From assembly GCF_963675165.1 (NCBI RefSeq), contig NC_087378.1, forward strand, positions 1,915,525-1,979,524: a stretch of DNA of 64,000 nt, in the 5' to 3' direction. Made by a program: the position numbers and the translations under genes. How positions within the stretch are numbered: position 1 is the stretch's first letter; every line of letters starts with the position of its first letter. Below, piece by piece: positions 1 to 64,000 of this stretch. This DNA comes from Halichondria panicea (lineage: Eukaryota; Porifera; Demospongiae; Suberitida; Halichondriidae). Under the pieces are notes generated by a model. It saw nothing but the letters and a program-made list of their open reading frames with translations. It was not told the DNA's origin and ran no database searches.

Positions 1-622
1 CAGACCTCTTACAGCATGGCACCTATGTGGCTGGCTTTACTGACTCCACTGTTGAGGGCCGCACCGATCTTTATGACCTTTTCGTCAACGGTAAGGATAT
101 GTGGGTTGTATGTGACTGAGAGGATGTTTGATGCTATTTTTTCTTTGTATATAGTTCCAGAAGCTTCCATCTCAGTGGCTCCTCAATCCAAAGGTGTATG
201 TTTATAAACTGTATGCCAGGTTGCATTATTTTATTATTTTCCTTTAGACATGTTTGCCATGACCAAGTTGCACAAGGACATAGCCATGAGACTGATGGAG
301 TGTGTGCAGGACGATAGTCTATCAGACCAGGCTGTCATCAAGGTGAGCAAAATTGGCCAATTGTGCCAGTACAATGGTCTTTTGCTATAGGGCCAAGGCC
401 CCTCACCCCAATTCTACAACATTGTGCTAACGTTAGTATTCTTTAATTGTCTTCGTTCAGGAGCTGTCAGTAAAAACACGAGAGCTGATCAACAACCTGA
501 CCACGTTGGCACCTAAAGGGGAAAAGCTCTCTCTGGACATCCTTCACGCTAAGAAACTCACTCCCGCCACAGAGAACTTTCTCTTCAACCTAGCCACAGT
601 GGAGGGACTTGCTGCACTCTGA
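1..622 (+). CDS. 3' end of an unrecognised plus-strand gene (three last exons)
   Basis: Three exons read through in one frame: window start to 90, 248-342 and 461-622, each bounded by GT/AG signals (GTAAGG, GTGAGC; acceptors TTTAG and TTCAG). The C-terminal ~115 residues include the strings GFTDSTVEGRTDLYDLFVNG and GEKLSLDILHAKKLTPATEN, and end in TVEGLAAL before TGA at 620-622. The segment is soluble-looking and helix-rich, with no membrane segment or signal peptide. The even, ordered composition suggests the end of a conserved housekeeping or ciliary protein, but I could not place the family and assign no function. The 5' part lies outside the window. Confidence 0.7.
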
Positions 623-788
623 TAGCTATAGCTTGAGGCACTTTTAATTGTTATTGTTATTTTTTATATTGTGTGTATTATGCTATATGCTTAATTTTTT
701 TGATTGAATTTGCAAATTCATGTTACATGGGTTACCGGGGTACATACACATACATGTACAAGTCATGCATGGTACAGGTTAACAGGTA

Positions 789-1319
789 CTAATGTTTCTG
801 CTTTCTCTTAGTTCTGAGAGTAGTCTTAGTGCTGGTTCTACTAGACCCTACATTGTCCGCCATGTATATCTCCTGTTGTAGTCTTATGTTCAATTCTTGT
901 ACTTCCATCTTGTGTGCTAGCTTCAACTGCTCCATCTTCTTATGAAATGTCTTCAACTCTGATCTTTGAGCAGATAATTCTTCGTCTTTTCTCGCACAAA
1001 GTGCCTCCAGTGCTGTAGTGGTTAAAAATTAAATCGTTCGTCTGTATAATTAAAAACTAATACCTGAGCACTTGGCAACCAATGATTCAGCCTTTGACGA
1101 GTCCGCAATTGCCTGATTTTTCAGCAGACCAAATCTGTACGATTATGTGGGTGATTGTTTCAGTGATAATAGAAGCTTACGCCTGCTCGAAAGTGTCCTT
1201 CTCTCTGTCTAGTTGCCTCTGGATCACTCTGACTTCTGTCTCGGCCAGTCCCACCTTTTCTCTCTCTTCAGCCAGCGAGGCCATCGCCTCAGCATGACTC
1301 AGTTGCTCCTCCTATTGGA

Positions 1320-1389
<70 letters not shown>

Positions 1390-2124
1390 TTGAAGATAGT
1401 GTGTGTAGTTCCTGAGAAACTGTGTACCGTAAAACCTCGATTTAAGGCGACACTTTTAAATAATGACATTTTGCGAGAGTAGAGTTTTGATGTACCGTAC
1501 TTATTCGATTTAAAGCGACACTTTTAAATAATTACGAAGCCAGAGGTCGTTTCTTTTGGAGGTTGAAAAATTATGTTGAAGTCCTGGTGTCGCATATTTA
1601 GAGGGTCGCATTTAATTGGAGGTTATTCTACTGTCCTCGATTATAGGCCGCTTAAATTACATTGTTTCCTGCGGCCTGGAATCAAGGCTGTGGTTTGACC
1701 TCTATTTAGGACGCGACATAAAAAAATAATTGTGAACGCTGCAGTCGCTATTTTTAGAGGTCAGAAAATTGGAAAAGATCGAGGGTGTCGCATATTTGGA
1801 GGGTCGCTTTAAATCGAATAAGTACGGTACACAAAAAATAATATGGTGCTATATGGGCGAAATGTCCAAGTGTCGCATATTTAGAGGGTCGCCTTAAATC
1901 GAGGTTTTACGGTAACTCTGTTGCAGTGTTGCATTGCTCACCTGAAGTTGCTTGTGAAGTGCCTCACACTCTACTCTGGAGCTCCTACTCTCTGAAGTCT
2001 GTCTGAAGCTACTCTCTTGCTGCTCCTCCACACTGCGGGTCAGTAATATACCCTGCAGGTGAACCAGGTCGTTACATTGATGAAGAAGTAGGCTTGAAGG
2101 AGAAGTTGCTTTCAAGCTGTCCAT
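789..2124 (-). CDS. small coiled-coil protein
   Basis: Minus-strand gene starting at ATG 2124 (MDSLKATSPSSLLLHQCNDL) and ending with TAG at 789-791. Coding pieces are about 2124-1942, 1310-1170, 1112-1063 and 1010-789. Visible stretches such as EEREKVGLAETEVRVIQRQL and FHKKMEQLKLAHKMEVQEL are charged heptad-like helices, so most of the ~190-residue product should be coiled coil; the tail is Ser/Thr/Arg-rich. A longer reading upstream of 2124 would need a TTG start and is not preferred. The largest intron carries a MITE and a GT microsatellite. The gene is divergent from MRPL35, 101 bp away. The family was not recognised, and the short exon at 1112-1063 is the least certain part. Confidence 0.6.
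1321..1387. repeat. (GT)n microsatellite
   Basis: About 33 uninterrupted GT units in an intron of the coiled-coil gene. Reading it as a poly-Cys/Val ORF is an artefact. Confidence 0.97.
1425..1914. mobile_element. MITE with two nested pairs of perfect inverted repeats
   Basis: About 490 bp element in an intron of the coiled-coil gene. The outer ends (1425-1451 and 1888-1914) are perfect 27-bp inverted repeats beginning TACCGTAAAACCTCGATTTA. A second perfect 29-bp pair lies inside (1491-1519 and 1803-1831), beginning TGTACCGTACTTATTCGATT. Interior sequence repeats variants of GTCGCATATTTAGAGGGTCG. There is no coding capacity. The outer ends abut TA, which would suit a TA-target superfamily, but the target duplication is not certain. 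Confidence 0.85.
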
Positions 2125-2225
2125 GTTGCTTGGTTGAGGTCCATTGAGCAAGCCACGCCTCCAAAACCACCCACGTGGAGCGTTTAGTGGGCATTATAAA
2201 GAGTTGATATTCCAAAAAGTGCAGG
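2125..2225. promoter_or_regulatory. putative bidirectional promoter, coiled-coil gene / MRPL35
   Basis: The start codons of two divergent genes are only 101 bp apart, so both transcripts must begin in or near this spacer. No TATA box is evident. The role is inferred from spacing alone. Confidence 0.5.
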
Positions 2226-2705
2226 ATGTTTTCTTCCCTTTATTTGAGAGGAGCTCAAGTAATTCGTCATTATGTTACACCTACAGTATCAAAGAATTGC
2301 CTCAGTTACCGACCATTGCTCAGATGTATCCAGAACTGTCAAATTAGCACAACAAGTCGATTGATGACCCCTCAACAACTAGGACTCTCCAATAGACAAT
2401 GTACAACACTTACTCCAATCCCCTATGGACACAGAAATGTATACAGGACATTACCACAAGGCTCTAGTACCCACATGCAAGTCAGAACGGTCACAAAGTA
2501 CAGCAAGTTGGGCAAACGAAAGACAGTGAAAGCAGTGGCCAAACGATTCATTCGAACTGGCTCAGGGAAGCTCAAGTATTGGCCTCCTGGGAAAGTGCAC
2601 AACATGCTAGCCAAGTCAAGGAAGAGGAGACTGCAGTTGAGAAAACCACGATACGCTACCAAAACTCAGTTGAAGACTCTGAACAAAATGATTTCTGGTT
2701 GGTAG
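2226..2705 (+). CDS. MRPL35: mitochondrial large-subunit ribosomal protein bL35m
   Basis: Intronless 159-residue ORF. The C-terminal ~65 residues carry the bL35 signature: KTVKAVAKRFIRTGSGKLKY, then HNMLAKSRKRRLQLRK, matching the family pattern K-x-AKRF-x-x-TGSGK-x-K followed by the basic KSRKRRxxLRK segment. The N-terminal ~90 residues are Ser/Thr/Arg-rich and lack acidic clusters, as expected for a mitochondrial targeting extension; bacterial L35 is only ~65 residues. The protein should be imported and built into the 39S mitoribosomal subunit. The start at 2226 is the first ATG giving the long form. The gene is divergent from the coiled-coil gene and convergent with the RhoGAP gene. Confidence 0.92.
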   Translation: MFSSLYLRGAQVIRHYVTPTVSKNCLSYRPLLRCIQNCQISTTSRLMTPQQLGLSNRQCTTLTPIPYGHRNVYRTLPQGSSTHMQVRTVTKYSKLGKRKTVKAVAKRFIRTGSGKLKYWPPGKVHNMLAKSRKRRLQLRKPRYATKTQLKTLNKMISGW

Positions 2706-2949
2706 TTATAAGCAGAATACGTATACTCTTTTGTTGATGTACTTATTCATGTCTACTCGTTAAACGATAGAATTGTATAACTATGTCACATACGTTGTTC
2801 ATCAGCAAAAATTTATTCATGTAATTAAGTGGTGAATACAAAATGTGTTAACATAATTATATAAGTGGATTCTAATGTTCAAAATTAAGATAGCAAATAC
2901 AAACTGTATAATAAAGTGCCACAAATGACATGAAACACTAGCTGGGGGT
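2706..2949. other. convergent intergenic spacer
   Basis: AT-rich 244-bp stretch between the MRPL35 stop and the RhoGAP stop, with AATAAA-like strings for 3' ends (for example AATAAAG at 2910-2916). No gene seen. Confidence 0.6.
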
Positions 2950-5171
2950 TTAAACATCAGTCACTAATGGGGACATGGTAGATATCACTCTATATTTGTT
3001 CATAGTGCTCGTAGCCGCAGTGTTAGTAGAGCTCGAACTCACACACGGCCTTCTGTTGTCCACAAGATCAAACTCCTGCACAAAAGGTAACAAAATAGCT
3101 CATATTACGCAAAAGACAGAGCAGACTCTGGCAAGCAAGTAGACACAGGGATGTGCCCACACTGGTACTACAACCTCTTAGGCCTAGTTTTCTATCATGT
3201 ATTATACATAATTCCGGGCACATCACTGTAGACAGCAGCTAGTATAACACAACAGCACTGCAGCAAACAAGGCGTACTATCAAACTTACAGCTAAGTGTT
3301 CGCAAGTGACAGTGTTGACTGACTTACTTGCAGAAGACCTTTCTTGAAGCCTGGTGTCTTCTTAACAGAATGGGATCCCACTGGTTCTGGCAAATTGATC
3401 CTTGGGGTAGCATTCTCCTAAAAAACAACATCAACAAAGTGTACAAGTGTACATAGTATTGCAAAATTTTACTTACTTTGTTCTTCTTTGGTTTTTTCGA
3501 GGTGGACTTTGACACCTTCTTGTACTTGGAGTACATGGGAGTACCTTGCACCTTACTGGCTGACTCAAACTGTATAAATCAAACAGCTACGTAATTAGAG
3601 AGCACAAACGCAACATAAATCCACTCATTTGACAAATACAAAACTACGTAACAAGGGGTTCTAAAATGGTAAACAAACACTAACCCTTTTGAGAAAGTGA
3701 GTTTTCTGTGGTCCATCCGGCATATTGCGGACTATCTCATACAGAGCATCCACTTCAGCTGATGCATTGTCCTGGCCAGTCTGATGAAACGCCTCCGAAT
3801 CTTCCCTCTGACAGGCCGTAGAGTAGATGTCAATGGCCACACTTTGGTCCTCATCTATTGTGTCTAGAGAGTCGACACTTTCCGTGGTACGGGTCCTCTT
3901 CCTCTTCAGGTACCTCTCAGCCACCACTTGTACCTCAGTAGGAACCTGAGATCACTCGTATAACATCTACAGTTATACAACATCACAAACAAACCTCGAA
4001 AATTTCATCTGGTTTCTCAATCATCAGCTTTAGGAGTGAGGAAAGCTTCTCCAAAGAATCAACCGTTAGCATCTCCTAAAAATGTATATTATTCATATAT
4101 AATTATGAAAACAGCCAAATAATTATCATGAGTCACTTACATGTCGGGATGCCAAGAAGAGAGTGGGGGCAAAGACCAGGCCAAGATTCTGGGCATTCAT
4201 CAGATTCTCAGGTTGTTTAGCGACCATGGAGAGTAGGTCGAGAAGGTTCTGTAAAGCTGCTCTATTGGTAGATGGGAGGAGGAGCATTAACAGTTGGAGA
4301 CAGCAAACCTGGGAGGACTGGGACACCAAAGCTGGAAGGGGTGAGAACATGGGAACAACATAATTATTTGTGGACCTAAAGTAATTTGAGGATATCAATT
4401 GACTAGGCATACACCTGTACCTGAGGTCTGAATGTAGGCACCTAAATGTCTCTTCATGAGTATAGGTTCCGAGAGCTCAGACAAGTATTTCTTGAGCACT
4501 GAGGCATAGTCATGGGCATTGTACCTCCTACTACTGAAAGCTTCTGAGGGTGGTTTGGCCTCCAGCTCAGTAACCAGTGTCTCCATCCTGTGTTTGTTTC
4601 CAGGCTTTCGAAACAGTCCCTCGGACATCACATAATTGTGCAGATGGTCGATGAGTTGAGATAGGGCATATTGATTGGCTTCGAGGAGGGGGCCTCCGAA
4701 GGTGAGGGTGATGCTTTCATCTGTGGCTGGTTTGTTCAGAGACGAGTACTTGGTGGCTGGGGGGAGTTGCTTGTGGGAGAGTGCACGTCTCATCATACGA
4801 AAACTGGCAGCTATGTTCCTGTAAAGAGACCAATGATAGTCAGCCGGATGGTCCTTTAAAATTAATTACACACACAAAGCTTCGTACCTTGCTACATTCA
4901 TTCCACTCTCTTTTGTAGCCTCCTGATCGTCCTCATCATAGCCTAATAAGACCTCTAATTGATCATCAGGGAAGTCCAGAATCCTAGACAGAGCGCTACA
5001 GCATATCTCTTTCACAGCCTCTCGTCCCACCTCTGACTCTATCTCAAAGCTACTGCTTACAGTTGACAGAGTAGAGGCCATGGAAATAAAGGAGGTATCC
5101 ACACCTGTTATACCACTTGAGAAAGAGCTCAGCGAAGCCAATGATCCAACAGAAAACCTATTACATGCCAT
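2950..5171 (-). CDS. ARHGAP19: Rho GTPase-activating protein, ARHGAP19-like
   Basis: Eight coding exons read from ATG 5171: 5171-4888, 4818-4421, 4331-4141, ~4078-3990, ~3945-3685, ~3570-3475, ~3421-3329 and ~3078-2950 (TAA 2950-2952). The RhoGAP domain starts at LTFGGPLLEANQYALSQLID. It has the arginine-finger segment EGLFRKPGNKHRMETL, then YASVLKKYLSELSEPILMKR and NLMNAQNLGLVFAPTLF, the conserved Asn/Pro landmarks of the fold. The later exon with EVDALYEIVRNMPDGPQKTH resembles a segment characteristic of ARHGAP19 rather than other RhoGAPs, and a basic Ser/Lys-rich tail follows, as in that family. It should stimulate GTP hydrolysis by Rho; in vertebrates ARHGAP19 acts on RhoA in mitosis. It sits in tandem 198 bp downstream of CFAP46. 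Small-exon borders are approximate. Confidence 0.88.
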
Positions 5172-5369
5172 TTTAACAGCTAATAAACTGATAATCTTCG
5201 TGGTGTGTAAATTTACACCGTCCCCTTTTTAATTCAAATTTTGGAACTGCGCATGCGCAATACAGATTCACAAAAGTAGTCTCGCACCAGCCCCACTTGA
5301 AAACATTACTGTACATTAAATGCAGTAATCAGTACATTGTAGATAACAGAACAGAAGCACAGCTCTGCT

Positions 5370-8300
5370 TTACAAAGATGGGGATATAAGGTTTACATGG
5401 GGTAAACCATAAAGTACATAGTTGTAGGTCGAGCTATAATCAACAGTTTGTGCATCTTCAGTGGTTTCTTGTTCAGAGCACACTTCAGCTCCACCATCTG
5501 CACTCTTCAGGCTTGTCTTGTTTTGAGGATCAATCTCATTTTGATCGCTTGTGGTAGACGAACACTCAAAAGAGCTTCTTATGCGAGACCAGTTCAATTC
5601 TCCAATTGTAATTCCCTCAGACAACAAACCTGTAAAATATTCATTTTGTGTGTGTACAGTTTGCAGATTCGATAATACCTCTCAGTGTGTTTAGGATGTT
5701 GTCCAAATTACTCTGCACAGAACTTGTCCATTGGTTGCTAAGCAAACACCTCACACCCACAAGGCTAAGCAGTATTGCTGTTTCCACTGGACACTCACAT
5801 TTGAGCTCAAAACAACTGTTATGAACATCAGGTTAAATTGTGTGACGACAACATTACTTTACCTTTTGTGAAAGTCTAATTTTGACTGGTAAACCATACT
5901 CTGTGATGTGTGAACACGATCCATAATCACAGCAACGGAACAATCTATCAAATAAACAGATGTACACATTGTTGCAATACTATTAATGTTGTGTGGATAT
6001 ACCTCGCAAAGATAATGGGACAAGATTGGTTGGTGGCAAATGAGCTAGTAAGCTCTCAGGACCAAAGAATATGAGGCCAGATGCTTCTTTGAACAGTGCT
6101 GTCCATTTGTTGACACTATTGAAGGAAGAAAAGTAATTTTACATAACTGTAACAGCAAAGAGACTAAACTGACGTCATTAATACTTGTTCTCCAGCATTG
6201 TATCCAGACCACTTGGAAGTTAGCTTGGAGAACTGCTGAATCTGATCTACTACCTTACTACACACTTCCGATCCTTCAAATTCTTTCCTTGGATCCAGCA
6301 CATCTACAAGTTTTCACGTTATAAAAATGCACAGATGCGACATAACACTTACATCTGAAATTTGCAGTGTTAGCAAGGAATGTTGTTGGCTGAGGTTGGT
6401 ACTTATCCCCTTTCTTTTTGGTGTCCTTGGAACTTTCAGCTTGTGGACCTGTGGAACACATACTAATTTTAGGAGTCTGTACAACTTTATTCACCAGCAG
6501 CCTTTACAGGCTTGTTGGTCTAGTGGTATGATTCTCGCTTCGGGTGCGAGAGGTCCCGGGTTCGACTCCCGGATAAGCCCATTTTTTTTCTTTTGTTCAC
6601 TGAAAAACAGTTATTTTGAGGCACTAAAATTTACTACAGAAGTTACTGATTATAGGATAGAGGTTCAAATGACCACACTCCTACAGTTTCAATACCAGAA
6701 CTAAATTTAGTGCCTCGAATACTGTATAGCGGGTAATTTTCGTGGGCAAGCTGATCTCCACGAAATTTTAACGTAGGCGTGGCTTACCGGAACGTATGAA
6801 TGCAGTGCAGGCACGACATTTTAATTACAAAAACCACCGTTTTCGAGTTGAACGAATTTTTTACCCCACAAAAATTACCCGCTATACGGTAACCAGCTTT
6901 GATTTACTTGGTTCATTAGCAGTAAACTTTTCCAGTCGGTGACAAAGTACTTGGAGAGAGAAATCTCTTGTTACTGATCGTATATTTTTAGCTTGGAAAA
7001 TCTCCATAGCTTCAAGTGGTAACCTCAACAGGTGTGTGTCCGCCAATACAACGACACAGATATCTCTGTCAATTTTCTCCCTCCTGTGGATAAGAATACA
7101 CTTAGTTTCATTTTAACTTCATACCACAACATACCTGAATGCATCAGCCATGAGTCTCATTACTTGTGAAAGGTATGCTTCTGTTGCAGCGACGACATCC
7201 TTAAGCAAATCTTCACTATCATTTAGCAGAGAATTTGATATTGTCAACTGCTGGAAACGGTTTGCTTCAAAGGCACTCATCATATCCAGGAGACTGTGCA
7301 AATCTTTGGGGCTCACATGGGCACTTGTTATTACAGGATCAAGGCATTCTGTATTGGGCAATGAATAGGCTTGGTTAACAATTAAGTGGCTTGACTTACC
7401 TACAATGGGAGGAGGTTGGCCCTTCTTAGAGGCTGGTGGTGGGGGTTGGGGTGGCACTAGATATGACGCATACAAACGACACCTACAACCAAGTGGATTC
7501 AATAATTATTATTGATAACTTGTATCACGTACCCATCTGGTGAGTGCTGGAGCACCAGGAATCTGAAATGAGACGGAAAGCGCTTGAGTAGGTCTAGGTG
7601 GTTATCAGACACCGTCAACATCTTGTAAGCCTGTATGAACAATCAATCATAGATAACAGAAAAAAAACATATCAATGTGTGTACCCACCTCAAAAGCCTG
7701 TAGTTCCTGGATATTGTGCTGAGAAGGTGATTGAGAGGAGGTAAGGTGTTGGTTCTGCTCCAGTAGTGCTCCTAGCTTCGAGCAGGATGGGTCAGCCAGT
7801 ATTTGTCTCAGTAGTTTCTCCATCTCAATAGACACTGATAAGCTCTAAAGCAGAGTAAGATGACACCATTGGTAATAAACTAAACACTCACTTGGTATAA
7901 GGCCAGGTAAAGAGAGGCTGTGATAGTGTCGAAACCACCACAACAGTCCACCAACTCAAGAGCTGCCTTAATACCAAGATCCTAAAAAGAATAAGCTGTA
8001 ATTATAGTCAGGCTTATAAATGATGCAACCCATACCAGTTGTTTGTTGCTGATGGACATAGACACGGCCTGTACTAGAGTGTGAGAAGCTTGCGTCAGAT
8101 AAAGCAATGATGCACTTTCATCACACTACATAAGAGAAAATATTTTTTAGCGTTACGAGCAACACTACATACTGAATGACCCACCTCTGCTTTCTCGGCC
8201 TCCTTCGATCTCATAACAGAGGAAAGTGCTCCATACTTGGAGCGGCTCAGCCCTAGCTCTGGGGAATCCCCTTCTTCACTGACAGGCTTATCAGAATTTT

Positions 8301-11300
8301 TCACGACGCAGCACTCTGGTGTCCACTGAAGTGCTGAGTCAGGTCTTGTGTGAGTAGACAACAGGCGAAGGCAACGACCTAAGCCAACCATAACCTATGG
8401 AACAGTGGGGATATGAACATACCATCATGAATGATACGTGCAGCTTTCCAAGAGCTACATAATTTGGACAGCCTATTATTAATGAGTAATCAAGTTACGC
8501 TTTGTAGATGATGTACAAACCTTGATATTTAGAATATTGTCAGCGTTGACCATGGCATGAGCAGATGTTAGCAGAGCAAGAGCTTTTTCCAATGCCATTC
8601 TAACACATAACATGTAATATTGATCAGGCAAGGGCACAGTGGCAGCTTACTGTATTGTGTTCTGCCAATCCTCTTGCATAAGACTAAGAATTGGTTTTTC
8701 TTTGACGAAATCTTCAACCAACTGTGAGTAAAGACACCATTATTTCATGTTAGAGCACCACACTAAATCAAATAACCTTCTGCATACTGCTCTTATCCCT
8801 CATCTCGGCCTGTGCCTTCCTGCTTTGAGCTGAGTGGTGGGAGAAGGTATCCAACAGAAGGTCAGCCAATAGAGACTGGGCAGTGACCAGCTCCCTCTGA
8901 ACTGGCAGGCTCATATCCTGTATGTACAGCACCAGAGTCAGTCCGGTTTTGATTTATGAATGTATATATATTACCTTAGAAGGCTGGCAAATGGTTACGG
9001 TGTGCTCACATACTGTCTGTAGTGCAGTCACAGCTTTGTCACACAATGAGATTGCCTGTAAACACAACACACTAGAATGCAGGCGTAGTAAGAGATTGTA
9101 CACCGTGATTAAGTCTCAACCAAAGTGTACACCTAGCAATAAAACACAATAATGTACCTCAAGCATCAACTCCACAAATTGATTTTCACTTTCAGCTAGT
9201 CTGGAGTGGGCCAATGACCTGAAGAGAAATATTACATGTTCATATAATGATCATTTAACAAGTTGTACGAACCTAAGGAAGGAAACATGTTGCCTACTGA
9301 TGCAGGCGGCCTCTCTGATGTGACCCAGGCCCATTAGAGCCTTTGTTGAATCTGTTAAAGCCTGACTAAGTGCCGCAATTGAAGGCACACTTCCGTTAAC
9401 TTCTTTTACAAGTTCTCCAAGCTCACATAAAACCAGTCTGCATGGGTTTATTATACATGCTTGCATATGTTACTAGGGGTAGACTAACCTGGTGTTAATG
9501 GTCACAATGGCATGTTTCAATCTGCTGGAGTTGTTCACTTGTGAGCCCCGAAGTTTGTCCAGTTTAGACGTGGCATGTTCCATGACGGCTTTTAGTTGGT
9601 TCCTGTACTCACGGTTGGAATTGATTGCATCTGATAGCAGGAGTATCCCCTCTAACCAGTCGGGAAGATCAGCGGGGTACTTCTATAAAAAGTGACTCCT
9701 CAGTAGCAATACATGGTGATAGAGAATAAACTTACTTGTGCCTGTGTTACTAGTTTGATGGCCTTCTGTTGGTCTCTATCAGTAAGGGCTAGTCTGGCTA
9801 ACAGAATATGGATAATAAAGAGCGTTCGCTGGTCCTCAAAAATCTACATGTAGAAGAGGTGTACAGTTCGAAACTTTAAAAGAAAGAGGAATTTTGTATG
9901 TACCTGACTGGACAGTATTGCTTGGTTGAGTAGATCACGAGCCAGCTGGTATGCACCCTGAAGGTATAGACAATACACCAATAGTTAGTTTTATGAAGGG
10001 CACTATTGTCCCACCTGTTGTATGAGCAGTCGTGCCATATCCACCCAAACCTCCCTCAGAACCACACTCTCCCCAACACAACGTCCTCGCACACTTATCG
10101 AGGGTTTGCTCTGAGAAGCATCTGCACTCTTACCACTCCTTAACCTGCTGGACTTGCTGGGCCTAGGCTTGCTACTGCTGTTGCGCTGCTTCGAGCCCTC
10201 CTTCTCAACAGCAGCTTTTTTGGCCTGGTACTGCTCAATCTCCATCTGAGAATTGGCCACGTCTTCAGGGTCGGGTAGCGTGAAGGGAGTAGGTGTCACA
10301 GGAAGTCCAAGCTCTGAACAGAGCCAAGATAATCTACAGTGATAGTGTACATGTATGTGTGCGTATGACCAGCACTACTATATGTATGTACCTCATATGG
10401 TATAGTTGGCATAGTGGTTTGTTTTGGTCGATGAGAGTCTCTGCGATGACCACCTGTAGTTTCAGCACCGGGAGAGCTAGTGAGTGGAGTCCATTGAAGA
10501 ACAGAGCTTCCACCAGCTCACTCAGGTAGTGTAGTGTGAGCATCTGTGTGTATGGAGGGGGATTGGAGAAATGATTTGCTAACGAAAGACTTTTTTTACC
10601 CTCTTGTTGACTATTGAATTGTTGCACACTTACTGGTTTAGAAACAGTCTCCTTATTCAGGGCACTGTCTCCACTGGAAGCTTTGAACTGCTCCAGTAGC
10701 TGTATAAAGACAAGTGGGAGTGAAGTAGTTAGGCCATGATTCAACTCTCAATAAGGGTATGTCTGTTCAAGGCCAATAATGTAATTATGCCCAGTATAAA
10801 ACATAGGGAATTAAAACACCTGTCAATTAGTGTTGCCTTACAGCACATGTATGTGTACGTGTAAGCATAAAATCACATGCCCAATTAATGGCATGTACCT
10901 GAGTTGGTGGAGAGTAAGTAGACCACTCTAGCATTGACGCAGGTAATCCACTGGTCCCTAAAAGTACCTGTGAGACATTAGCAATCAAAACAGGACGTGA
11001 CTGTAGATTGTTACCCTTATATGCATAACTGGTACATGTAGCTTTATGGAGAAACACAAAACCAGTTTGTACACATTAATTAAGATCAAAGCCAATACTA
11101 ACTTTATGACCAGATAGATACATTACACATACATGCATACACACACACACACTACAATTATACCTTCCACAATTCCATACAGAATCCTACGGTCACCACA
11201 CTCAGTTGGTTATGCTCACTGCTCCCTTGTCCATGCAACAAGGCCATCATGACATGCACTCTAATCAAAACCTCCAACTGTCGAACACCTGCCACTACAC

Positions 11301-14300
11301 CAGAGCTCTGCTTATCATCATGTGTACTCAAAAGAATCTCCGTAATTTTCTCCAATTGGTCTATTGGATCTGTGATGGGGAACTCGTGTGTGTAGAGCCA
11401 TTCACAAAACTCCAGGAGGTACTCAATCTTTTGCCAACTATCACCATCCTAAGGGAAATAGTGTTACTATATGATACAGCTAGAGCTCTCAAAAAACAGA
11501 GTACCTGTAGACTGTCGATGGCATTCTGATAGGCTGTGATGGTTTGAGTGGGGTCTGATGAATTAATGGCTGCCTTGTGCCAAAGAGAAGCCACAAACTC
11601 ACTTGGCTCCTCCTGCATTAAAACAATAAAATTAATTTAATTATAAACAATGAAAGTCTGCATAACAAGTATTGTTTACTACACATCGCCCACACTAAGG
11701 GGGGCAATTAGACTCAGCAGGAAATGCTCAAATACTGCCAAATACGAAAACCACACACAATGCAGGCTTAGTTAAATGTACAAAAGGGGTTTCACAGCTA
11801 ATTCAAAGCAATCTCTAGTTACATTTAAACTAAAAATGGATGAGTTAAAGATACACAGGACTATTGCCTATTTGCTTTTGCTACTAGCTGCTCTATCATC
11901 CACTACACTAGGACTAGCAGTTAAGAGACAGTCAGACAGTGAATGTCTTTTCCAGTATGTGCTGCAGCCACCAAGAGACAACTTCAACATATGCAATCCG
12001 TTTCAGCCAGCTGAGAACTCTCTAACTCTGGAGTGCAGTATTCTAGTAATGGACAGCAGACCAGGAGAGCTGACAATAGATTGGATCTACACTAGTACTG
12101 GAGACCGAACTGAGACTTTGTTATCAAACACCACTGCAACAAGCCTGGGAACTTTAGTTTATTCTACAATTACGGTAGGTTACATAGCTATAATAGTCAT
12201 TATTTTATACTGTCACAATACAAATGTCTGCAGATTGCTAACACTAGAGCAGGACATTATTACTGCCAACCAAACTCAACACAAGCTGGACTTCTAAAAA
12301 GCAGCTCACAGACTACGGTATTCAGCAAACCATTGTACGTCGTTATTGACAATAGCTGTGAGGGACAACAACTAAGCACTGAGCAACCAGAATGCATATT
12401 AAACGGCAATTCTTTAAGTGGTACTACAACTACTGAGCTATCAAACAGTGAAACTAGTGCTGAGCCAACGATTGATCCACCAGAAAACCACAATATACTG
12501 TATAAATCTCTAGGAGGAGTTGGCCTCCTCCTCATTGTTATAGTGGTCTGCACGGGGCTAATAGTATGCTGTCACCACAAGAGGACAAGCAGAAGCAGAG
12601 TACCCAACTCTCAGGGCAAAGGGAGCAGAGTGGTCAGGGGTATGTTAGTCACACATCATGCAGTCCATTAGCTTAGTATACGTACGTTAGGTTACATAAA
12701 TTGTCATAATAAACTTTCAATCAATAACAGCTACATTGTCAATCAAACACTGTGTCCTCTCATATTCAGAATGGCATGCAGTGAGGACCACACAGACAAG
12801 TCCACAGCCTCTAAATGACGTGGTCACACGACAGTATATTCCTCCACCACACACCCTCCCACCAGTACTGGCCTCAATGGAGAGAGATTCAAGATTAACC
12901 AGCTCAGGATACGTGGATGCTAATTCAACACTCGCTGAACACAGGATACAGTACCAGAACTACAGCTCAATCATACAAACGAATAGGGATGATCAATCAG
13001 AGTGGTCACAACAAGAACAACCTAGAGCACAAAAACTAGCAAAAAGTACACTCCCCGCAAGTTATACACCACATAATATTGATCAGCAGTATGTCAATTA
13101 TCGGCAACCCCATGGCAACGTACCATTGGAACCTATTTATGAGGATGGGAATAAAAATCCTACACAACAACTAAAGGAAAGGGTCAAAGCTAGTCAAGAG
13201 GAAGCCTACAGTGAAGTAGGAAACACAGAACACCTGTACCAAGGGCTCGTCCCAGAGACAATGAACTATACTAGCTTGTATCACATGGTCAACAAAAACT
13301 AAAAGTGTTTGTAAGCTGTTTGCATTGTCATTGTATGTACTATTGAGCACATTACCTCTATGTATCAACGGGGAACTTAAATAAAAGATCACCTTCATGA
13401 AAATCCTTACATGTGTACAACATTGTTAGTGTTGACCATAAATGGGTGTAGTTGTAGTGAATAGGGGACTGTGATGGGTACATCTAATGATTTGTATTTT
13501 CATTCTCAGAATGTACACACGGGTCATTTCTGTTTACCTATGAATATAAAAACACACACACACCTGAAATCTGATGAAATCACTTGTCACGCTCTTGCCC
13601 ATTCTGCTCTTGAAGACCAGCTTGAAGGGTACCAAGTGTGGGTGGATTGGTTTGGGGGTGCTCCACAATGCCTCTTCCACTAGAGTCAAGCCCTCCTCCC
13701 AGCAACACTGCATCCAGTGAAAAATAGGACGATAATGTTGTACAACACACACTAAAAAAAGCCCCTTTGTGGTGTACCTTGTCAATATGAGCCTGGAATA
13801 CAATGCTGTACATCCGTGTGACTAGTTCATAGTCCTTCCCCTTGCTGGCCAGGGCCTTGTCCTGTGCCAACACACAACATGCAGATTATATCACAGGAAA
13901 ACAACCCGTCTACAACAATACATGAAGGATTAAGAAGCTGTAAGAGTGTCAAGAAGCAATAAAATTCCTAATTGGCAGAGTGGTGTTGGTAACCAGTGTG
14001 CGTTTGAAACAGTTGAAACCATAACGGGATAACCTTTACCGCATGCACTACTAAACATCTCCTCACCTCATTCTTGCTCCCATGTCTCCCGCCCAGTAAG
14101 GGTACACAGAGGTCGAGCAGCTCACACAGAGGTTGCTGGAGAAGATGTCTCTCCATGGGGTCAGCCGTCAAAGGTTGACAGGTCAACCAGTAATGCCGAC
14201 ATCCATCAAACACAAGACAATACGATGAGATCGTATGACCAACCCTAAGAAAAAATATCACCTTACAAAACGGAGAGCAATAAGCATACAATTGTCATGT

Positions 14301-17300
14301 GACAAAACATCTAATCACAGGATAGTCACCTGACAGACTCGTAGAATGCCCCTAGGGCTGTCCTGAGCACCGAGACATTGCCAGCAGCTGAGGTGGAGAG
14401 TGCTTGACCTTGTATGCTGTATGCCAGAGACTGCAACTCACAACCCAACCTCTGGTCAGAGCTATATTGAGTAGATGATTAGTGCTATGGTTATGGTGGG
14501 TGGTGTGGTATCTGGTTAGAGCACTTACGAGAGCTTTTCTGATGTTATCTCAGGTAGCTTTAGAGTCACTGCTTTGCAGGAACATTGATACGCCTACAGG
14601 AGAGAGGGTAGAGTTGTGGTAATGTATAGTGATTAGTTACTGACAATAGAGTGGTCCTTTTGCTTCAGGGCTAGCTCGGCCAGACGAACCCATAACTGCA
14701 TCTCCACGAGCACCTCTCCCCACTCACACTCCGACACCATTCCCGATACCTCACTGAGAGTGGGACAGTTGGGAAAATCCCATATCCCATTTCCTTGAGA
14801 ACAGAGCAACTTAACAGCGACCATAGCTCTACAAGGGACTGCAAAGAGGTCCACAGTCTGTGGAAAGTTTTATTACAATGAACATACGTACAGGTAAAAT
14901 ATGATAGTTATTCATAGGGGTTCTTCTCACCTCTTCAATGTCAAAGTTTTTGTTGGTGAATGGCTGATGGAGGAGCTGTCTACAGGCCACCCATCCACTC
15001 AGCAGTTCACCTCGAACGCTTAGTGGCACACTGCTGTTCCAAACCCCAAGACAGTACTCACAAACCTAGAAAAGTGTACAGTATAACTACATTCACTGTA
15101 CTAATGTACATGCAATTCTCACCTCTAGAGCTTCTTTCAACTCAGCTACAGACTCAGGGTCCACTGGCAACTGAGCATCACCACCAGCTTTAGCTTTTCC
15201 TTTCCTAGATCCTGCTCTAGATCCTCCTTTACTGTCTGCTCTGGCTCCCTTTTTGCCAGTTCGAGGTGTCTCTTTCCCCGAGGGCGGCTTAGGACGACTC
15301 CACTTCTTGACTACACCTCCCACCAGAGCAGAGCACACTCGAATCAACAGCACACTATCACTGCAAGACAAAATACTTATTAAGCCGACATTAAAATATC
15401 AATTAAAATCAAAGTCACCAATAGACACTACAGTATATATACACGTATAATAATAAACTTACCTGTTCATTTTGACCAGTTTCATGCTGTCCAAGAGTGG
15501 TTTGAATGCTCCCACAACCTCTAACAGACGTCCACTCTTCACCCAGTGATGATGATAGTTCCACAAGTAGACTGCTGCATTGCCCACAATCACCTCCTCT
15601 CCAAGTACCACTCCTAACTCCCCTGCCCGCAGGAAACCAGCAACACTGTCACTGCTGAGTTGAGATAGCCAGCTAGTATAGGAGCCCCAGGCCTCGCTAA
15701 GGGATTGAGGTAGGTTGAGTGGTGGTGGTTTCTCTCCTAGTTGTAGACCCTCTTGTTGGAGATAGAACACGAGACACTGTACAGAACACAATACACAATC
15801 GGGAATATTAGAGGCTTAGTTTTCTGATAATTATATTGAAGGACCATTCCGGTTAGTTTGCTCATTTAAGTTTTCCTGTCACCTCGGCTAGTAGACAGTG
15901 GGTGTTGGCGAGGGTCCTCACAAGGTCACACTCTTCCCTCTTCAAAGTTTCTGGTATGCTCACAATATCAATCACACTCTGTCGAGACTTGGCCATGCCT
16001 AACACAGAATCGTGTTTGAAACTGGAGCTTCTCCGTGGGGCCATGCTGATACTGCCCCTCTGACTCTGACTAAGCCTGGGGGAGCTCAAACGCTCTGAGA
16101 TCGTACACTTGGACTTGGTAACTATAGAAAATACGCAATGTACATGTATAATGCGGAGGCACAATGAAATGTATAACTTTACCTGACCCTGCCCATCTCC
16201 CATCATCATAAGTGACACAAAATCGAGCGGCTGAGATAGCCACATCCCATACACTTTGCTTGCGAGCTGCCCTCGCCAAGTCACTCCACACACGACACCT
16301 GTAGACAAACAGTACTCAATATCATGTCAAGCACCCAATACAAATCATGTAACTTGCCTTTGTCTGTCTTCCTGCTTGTCCATGCTCTTCAAGTGCTCAC
16401 CCACCAACTCCTTAGCTAAACAGTAATCGGCCAATTTCTTGCCCTTCTCTTCGACAGCCACTAGAGTCCTGCTGCTTAGCTCTGAGGATGCATTGATCTG
16501 GTCAATAAGTCTGTTTACAGGGATGTTTGAAGGACTGGACAATGTCTGTAAGAATTGATTAGGGGCCAGCAGTTCTCCCGCCTTCACTAGGAGTGATCTT
16601 AGCTCCCCACCCCCTCCTGACAAGGAACTAGCCTGTAGAGGTGACACCAAAATACAGTGCCTGCTGCTATTGCAATACTAACCTGCTCAATGGTCTTGAT
16701 GGCTCTCTGCAGTGGCTCTTCAGGAGTAGTGTACAGTTGCGCCCTTAATGTCACCTTGTTCTGCACAACACTAATCTGTTCTCTGTACTTTCCAAAACAG
16801 TCCAGACCAGAAGCCTACAGTGCACGAGTGATAGTGTCTGGACTGGGTAATTATGCATATCTCACTTTGCCAAGATTCTCAAGAGAGGCCTCAAGTTGTC
16901 CTTGGTCAGCGTGTATCTTCCCTAATTCAAAGTGTATACCAACCCTCACCTGATGCAGAAGACTGTAGGAAATAGGAAATTAAGTAAGTACATGGGTACA
17001 GTACACACACATTGTACGTATATACGGTAACTGTATTTATACCTGTCTATCTGCTCCAGTGCAGTGGCTGTAGCTGATAGTGGCTTGAGAAGGTGGTGTC
17101 TGAGGTTAGGCTGAAGCAGTGGCAGCGAGGTGTTCCACAGTGCCACGCACACATGCTGTAACAAGGGAGGACAAAACAAGTAAAGACAAATTCTACTCAA
17201 TATATATACACCCACCTGAATGAGGTCCATATCGTTAGACCTAACAGCAGATGTGAGAATCCCCTCAAGTCTCTTTAAAGCATCTACTCTTCCCTCTATA

Positions 17301-18832
17301 GCTGTCTCGCTGTACCCCTCTCTGACCAACACTTGGCAGCCAAGCATCTGACGACGAATCATCAGCTGAGCACTATTCCCCACAGAGTCCTGGGGTACTG
17401 CACTCAGGCAGTCTCCTGCTAATTGGCTGAGACCACACTCCATAGCTAAAGAGCCTAGCTCCAAGAGTAGAGGAGGTCTGGTCTCAAGAGGAGGGGCTGG
17501 GATGCACGACTGACTAGCTGTTTTTCTCACACTGGAGGGTTCGTCCCCACTTGTTATAAATGTGAACACATTACGTAGTCTTTGTTCCAACTCTGGCCCA
17601 GAGATCTTCTGTGACACCATTGCACTGTAAGAGAAGTTCCATGAGCTACACAGTATGCACATGGAGTTAGTAAAGGACTTACCTTTTGACCTTGTAGAGT
17701 TGAATGAGAGCTCCATACTCAGGGAATGATCTGCTGTCCCTGTCAAACATCTTACTGTCACCAAGGTTGTAGCTAACCTGCAAGTGATGAATACATACGT
17801 ACTAGTATTCGCAGTACAAGGTTATACTCACATAAAGCCTCATTAGTTCCCCTAACTTCTGGGGAGCCTTTTTCCTGGCCAGTTGGACAGCAGAAGAGCA
17901 CGTCTTAGCAGCTTCATCACTCTGCCCTGCATCGAGCTGACTCAGTACAAGCCCTCTGTAATCACAGGAACACTTACTGTTATGAGCATTCTCAAAGCTA
18001 CTCAAATGCAACACTCCAAATATTAGAACACTAGCTAGTTATTATACGCAGCATGTAAGATTTTGTGTGGGGATTAAAAATGACACACGCTTTACATGCA
18101 TAATCACGACAATCCATACACTGATTCTCACATCATCAGCTCTAGTCTCCAAGGTGTGTCCTGGTCCTTGATTTCCTCCAAAGCTTTCAGCATAGTCGCT
18201 AGTGGTTTGGTGTATCCTCTCCTCGAGCCAGGGCGCTGGAAGGGACGGCATATCTGCCATAGCAACACAGATGCATTGTAGACCAGGAAGTAGTAGCTGC
18301 ATGAGGGAAACAAGCGTTACTAGTTTGGTAGACTATTAAAACATTTTAGAACGCACCATTCTGATTTCTTGGCAGTGGCTACAGCTTTCAGGATACAACT
18401 CAATGAGTGAGATAATAGATCCTGCACCAACAGAGAAATGCAGTTCTCATATCTACCTCACATACTGTACACACGTACGTACCTCCTGTGAGGAGTCATG
18501 TGGTGCAGAGGTGAGGGCCTCACACAGGTGAGCTCTCACAGTGAACTGGTTAACAGGTGGACTCAGACTCAAGTAGAGCTGAACACAATCCAACGCAACC
18601 TCTCGACAGCCATTCTGGAAATCATACAAGTTATAAACCTCAGTATACACAATGTATGTACTACAACCTTAACCATGTGTACAGTGTGCTCTATTTGGAG
18701 TGTTACCTTTATTGCATGTTCTGCAAACACTATCAACTGTGCTGGGTTGCCTGAGCTCTGGTGCCTCTTTGAGGGGGAGAAGTACTCTTTTAGAGCAGCG
18801 TGAGATTGCTTTATTCTCTCTTCCATAGCCAT
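5370..18832 (-). CDS. CFAP46: cilia- and flagella-associated protein 46 (central-apparatus C1d projection)
   Basis: A long minus-strand gene of about 51 short exons, from ATG 18832 (MAMEERIKQSHAALKEYF) to TAA 5370-5372. Identity comes from the N-terminal TPR-like helices: NQFTVRAHLCEALTSAPHDS (exon 18614-18483) and YYFLVYNASVLLWQICRPFQ (exon ~18299-18134), which match the FLVYNASVLYWQ-x-x-RPF motif of vertebrate CFAP46. Downstream exons continue helical repeats, for example 17626-17217, 16632-16358, 15780-15463, 10333-10015, 8395-8187 and 7346-7136. The C terminus ends STYNYVLYGLPHVNL, the type of ending seen in the family. The ~2,200-residue size is near the family's. It belongs to the C1d complex of motile-cilium axonemes. 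The intron after the exon ending at 16358 uses a GC donor (AAG|GCAAGT). Introns host a tRNA, a MITE and a nested antisense gene. A few exon borders are approximate. Confidence 0.9.
6509..6580 (+). tRNA. tRNA-Pro (anticodon CGG)
   Basis: A 72-nt cloverleaf. The acceptor stem GGCTTGT pairs with ATAAGCC with one G-T pair. The D arm contains GGTCTAGTGGTATGATT, the anticodon stem CTCGC/GCGAG closes loop TTCGGGT (anticodon CGG), and the T arm is CCGGGTTCGACTCCCGG. No tRNA intron; CCA is not encoded, as usual in eukaryotes. It closely follows the canonical animal tRNA-Pro sequence, and A and B boxes are intact. It lies antisense inside the CFAP46 intron between exons ending at 6894 and starting at 6450, followed by TTTTTTTT (6582-6589), a good Pol III terminator. 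Confidence 0.97.
6721..6891. mobile_element. MITE, GTATAGC-end family, copy 1
   Basis: About 171 bp with terminal inverted repeats: left CTGTATAGCGGGTAATTTTC, right end reading on the minus strand as CCGTATAGCGGGTAATTTTT. It lies in a CFAP46 intron, and its right end abuts the splice donor of the exon ending at 6894. Same family as the copy at 42298-42510. Confidence 0.8.
11836..13302 (+). CDS. Ig-like single-pass receptor with ITIM-like cytoplasmic tail, nested antisense in CFAP46
   Basis: Three exons: 11836-12174, 12233-12613 and 12771-13302. The start at 11836 gives a signal peptide (IAYLLLLLAALSSTTLGLAV); an upstream in-frame ATG at 11776 would bury it. The ectodomain (~150 residues) looks Ig-V-like: NSLTLECSILVMDS with the first Cys, ELTIDWIY with the core Trp, then AGHYYCQPNS with the second Cys. 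A Ser/Thr-rich stalk leads to one membrane helix (GGVGLLLIVIVVCTGLIVCC) and a basic stop-transfer. The ~200-residue tail has many tyrosines: YVNY (Grb2-type YxN), YEDG, AYSEVG, HLYQGLV and a C-terminal SLYHMV that fits the ITIM consensus. A signalling receptor is inferred; family and ligand are unknown. The gene lies wholly in the CFAP46 intron between 13562 and 11612, on the opposite strand. Confidence 0.82.
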
Positions 18833-18967
18833 TTTATTATCCACAATACATCTGTTACCATAGTTACATACCCTTCGGCGGTAAGGGGAAATCCCCTTGT
18901 ATAATAAATATATTAATTTTTATAGCCGCGGTTTGCTTCAAACAATCATTGCACATTATCAAGTGTT

Positions 18968-21900
18968 TTATCTTCTTGACTTTCTTCTCTCCTCCTTAAC
19001 TTCATGTTGGCCCATTTGCAAATCATGGAGTATCTTCTTTGTCTTGGCTGCTCGCTCATTATCTCTGCATGGGAACAAAACAACGCAATGAAAATTGCAC
19101 ACACATGTTTTAGTACAGTATATATATACTCACAATTGTAGTCTTTCAGATAATTTTTCCTTAGCCAAGAAAGCAACATCTCTTCTGATCTCTCTAATAG
19201 CTCCCTGCAAGGTAATACGATTGGTATACGAACACTATTATTTAAGTGCATGCATACTTTTATTTCTTTCTTGACTTTGTGCTTCAACTTCTGCCGCTCA
19301 CCGACAGACTTGCTTCTGGCTTTCTTTCTGTTCACCTCATAGCTGTGCAAGCAGGGGGAATAAAGGGGAGTTACTTCTACAAAAAACTTACATTTCATCA
19401 AACTTTGGCTCGTAGAATCTGATGGACTTTGGTTTTTGTGTGAGTAGCTGCAACACATTTTTGTCCTTGCTCCCCTTACTACACACCAGCTCCAGTGTCT
19501 CAGTCAGCAGTTCCTCAATAGAAGGGGGCCAACTTCTCTTCACGGCACTACGGGGTAAGGTTATGATCACACTAATTGTTTAGACTACTGCACTCACTTT
19601 TGGAGGTTGGTGAGCAAGGGAGCAACAAGCTCTGAGAACGAGGGGAGATCAGAGTACAACGCAACGATACTTGAAATTGCTGACAGTGCAGTTTTGAGTA
19701 CACAACATCCAGCATTTTTGGCTCTTGGTTGACTGGCATCAATAATCAGTGAGAGAAATCTGGATACACATGTACACCATAAAAATGTTTGACCCGAACA
19801 AAATTCAGTGTTGTAGACACTTACGTTGGAATACTCTCTCCACCTTCAACAGAGAGGAGGCTGGACATATGAGATACTTTGCCAGTCAGAGGGGGAAGAC
19901 ATATCCCTAAATAGAGACATTCGCTAATGATTGATATACTATACGTACAAGGTGGTTGACTAGCTAGTATACCTGTTCCGTCCACAGCAAAGTATCCCAC
20001 CACACTGGTTAGGAAGTTGACCAGCTCTGGCATCAAGCGCTTTGACTGACCAATGTACTGTAGGAAAGATTCACACATAATAATTCAAGATGGCCATTAA
20101 AACTTTACTCACCTCAATAACTAGCTGACACAAAAGAAGACCTGAAACAAGGTCACTCAGATTCTTTACAGCACACTGCACAGTGAACATATTCCATCTC
20201 TTATAATGCACATAATGTATCTTGCGCAACAATGGTAATGTACACTAGAGTATAAGCATTTGATCAATCACCTTTGCTAACAGCTGACCCATTAGGATGA
20301 GAGTAGGTGTGGTGATGGGGTGCTCAAAGTCAGATGTGGGGAACACCACGGCGATTAGCTTCAAAAGAAATACTTCAGAGAGAGGGGGGTATCGTTTCCC
20401 TCCAGAAATAGTCCAAAGCTGATGACACAGCTGCAGTTTCTTTTGAAATACCTGAGCAGTGTTTAGGGGGCTCAGCTGAGAGAGCTTGAACAGAGGCCTG
20501 GTGGAGAGAGAGGCATTTTGTTATGAGTGCAATAATCAATTCAATTGCACAACTCCTGGCGTGAAGTATCTTTACTTCACGCCAGGGCATGAATTAAAAC
20601 ACACCTGGCCATCTTGTCTAAAGCCTCAAGACTATCTCTGGTTGGTTGTTCTCCCAGACTGGTGCAGTAGTCTACAAACGTCGGTAGGAAGTCCTGGAAG
20701 AGAAAAACCATAAGAGTACGTTACCATTAATTAGGAGAATTGGTTTATACCTGAAGTTTTTGTTTGTTTCCAGGGTCAATTGAAGGGTGGTTACAAGAGT
20801 GAATCCTTTCAACTGCAGTTAGACACTCTTCTGGGGACCTAGCAATAAATGTATGGATAAATTATATTATGTGCATATCAATTCTTACCGATTTGACACT
20901 ATGGCTTGCAACTCCTCAAGACTTTTTGGCACTGCAAAGAGAGACTGAGTTGTAATGATGTCACGGCCAACTGTGTACTAACCAGAGAATGTATAGGGTA
21001 ACTCTTTGGAAGCCAGCTTCTTCATTTTCTTAATTTCTGCTTTTGAGGGTCCTTTGATGATAGGTTGATTTGGCTCCTCAATATCTGACTCGTGGTCACT
21101 GACATCGGACTCCAGGTCGGAACCATACTCATCACCAGGGTCACCACCCTCACAAACGTCACCATCACCAGTAGCATCGCTAGCATCATCACCCTCGCAA
21201 TCCTCATCAGAGTCACTCTCTCCACCCACGTCACTAGGATCACGCCTCTCACCCCTCCTACCAACAGCCTCATACACACTCGGACCACCCTCCTCTTGCA
21301 CAATCTTCCCGTCTTTGTACCGAAGTGTAAACTGGACTTTCTTTTTGACTATCGGTTGGTCTCTGATATAGTCAGCCGACTCTGTTGTCATATCATCACC
21401 CGATGGGATCACACCCTTCATCCTACGGACACGATCAGCCTGGAAATATTTTATAATGAGACAATTTCACAAAAATATCAACTTAGCATACCTCTCGTTT
21501 TTCCAGCTTTTCTTTCTCCTCTTTTGCTATCTCTTCCTCTGTCTTCATTCTGTCAGTGGGTTGTCCTCTCTTCTCATAAGCTAACTCCCTCACTGTCTTG
21601 TCATAGTCATCAGTCTTCAGCTTCTGTCCTTTGCTCCCATCACTCTATACATACATGCAGTTGGTAAGATACCAAACAGACAGATGCGGTCTTACAGCGA
21701 ATGGCAGAGTAGTCTGCAGGCTTTTCCAATCAGTGTTGATCTTATCCAGAAGTTCCTCTACATCTTGTTTCTCACTCTGCTGCTTGTACTGTTAGAGGGG
21801 AGCAGGGGGGGGGGGGGTAAAAGTATATCTTATTTAAAATACAGCTTACCTTCATTGCTTTAGACTTAGCCACCACCTCCTCCATGATCTCTTTCCTGCT

Positions 21901-22694
21901 CCTCAGTCTGTCCGGCTGCACGTCAGGTGAGTGCATAGAGGAGAGTATTAGACACAATCAACACCACAACAGATAATCATTACTTTAACATCGTCTTCAG
22001 TCTCACTGATTTTCTGTTTCTTCCTCAAAAATCCCCCAAAATGAGTGTCACCAATATCTTCTACAATGCAAGAAGACGCAAGAAGAGGTAATAATATAGC
22101 TGGACAAATATTGAACATTGTGTTTTTTTACCATCCTCCAGCTCATTTTCGCTAAGCTCGATGTGATCAAACTTCTCCATGCCTCCGATGGACCGGCCAT
22201 AATGAGTAAGCCCCTCTTCATCATCATCATTGAGAGTAAACAAGCTGGAACGCTCGTGCTTTCTCTGAAAAAAACACACAATCAACAATGATTATATTCT
22301 CAGACGGTACCCACCTTCCTTTCGAGAGTGAACCGCTTCATCATTTTTTCCTCGGCTGTCAGGTCATCATTGTACTCTCCAAACCGACGGTCTACAAACT
22401 CGTTGGTCTTGTTCCGCTGCTGGTACTCCACTAGCAGAGTCTTCTTGCGCTGAAAGGATACATTAAATAAACTAAGCTAGTGCTTATTTGCCTCAGTCTA
22501 CAAACCCATACCTTTTTGACAGCCTTGGAGCGTGCCACACCAGGTAGACCCTTGTCAGACTTGCTCTTCTGACCTAGAACATCATGCTTCTTCTTGTTGA
22601 TCCGAACCTCAAAGGGATTCAACTTCTGCACCACTTTGGTTCCTTTCCTCTTGACCAACACGGTGGCTGAGGGCTTCTTCTTGAGGGAGGGCAT
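18968..22694 (-). CDS. NOP14: nucleolar protein 14, small-subunit processome component
   Basis: A multi-exon minus-strand gene from ATG 22694 (MPSLKKKPSATVLVKRKGTK) to TAA 18968-18970. Conserved landmarks in order: NPFEVRINKKKHDVLGQK and KGLPGVARSKAVKK in exon 1; then FTLNDDDEEGLTHYGRSIGG; then LRYKDGKIVQEEGG leading to an acidic Glu/Asp/Ser region and KELPYTFSG; mid-protein helical repeats (for example KRLMPELVNFLTSVVGYFAV). The C-terminal signature GAIREIRRDVAFLAKEKLSE lies in the exon at about 19206-19138. These match Nop14 across its whole length (~830 residues in vertebrates). The protein works in 18S pre-rRNA processing and 40S assembly in the nucleolus. It shares a 171-bp spacer with FANCI. 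The stretch 21003-22694 is duplicated at 59191-60908. Confidence 0.95.
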
Positions 22695-22865
22695 ATTACA
22701 ATAGTCTACTGGGTATGAGATCAAGAAAAGTACACTCTACTTGGGCCTCTTGGGGGAGCAAATTCGACCACGTGGGTAGAGGACCAAGGAGGGCGGCTAA
22801 GTCATGAGACGACACCTTTCTTATAGAGAGGTCACAAAGAAGGCATTATTTCAAGCAGCAAAATC
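22695..22865. promoter_or_regulatory. putative bidirectional promoter NOP14 / FANCI
   Basis: 171 bp between divergent start codons. The same spacer is preserved almost base for base in the second copy (60909-61079), so both promoters would have been copied together. The role is inferred from spacing. Confidence 0.55.
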
Positions 22866-25800
22866 ATGATTAAACGAGGGAGCCCTTCCAATTTATCACC
22901 TAGAAAGTTGCAAAGGCCAAAACAAAACCAAAGAGTTTGGACAGAAGATAATGTATGTACTTTTTGTTCCATCGTTTAATATAAATACGCTGTGAATACA
23001 GATTAAATACAGATTAATTTAATACGAACCATATTGCACTCGCAGGTGGGTAGCCATCTTGAGAGAGTGTTCACGAGCGGAGATCAGCATCCAGCGAAAG
23101 TAGTCAGAGAGGTTCTGGAAGGTTCGTTGCATACCCACCATAATTTATTCCCCCCTTGCTCAATTCTGTGTTATGAAATGGGCCTATTTTCTGAGCTAAA
23201 TTTGTTGGGCCATAACTTGCGTGAAGAACGTCCAACTTCAAAGCTACCGTATTATAGTAGAACCTCGATTATCTGGCCTGGCAAATGGGCGTGTTCTTTG
23301 ATGCGCAATTAACAGCTGTTACCATGGACACGGGCACGCTTGTAGACGCCCACGTGCAATCAAGGCGTAGTTTATCCATTCGATTATCTGGTCATTTAGT
23401 TGTTCGGCCTGCCTCTGAAAACCAAGGAGAATATTTTGCTGGTGAAAAACCTACCCTTTGATTGATTGTGATTGATTGTGTTCTGGCAAGGATCGTGTAT
23501 CATTACCAGTACCAGTTTAGGTTTGCGATTTTATTTTTTTGCTAAGTAATCAATGCTAATACATAAATATGGTAAAATATTGATTGATTTCCACCCCCTT
23601 CAGAATGTAAGAAGGACGAACAAGAGCCTTGCCGCAAGGAGGTGTTTAAGAAGTGCATTGAGGCATTGAATTCAAACCATCTGCACACTGAAGTTGCCAA
23701 GGAGATTGTTGGAAAATTGTTATTTGAGGTATAAATTAGTTATAGTTATCAATAGCAATCCACTGTTATTTATTTGTATCAGGTGAACTCATTAAGTGGC
23801 CCCTCTCAAGTAGCCATAGCTGAGATTATCATCAAAGGTCTGAAGGAGGGTCACCATCCCTCACTAGAGCTGTTCCCTAAGCTAATCTCAACAATTACAT
23901 CTCGGAAAGTCATCCGCTATCCGAAGCGTGAGTTGCGTATGTTATGTATTTCTAGTCGTTCCTCCCCCCCCCCCCAGCTGGAGGAGGGTATGGTGAAATG
24001 ATGGGGGAGGATCACAAGAGCCATCTCATGAACAGCTTGTTTGGTTGCCGATGGGACCCTTCATGTGTTCTGCATGTGACTGACATGTGCAAGGATATTG
24101 CCATGAGTGAAGATGAACTCAAGTTCCTCATACAAAAGATACTACAGTACGCACTCTGACTGTCTGCATACACCTATACAAAAGCGCATAAAAGAAAAGT
24201 CTTTTTTAAGCGCTCTTGACCTGCATATGTCACTCACACACACAGGATAATGGAGAGCCTGCCCGTCACTGAGATTCCTCCACTTATCTACCAACTGCTC
24301 TCTCTCTCAAAGAAGGGCCACAAGATGCTGATTCTGGACGGGATCAAGTCGTTGTTTGATAATCTCGACACCATACAATCCAAACAGGAGCCAGAGACAG
24401 AGGACAGGTGACAACCTCCCACCATATCACATCCCAGTCAGAAATATAGTTGCCCATAATCATGCTCTCAACTGGAGAGTGTCTTGCATGGGATTCAGAA
24501 GAATGTTCTGTTTTAGAGACCTGCATGGGTTCATTCTGAAAGTTGTTTTACATGTACAGTAACAGGAGCATGTGATACGATACGTGTCATACGTAATACA
24601 GCAGATATTCACAGGAATGCCACTACATTATACCCACCACAGTGTGACTACTAACAACGAGAAGGAGCTGCTCACTACAGAGGGCACTGTGTTTGTCCAT
24701 GTCACATACGCCATCAAACAAGACACTCAACTCAGAAAAGAATACCTCAAAATGCTCAAGGTATGTGTACATAGATCTTCAACCCCACACCTGGCATACA
24801 CGAGGCTAGAGGTTCCGCAGGTTTTTATTTCTTTGCATTGCCTCCACCCCCTTCACATTGTGTGCAAAAAATTTGGTGAGCTATTCACTTACCCACCCAC
24901 CCCTTCCCAGACTGCCCAAGAGCGGCTGTCCTCGGGGGAGGTCTCCCTGTTCAGTGTGACCTTAGCCCTGTCAGCCGTGTCCATCCACAAACTGGAGGAA
25001 ATGGTGAGGCTGTGAGGTGTGTGAGGTGTGTGAGGTGCGTGTAATGGTACATTGTGTTGCAGGTGTTTGGGTTCTTCAAGGACATTGTGTTGAAGGCGTA
25101 TAAAGATGAAGAAAGAACTAACTCTTCGAAATGGATAAAAGGTACAACATTGACAATTTAGCAACTTGTGATCTGACACGCAGTGCTCTAATTATGCAGA
25201 GGCCACAGAAGATCTGGTGGACATTGAGAGCCTCCTCATGACAACCATTAATCACAGGTAAACTGTTACTTCTTTATCGTGCATATTAAATGGTAATAAT
25301 AGTATAAAATTATAATAAGTTCTGCAGGTATACACACTTTTGGTTGCCCATTATCCACTATCTTCACTGTTAGCACGTCTGGTTGGACGCGTGCCCTTCA
25401 CGGGTCAGGCTGGGATCAGGTAGTGCAGGGGCTGGTGGCCGTGGGACTGCATCTGATGGAGACCTTTGGACCCAAGAGCTCCGCCCTCTCTCAGTATGGT
25501 ACCCCACAGAGGAAGGTGTGTGCCCTTGGCAGCAAAATCCTCGCTGAGACATTCAAAGTGAGCCTAGAATATCGATTACTTACAGAATGTGTGGCATCAA
25601 CTATGAGTGTATGACTGACAACCTGTAGCAATGGCCAATCACCTTCACACACACACACACGCACGCACGCACACACACACACACACAACAGAAGCACAGT
25701 GGTGTCCACTGCGATATTGTAAGCCAGATCGTGAACTGTGTGATGACTAACTCAGCAAGTCATGTCAGCCATTACATTGACCTCCTCTCCCAAATCACGA

Positions 25801-26985
25801 GGAATGCCTCTCCAATGGACTTTGTGGATTCCCTGCCTAAACTAAAAGAGTCTCTGAGTTACATCGCCATGATCTCCTCACAATCTGCTGGACAGCTGCT
25901 CACAGCCATTCTGGTGAGACCAAACCAAAGAGGCGTATGACGTGTGATAATACGTATGGTACCAGGAGTACATGCACTCCTGCATGATGGTACCCGTAGA
26001 AGTATAGTGCTAGTGTGCTCTCGTATGCCAACTCTAATGTGTGGATTCCCTGAAGGAGTCTCTAAGCTGACAGAGTTGTTTGTACTTACGTTATTTGTGC
26101 TTACCAGCTAGCAAATATTACTGTGTAAATGCCCCGTGTGACTGTCATGTGACACTGACATTACAGCCACTGGTGCAGTTCAGCTCGTCTCTTAGAGACT
26201 GTCTCCTACTGGTGCTGAGGAAAGCTTTGTTCTCCATTAATGTGGAGGCTCGGAAGACGGCAGTCGAGGGCTACCTACTACTGCTCAGGAAGTTCACTGT
26301 ATGTACATTAATTGAAGAGTGGTGTATTTCTTTAATTTGTATGCAGTCGAAAAACATTATACTTGAGGAATTAGTTTGTTTCCCTTTGAAACAATGTTAC
26401 GTATTGGCCATTAGATTACACGTAGATCTCTGTAGAGTAGCAATATTATAAATGCTCCTTCGTATTGTAATGCTCTATTGCCTCTCCCCTCCAGGTGTTG
26501 GACTCTGTGGGTTCGCTCGATGACAGTCAAAACTTCTCGGCCACATCACAGGTGACCGTGGAGGTTCACGGGAATGGTCACAACGGCAACGAGGCCCTAT
26601 GCCTGGAGATCCTCGGCACTCTACGCAGGGCACTCACCAAACAATACAATGTCAAACTCAGTTTGTATGAGGTGGGACTAGCATTTCACATTCCACTACA
26701 AAAAATATTCTCACTGCTGCATTTGTTCCCCCCAGGGTCTCTACTCTGTGTTCTGTGCTAACCGCAAGCTGGCAGGATCTATACTGGACCTCCTTCTCAC
26801 CCATTTCACACTGTTCTACGAGCATGAGACGGACATAACCCCACCCATCAAACTGAATCCCTGTGTCAAGATGAGTGGTAGTGATGTCACTGCAGCTGAG
26901 CCACTGGTGAGCAGGCTAGTACGATCTGGCATGTAAAAACTAGTTGTAATGCCTCGGGGGCATAGCCACAGGGTAAAAGCTTACC

Positions 26986-27020
<35 letters not shown>

Positions 27021-29951
27021 CCAGCTGTAACTGCAGCAACTAACATATATTACTAATAACGGTTGCAATGTGAGTACAACTAACAATTAAGCATGTTTTC
27101 TTGGATTAACTGACTCGCTTATGTCTTTGTGACAGGACCACCTGGTGTGCTGTCTGCAACTGTGCGTCTGCCACTACCTGGAGCGTGACGAAGATGACGA
27201 GGAGCCCCCTGAAATAATTGGTGAGGTTCAGCGAACTTTGTCCTCTCTGGTGACGCGGATGATTGCCTCTGAGCTGGATGACTTTGAGCTGAACAAATCC
27301 TCTGACTTCTCCACCTCCAGTGTGGGGCAGAAGAACCGACTCTTTGCACAACTCGCCATGGGCACCTATGAGGTAGGATTAGTGTGAACTATGAACCTAC
27401 ATAATTATATTATACTTGTCAGTACATGTATAACACTGTATTTATTTTATGTACATGTATGTGTGTTCATAGGCTTTACTTGAGTACACTTTCTCTACAG
27501 GACAATTCAGGTACGTAATGAATGACCTATGCATGTGTAACATGATAATTATGTGCACGTACATTTACTGTACAGTATGTTGCTCAGTCACGTTATGAAC
27601 TCTCTCCTGTCTCTCCAGTCTAGAAAGTTCAGAGCAGGTGCTCAAGCTCTACCAGTGTTACCAGCACTTGGCAGATGCTCTCAGTGATAAGGGCTCGTCG
27701 GCAGCAGCTGGCCCCAGTAGTAACAAACGAGGGACATCAGCTGTTCCCTCGAGGCTGTCCCTACACTGTGTGGTTAGACTGCTCAGAGCCATCTTTCAGT
27801 GAGTCAGCACTCTGGGGGTACATGTACCGTATGTACAAATGTATGTCTCAATCTCATGATAATCTCTATAGCAACCAAACTCCCAATCACCAACAAGCGC
27901 TGACAGTACTGAGAGAGTCACAACCTTTTAGCAAGTACATTCTGGGAGTAGCTGTACAGAAAATACATCAGGTGAGTGAAGTTTGGGGAATCAACTTTAC
28001 AGCTTAGTTTCTTCCGTACAGATTCATGATACTGGAGTGTGTGATGGATCCTCCTTAGCCAAGCATAAACCAGATCATGTCTTCAAGACTTGCTGCTCCC
28101 TGGCCAAGTGTGTTTGTTGTACTGATAGTACATTGTAACTCGTGTTCCCCATGCATGATGTACTGCTGTTAGTACCATGCATGATGTACTGCTGTTAGTA
28201 CCATGCATGGTGTACTGCTGTTAGTACCATGCATGGTGTACTGCTGTTAGTACCATGCATGGTGTACTGCTGTTAGTACCATGCATGGTGTACTGCTGTT
28301 AGTACCATGCATGATGTACTGCTGTTAGTACATGCATGGTGTACTGCTGTTAGTACCATGCATGATGTACTGCTGTTAGTACCATGCATGATGTACTGCT
28401 GTTAGTACCATGCATGATGTGCTGCTGTTAGTACCATGCATGATGTGCTGCTGTTAGTACATGCATGATGTGCTGCTGTTAGTACATGCATGATGTGCTG
28501 CTGTTAGTACCATGCATGGTGTACTGCTGTTAGTACCATGCATGATGTACTGCTGTTAGTACCATGCATGATGTACTGCTGTTAGTACCATGCATGATGT
28601 ACTGCTGTTAGTACCATGCATGATGTACTGCTGTTAGTACATGCATGATGTGCTGCTGTTAGTACATGCATGATGTGCTGCTGTTAGTACCATGCATGGT
28701 GTACTGCTGTTAGTACCATGCATGATGTACTGCTGTTAGTACCATGCATGATGTACTGCTGTTAGTACCATCATATGCAGCCCCTATATTATACTGTACA
28801 GACTCAGTACATTTTGTTTTGAAGCCTCATAATCTTGAAACTATAATAGACATTGTTTCACTCTAAACAGACTGATGTTCAAGCACATTGAAGTAGGTGG
28901 AGCAAGGCCTTCTAAGAAGGAAAAGGTACTGTACGCAGTATAGCTACTCGACCATGACTCGTAGAACGTGCCTATACACGCAGGGCAAGTCTGTGGCTCT
29001 ATACTGTCTCGAGGGATTCTCCCAACTCCTGCACACGGCTATAGTGCGATGGGAGAGAGGGGGCGCGTTCCTGGCAGCTGTCAACCCCAGTCTGAATCAA
29101 ACCACCGGGGACAACGAGAAGACCCACTATTTCATCAGGCATCTGCAGGTAAAGCTACGTGCATCTACATGACATGACATCAATATTTGATGTACTGGAA
29201 CAAATTGACTTCATTCCACTCAGAGGGTGGTGGGTGGTGTGCTAGACGGCTCAACGAAGGAGTGGTCGCTGAAGGAGGCTCAGCTGATGGTCGCTAGCAT
29301 AGAGCTACTGACAGGGACACTGGAGCTGGGATCACAGGAAGTGGGTGGAGCTTTATTGTGTGTGAACATTCCCCTTCCCCACAATTCCCCAAATCTCTCC
29401 CTATCTAGTTTGAGAGATACTATATTTTTATTATTATATACACTGCACAGTTGGACCAAGTATTTGAGTGGGCGTATGCACAATGCAGGGACCACAACGT
29501 TGGTGAGTCCCACACCCCCCACAGTGCTCTTGATTACCTCCCCCCTCCCAGACGACTCCCCACTGACCAAGGCTTTGATCTCTCTCCTCCTTATTGCCGC
29601 AGAGAGACACAAATCCTGCGTCAAAACAGTGAGTTTATTAGTCAGACTATGAATACATTTAATCCTTCACACTTAGATCAGAAAACTGGCTCAAGACGTG
29701 CACTACCATCTAGGAGATATTGATGAGGTAATTACTCATGTCACCTCAAAATAATCAAGATAGCTTTTCTTTACTCCCTCAGGATATCGAGTTGGAGGCC
29801 ACTACTTGTTTCTCAATAGTGAACCCACGTACAGCTGCCTCCAACATCTTGGTGAGCTCACAGTCACATGCACTCATACCTCCTACCCACCTCTATTCCC
29901 CTTCCCCGTTTCCCCTTCTTCAATCCTCAATACCCCCCCCTCCACACACGT

Positions 29952-30023
<72 letters not shown>

Positions 30024-31935
30024 TGTATAGCCATATAGAGAAAAATGCTGGCAGGTATACCTGAATACCCCAATACCCTGACCACACTCCCACCCCCACA
30101 CACATACAGGCTCTGTTGTACAGCCACATGGAGCAAATACTGGCTAGTACGGACTGGCTGGTAGATAGGCTAAAGATGGAGATATCGTCTAGTCCAACAG
30201 AGGATGCCTTTGGTAACTAGCAAAATCAATAATTGAGGACTTACAGCACCTACAATTTGAAAATACATGTACACAGTAACTTGGGAGTTTCCGTAACTTG
30301 CGTCTAGAGCATTCGATTTTGAAAGCAAACACTTGTAGCTGCCTTCTGTATCTCTTAGATAATTCTACGATATGATATATGTGATATGAGTGTGTTTAGT
30401 TCAAAGATCTGTCTGGGCCAAACGTCAATGTTCATTTTTGAAACGGCTATAATACGTTGTGTACGTGACTGTGTGCTTGCAGGGAGGCCATGTAGTCAAG
30501 TGCCAACACAGTCTCGGGACACATTCTCGTCATTATGTGACCGTCTTACCCACCTGGTGTTTGGAGGCAGTGACCTGGTCCAGTCCTCAGTGGCAGCTGG
30601 ACCCTCTTCAGAGGGACTCCTCAAGGTACATGTAGCTCTACTGCCATAACACTGTACATGTATGTGTGTGAGTAAGCACCATTAATGTACATGAGTGAGT
30701 CCCTTCTTTGCCTATACACAGAAAATTGAGGTGCACAAATTTGTATACCGTATTACTTGGTGGTGAAAAAAACCTTTGCGAATGAGCCAAATTAGCAGAA
30801 AAATTGACCCTTTGAGATTTAGCTATTGCGTTCTGGCAAAGATCGTGTGTGTATTTATTATCAATAGGTTTTGCGATTTTGTTGCAAATTGATCAACCAT
30901 CGCAACGTTCGCTTATGTGTTTGATGCTTGCAAAACATTCTAGTAATACGGTATCTGTTTCTCCAGATGCTGGTTAAATTTTTCTATACTCTGAGCAACT
31001 TGGCTAAGTATGTACTGGACGTTTACCAGTTCACCTCCAATATCCCCGCCTGGTTCAAGAAACTTGTGAGCCACATCATGTGATGTCTGTTGTTGTACGC
31101 TGAGTCCCCCCCCTCCCCTCAGGTGAACCTGGTCGGCACTCAACTGTCTCAACAGGTCTATTTGTTCATCACATACATTCAGGTTCGTTCAAACTAAAGC
31201 AAAGTGTGCCCTCACTGGTACCAAGAGTTCATGAATGCTGGTACCCAGTTAGTTAGCAAATGTCATCATCATTATAATAATTCAGTAAATCTATACACCA
31301 TAGTGAGCACATCATTATTTTACTGTTCTCGCTTCTTCTAATTCCTTAAGAGTTGTCATGATAATTATGTCAACCCGTTGATTCCGTTGTGATTATTTAA
31401 TAGCTCTGCTCTTTATTGTGTTGCCTTCAGAAAATGCAGATGCAAAGTGGTGCCATGGTAGACGCTGGAGGAGGCAAGAAAGGCGGGAAGGGAAAGTCAA
31501 AAGTCAATGGTACAGGAAAGGCCTCAATTCGCAAGGAGAGTCGAACGTATTCTAACCTCATCTTCTCTATGGAGCAGTTTGAAAAGCATCTAATTCAACT
31601 GGACAAGAAGGCAAAGGTGAACTTCCCAAAATTAGGTTTTAATTCGCCATACAACTCAATGTTGTATGTTCCTTGTACCCATGAACAATGTGGTTTGTCA
31701 TTTACAAAAAAATTAGACTGATATGTGCAAGAGTTGCTGAGTTGTGCTCACTTATTTCCCCTCCCCACTCCAGGGTAATCTGATGGAACCGTTCAAGTAC
31801 AGCATGTCACGTGACTTCCGCATCGATTCTCAGGCGGTGGGTAGTATTCTGGAGGAGGATGAAGTGAGCAGTGACGAGGATGAGGAAGAAGAGGAGTGTG
31901 GTCCATCCTCTGCTAAACGACCAAAGAAAAACTGA
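22866..31935 (+). CDS. FANCI: Fanconi anemia group I protein
   Basis: A gene of ~30 exons from ATG 22866 ([20 protein letters not shown]) to TGA 31933-31935. Landmarks along human [25 protein letters not shown]-type sequence at 24247-24408, [20 protein letters not shown] at 25414-25470, [20 protein letters not shown] at 26190-26250, [20 protein letters not shown] at 26760-26820, [18 protein letters not shown] at 27259-27312, and [20 protein letters not shown] near the end. The ubiquitination-site context is present: [15 protein letters not shown], with lysine codon 26254-26256 aligned to human K523. It is followed by SQ motifs (DDSQ, ATSQ), like the ATM/ATR cluster of FANCI. The tail is acidic then basic ([15 protein letters not shown]). 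FANCI pairs with FANCD2 on DNA in interstrand-crosslink repair. Introns hold a minisatellite, microsatellites and MITEs. The 5' part is duplicated at 61080-64000. Confidence 0.95.
23245..23600. repeat. probable DNA-transposon remnant in FANCI intron 2
   Basis: Contains AGTAGAACCTCGATTATCTG at 23257-23276 and a second TTCGATTATCTGG at 23379-23391, reminiscent of pogo/Tigger-type ends. It is followed by GTTCTGGCAAGGATCGTGTA, which also occurs in variant form in the MITE at 30745-30954. Borders unclear. Confidence 0.45.
25649..25687. repeat. (AC)n microsatellite
   Basis: AC/GC dinucleotide tract immediately before a FANCI exon. It differs in length and interruptions from the matching tract at 63358-63391 in the second copy. 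Confidence 0.9.
26949..27115. repeat. fragment of a dispersed repeat (family of 44038-44980 and 57250-58165)
   Basis: In a FANCI intron: GCCTCGGGGGCATAGCCACA, a GT run (26991-27018), CCAGCTGTAACTGCAGCAAC and GGTTGCAATGTGAGTACAAC. The order matches the larger copies, which read GCCTCGAGGCGTAGCCGCAC, a GT run, CCAGCTGTAACTGCTCAAC and GTTGCAATGCGACG. Confidence 0.6.
28139..28772. repeat. 26-bp minisatellite in a FANCI intron
   Basis: About 24 head-to-tail copies of a unit ATGATGTACTGCTGTTAGTA plus CCATGC, with G/A variants (ATGGTGTACTG, ATGATGTGCTG) and some units lacking one CC. A higher-order pattern is visible: the block around 28441-28571 recurs around 28631-28761. Confidence 0.95.
29949..30022. 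repeat. (CA)n microsatellite
   Basis: About 37 pure CA units in a FANCI intron. Confidence 0.97.
30745..30954. mobile_element. MITE in a FANCI intron
   Basis: About 210 bp with terminal inverted repeats ATACCGTATTACTTGG and CTAGTAATACGGTAT. The interior GTTCTGGCAAAGATCGTGTG resembles sequence in FANCI intron 2. Confidence 0.7.
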
Positions 31936-32524
31936 TCATTTTCAAGCTCGGACTGCTGGTTTATCAACGTATATATACATCACAACCACATTATCCCCAC
32001 TCATATTCATATCTTCTTATACAGGCATACATGTAACTTCTTTCTACAATTAATGTTGTGTTTAATTGTTAAAATCCTCTTCTCGTGACCAACAGCTTTT
32101 GTTGTGTTTCCATAAGCGTCGCCAACTTTTAACTTTTAATAGCATATAAAAAGTATCACGTTTGAATCCTTTAAATTGTTACGCATTTCAGCACAATGCA
32201 TCAAAGCATACGCTGAGATTCACCTGGCACAAATGCAGCGTAGCTCGGAATAACCTCTCCATGTCATGTAAATCTTCCACTTTTCATTGTTGTTCTTCTT
32301 CAGAGGCCTATGCACGCAGCTTGTCAGGGAGGAGATTGCAGTGGTACATAAGGATCAGAATGCATGGACAAACCCAATATAATAGCCAATGCTGATTTGT
32401 GGAGAAAAAATAGCCTCGATTCCAGGCCGCACTCCTTGTTGAGGCCTCGTGTGAAGGATCGCAAAGCAACGCCCATCACCGAATATGTTGAGCATACGCC
32501 CACTTGTCCACTCAGACTTGTAGA
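31936..32524. other. FANCI 3' flank, no gene seen
   Basis: 3' UTR/intergenic sequence up to the outer transposon. Short open frames here have no recognisable features. Confidence 0.5.
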
Positions 32525-33431
32525 TAAGGCCACTCCAAGTGACACTCTGGTTTCTGGTCCACCGCCCGCATCAATATTTTTCTGGCTAAATTTACCTCAT
32601 TATTTCTATTGCGCATGCGCATAATTAATTAATCTCCACATGGTCAGCTGTCAATGTTGGATCTGTTCAGAGATCTGTTCAAGTGACTGTACTGTAAGTA
32701 TCTTCTTTGTTTCATTGAAATATTATCTTAAGGACACTATTAAAGTATAGTTAAATGCCTGTTTGTTCAATAAGCCTATTAAATTAACACATTTCTATAT
32801 AATTATCACTCTGGTACAATTATCACTCTGGTACAAGTTCAAGCTAGTTGTATGAGACCATAGATAAAAGAGAGAGAGGGATTGGAAACGGATCACGTGA
32901 TGCTACACAATTTGCTTATGTGACGTAACACCCCCAAATAACAACCGCGTTTCGCCCTCGAAATAGCTTTGTGCTATGTGAAAAATCGTTTAACCAAAGC
33001 TAGGAAGTCTCATCAGTGACGTTTACAGTGGTAAAATGTGTTCACCCACGTGGCATACACTGTCATAAAGTTGGTATAGTGCAGCTGTAAAATTTTTGCA
33101 AGTATAGGTGAGTAACAGCAGTTTTTTCAGTAAATTTCATGTTTCTGTTCCTATAACTTATAAAGTAGTTTGTAAAATGGGCTGAAAATATATCTGGCAC
33201 TAATTTACACTTGAATGAACAAGAATATTGTGTTAGCCAATTATAGTAAGAAATGTACTTGCCTGTGTCAGTTACTTTTTGTATAAAAAGTGTGTAATGT
33301 TTCCGTACCTATTATTAAAGTGCTCCAATAGTTATTACTATGATATTGGGCAATTTAAAAGCTGTGGATTTGTTGAATGAGAATGACTGTGTTTTGTTAT
33401 AATCCGTTTCTTAGAAAATCAGAGAAGTAAA

Positions 33432-36194
33432 ATGCCGCGAAAGTTGAGATTCTACCAAGCCAAAAATTGGGAAAGTGAAAAACAGAAAAAGAAAGTATGT
33501 TGCAAGTATATAAGTATAAAAACACAATGATAATGTCAATAACTTGCTACAGGAAAGCATATCCGCTGTTCCATCGACATCTAATGAAGAACAAAATGTT
33601 GAGGTTAATACTCTGGAAGATTTTCATGATCGCGTAGTGCCTACCCTTGATATGACATGGAGTAATCAAACATCACCTGAAAGGCCAATAACAGCAATCA
33701 AACTCTGTAAGATATCATCTGAAGCTTCTACTTCAAGTCAACCTCTGGTTATAACACATACATTGTTAGTAAATGTTGATTTATCTTGGGAATTGTTTGT
33801 TCACGGTCACAAAGTTGACGCAGGAAATACCAAAGTACTGTCATCAATTCCATTTACGCTAATAAGTTTTTCGAGTTTCAGACAGCTTTTGGATGTAATT
33901 CAATCAAGTACTGTGTGTACTGGTAACCCTGATCCGCATTTTGTGGGTATGATTGTGTCACGCAAAGGAAAATTATTGAGTCCTAATGGAGAAATAAAAG
34001 CTCAGTTAGACAGTGGATTCCCTGTTGCAAATGGCAAGCAAACGTACTCAAAAACTGTATGAACAATTAATTGCGAACTGTTAGTGAATGGTGAAAAATG
34101 TATTGATTGCTCTAAGTACAGATGTACTTTACGTTCGTTGCATAGCCGATATTCAAGTGCAAATCAGGATGCAAGCATGCATACTAACGATCGGTATTTA
34201 AAGACTCCTCAAAGAACAGAGAAGCTAAAAAGTCTACGAAGTCGTTGTAAATTTATGGAGATTGAAGTGAAACGGTTAAAAACTAAAATACAGGAATCAT
34301 CTGATTCAAAAGGAGTTAGTGTAGATGAGCCTCTACATCAAGAGCTACGTGGTATAATGGTACAAAGAAGTGATTCAATTTTGAAAGCTTATCCTGAAGG
34401 TTCTTTTAAAAGGCTCTTCTGGGATCAACAACTGAAAGCAGCAACAGTGATGAACGCTGCACAAATGAGGTGGCATCCCACAATGATAAGGTGGTGTTTA
34501 AATCTAAAGTATCTCTCCTCAGCTGCTTATCATTCCTTGCGTTCTTCTGGCTTTATAAGACTACCATCAGAAAGAACACTTAGAGATTATTCTCATGTAT
34601 TCAAAGTTAAGTGTGGTTTCCAATCCGAAGTTGATAAAATGTTGCTGGAAGAAGCTAGTAAACATGGACTATTGGAGTGGAAAAAGTTCATTGTAATTTT
34701 AATAGATGAAATGAAGTTGCGAGAGAGTTTGGTCTATGATAAGCATCATCATAATGTGATTGGTTTCGTTCATTTGAGTGATGTAGAAAATCAACTAAGC
34801 GAGAGCAACATTTCCGATAATAGCGTTGCAACACATTTGCTTTGCCTTATGGTAAGAGGTGTTTTTACTGGATTGCATTTTCCGTATGCTCATTTTGCTA
34901 CAGCTGAAGTAACAGGATCATCGCTATTTTTCATGGTCTGGGAGGCAATAGAACGATTAGAGAGACTTGGTTTTAAAGTAATAGCAGTAACCGGAGATGG
35001 CGCTTCAACAAATCGAAAGCTATTTAATATACACTCTGTTAGTAAGGATGATGTTTGTCACCGAGTTAAAAATCCATATACTACTGAAGAACGATACATT
35101 CACTTCTTTTCAGACATCCCTCACCTTATTAAAACAACGCGTAATTGTTGGTCACATTCCTTTGGGCATGGATGGACAAGAAAACTGTGGGTGAGTATAA
35201 ATCATGTGGTTGTTTGCTCTTTCAAATTATGAATCTGTTCACAGATCAATGGCAAACATATTAGCTGGGATCATTTGCGCTCCCTCTACAATGGCAAAGT
35301 ATCAATGGGAAAGAGGTCAGAGGGACTATTTCTTCTTAAAAAACTTTCGAAAGAACATGTTGATCTAAATTCGTATTCAAGAATGAAAGTGAGCCTTGCA
35401 GCCGAGGTAAGGAAATGCCTTGTTATTAAATTAATACATCGTTATGCACAGGTATTAAGTGAATCAGTCGCTGAAGGATTGTGTATGCAAGGGTCTGTGG
35501 ACACATTTGAAACGCAAAGATTCGTGCGCATGATGGATAAGTTGTTCGACTGTCTTAATGTACGTCACCCAAAAGTATACTTAAAACGGAGAAAACACAA
35601 CTTGAAGCCATATGAAGATGCTGACGATGCACGCCTAAATGTAAGATTAAAATGGCAACATACCATTTATAACACACTGTACACACACTTCTATTGCAGT
35701 GGTTGGAAAAAGATTTCCTAGGATACCTCAAAGAATGGGAGGATAGTGTGGAAACAAGAACTGATGTACCGAAGGCAGAAAAACCAACAATGCTTCTGAG
35801 CAGGGCAACTAGGGAAGGATTAAGGATTACTGGTAATTACATATAGCATATACATACATGTATAGGTATGTGCATATCTATTTTTGCAGTGAAATCATTT
35901 GTGGCTGTCATTCGATACTTGTTTAGTCTACCATGTGTGTCTGGTCGATACTTACTCAGCGAATGTTTCTCTCAAGATCCATTAGAAAACTATTTTGGAC
36001 AGTTGCGTAGTAGAGGAGGATTTTGTACTAACCCTACTCTACAATCTTGCTTGCAATCTTCCCAATCAATTCGAGTTCAAGGCAGTCTTTCCATGCTACC
36101 AGTAAGGGGAAATTCGTCTAAAAAGAGAAGGCTATTTAATGAAGAGGAAGTAGTTGATGACACTCCCCTTAAGAAGAGACCTAGACATAAGTAG
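33432..36194 (+). CDS. P-element-type (THAP9-like) transposase with one in-frame stop
   Basis: Five exons: 33432-33494, 33553-35190, 35245-35640, 35700-35832 and 35890-36194, phases consistent, totalling 844 residues. After a short basic N terminus and a CIDCSKYRCTLRSLHSR Cys motif comes a coiled-coil-like segment. The RNase H-like core follows: FIVILIDEMKLRESLVYD (first Asp), KVIAVTGDGASTNRKLF (second Asp), FFSDIPHLIKTTRNCW, and near the C terminus ECFSQDPLENYFGQLRSRGG, the hallmark S-x-D-x-x-E block of P-element and THAP9 transposases. No C2CH THAP domain is seen. The frame is open except for one TGA at 34060-34062, between KTV and TINCELLVNG; reading resumes in the same frame, so it is a single nonsense change. 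It would catalyse cut-and-paste of the enclosing element, but this copy is probably inactive unless the stop is read through. Confidence 0.88.
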
Positions 36195-36365
36195 GGTGTG
36201 TTGTATGTATTATTGTGTTTCATGTTGTTTTTAACTCTATAATTCCATGACTGTATTAATTACTATCGTAACTTCAATACATACTTGTAATTAGATAAGT
36301 AATATCCCTAAAACGAGAGAAACATAATATTGCACCAAAGTATTAATACATGTACACAGCTACAG

Positions 36366-37420
36366 CTAGTCAGTACTGAGATCTTTTCTGAGACTTTTTG
36401 ATCTTTTGACATTCTTTTGCTTGGCTAGCTTGTACTGCTCAAGCCAAGAAGACACCATTGAAAAACCTCTCATAGTTATCCACTTTTCAATTATCTCCTC
36501 CAGCAATTGTGATTGTTCAATCTCTAAATCAATGTCAATGGATATCATAGACCACCAAAATTGTACATCATCATCGGCTACTACTTCAGCAATCAACTCC
36601 TTACTGCTCGTTTGTTGTGTTCGTAAGTGCTGTGGGAGCAATTCTTGTGTTTTTATTTCAATAGCTTTAAACAGCATAAAACTTTTGTCATCTACGTAGA
36701 ACAGTCCACCTCTGTCAATGTTTGCCATCCATTCCATTGAAAAGTCGTAAAAAGAGCAGTCTTCAATACTTCCATGTCGATGACCCACCATTTTCATTTG
36801 AGAGAGACATTCAACAAAGTTAGCAGCAGTACATGAATTAACTTTTTTATACACTTCTAATAGCTTTTTTGTTGTATAGCCGGCTGCATATCTAACAGCA
36901 TTACATTCGTCACATGAAAGATCTTCTCGTTTACGGGTAAGCTTACTTGAATTATCTTCACAGTGACTTAGACTCCTAGCCAAAACTTTTTCGAACAAAA
37001 CTCGATTTACTGACTGCTGTTGATGTACACTGACAACTGATATTCCTAGCTGGGCACAACCATGTTTCCATACACCAGGTAGTTCCTGCTGTGATGACGT
37101 GAAGAATAATGTTTGAGCTCGCTCTTTTGCTGTGTGTTCTCTGACTCTCCCAAAGTGCTTCAGTGTTTTGTTTATCACAGCTACTAGTTCCAGACAAAAT
37201 GTTTGAAGTATGGCCTTCTTTTCAGCTGACTGTGACAATTCCACAACTTGTTGTATAGATCTTTTACTTTCTACTTTAACATCAATTTCTTCTTCCGTCT
37301 TTAACACACATCCAATAGCATTCAACACAATTTCCAACTCGTCTTCTATTTTCTTGTTCGATGGCTTCTTCATAGATGGTTTGTTTGAAGGTGTCTTTGT
37401 CCTAGCCTGAGCCTCAGCCA
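36366..37420 (-). CDS. accessory protein of the P-like transposon (second gene)
   Basis: Intronless 351-residue ORF from ATG 37420 (MAEAQARTKTPSNKPSMKKP), fully open and convergent with the transposase gene, both inside the same inverted repeats. Visible features: a basic Pro/Ser/Lys N terminus, an alpha-helical middle, a CDECNAVRYAAGYTTKKLLE motif with paired cysteines, an acidic region, and a basic C terminus (KNVKRSKSLRK). It lacks the DDE signatures. The intact frame next to a transposase carrying a nonsense codon is notable. A DNA-binding or regulatory partner is a guess; the family was not recognised. Confidence 0.75.
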
Positions 37421-37606
37421 TAATCAAACGTAAGCCTCGATTAAACCGCAGCGAAACGCGGATAGTATTCGAGGAGTTTTGTCGTTTCCAATCCCTCTAT
37501 CTCGTTTATCTATGATGAGACATACCCCCACCCCTGCCCCCTGTATTCTCATTCTGTTAGTATACTATTTACAGATCAGTATTGAAATATAATTTTCTCT
37601 ACAGAG

Positions 37607-40600
37607 ATGTCTGCCATGATAAATTGTTGTGTGTACAATCGGTCGGTAAACAAAACTTTACTTCCTTGGAGAATTATTTCAATCGATGAACCAGGTATAA
37701 GCGTTGAACAATACTTTGAACAAAGAGTTTTTAAAGAAATTGCAGATTCACCCCAGGAGCTTCAAATAGATTCAGCATTTCTTGGAAAAGGAAAAGATTC
37801 TTTGGATAGAATCGAACTATCACTGGTACTGGAAAGAGCTGCTGCTGTTTTTGGTCCCTTCCTGAAGTATCATGTCAGTGTACTAGAACGATCTCTGCCT
37901 GCTACTCATACAACAGATGCTTTCGCTATGATGATGCGTAGTTCCCAGTTGCTCTCTCAGCCTGGGCTACCTTCTAGTGTCCCAGAGCGCACCAACAAAG
38001 ATAAGCTTTATAATGATGTTTTGAAGCTCTTTAATGATGAGGATGTTGCTTTTCCTGGCTCTGAAATCCAGTCGGGTGGACACAGATTTATGGTTGCTAT
38101 TGTTGATTGCCTGTGGTATTTAGATGGTCACCATTCTGCCTTGGAGAAGCAATCTTGTACAATTCCTAGCCTATTTACTCGTTTCAATGGCTACAATACT
38201 CCTGAAGTTTCGAAACACAGAAAGAGAAGTATCTCAAGTCTTTCTGGCATCACCCTTGAGACCCTGGCATCCACGTTGTTTCACAACTTGCAAAAATCCT
38301 TTTGGTCATCTGAGCGATTGAAGTCTCTGCATATGAACACTGAATCGTTAGCCAGAAGCATTGCATCTTATTCTGACTACCTCTCCTCACAACGAAAGAA
38401 GACAAGCACGTTGCACAAATCGCCATTGCCTGTACGACATATTTCAGATTCTATGTCTGTGAAGTTTGTTAAAGCATCAACTGGACTATTTCCCTGTGAT
38501 AAAAGATTAGAATGGTTGTGTTTGTGTTTGCAAGAGAAATTGGAGTACGAATTTTTGTCTCTCTGTGAATTCGTTCCTGAAACCGCAAGAGAACGTTACG
38601 ACTACGTAAAAGTTCTTGAGAGAAATGGGCTTCCATATCCGATCATGTTTTTGACACACTCATCGGGAAACAATATAGGCAATTTGCACTTTGTATGGAA
38701 GCTACCAACTGCTAAGTCTATTGAATCAACTTTTGAAGAGAGTGTTACAACTATTGAGGCCATTAAGCTTATTCTTCCGCAATACCATACTCGTGCTATG
38801 CGCCGTGAAGTATTTGCCAAGTTTGGTCGGATTTCATCCAAAGTGAAACCAGCTGCTTTGCGCTTTCTCTACCGGGAATTGACTGCAGACTGTGCCGCTT
38901 CTCATGACACACCAGAAGCAATTATTGATGAGCGTGTACGTTCAATCATTTTGATGGAACCAGAAGACCCTCACACTGTTGTTGATTTACGAGAAGTGAA
39001 GTCGCAGGAAACAAAGACCAAGTACGATGTATTTTGGGATGAGGCAAAGAAATATATCAACGAAGATATCGGTGTGGCGGTTGATGACCGAAGACATGGT
39101 GACGTAACCCACATGGCTAAAGCTATATCTGTTAGAGATCTACGTGATCAAGTCACCAGCAAATGCCCACCAGGTGAGTTTTAATACAATTTTTAATGCA
39201 ATTAGTAATAATTATACATGTATGCTGATATTAATTTTAACTACCCAGTTTATATTTGTATGCTCTCAATGTAGGTACGATGATCCCCTCTGAGGAATGG
39301 CTAAGGCTCCAGTTCTGGCCTAAGACAAAGGCAGCTAAAGTTGCAATGCAATACACTGGAAGGCTAAACATCCGATATATGATTCAAAAAAGGCAATTTC
39401 GAAAGACTCATGCCGATGAACACTATGCTGCTGCTCTGTATCGATACATGCGAGAGTATGCTGTCCAGCTGTTAGAATACTGCAATATGATATCGATTGA
39501 CGATAAACACAGGCTGAAGGTTGGCGAACCAGGATTTCCTGTTCCTGCCGCAGAAAGAGGTAGACGTGTTATAGTTCGTTCTGGCACAACATTCGAAGTT
39601 GGAGACCATGATTTCACCAAGTTCTCTATTATCCCATCTGTAGTGCTCCTTATTCACATACCAGAGACCATTGAAGACTCGTGGCCAAGTTGCAGTTGGC
39701 TTCAAAGATGCAGCGTTTGAAAGCTCTTCACCGATACGACATGCTACTGAATTGTCTTCGATTCTAAAGAGCAAAGAAGAGTACCAGAAACCAGTTTTGT
39801 TTGTGTACAGCGATGGCGGACCAGACCATCGAATAACGTATGTATCCGTTCAGCTTTCTTTAATATGCTTATTTCTAAGTCTCGATTTGGATTTCCTTTG
39901 TGCTGTGAGAACTGCTCCATCGCACTCATGGCGAAATCCTGTGGAGAGGGTCATGTCAACTCTGAACTTAGGACTGCAATGTGTTGGGCTTATGCGAGAG
40001 AAAGGAGACGATGAATTTGAGAAGGAAGCTTCCAAATGCAATAGTCTCACTTCTTTGCGGGAAACTGCCAAGAAAGACCCAAACTTTAAGTCAGCTGCTA
40101 TAGACAGCTTGTCTCATGTAAAGTCGCTTCTTGTTCAAGTGCTACGCAGACTGAAACTGAAAGACAAGACCTTTACTCCATTTTTTCCTGCTTCTGAAAT
40201 TGATATTGACACTCTCTGGAATGAAGCTATACGTGTAGATTCAACCCTCAACAGAGAAGAGTCCATAACAACCAAAAAGCTACCTGGAAAGAAAGACCTG
40301 AACGCTTTTCTACAGCATTGCTGTACTCGAAGACATTACTCATTTCAAATAAAGAAATGTGGTTCCGATAGCTGTACTATTTGTCGACCTCCAAGGCTTC
40401 CTAAGCAAGTGTTCAATAGTCTCAGTGTACTACCTGACCCTGTTCCAACTGAAGACGGCCACTACAAGTCATTTGAGGAGTTACTTGGTACACCCACTGA
40501 TGGTAGCTTCAGACCCTCTCTTCAAAAAGTAAAGAAGACACTGCCTTTTTCAGCCAGCATTCAACACGTTAAGAACGTTGATATGATGTTGCAATGTGAA

Positions 40601-40909
40601 GAATGTTCAATGTGGAGGCTGCTTTACAGTCGGTGTAAGCTAACACGTCAAGAAAAAGTCGATCTTAATGATGCTGTAGAAGACCTGGCATTTACATGCG
40701 GAGCACCAATACAAGACCTTCATCTGCCTGGTCGCCTAAATGATGTGTATACAAGACAAATACATTGTGAAGAGCCAATCGAAAAACTGTACTATACAGC
40801 CAAGTATACTCCTATTTGTATATACTGTGCCCAAAATGTGGACGATGTGCCAGCAGACCAGTACCCTCAGTGTTGTTTGTGCAAAGACAAACCAATAATC
40901 AGAAAGTAA
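37607..40909 (+). pseudogene. DDE transposase-like gene of the outer element, frameshifted
   Basis: ATG 37607 follows an acceptor-like TTTTCTCTACAG. Exon 37607-39173, intron 39174-39274, exon 39275-40909. Residues ~1-520 contain no named domain. The catalytic part has ISIDDKHRLKVGEPGFPV (candidate first Asp), LFVYSDGGPDHRITYVSVQL (second Asp) and SHSWRNPVERVMSTLNLGLQ (Glu 44 residues further): a DD(~43)E arrangement. The C terminus is Cys-rich (CEECSMWRLLYSRC; CIYCAQNV...CCLC), probably a zinc-binding tail. The frame changes between IPETIEDSW and GQVAVGFKDAAFESSSP at ~39680-39695 with no splice signals, so an indel breaks the gene; everything else is open. The superfamily is unknown to me. 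Confidence 0.8.
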
Positions 40910-41107
40910 TTTTATATGTTTTCAGTGTAATTATAATTTTATTCATGAGACATTTTTGTGGTTATTGTATAATGAGATTCATAAAAATAATGTTTTTGAT
41001 GAGTTGAGAATAATGAGGATAATGAGGATATCCGCCCGCCCGCTTGCAATTAGAGAAACTTCAGGACCAGAAACCAGAGTGTCACTTGGAGTGGCCTAAA
41101 CAACAAA

Positions 41108-42309
41108 ATGGACAAGTTTAGCTGGCGTACTCTAATTGTGTTTCTCTTCTCTCTGATAGAACTATGCACATCTCAAGGTACGTCTTTGGAGTCTACCTAC
41201 ATGTAGATCTTGATCTATAAAACTATACTATTAAATGTTATGTTGTGTTTTCTTTCTGTCACCAGCACCCTCCCTAGCTCGAGCTCTCCTGCCTAGCTAC
41301 AGGGTTAACCCCTCCACCTCGCCATTCTTCCCGTACTGCTCGTTTAATGGTGACCCCACACCACAAATTTCATGGAGCTTTGAAGGACAAATGTACGTAG
41401 TCTCTTTTCAGTATAGGAAATTATGGTTTTTAGGCTTAAACCTTAACCGAGCATAAAATACCAGTTTGTAAAACATTAAACTGTACTGTTTAACTGTAAC
41501 AATCCCTAGAGCCATGTTCAAAAGGATAACACCAAAATTAGTGATTATTCCTAAACAGATGTGTGTTATTTGTCGGTGAACATTCATCACCTTTGGTAAG
41601 ATACTCCGTCTTTATTGTGACTATCTCCACTTCTCACAGGTTGCCCACGGACAGTTCTCAGGGAGGTCCCTATTACATCCCAGCCACGGGAGTCCTGGTG
41701 CTTAGTGGAGCCAGCTCCGGCATGTACACGTGTACAGGAATGAATCAGCTTGGGATGGACAGTCAAACCATCACCATCACTATAGTCGGACAGAGTGAGT
41801 GGGCGCCATATGTGATAATACCAATTAATGCCTTCGAGGTCGATACGCCCTTGCTAGTAATTAGTAATCAGCTTATCGGTTACGTGTATGATTTACCGGT
41901 ATTTGAATATGAAGTGTGTAATTTCATACTAATGGAAGGTGCTGTACATTGCGAACCTCAGATATTTCGTTCACCTCCAATATCGGAGTTCTATAATAAT
42001 GTATAACAGTATAGTTGAAAAGAAATTGCCAACATTACAGTACTATTATAATAGTGCTCTGTATAATATATAATTATAATGACCCCATCCCCCTCCACAC
42101 ACACACACACACACACAGTCACAACCGCCCCCTGGTATTTGATGCCATACATGTGGTTCGTGTATATATTGATTGTCTGGGCCATCTGTGTCGTTCTCAT
42201 GGTTCTTCTGTTCTGCTACAAGAAGAAACCTGTAGACAGACGACTATACGTATACCCGTCTCTGCCTACGCGCGCCTCGGGTAACAACTACTATAACCCG
42301 TATAGCTAG
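41108..42309 (+). CDS. single-Ig-domain type I transmembrane protein
   Basis: Four exons: 41108-41177, 41266-41392, 41640-41794 and 42119-42309. Signal peptide TLIVFLFSLIELCTSQ. The Ig domain has FFPYCSFNGDPTPQISWSFE (first Cys, core Trp) and LVLSGASSGMYTCTGMNQLG (second Cys in the Y-x-C motif), ending in TITITIVGQ. A helix with VWAICVVLMVLLFCYKKK crosses the membrane, leaving a short tail with several tyrosines (YVYPSL, NNYYNPYS). All splice phases agree. The last residues and stop codon lie in the end of a MITE (42298-42510). The start is only 8 bp past the target duplication of the outer transposon, so that element forms its immediate 5' flank. Adhesion or receptor role is inferred. Confidence 0.8.
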
Positions 42310-42510
42310 TAATTTTCGGGGGACAAAACATGTAGTTGAGCAATAATTTAATCACTTCGTGAAATAATATTTTTTGTGGCCGGTTGCTGCCTGCACGCAG
42401 GTAAAGGTAGGCAAGGTCACTTCATTCATGGGTAAAATATTCGTTGTCTGAGCTCCAACCACGAAAACCACAAATAATTTCATTCCTCGGAAATTACCAG
42501 CTATACAGTA
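42298..42510. mobile_element. MITE, GTATAGC-end family, copy 2
   Basis: About 213 bp. Left end CCGTATAGCTAGTAATTTTC; right end on the minus strand CTGTATAGCTGGTAATTTCC. Same family as 6721-6891. It overlaps the stop codon of the Ig protein. Confidence 0.78.
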
Positions 42511-42671
42511 GTCAGTGCATGCATGATTGCTTCATAGAAAGCTAGCTAGCTCAAATACGTTTGCTGTAATTAATCTTCTAATTATGTGGGAGTTGAGTAT
42601 ACTCTTCATTCATACTCTCTGTATAATTTAGTGATTATGTAGCTCTTATCTTTTTTGCTTGATCCTCTCAG

Positions 42672-43391
42672 GTATAAAAAGTCCAGACACTTGGGACGAT
42701 ATGCCTTCCGATTCTCCGGTTGTCTGTGTCGACCTCAAACCAGATGGTATTGAATACAATGAAGTGTTAGTTGCTTTCAACAAGTCCATGTCCAAGGGTA
42801 ATAACTACACTGACATTGTCAGGATACAGCGAATACAGAACCCAAAGTTGTATAGCTCGTATGCACAAGCAAAAGAGCAAATGAGTAAAACCAATCCACC
42901 GAACCATCAAAACGAACGTCAACTTTTCCATGGCACAGATATTTCCAGTGTAAATCGCATCAATACAAACGGTTTTAATCGAACTTTTGCTGGAAAACAT
43001 GGTATGTTAAATTATAATTATGTGCATATTGTTTTTATCATTGTTAGACGTGGAAACTGTATGCAATCAATAATATTAAATTTATTTCAATTTCACAGCT
43101 AAGGTATATGGAGTGGGTACATATTTTGCCAGAGATGCTTCCTACTCAGCCAGCTCAACATACTCCCAGCCTGATAGCAAGGATCAAAAGTACATCTATT
43201 TGGCAAGAGCGCTAGTTGGTGAATACACAGTAGGCAGTAGCAGCATGGAGGTCCCCCCAGCAAAAGACCCACAAAAAAACGTAAATGTGCTCTTTGACTC
43301 ACTAGTCAACAATACCTCGGACCCAACAATCTTTGTTGTTGGACCAGACGCTCACTCCTACCCCGAGTATTTGATTACTTTCAAAGGGTAG
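42672..43391 (+). CDS. PARP14-type mono-ADP-ribosyltransferase catalytic domain
   Basis: Two exons, 42672-43001 and 43099-43391. The first in-frame ATG is 42701; an acceptor-like CTCTCAG precedes 42672, so an upstream exon may exist. The sequence covers a whole PARP catalytic domain: TWDDMPSDSP start, IVRIQRIQNPKLYSSYAQAK, ERQLFHGTD with the NAD-binding His, AGKHAKVYGVGTYFARDASY with the Tyr, and HSYPEYLITFKG at the end. The E of classical H-Y-E poly-PARPs appears replaced by a hydrophobic residue, as in PARP10/14/15, so mono-ADP-ribosylation is expected. No macro or WWE domain is seen upstream; the 360 bp before it hold a MITE and the Ig gene's end. Either a catalytic-only enzyme or a gene that has lost its 5' part. 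Confidence 0.85.
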
Positions 43392-45657
43392 AAGAACTAT
43401 GCACAACTGTATACATGACATTAATTTTTTGTGTGAAGTTATTTTAGCAGTATAGTTTTGACGGTAGTTTGATTTTTAGTATACAGGTACATATCTATAT
43501 AATTATACGCAACATTATTGCTGTGACTGTTTTCCCCGACCGGCTTTGTTGTTCCGGTGTTTCAATTATTTAAACATAAAATTGGTAGTGTAGATCATGT
43601 AATTTTGTTCTCCCCATCGGTTTTTTTGTGTCCGGTATTGTTTTTCATGTGTGTTGAAAGATATAATAATATTTGTACGTGCTGAATGAGATTGTGAACT
43701 TTATTATCATTATGGTAAGCAACTGAATATCACGACCTTAATCACTGCATGTATGAAAATTATTCCCATTATACCTCTGTGGGCCATACACAGATCCCAG
43801 CCTCATGGAGGTTCGGAGGGATCGAACCACACCGAACAGATATATATATATTCCTTTGTGCAGAGACTAAACGCAGAATCCATTCCAATTCCCATGCAAT
43901 CAAGTACACGTCCATGCATGTTAAATATAGAATGTACATATTGCCCCCCCCCCCCCCCACAGAAGAGGTATTGGTAACGGAAAAGCAGTTCACATAATCA
44001 TTTTATATGATCTGCAGTAAACCTCAAACTATCCGCGTTGCGCCCTATATAATTATGCCTCGAGGCGTAGCCGCACGAGGGATACGGTAAAGCTGACTGT
44101 GTGTGTGTCTGTGTGTCTGTTCCAGCTGTAACTGCTCAACAGTTGCAATGCGACGAAAACTAACAGCTTCTATAGGCTTCTAGCCACGTTCTCTTGGATT
44201 TTGATTCGTGGATTAGCAAACTAAAGCTTCTTTCTCGAGTTATGGCTAGTTTGACTCACATTGAAGGCTGTTGCAGTCTCTTCAGAATCTTTCATAGCAT
44301 CATCTGTCCGCACAAACTTTCTATTCAACATATGAGTTAGCCTTGCACTAAAGCGCTAGCTTTTTGTTAGCTACAAGACCCAGAAAATACCTGTTAAAAC
44401 AGCTAGCTAGCATGCAGTAGCCATTTGTGAAATTGATCTCTTTGGACACACCCTTTAATTATTCCTATGGATGTAATGCGCATGCGCGCTCATTCCCCAG
44501 ATCCAGATCCTCCTGGCAGAATCATATTTTTCTTGAGGGCCTGGTAAGCCACAAAACACTACTATATATAGATAACAATATGCATGTACACAAGTCTTTT
44601 CTTCTTAAATATTATAATTATACACTGCATGAACTACAGATCCAATTTTCTTCTTTCTTGAGGTCCTGGTATTAAAGCCACATAATACAACAATAGATGC
44701 ATGTAATAAGTCTTTTCTTCTCAGTGACTTTATATAGATAAGCTAACTTTATGAAATAATTATGCACTTCCGCTTATAATTAATTGAAAACAAAATCTTC
44801 TTCTTTGTTGCTTCCTAGATCCTTGAGGTCCTGGTATAAGCAGCCACAAAACACAACATGATACCATAATTATACAATTGCAAGTCAGTTTTAGACAGAT
44901 TATTTTATACACTTTTAACTCTTCTATACTTTCTCTTCTATACTTTTGAGCGAAAGCAAATCATGGCGAGAGGCATTAGCACAGCGCCAGCTTGAACACT
45001 AGTTATAAATGAGGCTATTTTGCTGGATAACTCGTTCAAAATAAGTTGTGTTTCCTCGAGACGTCATCTCTAATGCAATTAATTAGGTATAGATGAGGCA
45101 AAGCACTAAGTCCAATTTCTTGGACTGTACCTGTCAGAGCATATGAAATAGCGGCCACGGTGACAAGCTATTCCGGACCCCCCCCCCATCCATCATTCAC
45201 CACAACAGTGTTCTTGTCACAAATAAACCTGCGTATCACGAAAACATGCATGTTTCATGCTGTTGTTGAACTGTGAAACATGTTGATGAATGTGAATCCC
45301 ATGCACTCATGATGGGAGAATAATTCCTATCAGGAAGAGGTTGATGGAAATGGGCAAGATTGTGTCATGTGTGTGGATGTGTGGTGTCATAACTCATTTA
45401 CCAGAATAGCTTGATCTCTGGTAAGTCTATGCATACTCGTCTATGCATACTCTATGGCTACTCTAGTCACACCTTTCTTCTATGCAAACACAATGACTAA
45501 ATTATGTTATATCAGTATGATTTCTTGTAGAATAATAATTCGCGTGGGCGTCGAAAACATCTAAAATTTGCAACCTTGTGGCTAAACGCGTTACCAGACC
45601 CACCCCTTTTACAGCTAGCTAAAAATCGATAGCAGAGCCGGTAAAGCAATGTGAGAA
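43392..45657. other. gene-free repeat-rich interval
   Basis: AT-rich, with a poly-C run (43944-43958) and a large dispersed repeat (44038-44980). No convincing exon. Confidence 0.6.
44038..44980 (+). repeat. dispersed repeat, copy in direct orientation (partner inverted at 57250-58165)
   Basis: Contains GCCTCGAGGCGTAGCCGCAC, GATACGGTAAAGCTGACTGT, CGACGAAAACTAACAGCTTC, TTTGATTCGTGGATTAGC, AAAGCGCTAGCTTTTTGTTA, GCGCATGCGCGCTCATTCCC and CTTTTGAGCGAAAGCAAATC. Each is found in reverse complement, in the reverse order, at 57300-58165. Coding capacity is not evident. Confidence 0.75.
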
Positions 45658-47648
45658 ATGGCTGCAATGAATGATGTACTACTGGCCTGTACCATAGGGG
45701 ACATTGGCTGGCTAAAGAGGGGATTGGAAAGAGGCATCAATCCAAACAGCGTGACCAAAGAGGTATAAAAAAAATCCTTGAGCAGCAAACTGATAATAAA
45801 TTATACTGAACTGATAATTTAGATGTATAATTATGTTGTAGCTTGTACTATAATAATTATTATGATTATGAGTGCATGTTTACCATGTAGGGCTTGAAAT
45901 GCGTCCACCTGGCAGCTAAACATGGCATGTTTGACTGTGTGAAGTATCTGCTGGAGAACAACATCAACGGGGTGAATGATCAGGTCACATCTACCGGAGA
46001 CACAGCTCTGCACATGCACTGTGCTAGCGAGCAACCTTGGAAAAATTACCATCAAGTTTGTACGCCTATTGTTAGACAATGGTGGAGACTTGGATAGGTA
46101 GGGCCTGTACAAGCTATATATATATAGCTTATACGGTGGTGTATACACCACAAATTGTTCGATATAATTATTCTATGCTGTTTTGTTCAGGGAAAACAAA
46201 GTTGGACAAGTGCCACTACACATAGCGGCAAGATTTGGTCACATAAAGAGCTTGAAGTTTCTACTTAATCTTGGAGTAGACATCAGCAAAACTGTAAGCA
46301 CTTCAAAATAGCCATTCAATTACTTATACTTATACTTATTTATCAGGATGACAGTGGGAGCACAGCGTATAACTTTGCCTGTCTTCACGGAAAACACGAG
46401 TGTGCAAGACTCCTAAAAGCACTTCACTGGGCAAATAAAAAGGATACTGACTTGGATGTAATGTTGAAAAAAGAACAATTTCGGAAAAAACAAGACAAAC
46501 AATACCTGGCCCTACACTCTAGGCTGAGAATGGAAGCTGCTGATTGTGCTTTTGAGGAGTGGTTAGAACAGAAACAGGCCACTCGATTGTCTACACCCTC
46601 TGCTTGCGAGGAGAGGAAGCAAGTTAGGAGCAGAGCCAGTCAGAATGGTTACCTGTGTGCTACATGTACTGCAACTACTAGCAAATTGCAGAGTGCATGC
46701 AGTCTCACGAAAGGTATCCTCGAAGGTGAACTCTCAGATCAAAATCAATCCTCGTCAAGAACCTCACAATGTCGACTCTGTGGGCAAGCCGAGAAAGCTA
46801 TATCCTTACAGCAACTATCCACCAAAACATCTCAGATGTTCTAGCACTGGTGATAGCAAATCAAAACATGGATTAAAATCTGGTAGAAGCTCCAGAGCTA
46901 CAGTACGTTCTGAAGTAATCATTGTGCAAAAGAAATCGAAATCAACACCAAACGAAAAGGCTACAAAAATACAAAACACCTCTGCCAAAGAGGCAAATAC
47001 CACACCCAATAAACACTTCAAATCAAACGATTACTCACAAGCCTCAGCAGAGGATGACTGTGTAAATGAAGATGAAGACCTGTTGTTTCATGATGTTGGA
47101 CTCGCTAACAACCTAGAAACCCTGGCACTACCAAACATGATCAAACACAAAACTCAAAATGAAGTTATTCAACTATTGCAGTCACTTGGGGAATCTAGCT
47201 CAAAAACTTTAAATCGTTCTCGCTCTGTTTCACTAAGAAGAAGCTCTGTACAAAGCATCACACATCAGCGAAGACTGAGCCTAGGAGCAATATACCCGAG
47301 GGGAAAATGGTGACTAGTTACAGTGATGAGGAACAATCAACTGCACCTTCGCAGATCATAGACGATAGTTTTATTGAGGAACTGATCAAGTCGCTAAGCA
47401 GCCAAGAGCCTGAGGGCAGTACAAAGAGTCCCAGAAGCAGAATCGTATGGGATGAAGAAGACTCTGATTCTTTAGAAAATGACACACCTCTCATTGAGGT
47501 ATCAGCTATAGAGGAACAGCAGTCGAGAAGATCAAGTTTGACTCTCTCTTTATCAGATTTTGGTTCACAATGCCGCGGAAACTCCTCATCTTCGAATGAG
47601 CACACATTGAAAGTTGTGAACATGGAATGGGACCCAGTGTCAGGTTAA
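45658..47648 (+). CDS. ankyrin-repeat protein, ANKRD53-like, with frame breaks
   Basis: Exons 45658-45762, 45891-46097, 46191-46293 and 46347-47648. The start MAAMNDVLLACTIGDIGWLK and ankyrin repeats GLKCVHLAAKHGMFDCVKYL, GQVPLHIAARFGHIKSLKFL and GSTAYNFACLHGKHECARLL, followed by KALHWANKKDTDLDVMLKKE and a charged helix, resemble the repeat block and post-repeat region of ANKRD53. The rest is low-complexity Ser/Lys/Glu. The frame breaks three times. Near 46015-46022 a single-base shift separates TALHM from VLASNLGKI. At ~46648-46681 a shift could be a 34-nt GT-AG intron. At ~47295-47305 there is a shift in the GGGGAAAA run. A possible terminal exon at 49627-49676 (NALSTKEAERSIIIP, TGA) would join in frame after the LINE. 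Either a decaying gene or sequence errors. Confidence 0.6.
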
Positions 47649-47892
47649 GTGCAGTCTGTTATCACTCCCTCCCCTCTAACACCCCCGCCTGCGGATATGC
47701 ATCAGAGGAAGTATCTGTCTCCAAGAACTTCACCAACATTCAGGACCGTGAACCCTACCACTGGCAGCTTATAATTCTCAGTTGCTTCTTTCTCACTATA
47801 TAATTTATGATGCACTTACACTAGCCATAATTATGCAAACTGCTACTTTGCAAACTGTTACTTCCGATGTTCAGTATCATCTTGTTGTTGTG

Positions 47893-49460
47893 TTAATAAT
47901 AATAATAATATATAATAATCGATGCTTTACAGTATGACTTTACATTTACACAAGGTGAATAGATTGTTGTGCGTCAGAAATTAAACATACTGACAGGAAG
48001 TTCCTAGAAGGAACACCTGACTAAATCTACATAAAATGTATACATAATTATACAGTTATACAGAGCAACAGGGGCAGACTAGGTGATAAGTGCAAATTAT
48101 TGATTGGTCAAAGCGTTCTAGAAAACTGTCCCAGAAATGTTTGTAGAGTTGATTCTTGATAGTTGACATCGAGTGAGAGAGATCTATAAAAGGGAGGGCG
48201 TTCCAGAGTCTGACCAATCTTTTGAAGTAAAAGTGTCTTGTTGTGTTTGAGCGATGATGACCTTTATGAACTAGCTTGTGATTAGACGATAGTCTTGTGT
48301 TGCTGGTAGAGAATGATATGAACTCAGTAATGTCGAAGTTGTCTACTGGTTTTTGGAGACACCTGACGGCGAATATGACATCTTGCAACTCTAGCCAGTT
48401 CATTAGTGGCAAAAGGTCCAGTTTAATGAGGCGACTTTTGTAGTCGAGACTATCAGATCTACATGTAAGATTCAGAATAAACTTTGAAGATCTTCTCTGG
48501 ATTTGTTCCACTTTTGTGATGGCCTTGTGTGTCTGTGGTCTCCACAGTTGCGAACAAAATGTTAAATTAGATCTAACAAGCGTAGTATAAAGTGTTCTTT
48601 TTGTGTGGAGATCATGAGAGCATTGAGTGTTTCTTTTAATAAGGTACAAACAGCTGTAGGCCTTCGAACATAGGTTGTTGATATGTTGGTCCCAGGAAAG
48701 ACTATTCTGGATGGTCACTCCCAGGTCTTTGTGAGAGTCTCTTGTTAAGATTAGCTTTGAGTCCAAATTATATAGCGAGTCATGAATGGTTTTACCAAAG
48801 TGGAGGTAGACACATTTGTCTAAATTGAGTGATAAGTTCCAGTCCTTGCACCATGTGACAAGATGGTCTAGATCAGATTGCAGGTCTGCTTGGTCTTCTG
48901 CATTGGCTATTCGCTTCACTAGTTTAGTGTCATCTGCATAGATATATATGGACGAATTAACAATTGGAGTGGTGATATCATTGACATATACCAAAAACAA
49001 CAGAGGACCGAGAATGCTGCCTTGAGGTACACCTGATAGCACAGATAGTGATGAAGAGTTTGCTCCCTCTAAACAGACATAGTGGCTTCGGTTGCTCAAA
49101 TAACATTCAAACCATTTCCATACATTACCTGTAATGCCTAACCTCCATAGTTTGAATAACAGTTGTTTATGGGACACTTTATCAAACGCCTTAGCAAAGT
49201 CCAAGTATATAACGTCGCAGGATTCTCCAGCATTTAGAGCTTCCACAATCTCGCTGTATGATGTTAGCAGCTGTGATAAGCAGGATCTGCCCTTTAGGAA
49301 ACCAAATTGATTTGTTGAGAGCTGTGGTCTAATGAAGTCAATTATGTGGTTGTAAACAATTCTTTCTAGAATTTTAGAAAGCATACACAGTAGAGAGATC
49401 GGGCGATAGTTTTTAATGATGTGGTCATTCAATAATATAGATGTCCTTATACCAGGAGAA
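47893..49460 (-). mobile_element. 5'-truncated non-LTR retrotransposon (Jockey/CR1-like)
   Basis: One open frame (49432-48056, 458 residues, open upstream to ~49460) covers most of a reverse transcriptase: KNYRPISLLCMLSKILERIV, NQFGFLKGRSCLSQLLTSYS, CDVIYLDFAKAFDKVSHKQL, SVLSGVPQGSILGPLLFLVY, IYADDTKLVKRIANA with the catalytic ADD, and CKDWNLSLNLDKCVYLHFGK. The C-terminal region follows (SWDQHINNLCSKAYSCLYLI; RHFYFKRLVRLWNALP). Endonuclease and ORF1 are missing, so it is truncated at the 5' side. The 3' end carries an ATT-unit tail (plus-strand TAA repeats, 47893-47919), typical of CR1/L2-like elements. It probably inserted in the last intron of the ankyrin gene, antisense. Confidence 0.9.
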
Positions 49461-49676
49461 TCTATTTGACCCTCAGTAAATGTTTTGTTATTTCAGGAAA
49501 GCGTGTCTTTTTATGGTGAACATGTTTACTCATACAAATGTACTGTATGATGATAATGCATACATGATCGTACAGCGGCCGGAGTAAATTATTACGTGCA
49601 TTCTAACATACATATTTTTAATTTAGGTAATGCTCTATCAACAAAGGAAGCGGAAAGGAGCATAATTATTCCCTGA

Positions 49677-50137
49677 TGCAAGACTAACAAACAAGTGTAC
49701 GAGCACAAGTAGCGATAAGACGAAGAAGAATCCTCCTTCAACTTTAAATCAATTTTAGTTGTCCATTTAGTTGTCTATTACTAAGTCTATCTCCATGCAT
49801 GGATGCCTGCCTATATACTATTCTGTGTGCATACATGCTGTGCTATATACAATATCATCACAAAAATTAAGTCAGCAGTGTACATGTAGCTAGATCTAGA
49901 TTTGTCAGGTTCCAATATGATTTCTGCATCTCCACTTTCATTCATGAACATCTCTCTTGGCTCTCCCTGCGCAGAGAATCAGTTAGCACTGGAAGAACTT
50001 GGACTGGGAGCTTCAGTTATCTGATCACTCACACGTAGTTACTGTTATTATTGTATCCATGCAGTAGATTCCGTATACTATAGGGAATTCCGTCCGTGTC
50101 ATCCGTTGCAATGAGTGTTTCAGGACTTTTGGTAGTG
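49677..50137. other. intergenic, no gene seen
   Basis: 3' flank of the ankyrin gene. No ORF or RNA gene I can support. Confidence 0.5.
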
Positions 50138-50237
50138 GGCGGAAGTGTTTCACATCCACGGAGTGTACAGTATCTATGGTGTACATAGATACTGTACATA
50201 GATACTGTACACTCCGTGGATGTGAAACACTTCCGCC
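50138..50237. repeat. perfect 41-bp inverted repeat with 18-nt loop
   Basis: Left arm 50138-50178 (GGCGGAAGTGTTTCACATCC...) is exactly complementary to 50197-50237. The string TATGGTGTACAT sits at the end of the left arm (50175-50186) and again just after the right arm (50238-50249), as expected if the hairpin arose by replication template switching. Confidence 0.95.
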
Positions 50238-51609
50238 TATGGTGTACATGTATGTCTCAAACAATTTACCTATGCGTGGCTATACTGGCAATACATTCAC
50301 TGATTTCACAATCCCGTGGGCAAGTGATAGTCAATGGACTGGACTCAATGTCAACATCTACATGTAAGTAACAGCAAAGAAACCTCCAAAACTGTTTGTC
50401 AAACCAAGCAAATTCTAATGATCTGCTAGTCCTGTCGTAAAGCTGCAGGAAGTAATGACATTAGTAAACTGTACTGGTATCATATCCAATCTCGCTACAG
50501 GGTGAAGAAAGCAATTCCCATTACCATTCTCACAAGCAATGCCTAGTGAAAGCTGATGCTACCTTTAATGAAGAAAGCTCACTGTGCCATCTGAAGCGAT
50601 GGTAAAATTTAATTCTTACAATGTGTCCGACAACCTGTACTGTGTGGAGGTGCCACGGCACTATAATTATATATTTGATAACTAAATACTTAGTCACCTA
50701 CTAGCTTCTTAGCTGATATCAGTCATTACTTTTGTGCATCTATATAATTATTATTATTATAACAATGTCATAATTATTGTGATGAAAATTAATGCCATGG
50801 TGATGATCGTAACCATAAATATATTATTATTATTCTATTTCTTATTTCTTCATTTCCTCATTTCCTATTTCTTATTTCCTCATTTCTTATTTCTCATTTC
50901 CTCATTTCTCATTCCCTGTGTTGGATTACGTAATATTTACTACAATTTAAACCATAATTTGCTGCTGTCAAGTTGTACTTTTGGACTCTAGCATTTAGCC
51001 TCACTATTGTTAACATTTCCTCTCTTTGTTCATGTGAGCCCCACCCAGGGCCTCCATCACTGTATTTTGTGCTCCTGCAGCCATTTTGTACTCACTTTGC
51101 TCTCTATCTAAGAATTGTTGGCACAGCAATAGTGAAGTCAATTTGCATGAATGCTTGCTATAGCTTAGCTACAGTATTTCAATTGCATATAGCGGAATAG
51201 AACCTGTTTCTATTTAGATCTAGCCTGTCTAGTATCACTTAGCTAACTATTTGTCTATACCGAGAAAGGGCTTAAACACCCTGTTTTATAACAACCCAGT
51301 TGCAAGGTAGGCATCACATGAGCTTTGGATGTAGCAAATAACAACAGGATGATTTATGATGTCACAAATCAGGGAAATTCATTGCTTACCTCAGCAAAAG
51401 TAAGAAATTTGTGCAAGAAGGGGTGCTCTAGCAACGAAGAGACTCTTGCAGTTTTTCTAAAGGTAGGTACATGAAAACTACACTATTATAGTACATGCTC
51501 ATCAAAAATCAGACCTTAACTAAACTCAAAAGTTCTATGCCTAAACATATTTACTACCACAAAACAACTAGGTACAGTACTTACTAGTGTCTAAGACTTC
51601 CGCTGAGGC
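50238..51609. other. gene-free AT-rich interval
   Basis: Includes a TTATTTC/TCATTTC-rich low-complexity run (50825-50915). No convincing exons. Confidence 0.5.
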
Positions 51610-52010
51610 TTAAAAGTTGAGCAACATATTGTAGTCAAAATACAGATTTTAAATACTTGTAAAAAGTGTTACAGAAGCCTTTTATAAACACACAGTTAAC
51701 TTTAGAAGACTGTTAATTCTGGGATATAACATACAAATTACATGCATATAATTATACAGTGTCTAGCCTTAGCCAAGTATAATTATGCTGTGCCCAAAAC
51801 AAGGTGGAGTGTAAAGTGTATATACATATGTATATGTATAGCTATAGACACCCTACCTTTCTTCTATCTGAATACCTGCAAAGTTTTGGCCCTTGGTTAA
51901 ACTTTAAACAATTTGTGCGTGTTGGAGAGACACACTGACCAAGTATTTTGGCCACACATTTTGGGTTGTGAAGTCAGCCAAATTCCACATTTATATACTC
52001 TCAGCCAAGA
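51610..52010 (+). repeat. dispersed repeat, arm 1 (partner inverted at 54960-55700)
   Basis: GCCTTTTATAAACACACAG, GCTGTGCCCAAAACAAGG, GCAAAGTTTTGGCCCTTGGT, AACTTTAAACAATTTGTGC and GGAGAGACACACTGA recur in reverse complement and reverse order at 54975-55665. Confidence 0.75.
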
Positions 52011-52414
52011 AACTGCCACTATATGCAACAGTGTGTGCAAGTTATTGATCCTCTTTATAAACGGGTGTCATGTGATGATTGAATAATACAGCCAGCTGCA
52101 TGCTATCTTTTGGGCATGTGATTTGCAATGAATATATATATTTAAGTGTGAAGTATTAGTACAACCAGTAGGTTGTACATAGGATTGACAGTGCAGTAGT
52201 GTGTGTTTTCAATTATTGCACAACTTTTGACTCGTGTTTAGACTGCTCTATTTCTGCAGGAAAAGGCCACAGCAAGAAACTGAGTTGACAGATAGCTTAG
52301 TTAGCCTTTTATCTGTCTAAATGTGTGATATTATAGTCAATGAATATTCTCATGCATTACTATTGATATTTGAAAAATTGCACTATTTTCATATTTCACC
52401 GCGTTTAGTCTGAC

Positions 52415-52944
52415 CATAGATAGAGTAGAAGAGGGATTGGAAACGGAAGTACCCTCGAAGTACCATCCGTGTATCTCCGCGGTTTTAATCAAGGCTTACT
52501 TTTTAACACGAGGGCTAAACATGAATAATTCATGAGAATTGTTTTGCTCTCTGTAAAGAAGTCCACGAGCAGTTCTGCTGCTAAACATCAACTTTCTCTA
52601 ATACTTGAGGCCATTTGGGACACAGGACACTATTTAGTTACAAAGCCTTAGCTATATCAAAGGTACTATAGGAATACAAGCATGAAAAAGCGCTCTGTGT
52701 ACTCTAGCTACTTCACGACAATCAGATTACATTTTCTTTGTTTCCAATTGATACCTACTATCAGGGGGCATGTGATTCAGTATAATGGGGGTAGCTCTGA
52801 GATGTATGCTTTGGGCACAATTAAGTTTCCCGGGCTTTTGCGGGAGTTATGAGGAGATACACGGATGGTCCCAGAGCCTAGACTTCATTGTAAAACATCA
52901 CGTGAATCACTTCCGTTTCCAATCCCTCTTCTACTCTATCTATG
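52415..52944. mobile_element. non-autonomous (MITE) relative of the P-like element
   Basis: 530 bp. The ends are ~36-bp inverted repeats (CATAGATAGAGTAGAAGAGG then GATTGGAAACGGAAGT). The 7-bp GTCTGAC at 52408-52414 is repeated at 52945-52951. The first ~75 bp resemble the right end of the 32859-37514 element (CCTCGAAGTACCATCCG and AATCAAGGCTTAC against CTCGAATACTATCCG and AATCGAGGCTTAC), and its other end resembles that element's left end (CACGTGATG block). No coding capacity. Confidence 0.88.
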
Positions 52945-52972
52945 GTCTGACTGACTAAGTAAGTAAGTTATG

Positions 52973-53085
52973 GTTAGAACATGGGCATGAGGTATCTATG
53001 TGTTATAGTGTCCCAAAGCTCGAGGGCTTTAGCCCGAGGGATGAGGGACACTATAACCATAGATACCGAATGCACATGTTCTAAC
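52973..53085. repeat. 113-bp imperfect palindrome
   Basis: Left arm 52973-53013 (GTTAGAACATGGGCATGAGG...) is near-complementary to 53046-53085, with a GC-rich centre CTCGAGGGCTTTAGCCCGAG that is itself palindromic. It may be a miniature inverted-repeat element. Confidence 0.8.
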
Positions 53086-53299
53086 TGATTTAGATCCCAA
53101 AACCTATTGGCTACTAGAAATGCACTAGCTTAGCAACAGTCAACCTATATAAACAGCCAACCTAGCAACTGCATCATTATTCTTTTGAAAACTAATATCT
53201 GAAGTTGGCATCTCTGTGTCTCTACTAAATCTGTGGTCTCTATTCAAGTCAACCCTGTTCCTTCACCTCAGTTTGCCGGATGGACAAAATTATAGTCCT

Positions 53300-53620
53300 A
53301 GCTCCACCCACAAAACTTAAACATCCAGCTCCTCCCCCAGTTTTGCAGCAAACAAGCCCAGCACACTTCCCAAGAAACGAGCGGCTCGTACTACTCGAAA
53401 GGAAGACACCTAAGCTATAATTTGCAGCAAACAAGCCCAGCAAACGAGCGGCTCCTATACTACTCTTGAACAAAGCGAAAGGAACTTTAGGAAGAAGCCA
53501 AAGCTGAATCCCAGCACTTCCATACATCCAGCTCCTCCCCCATGCAGCCTTGCAGCAAAAAAGCACAGCACACTGCCCAAAAAACGAGCGTCTCCTACTA
53601 CTCTCGAACAAAGTCAAAAA
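53300..53620. repeat. degenerate tandem repeat
   Basis: About three diverged copies of a ~110-bp unit with CCAGCTCCTCCCCCA, GCAGCAAACAAGCCCAGCA and AAACGAGCGGCTCCTA. Short frames across it are not credible genes. Confidence 0.65.
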
Positions 53621-54413
53621 AAGAAACTAGAGCTTCTCTCTTTCATTCTAGTTCTGTTATTATATTACTAGACAAAGCATCTAGCTACAATAATTTTTAT
53701 GTTATTACATGTATCTTCTTGTAAATCACAATACAATTTTATGTGCAATGTTGTAGTTTGTAGCCCAGAGCAATCTATAGTACCGGTACTATAGCTCATA
53801 GTTCCCTGCTAAATACACTCAAATGGGATCTAAGTAAGCGGTAAGTAAGTTAGTAAGTAACATTCCGTTGAATAGCATTTCCTCCTCGTACAGACATGTT
53901 TAGAAGATTCTAGATACAGCCTCTAGTCGACTAGAACCCGGACCATGGGCGTTTTTCTCAGAATTGCATCCGCTTCCAAGAGGCAGATGACCTCTCAGGC
54001 TCCACTTTTCTTACCTACGCAATTCCGCCATCTTTAAATGACTGCCACAGCAACGCACATGGCAACTTATGAGATGGGCGTGGCTGGTTAACCGGCTGTG
54101 ACATCGATCGGTACACAAACAGTCCCTAGTCCTTTTCTCCAACTTCTCTCCATTCCAACTCAGGTATGCTACTGGCTAGATCTACCATAGGCCTCCATGC
54201 TTTTGCACTTTGAAGTATACACTCTAGTATTTAACATGCATAGATAAATGAAACACTGTAATAAGAATTGTGTTCATATAGACTATTCCAGTCTGCATGG
54301 CCTGTCTTCTCTTCTCTTCTTGAACTTCTCTTGCTTCTTGACATTCCTCTTAGGCATTTCACATTTCATTATTGAAGAGTATAAAAATACTGCTGTACTG
54401 AAAAAGAAAGGGA
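53621..54413. other. gene-free interval
   Basis: No exon, RNA gene or clear repeat border that I can support. Confidence 0.45.
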
Positions 54414-54913
54414 ATCAAACTAAAAAAACATTTGCAATGTGAACGTTGCTAGGATTGCCAGGAAAAGAAAAGCGCGAAGAAACAAGAAATTCGGCGAGTG
54501 CATAACTCCAATTCGTTACAACACCATGAGAACATGTACAGCCGAGTGGCCTACTGTTGATAATGATTTTATAATCAAAATACAAGTTGGGTAAAAATGA
54601 ACCGAGAATCATAGTAACTAAGAAATAAGAATTCAGAATCATCCACCCACACATCCAACATGTTTGCTCAACACTGTAAGGGAAAACATCACAAACATTA
54701 TATAGCTTGCAAAACATTCTATGATAAAAATTACTGAAGGATTGGCCAGGAAAAGCACAAAACGAACAAAAAATTGAAACAGTACATGTGAATGAAGTTG
54801 TAACGGATTGGAGTTATGCACTCGCCGAATTTCTTGTTTCTTCGCTTTTTCGCGCTTTTCTTTTCCTGGCAATCTTAGCAACGTTCACATTGCAAATGTT
54901 TTTTTAGTTTGAT
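54414..54913. mobile_element. MITE/foldback element with ~110-bp inverted ends
   Basis: About 500 bp. The left end ATCAAACTAAAAAAACATTT and ~110 bp inwards are repeated in reverse complement at the right end with only a few differences (an extra AAAAGCG near 54847, and scattered SNPs). The interior is unique and non-coding. Confidence 0.88.
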
Positions 54914-54959
54914 CTTTATAGATTAGAGCAGAGTTTAAGCAAAATGATACCAAGATGAT

Positions 54960-55700
54960 CTAGCGCTTTGAGAATAATTTCTCAGTGTGTCTCTTCAACA
55001 TGCACAAATTGTTTAAAGTTTCACCAAGGGTCAAAACTTTGCAGGCATGCAGATAGAAGAAAGGTATAGCTTTGGAGTGTTCTCAGGGCCGTAGATAGCT
55101 TAGGTTTGCAGGGGTGGCAAAATAACAGCTAAAAATGTTTCCTAAAAAAAAAGGTCAACTGTTATTTCATATCCTCTGAGTATAGCAACTTCCAACTTGC
55201 TGTGGCACAACTTAGACCAACTAAAACAAGGTAGCTTGAGCTAGAAAGGTACTCCTGCTTCCAGAGGCGCAGTGGAGCTCAAAATTTTACCTAAAAAAGT
55301 GTCATCACTCGTTCTCAACAGTCAGCATGCGCACCAGATAGCCCTGCCCACATCTCAATTTCATTACATCATTCTAATCGATTAAAATTGGGCATGTGCA
55401 GATCAGTAATTTTGGCAGATCTAGAATAACAGGGGGGGCAACTGCCCCCCTGCCCCCCCCCCGCTGTCTACGGCTCTGGTTCTGTAGGTATACACTTCAC
55501 ACTTCGCCTTGTTTTGGGCACAGCATGCATGATTGCTTCGCAAAGGGTAGACACGTATATGTGTAGTATATCTAGCTACTGAGTAGTCTACTCCTCATAA
55601 AAATTAATTAATAGTCTTCTAAAATTAGCTGTGTCTATAAAAGGATTCTGTAACACTATTTAAGTCATACTACACTAAAAAAAATACAGAACACCATCAG
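54960..55700 (-). repeat. dispersed repeat, arm 2, interrupted by a MITE
   Basis: Reverse-complement counterpart of 51610-52010, split by an insertion at about 55086-55477. Confidence 0.72.
55086..55477. mobile_element. MITE with CCGTAGA ends inserted in the dispersed repeat
   Basis: Begins GGGCCGTAGATAGC and ends GCTGTCTACGGCTC. Near the right end is a C-rich segment with GGGGGGGCAACTGCCCCCC. The flanking arm sequence is interrupted relative to the 51610-52010 copy, supporting insertion. Confidence 0.65.
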
Positions 55701-55981
55701 CAGCTCTCTTTTATTACTAAATTTGTCATTCCATATTCCGTTCCATATTCCATTCCATTCCGCATTCCAGCTTTTACACTCACCCCTTGGCATGAAGTAT
55801 ACAGTGTACATGTACTCGCATGTGGTTACTATCCTACAAGCACCTGATATAGAAGTTTGATATTATGACACAGTGAAATTAATAAAAAGGGGATGATCTT
55901 CAGCTGAGAGGTCAAACTTCACAATGGCAGGGTTTCATGTAGTGGGGTGGGGGGGGGAAGCCCCCCCCCCAATAGAGGGGG

Positions 55982-55988
<7 letters not shown>

Positions 55989-56012
<24 letters not shown>
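55989..56012. repeat. (GA)n microsatellite
   Basis: About 12 GA units following G- and C-homopolymer runs (55946-55970). Confidence 0.9.
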
Positions 56013-56235
56013 TTATCTAGATACGGTCTTTTGCTACATGTAGCTTTGCTAGAATGGTCTTACGACAAATCTACCCATTGTTTTTGGTATATGTACATGT
56101 TGTTTCTAGTGTTTTATATATGAGTATGGTCCAACCAGCATAACAAGTTACATGGAGTTGCCTATCAATGCACATTGCCAGGATCGAGTTCATTAATTGC
56201 TATATATAGGCACCAACAACAAACAATATTGGGGG

Positions 56236-56550
56236 TTAGACTCGCTTGCCAGTCCATCTTGGGGATTGGGACTGGTCAACTGCTCATTACTGAGTTCTAC
56301 CAATCAACAGTGCAGTCATGTGACATATTTCGCCCACGTAATTCGTTGTAGTTGGGCTGGGTCTTATGTTGTGTTAGATAAATCACGAGAAATAACCCAC
56401 ATTAGTTACGCAACTTTGGTCAACCGGACAAACCACAAGATGATGTCATACAACTAATTAAAATTCCACTAGATCGAACAACTCAATGATTGGCAGTTGA
56501 CCAGTCCCAATCCCCAAGAGATGGACTGGCCAGCGACCAGCGAGTCTAAT
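56236..56550. mobile_element. MITE with TTAGACTCGCT ends
   Basis: About 315 bp. The left end TTAGACTCGCTTGCCAGTCC and then CTTGGGGATTGGGACTGGTC are mirrored by GACCAGTCCCAATCCCCAAG and AGCGAGTCTAA on the right (~50-bp imperfect inverted repeats). Confidence 0.8.
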
Positions 56551-57249
56551 ATAGGGGTTTGGTGATCGAAAGTGGGCATGGCCTCAACTTTTTCAAAATC
56601 ATAGATGAAAACCTAAATGGCTACTTTTGGCAGTGTGCTTTGCAGCTCTTTTCACAGTCTTGTAGCTAACAAATAGCTAGCGCTTTAATTTATAGTGACA
56701 GGGGCGGTGCTGGAGGTGCTCGAGCACCCCCATCCAGCCTGAGTCTAGTACAAAATATGAAGAAATGTATCTGATTATCTGGCTGAGCACGGGCCCCCTT
56801 CTCTTCCAGATATTGTTGCTGCAGTTATCTAGCTAGTACATGTATAGGCAAGAAAAACCAGTGGCGGATCCAGGGGGAGATCCCAGGATGCCACGGATAC
56901 CCCCTTTCAGTCTAGCTATTATGGCTTTAGTACAGTTACCAGCTAGCTTTTTGTAGTTATTGTACTGAAGTGCTAACTCTCGGTTGTCAACATGATCTAC
57001 AGGTGTATAGCAACCAGCAGTGGGCATGCTGAGATTGGAGTTTTAGTACATGCACATTGTGGACTAGAATCACACAAAGGCAGCAAAGAAGCCTGGAGTA
57101 TTAGAAATAATTTATGGCTCCTGTGGGGCTAAGGATATAAGCAAAGAAGCAACAACCATAAAATCATAATTCTAGCTTTCTACTTTAGTGACCCTGTTCC
57201 TGGTACGGGAAGTGCTGTAAATACGTAGTCCACCTCGAATAAAGGCTGC
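56551..57249. other. gene-free interval with transposon-like scraps
   Basis: Contains GCTGGAGGTGCTCGAGCACCCCC (56709-56731, a short palindrome) and a GGCGGATCCAGGGGGAG fragment resembling MITE ends. No gene seen. Confidence 0.45.
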
Positions 57250-58165
57250 GTGTAGTTAGTTAGCCATGGCCCTTCTTAGATTTTGCTCACTTTTATTCAA
57301 CAACAAAGCTTTAACATCTATTAAAACTATGAGTGTTGCAAGCGTGCGCTTGCTACTGCCTCTCGCCATGTTTTTGCTTTCGCTCAAAAGTATTAGAAGA
57401 GGTAAATAATTTGCAATGTGCTTTGATTGTTTCACAAGAAAGGGGTGTCCACAGTTAATAGTGTATACTGATCGTCTTAATGGCCTGTAGCCAAACAGTG
57501 GGAGCAAACCTTTGTCAAAGGCACAGAGTAAGAGAGAATTTAAGCACAGACAGTAAAATTATAGTATATATAAACAAGCAGAAACTGTGTATCAATATAT
57601 ATACTGAGAAGAAAAAACTTGTGTACATGTACATGAATCTATTGTTATCTAGTCTATATATGGTATCATTTGTTTTATGGCTTACCGGTATACCAGGACC
57701 TCAAGAAAAAGAAGTAAGTTGATTCTGCCACTGCATGGATTCTCTAACATTGGGGATGAGCGCGCATGCGCATTGCATCCACAGGAATAATTATATAAAC
57801 AAGGAGATGGTTCACAATGGCTACTATATCTAGCACAACAGATCTTTTCTGACTCGATCTTGTAGCGAACAAAAAGCTAGCGCTTTAGTGCAAGGCTAAC
57901 TCATGTGTTGATCGAATAGAAAGTTTGTGCGAACAGATGATGCTATGAAAGATACCTTCAATGTGAGTCAACTAGCCATAACTCGAGAAAGAAGCTTTTG
58001 TTTGCTAATCTACGAATCAAAATCCAAGAGAACGTGGCTAGAAGCTGTTAGTTTTCGTCGCATTGCAACCGTTGAGCAGTTACAGCTGGAATACACACAC
58101 ACACAGTCAGCTTTACCGTATCCCTCGTGCGGTACGCCTCGAGGCATAATGTGTGTGACCATGCT
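57250..58165 (-). repeat. dispersed repeat, inverted partner of 44038-44980
   Basis: Carries the reverse complements of the 44038-44980 landmarks: TTTGCTTTCGCTCAAAAGTA, GCGCGCATGCGCATTGCATC, AAAAAGCTAGCGCTTTAGTG, AGAAGCTGTTAGTTTTCGTC and CCTCGAGGCATAA. A partial further copy of its start (GCTTTAACATCG) lies at 58330-58520. Confidence 0.75.
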
Positions 58166-59021
58166 GTAAACGCAGTGATAAAGCATCCAGGTAAGCAGTA
58201 TAAATATCACAAACAACAACCTAGAGCACTGAAGTGCTAACCCTCGGCTATAAATTAAATCAATAGTACGAATCGAAGCATAGAGAAGCTGACTAAGTTA
58301 AGTAGCAAGTAACAAATTCCATCATTCCTGGTACAGGATCACTTCAGCTGTAAGTATGCACCTCGAGAAAAGGACGCATGTAGTAGCTAGAGGCCAACGT
58401 GCAAGTTCAAGCTTCTTAGCTTTTGCTCGCGCTTTTATACGACTACGAAGCTTTAACATCGACAATAATATAACTTGTTGTGTGAAGGCTATCCATGCTG
58501 TCCAGGTAAGCAGACCCACAAATTACAAACAGATAAACAAACAAGAAAACTACTATACCTGCTGGCCGCAGCACGGCCTCGAGTAACTAGAGCACTGAAG
58601 TGCTAACCCTCGGCTGTTGATAAAAACCAGAATAGTGTTCAAGCAACAAATTACAGTAGGCCATTTCACAAGGGAATTCATTAACTTACTAATTGCATGA
58701 CGTCACGGCTGGGGTACATTCCTGCGACATGTTTTAACCACTAACAATGAAGTCAATGTAAAACGTAGTTGACGCAGAGTAGTCCAACTGTGGTCTAACC
58801 TCGAGGAATGCCGCTTTCTGAAGGCGTGCACTGGTATTGCGCATGCCTACCAATCCAGGTGCATAATAATAATAATGCTATAAGACAAGCATGCAGGCTA
58901 ATTCTTTAGCCTCCCTCCCATATGGCGCGCAGTGTGTTTCAATAACAATGTCTGCATGTACATAGGCGTGTCCTGGTGTGAATATACGGAGATAGCATGC
59001 ACGTGCAATGATCGTCTTATG

Positions 59022-59190
59022 CAGTGATCATGTCTGCACATGCAACCATTAGTCTCTGCACATGCAGTGATCATGTCTGCACATGCAACCATTAATCTCT
59101 GCACATGCAACCATTAGTCTCTGCACATGCAGTGATCATGTCTGCACATGCAACCATTCACATGCAGTGATCATGTCTGCACATGCAACC
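59022..59190. repeat. ~43-bp minisatellite at the duplication border
   Basis: Repeats of GCAGTGATCATGTCTGCACA then TGCAACCATTAGTCTCTGCACA in about four variable copies. The last unit (GCACATGCAACC) joins directly to NOP14 exon sequence (CTCTTTGGAAGCC). Confidence 0.9.
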
Positions 59191-60908
59191 TCTTTGGAAG
59201 CCAGCTTCTTCATTTTCTTAATTTCTGCTTTTGAGGGTCCTTTGATGATAGGTTGATTTAGCTCCTCAATATCTGACTCGTGGTCACTGACATCGGACTC
59301 CAGGTCGGAACCATACTCATCACCAGGGTCACCACCCTCACTAGAGTCACTAACATCACCGCCCTCACAAACGTCACCATCACCAGTAGCATCGCTAGCA
59401 TCATCACCCTCGCAATCCTCATCAGAGTCACTCTCTCCACCCACGTCACTAGGATCACGCCTCTCACCCCTCCTACCAACAGCCTCATACACACTCGGAC
59501 CACCCTCCTCTTGCACAATCTTCCCGTCTTTGTACCGAAGTGTAAACTGGACTTTCTTTTTGACTATCGGTTGGTCTCTAATATAGTCAGCCGACTCTGT
59601 TGTCATGTCATCACCCGATGGGATCACACCCTTCATCCTACGGACACGATCAGCCTGGAAATATTTTATAACGAGACAATTTCACAAAATATCAACTTAG
59701 CATACCTCTCGTTTTTCCAGCTTCTCTTTCTCCTCTTTTGCTATCTCTTCCTCTGTCTTCATTCTGTCAGTGGGTTGTCCTCTCTTCTCATAAGCTAACT
59801 CCCTCACTGTCTTGTCATAGTCATCAGTCTTCAGCTTCTGTCCTTTGCTCCCATCACTCTATACATACATGCAGTTGGTAAGATACCAAACAGACAGATG
59901 CGGTCTTACAGCGAATGGCAGAGTAGTCTGCAGGCTTTTCCAATCAGTGTTGATCTTATCCAGAAGTTCCTCCACATCTTGTTTCTCACTCTGCTGCTTG
60001 TACTGTTAGAGGGGAGCAGGGGGGGGGGGGTAAAAGTATATCTTATTTAAAATACAGCTTACCTTCATTGCTTTAGACTTAGCCACCACCTCCTCCATGA
60101 TCTCTTTCCTGCTCCTCAGTCTGTCCGGCTGCACGTCAGGTGAGTGCATAGAGGAGAGTATTAGACACAATCAACACCACAACAGATAATCATTACTTTA
60201 ACATCGTCTTCAGTCTCACTGATTTTCTGTTTCTTCCTCAAAAATCCCCCAAAATGAGTGTCACCAATATCTTCTACAATGCAAGAAGACGCAAGAAGAG
60301 GTAATAATATAGCTGGACAAATATTGAACATTGTGTTTTTTTACCATCCTCCAGCTCATTTTCGCTAAGCTCGATGTGATCAAACTTCTCCATGCCTCCG
60401 ATGGACCGGCCATAATGAGTAAGCCCCTCTTCATCATCATCATTGAGAGTAAACAAGCTGGAACGCTCGTGCTTTCTCTGAAAAAAAACACACAATCAAC
60501 AATGATTATATTCTCAGACGGTACCCACCTTCCTCTTGAGAGTGAACCGCTTCATCATTTTTTCCTCGGCTGTCAGGTCATCATTGTACTCTCCAAACCG
60601 ACGGTCTACAAACTCGTTGGTCTTGTTCCGCTGCTGGTACTCCACTAGCAGAGTCTTCTTGCGCTGAAAGGATACATTAAATAAACTAAGCTAGTGCTTA
60701 TTTGCCTCAGTCTACAAACCCATACCTTTTTGACAGCCTTGGAGCGTGCCACACCAGGTAGACCCTTGTCAGACTTGCTCTTCTGACCTAGAACATCATG
60801 CTTCTTCTTGTTGATCCGAACCTCAAAGGGATTCAACTTCTGCACCACTTTGGTTCCTTTCCTCTTGACCAACACGGTGGCTGAGGGCTTCTTCTTGAGG
60901 GAGGGCAT
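59191..60908 (-). pseudogene. NOP14: NOP14 second copy, truncated
   Basis: Starts at ATG 60908 and repeats the N-terminal exons of the full gene, including NPFEVRINKKKHDVLGQK and the acidic region, the latter with nine extra residues encoded by a 27-bp insertion. After KKMKKLASKE the frame runs into minisatellite sequence and stops at 59136-59138, so the mid and C-terminal two thirds, including GAIREIRRDVAFLAKEK, are missing. Non-functional as NOP14 if the assembly is correct. Confidence 0.85.
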
Positions 60909-61079
60909 ATTACAATAGTCTACTGGGTATGAGATCAAGAAAAGTACACTCTACTTGGGCCTCTTGGGGGAGCAAATTCGACCACGTGGGTAGAGGACCA
61001 AGGAGGGCGGCTAAGTCATGAGACGACACCTTTCTTATAGAGAGGTCACAAAGAAGGCATTATTTCAAGCAGCAAAATC

Positions 61080-64000
61080 ATGATTAAACGAGGGAGCCCT
61101 TCCAATTTATCACCTAGAAAGTTGCAAAGGCCAAAACAAAACCAAAGAGTTTGGACAGAAGATAATGTATGTACTTTTTGTTCCATCGTTTAATATAAAT
61201 ACGCTGTGAATACAGCGATTAATTTAATACGCACCATATTGCACTCGCAGGTGGGTAGCCATCTTGAGAGAGTGTTCACGAGCGGAGATCAGCATCCAGC
61301 GAAAGTAGTCAGAGAGGTTCTGGAAGGTTCGTTGCATACCCACCATAATTTATTCCCCCCTTGCTCAATTCTGTGTTATGAAATGGGCCTATTTTCTGAG
61401 CTAAATTTGTTGGGCCATAACTTGCGTGAAGAACGTCCAACTTCAAAGCTACCGTATTATAGTAGAACCTCGATTATCTGGCCTGGCAAATGGGCGTGTT
61501 CTTTGATGCGCAATTAACAGCTGTTACCATGGACACGGGCACGCTTGTAGACGCCCACGTGCAATCAAGGTGTAGTTTATCCATTCGATTATCTGGTCAT
61601 TTAGTTGTTCGGCCTGCCTCTGAAAACCAAGGAGAATATTTTGCTGGTGAAAAACCTACCCTTTGATTGATTGTGATTGATTGTGTTCTGGCAAGGATCG
61701 TGTATCATTACCAGTACCAGTTTAGGTTTGCGATTTTATTTTTTTGCTAAGTAATCAAGGGACCCTTCATGTGTTCTGCATGTGACTGACATGTGCAAGG
61801 ATATTGCCATGAGTGAAGATGAACTCAAGTTCCTCATACAAAAGATACTACAGTACGCACTCTGACTGTCTGCATACACCTATACAAAAGCGCATAAAAG
61901 AAAAGTCTTTTTTAAGCGCTCTTGACCTGCATATGTCACTCACACACACAGGATAATGGAGAGCTTGCCCGTCACTGAGATTCCTCCACTTATCTACCAA
62001 CTGCTCTCTCTCTCAAAGAAGGGCCACAAGATGCTGATTCTGGACGGGATCAAGTCGTTGTTTGATAATCTCGACACCATACAATCCAAACAGGAGCCAG
62101 AGACAGAGGACAGGTGACAACCTCCCACCATATCACATCCCAGTCAGAAATATAGTTGCCCATAATCATGCTCTCAACTGGAGAGTGTCTTGCATGGGAT
62201 TCAGAAGAATGTAGAGACCTGCAATGGGTTCATTCTGAAAGTTGTTTTACATGTACAGTAACAGGAGCATGTGATACGATACGTGTCATACGTAATACAG
62301 CAGATATTCACAGGAATGCCACTACATGTATACCCACCACAGTGTGACTACTAACAACGAGAAGGAGCTGCTCACTACAGAGGGCACTGTGTTTGTCCAT
62401 GTCACATACGCCATCAAACAAGACACTCAACTCAGAAAAGAATACCTCAAAATGCTCAAGGTATGTGTACATAGATCTTCAACCCCACACCTGGCATACA
62501 CGAGGCTAGAGGTTCCGCAGGTTTTTATTTCTTTGCATTGCCTCCACCCCCTTCACATTGTGTGCAAAAAATTTGGTGAGCTATTCACTTACCCACCCAC
62601 CCCTTCCCAGACTGCCCAAGAGCGGCTGTCCTCGGGGGAGGTCTCCCTGTTCAGTGTGACCTTAGCCCTGTCAGCCGTGTCCATCCACAAACTGGAGGAA
62701 ATGGTGAGGCTGTGAGGTGTGTGTGTGGTGTGTGAGGTGTGTGAGGTGCGTGTAATGGTACATTGTGTTGCAGGTGTTTGGGTTCTTCAAGGACATTGTG
62801 TTGAAGGCGTATAAAGATGAAGAAAGAACTAACTCTTCGAAATGGATAAAAGGTACAACATTGACAATTTAGCAACTTGTGATCTGACACGCAGTGCTCT
62901 AATTATGCAGAGGCCACAGAAGATCTGGTGGACATTGAGAGCCTCCTCATGACAACCATTAATCACAGGTAAACTGTTACTTCTTTATCGTACATAATAA
63001 ATGGTAATAATAGTATAAAATTATAATAAGTTCTGCAGGTATACACACTTTTGGTTGCCCATTATCCACTATCTTCACTGTTAGCACGTCTGGTTGGACG
63101 CGTGCCCTTCACGGGTCAGGCTGGGATCAGGTAGTGCAGGGGCTGGTGGCCGTGGGACTGCATCTGATGGAGACCTTTGGACCCAAGAGCTCCGCCCTCT
63201 CTCAGTATGGTACCCCACAGAGGAAGGTGTGTGCCCTTGGCAGCAAAATCCTCGCTGAGACATTCAAAGTGAGCCTAGAATATCGATTACTTACAGAATG
63301 TGTGGCATCAACTATGAGTGTATGACTGACAACCTGTAGCAATGGCCAATCACCTTCACACACACACACACGCACACACACACACACACACAACAGAAGC
63401 ACAGTGGTGTCCACTGCGATATTGTAAGCCAGATCGTGAACTGTGTGATGACTAACTCAGCAAGTCATGTCAGCCATTACATTGACCTCCTCTCCCAAAT
63501 CACGAGGAATGCCTCTCCAATGGACTTTGTGGATTCCCTGCCTAAACTAAAAGAGTCTCTGAGTTACATCGCCATGATCTCCTCACAATCTGCTGGACAG
63601 CTGCTCACAGCCATTCTGGTGAGACCAAACCAAAGAGGCGTATGACGTGTGATAATACGTATGGTACCAAGAGTACATGCACTCCTGCATGATGGTACCC
63701 GTAGAAGTATAGTGCTAGTGTACTCTCGTATGCCAACTCTAAGCTGTGGATTCCCTGAAGGAGTCTCTAAGCTGACAGAGTTGTTTGTACTTACGTTATT
63801 TGTGCTTACCAGCTAGCAAATATTACTGTGTAAATGCCCCGTGTGACTGTCATGTGACACTGACATTACAGCCACTGGTGCAGTTCAGCTCGTCTCTGAG
63901 AGACTGTCTCCTACTGGTGCTGAGGAAAGCTCTGTTCTCCATTAATGTGGAGGCTCGGAAGACGGCAGTCGAGGGCTACCTACTACTGCTCAGGAAGTTC
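61080..64000 (+). pseudogene. FANCI: FANCI second copy, internally deleted, runs off the window
   Basis: Begins at ATG 61080 and follows the FANCI exons to the window edge (through [17 protein letters not shown]). A 499-bp deletion removes the exons equivalent to 23605-23729 and 23784-23927, plus the acceptor and first half of the exon ending at 24149. Correct splicing from exon 2 is therefore impossible. The remaining exons are intact in this window. It is either a duplicate that has lost function, or a deletion allele placed as separate sequence. Confidence 0.82.

Follow-up and report, generated by a model that had tools for sequence, protein, structure and literature searches.

A 64,000-nucleotide stretch of the Halichondria panicea genome (NC_087378.1; hereafter the window, to which positions refer) contains a complete, recently mobile P-superfamily element at 32859–37514 that carries two genes in convergent orientation. 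We consider it fairly probable that this is an autonomous P transposon that encodes its transposase as two proteins, one in each of these genes. According to the best reading of the data, the P transposase was split at its disordered linker, and the C-terminal domain (CTD) would be supplied in trans by the second gene, ORF2.

Structure of the element and its transposase gene

The terminal inverted repeats (TIRs) at 32859–32890 (+ strand; first letters CATAGATAAA) and 37483–37514 (− strand) are 32 nt each and 94% complementary. Subterminal inverted repeats of 11 bp lie at 32945–32955 (+ strand; CCGCGTTTCGC) and 37451–37461 (− strand), and both flanks carry an exact 7-bp target-site duplication (TSD), ATGAGAC, at 32852–32858 and 37515–37521. 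Exact 7-bp TSDs were found at seven near-identical copies of the element, and four diverged two-gene elements of three families also had exact TSDs. Together with the deletion derivative C39:32115-35734 described below, the TSD length was 7 bp in all 12 elements with exact TSDs, representing five families; in the screen that yielded the four diverged elements, 14 of 24 regions had no exact TSD. The TSD bases leaned to GTnnnAC (G in 9, T in 10, A in 9, and C in 6 of the 12). With TIRs starting with CA and a TSD within the range of 7–8 bp, the element has both of these end features of the P superfamily, although the duplication is 7 bp and not the 8 bp of the canonical P element and THAP9. Small TIR-bounded copies without room for both genes also exist.

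The transposase gene is of the P type and consists of five exons on the + strand, with GT-AG splice sites assigned by eye. Exon 1 (33432–33494) is followed by exon 2 (33553–35190), which encodes an N-terminal Cys-rich part, an HTH-like part, and the N-terminal half of RNase H with D406 and D503. Exon 3 (35245–35640) encodes the GTP-binding insertion domain; exon 4 lies at 35700–35832; and exon 5 (35890–36194) encodes the C-terminal half of RNase H with the catalytic E776 and a basic tail, but no CTD. The window copy has one in-frame stop, within exon 2; the frame was open in five of the seven copies examined.

In the spliced model of copy L032, PF21787, PF21788, and PF21789 all scored above cut-off, with E-values of 7.3e-25 for TNP-like_RNaseH_N, 2.2e-12 for GBD, and 1.6e-7 for RNaseH_C. 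The same model matched Drosophila P transposase (PDB 6p5a_A) with an E-value of 4.6e-13. Among the sequences with a residue at the respective position, D406 was conserved in 13/13, D503 in 15/15, and E776 in 13/16. Downstream of the second D, the D(2)H motif was also present (FSDIPHLIK, aligning with FSDTPHLIK of 6p5a_A), as was D542 in 14 of 16 transposase sequences. Thus, the element has the RNase H DDE core and GTP-binding insertion domain characteristic of the P superfamily, and both the assignment and the exact boundaries proposed in the initial annotation were confirmed. The THAP domain that the canonical P element and THAP9 carry at the N terminus had no match in the 844-aa transposase model, and none of the 17 THAP matches in the genome lay inside two-gene elements. 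One of these matches, C12:3016928, has a degraded catalytic exon 0.6 kb away.

Distribution and divergence of the convergent gene

ORF2 occupies 36366–37421 on the − strand, wholly between the two TIRs. Translation from the ATG at 37421 to the stop codon at 36366–36368 gives the intact 351-residue opposite-strand frame that had been described initially, while an upstream TTG would give 353 residues. Full-length ORF2 was identical at six places in the genome, and two further partial copies were 99–100% identical. In diverged ORF2s, third codon positions differed most in all 55 family pairs. Since identical copies occur in six places and third-position differences predominate in every family pair, ORF2 is not a chance reading frame. 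Among closer pairs, dN/dS was 0.50–1.21 for ORF2 (15 pairs) and 0.37–0.99 for the transposase (11 pairs), as in decaying copies; therefore, the constraint is visible between families only.

The association of the two genes was assessed using 49 exons encoding the catalytic E, collected from the genome independently of ORF2. A convergent ORF2 relative was located within 3 kb of 37 of these exons, and of 40 on a deeper look. A tandem ORF2 was found at one exon, in a degraded copy, and this rules out a strictly convergent layout as an absolute rule. Under a uniform search, 38 pairs were seen within 3 kb (37 convergent, 1 tandem), compared with a rough chance expectation of 0.16. No ORF2 was seen at six exons, of which two lacked the normal transposase tail, one was degraded, two were weak, and one, C12:2351056, had a normal tail but no ORF2 within 2.2 kb downstream. 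Conversely, no transposase partner was found for ten ORF2 loci. The expectation that a convergent, non-DDE gene travels with the P element was therefore borne out, and its co-occurrence with the transposase is predominant though not constant. Related copies without ORF2, which had been named as evidence to the contrary, did not clearly emerge: C12:2351056 is one normal-tailed case, and short copies exist.

The two genes have also diverged together. The distances of both proteins were correlated across 16 groups (Mantel r 0.39, a value reached in 5 of 5,000 permutations) and across the 12 best-covered groups (r 0.58; 4 of 10,000 permutations as high), and both genes shared the nearest relative in eight of these 12. 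The lineage is diverse: this single genome contains 12 well-covered groups, of which two are closely related. In addition, ORF2s with as little as 21% identity to that of the window lie inside TIRs with exact TSDs.

These data bear on the idea that ORF2 is a passenger, i.e., a host gene or a gene of another element captured by chance. Searches of Pfam and NCBIfam with ORF2 gave no consistent match (best single-member E-values 0.019 and 0.008), as a passenger might. Such an origin is nevertheless very improbable, given that the same partner occupies the same place at ORF2 identities down to 21%, the two genes co-diverge under coding constraint, and pairs far outnumber the chance expectation. 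Capture of a single host gene, raised in the initial annotation, is rejected on the co-occurrence, the diverged TSD-bounded elements, and the co-divergence; ORF2 is an old partner of the transposase.

The missing C-terminal domain and the origin of ORF2

Drosophila P transposase has an all-helical CTD attached via a disordered linker (PMC7776569), deposited as a separate 135-residue chain (6p5a_B). Human THAP9 has been mutated at its residue E776, which lies 163 residues beyond its catalytic E613 (PMC8230255). In the sponge elements, the window transposase ends 69 residues on from its own E776, counting the Glu. A motif search of the retrieved regions gave 15 different catalytic-exon sequences for comparison. 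A normal basic, TPLPKRKR-like end occurred 66–80 residues past the catalytic Glu in ten tails, and four stopped earlier, at 29–51 residues. The longest tail was that of the tandem copy, whose frame runs 81 residues past the Glu, with the normal tail in a different frame. Thus, none of the surveyed transposases carries a covalent CTD after the catalytic Glu. A genome search with PF12596 gave no matches, but neither did its controls.

A candidate for the missing domain is the C-terminal half of ORF2 (residues ~163–351). Its resemblance to the P transposase CTD was proposed ahead of the Pfam search. Alignment of the ORF2 profile with the single Drosophila P CTD sequence in hhalign gave a score of 29.7 (P 8e-4, probability 24.7%), with the YxAGY and GGL motifs collinear. 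None of 1,000 shuffled CTDs, generated without preserving the helix pattern, reached this score (best 25.8); the reversed CTD scored 18.4, and 40 transposase tiles and four window ORFs scored at most 20.8. PF12596 (Tnp_P_element_C) matched one of 12 ORF2s, that of L027, below cut-off, with an E-value of 0.21 over the YxAGY/GGL-region motif shared with the hhalign alignment. Searches against PDB sequences, with both the profile and single sequences, found no P transposase chain, and the two single-sequence AlphaFold2 models were of low confidence (mean pLDDT 36 and 42). No relatives were confirmed among viral contigs, prokaryote genomes, or phages. Similar proteins with the pattern RYVAGYV...DRGGLW...IRGF may also occur in cnidarians and other invertebrates. 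Overall, this moderate evidence supports, without proving, homology of the C-terminal half of ORF2 to the CTD. Nothing in the known CTD corresponds to the N-terminal half.

The lack of a counterpart for the N-terminal half would suit an accessory protein with no kinship to the CTD that helps to bind the ends, enter the nucleus, or select targets, with the CTD simply lost. The Myb-like protein of Harbinger is an accessory protein. Kolobok lineages, likewise eukaryotic DDE elements, have accessory proteins, one of them on the complementary strand, and KolX may be such a protein (PMC9587614). Kolobok differs in its TTAA TSD and its transposase, and the comparison of KolX with ORF2 concerns the presence of a second gene. 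The CTD-like motifs in the same order, the basic end, and the shuffling result make this explanation improbable. The initial annotation had suggested an undescribed accessory or regulatory protein; a second gene without DDE residues is indeed present. However, because its C-terminal half resembles the CTD absent from these transposases, ORF2 is unlikely to be an independent accessory or regulatory protein of unknown origin.

Proposed two-part transposase

In the proposed mechanism, the + strand gene would provide a catalytic subunit comprising the HTH-like region, the RNase H DDE core, and the GTP-binding insertion, and ending at roughly the point at which the Drosophila enzyme would pass into its disordered linker. 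ORF2 would provide the other subunit, with its CTD-like half and basic end, and its ~160 extra N-terminal residues may dock this half on the catalytic subunit. ORF2 would then join the transposase–TIR complex and do the work of the Drosophila CTD in trans: placed between one subunit's RNase H domain and another subunit's GBD, it would contact both the transposon ends and the target DNA. The physical interaction of the two proteins and the need for ORF2 in transposition are predicted from the sequences. We give roughly even chances to the wider reading, namely that a P-element lineage with no detectable THAP domain has a transposase of two subunits, with the CTD as a separate convergent gene, that transposition needs both proteins in trans, and that copies may carry one half without the other.

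Drosophila P elements make truncated proteins that repress transposition, and ORF2 might similarly be a regulator, derived from or mimicking the CTD, that binds the transposase or the ends. Two separate genes would permit separate control. The derivative C39:32115-35734, a 3.6-kb TIR- and TSD-bounded deletion copy, retains an open 340-aa ORF2 and only the transposase tail, like a repressor-making copy. Nevertheless, one such open-ORF2 derivative was seen and no more, and a regulator would not account for readable transposases without a CTD of their own (10 of the 15 have a normal end) or for the close association of ORF2 with catalytic exons. We therefore regard this role as unlikely, though somewhat less so than that of a CTD-unrelated accessory protein.

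Among known systems, the Drosophila P element (PDB 6p5a/6pe2) shares the DDE RNase H core, the GTP-binding insertion, and the D(2)H motif. Its TIRs measure 31 bp and its internal inverted repeats 11 bp (PMC7776569); the corresponding lengths in the sponge element are 32 and 11 bp. Unlike it, the sponge element has a 7-bp rather than an 8-bp TSD, no THAP domain found, no covalent CTD, and a second gene. To our knowledge, no second gene is known for Galileo, a P-superfamily element of Drosophila. Galileo has mostly 7-bp TSDs with the consensus GTANTAC, close to the lean observed here, but differs in its long TIRs and THAP domain (PMC4168063). Zebrafish Pdre2/THAP9 has the P-type catalytic core in common, and its TIR begins with CATA, as here (PMC10983969); it differs in being one protein with a CTD, with a 13-bp TIR and an 8-bp TSD. 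In the parts of the full-text literature consulted, mostly outside subscription journals, no P element was found that carries an additional gene or has its CTD in trans.

In that literature, P transposase is one protein whose CTD hangs on a disordered linker (PMC7776569). If the two-part reading is true, the enzyme described here would contrast with the single chain found elsewhere, and this natural split at the linker would indicate a CTD able to function as a separate module. It would also represent a two-part system in which the second protein can switch transposition, and would define a diverse P-element lineage without any THAP match.

Organization and recent mobility of the window element

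The element at 32859–37514 was confirmed as a P-superfamily transposon with a second, convergent gene, as the initial annotation had proposed; terminal inverted repeats (TIRs), 7-bp target-site duplications (TSDs), P-type Pfam domains, and the second gene, ORF2, were all found. The TIRs (32859–32890 and 37483–37514) are 32 nt each and 94% complementary, and an 11-bp subterminal inverted repeat, CCGCGTTTCGC, lies within the element. ORF2 (36366–37421, minus strand) counts 351 aa from its ATG, which bears out the intact 351-residue frame first noted on the strand opposite the transposase; the stop codons of the two genes are 171 bp apart. Beyond the element, a 525-aa open frame (37607–39184, plus strand) begins 92 bp past its end, for which Pfam gave nothing above the cut-off, and a 458-aa reverse transcriptase frame (RVT_1, E 9.1e-36) occupies 48059–49432 on the minus strand.

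The transposase was modeled as 844 aa from five exons, with splice sites judged by eye. Pfam detected the GTP-binding insertion along with both halves of the P-type RNase H domain and found no THAP domain in the 844 residues; the 17 hits of a whole-genome THAP profile search included none inside two-gene elements (P transposase plus ORF2 relative). In the N-terminal part, Cys is conserved at C143, C195, C204, and C207. The C-terminus lies approximately 50 residues beyond the portion aligned with 6p5a_A, a chain of the Drosophila P transposase, and the distance from the catalytic Glu to the normal tail end was 66–80 residues in 10 of 15 sequences. At C12:3016928–3017835 (contigs are abbreviated C1–C39), a THAP-like frame precedes a degraded P catalytic exon by 0.6 kb and may be left over from a relative that carried a THAP domain.

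The 131-Mb assembly (39 contigs) was searched, in which the window occupies C2:1915525–1979524; its introns, THAP genes, and P elements point to an animal. Eight copies of the window family were examined by blast and in fetched loci. Seven full copies were 99.7–100% identical over aligned stretches, the eighth, a partial copy on C4 missing its right end, was 98.3–99.9% identical, and all seven copies with both ends had exact 7-bp TSDs. Thus, the complete two-gene unit has moved recently. The transposase frame is open in five of seven copies, with a single in-frame stop in each of the window and C3 copies; in the C9 copy, about 3.8 kb of additional DNA separates the two genes. Both TIRs of the copy at C1:14866448–14871103 are of the right-end type (30/30), which suggests that one end was converted. 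TIR-like end pairs 879 bp apart, with at most three mismatches to the window TIR, were observed at C12:1101348–1102226 and three other places on C12; since these ends are too near each other for both genes, they are likely non-autonomous copies.

Co-occurrence of the two genes

Merging the genome hits of each protein at 2.5 kb yielded 57 transposase and 54 ORF2 loci. ORF2 lay within 10 kb of 38 transposase loci (37 convergent, 1 tandem), and 15 of the other 19 span less than 600 bp. Among these 19, later inspection revealed ORF2 remnants on the expected strand at C1:9183512 and only degraded transposase at C6:6.82 Mb and C7:6.95 Mb; ORF2 was not found on inspection of C5:3.00 Mb. Sixteen ORF2 loci were partnerless, six of them convergent with a catalytic exon in the second count described below. 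Ten, including one on C39 and two on C14, still have no transposase partner, and no transposase was found around the C39 locus or one inspected C14 locus. At C39:32115–35734, a deletion derivative of 3,620 bp, bounded by TIRs and an exact 7-bp TSD (CTCTGGG), retains an open 340-aa ORF2 and a transposase reduced to its tail.

The second count, free of bias toward ORF2, started from 49 genome matches (PF21789, E up to 1) to the exon encoding the catalytic Glu, with ORF2 taken from genome search hits and remnants in fetched DNA. A convergent ORF2 was present within 3 kb of 39 exons, two of which (C5:5.47 Mb; C4:4.65 Mb, E 0.004) were added by closer inspection, so that the uniform search gives 37; one further exon had ORF2 in tandem and nine had neither, and the pairs expected by chance are roughly estimated at 0.16. 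On the question raised initially, whether both genes always occur together, most exons showed the convergent pair, one copy had it in tandem, and no ORF2 was seen for six, the other three exceptions having a convergent ORF2 farther away (4.2 and 6.4 kb) or convergent remnants on re-inspection (C2:5.65 Mb). Of the six, C3:1.66 Mb and C8:3.69 Mb have lost the normal transposase tail, C12:3.02 Mb is degraded, and the exon matches at C9:4.21 Mb and C7:5.48 Mb are weak; at C12:2.35 Mb the tail is normal, yet ORF2 is absent from the 2.2 kb fetched. The tandem copy (C12:3200100–3203300) is a degraded, frame-broken element adjoining retroelement-like reading frames, in which ORF2 remains a separate unit beyond the transposase tail.

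Divergence of the gene pairs

A TIR and TSD scan of 24 regions, with scoring that favored a TSD, showed that TIRs starting CATAGAT and exact 7-bp TSDs flank both genes in six window-family and four diverged elements. The latter lie at C1:5.24 and C7:5.13 Mb (close relatives), C15:4.22 Mb, and C16:4.25 Mb, and because the score rewarded a TSD, their gapless TIR match is uneven (17, 18, 28, and 30 of 30). The C15 element holds L029, an ORF2 from the most diverged group. The other 14 regions, some of them degraded or truncated where the fetched DNA ends, yielded no exact TSD, although long inverted repeats (26–30 of 30) persist in three of the 14.

Transposase and ORF2 divergence were correlated across 16 groups (Mantel r 0.39; 5/5,000 permutations as high) and across the 12 well-covered groups (r 0.58; 4/10,000), in eight of which both genes indicated the same nearest relative. 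Third codon positions were the most divergent in all 55 pairs of 11 families for both genes, with between-family differences at positions 1, 2, and 3 of 0.53, 0.41, and 0.65 in ORF2 and 0.46, 0.34, and 0.65 in the transposase. For closer pairs, dN/dS was 0.50–1.21 in ORF2 (15 pairs) and 0.37–0.99 in the transposase (11 pairs), as in copies that decay once inserted.

ORF2 and the P transposase C-terminal domain

ORF2 had at least 67 matches in the same genome, at 100% to 24% identity. An alignment of 12 ORF2s, in which identity to the window ORF2 falls to 22% (L027) and 21% (L029) in the most distant rows, contains the invariant residues Y178, G181, L206, W231, R237, G238, F251, W290, L307, R318, G319, F320, and E328. 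Pfam and NCBIfam gave no consistent match, only weak single-member hits (best E 0.019 and 0.008); MBOAT_2 was one family weakly matched by two members.

A possible relation to the C-terminal domain (CTD) of known P transposases was proposed ahead of the hhalign and Pfam tests. Against the Drosophila CTD (a sequence identical to PDB 6p5a_B over 135 residues), the ORF2 alignment had an hhalign score of 29.7 (P 8e-4, probability 24.7%), with YAAGYTTKKL paired with YIAGYVIKKL and DRGGL with SHGGL; at a relaxed threshold the alignment covered the entire CTD as far as the basic ends. The best control scores were 23.9 and 25.8 for 300 and 700 shuffled CTDs, which do not preserve helix patterns, 18.4 for the reversed CTD, and 20.8 for 40 tiles cut from the transposase and four window ORFs. 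Tnp_P_element_C of Pfam matched one of 12 ORF2s at the same motif, below the cut-off (E 0.21), and its profile ranges overlap (70–105 for the checked CTD, 62–93 for ORF2). Together, these comparisons provide moderate, not conclusive, evidence of CTD likeness. The initial observation of a non-canonical second gene was confirmed, and the suggestion of an undescribed accessory or regulatory protein was sharpened to a probable CTD-like role.

Within the P superfamily, TSDs of 7 bp have a precedent in Galileo (PMC4168063), and Kolobok elements are known to have second genes (PMC9587614). Full-text literature searches turned up no case of a second gene in a P element; Repbase entries or subscription papers may describe one.

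We propose that the two genes would encode two subunits of a single transposase, split in the linker; docking would most naturally fall to the 160 additional residues at the N-terminus of ORF2, and the 171-bp gap is large enough for separate 3′ ends; the subunit interaction, the requirement for both proteins, and their order of action are inferred. The window element represents a P-superfamily lineage without a THAP domain or covalent CTD, and its near-constant convergent partner is, judging from sequence comparison, most likely the CTD of the lineage's transposase, supplied in trans.
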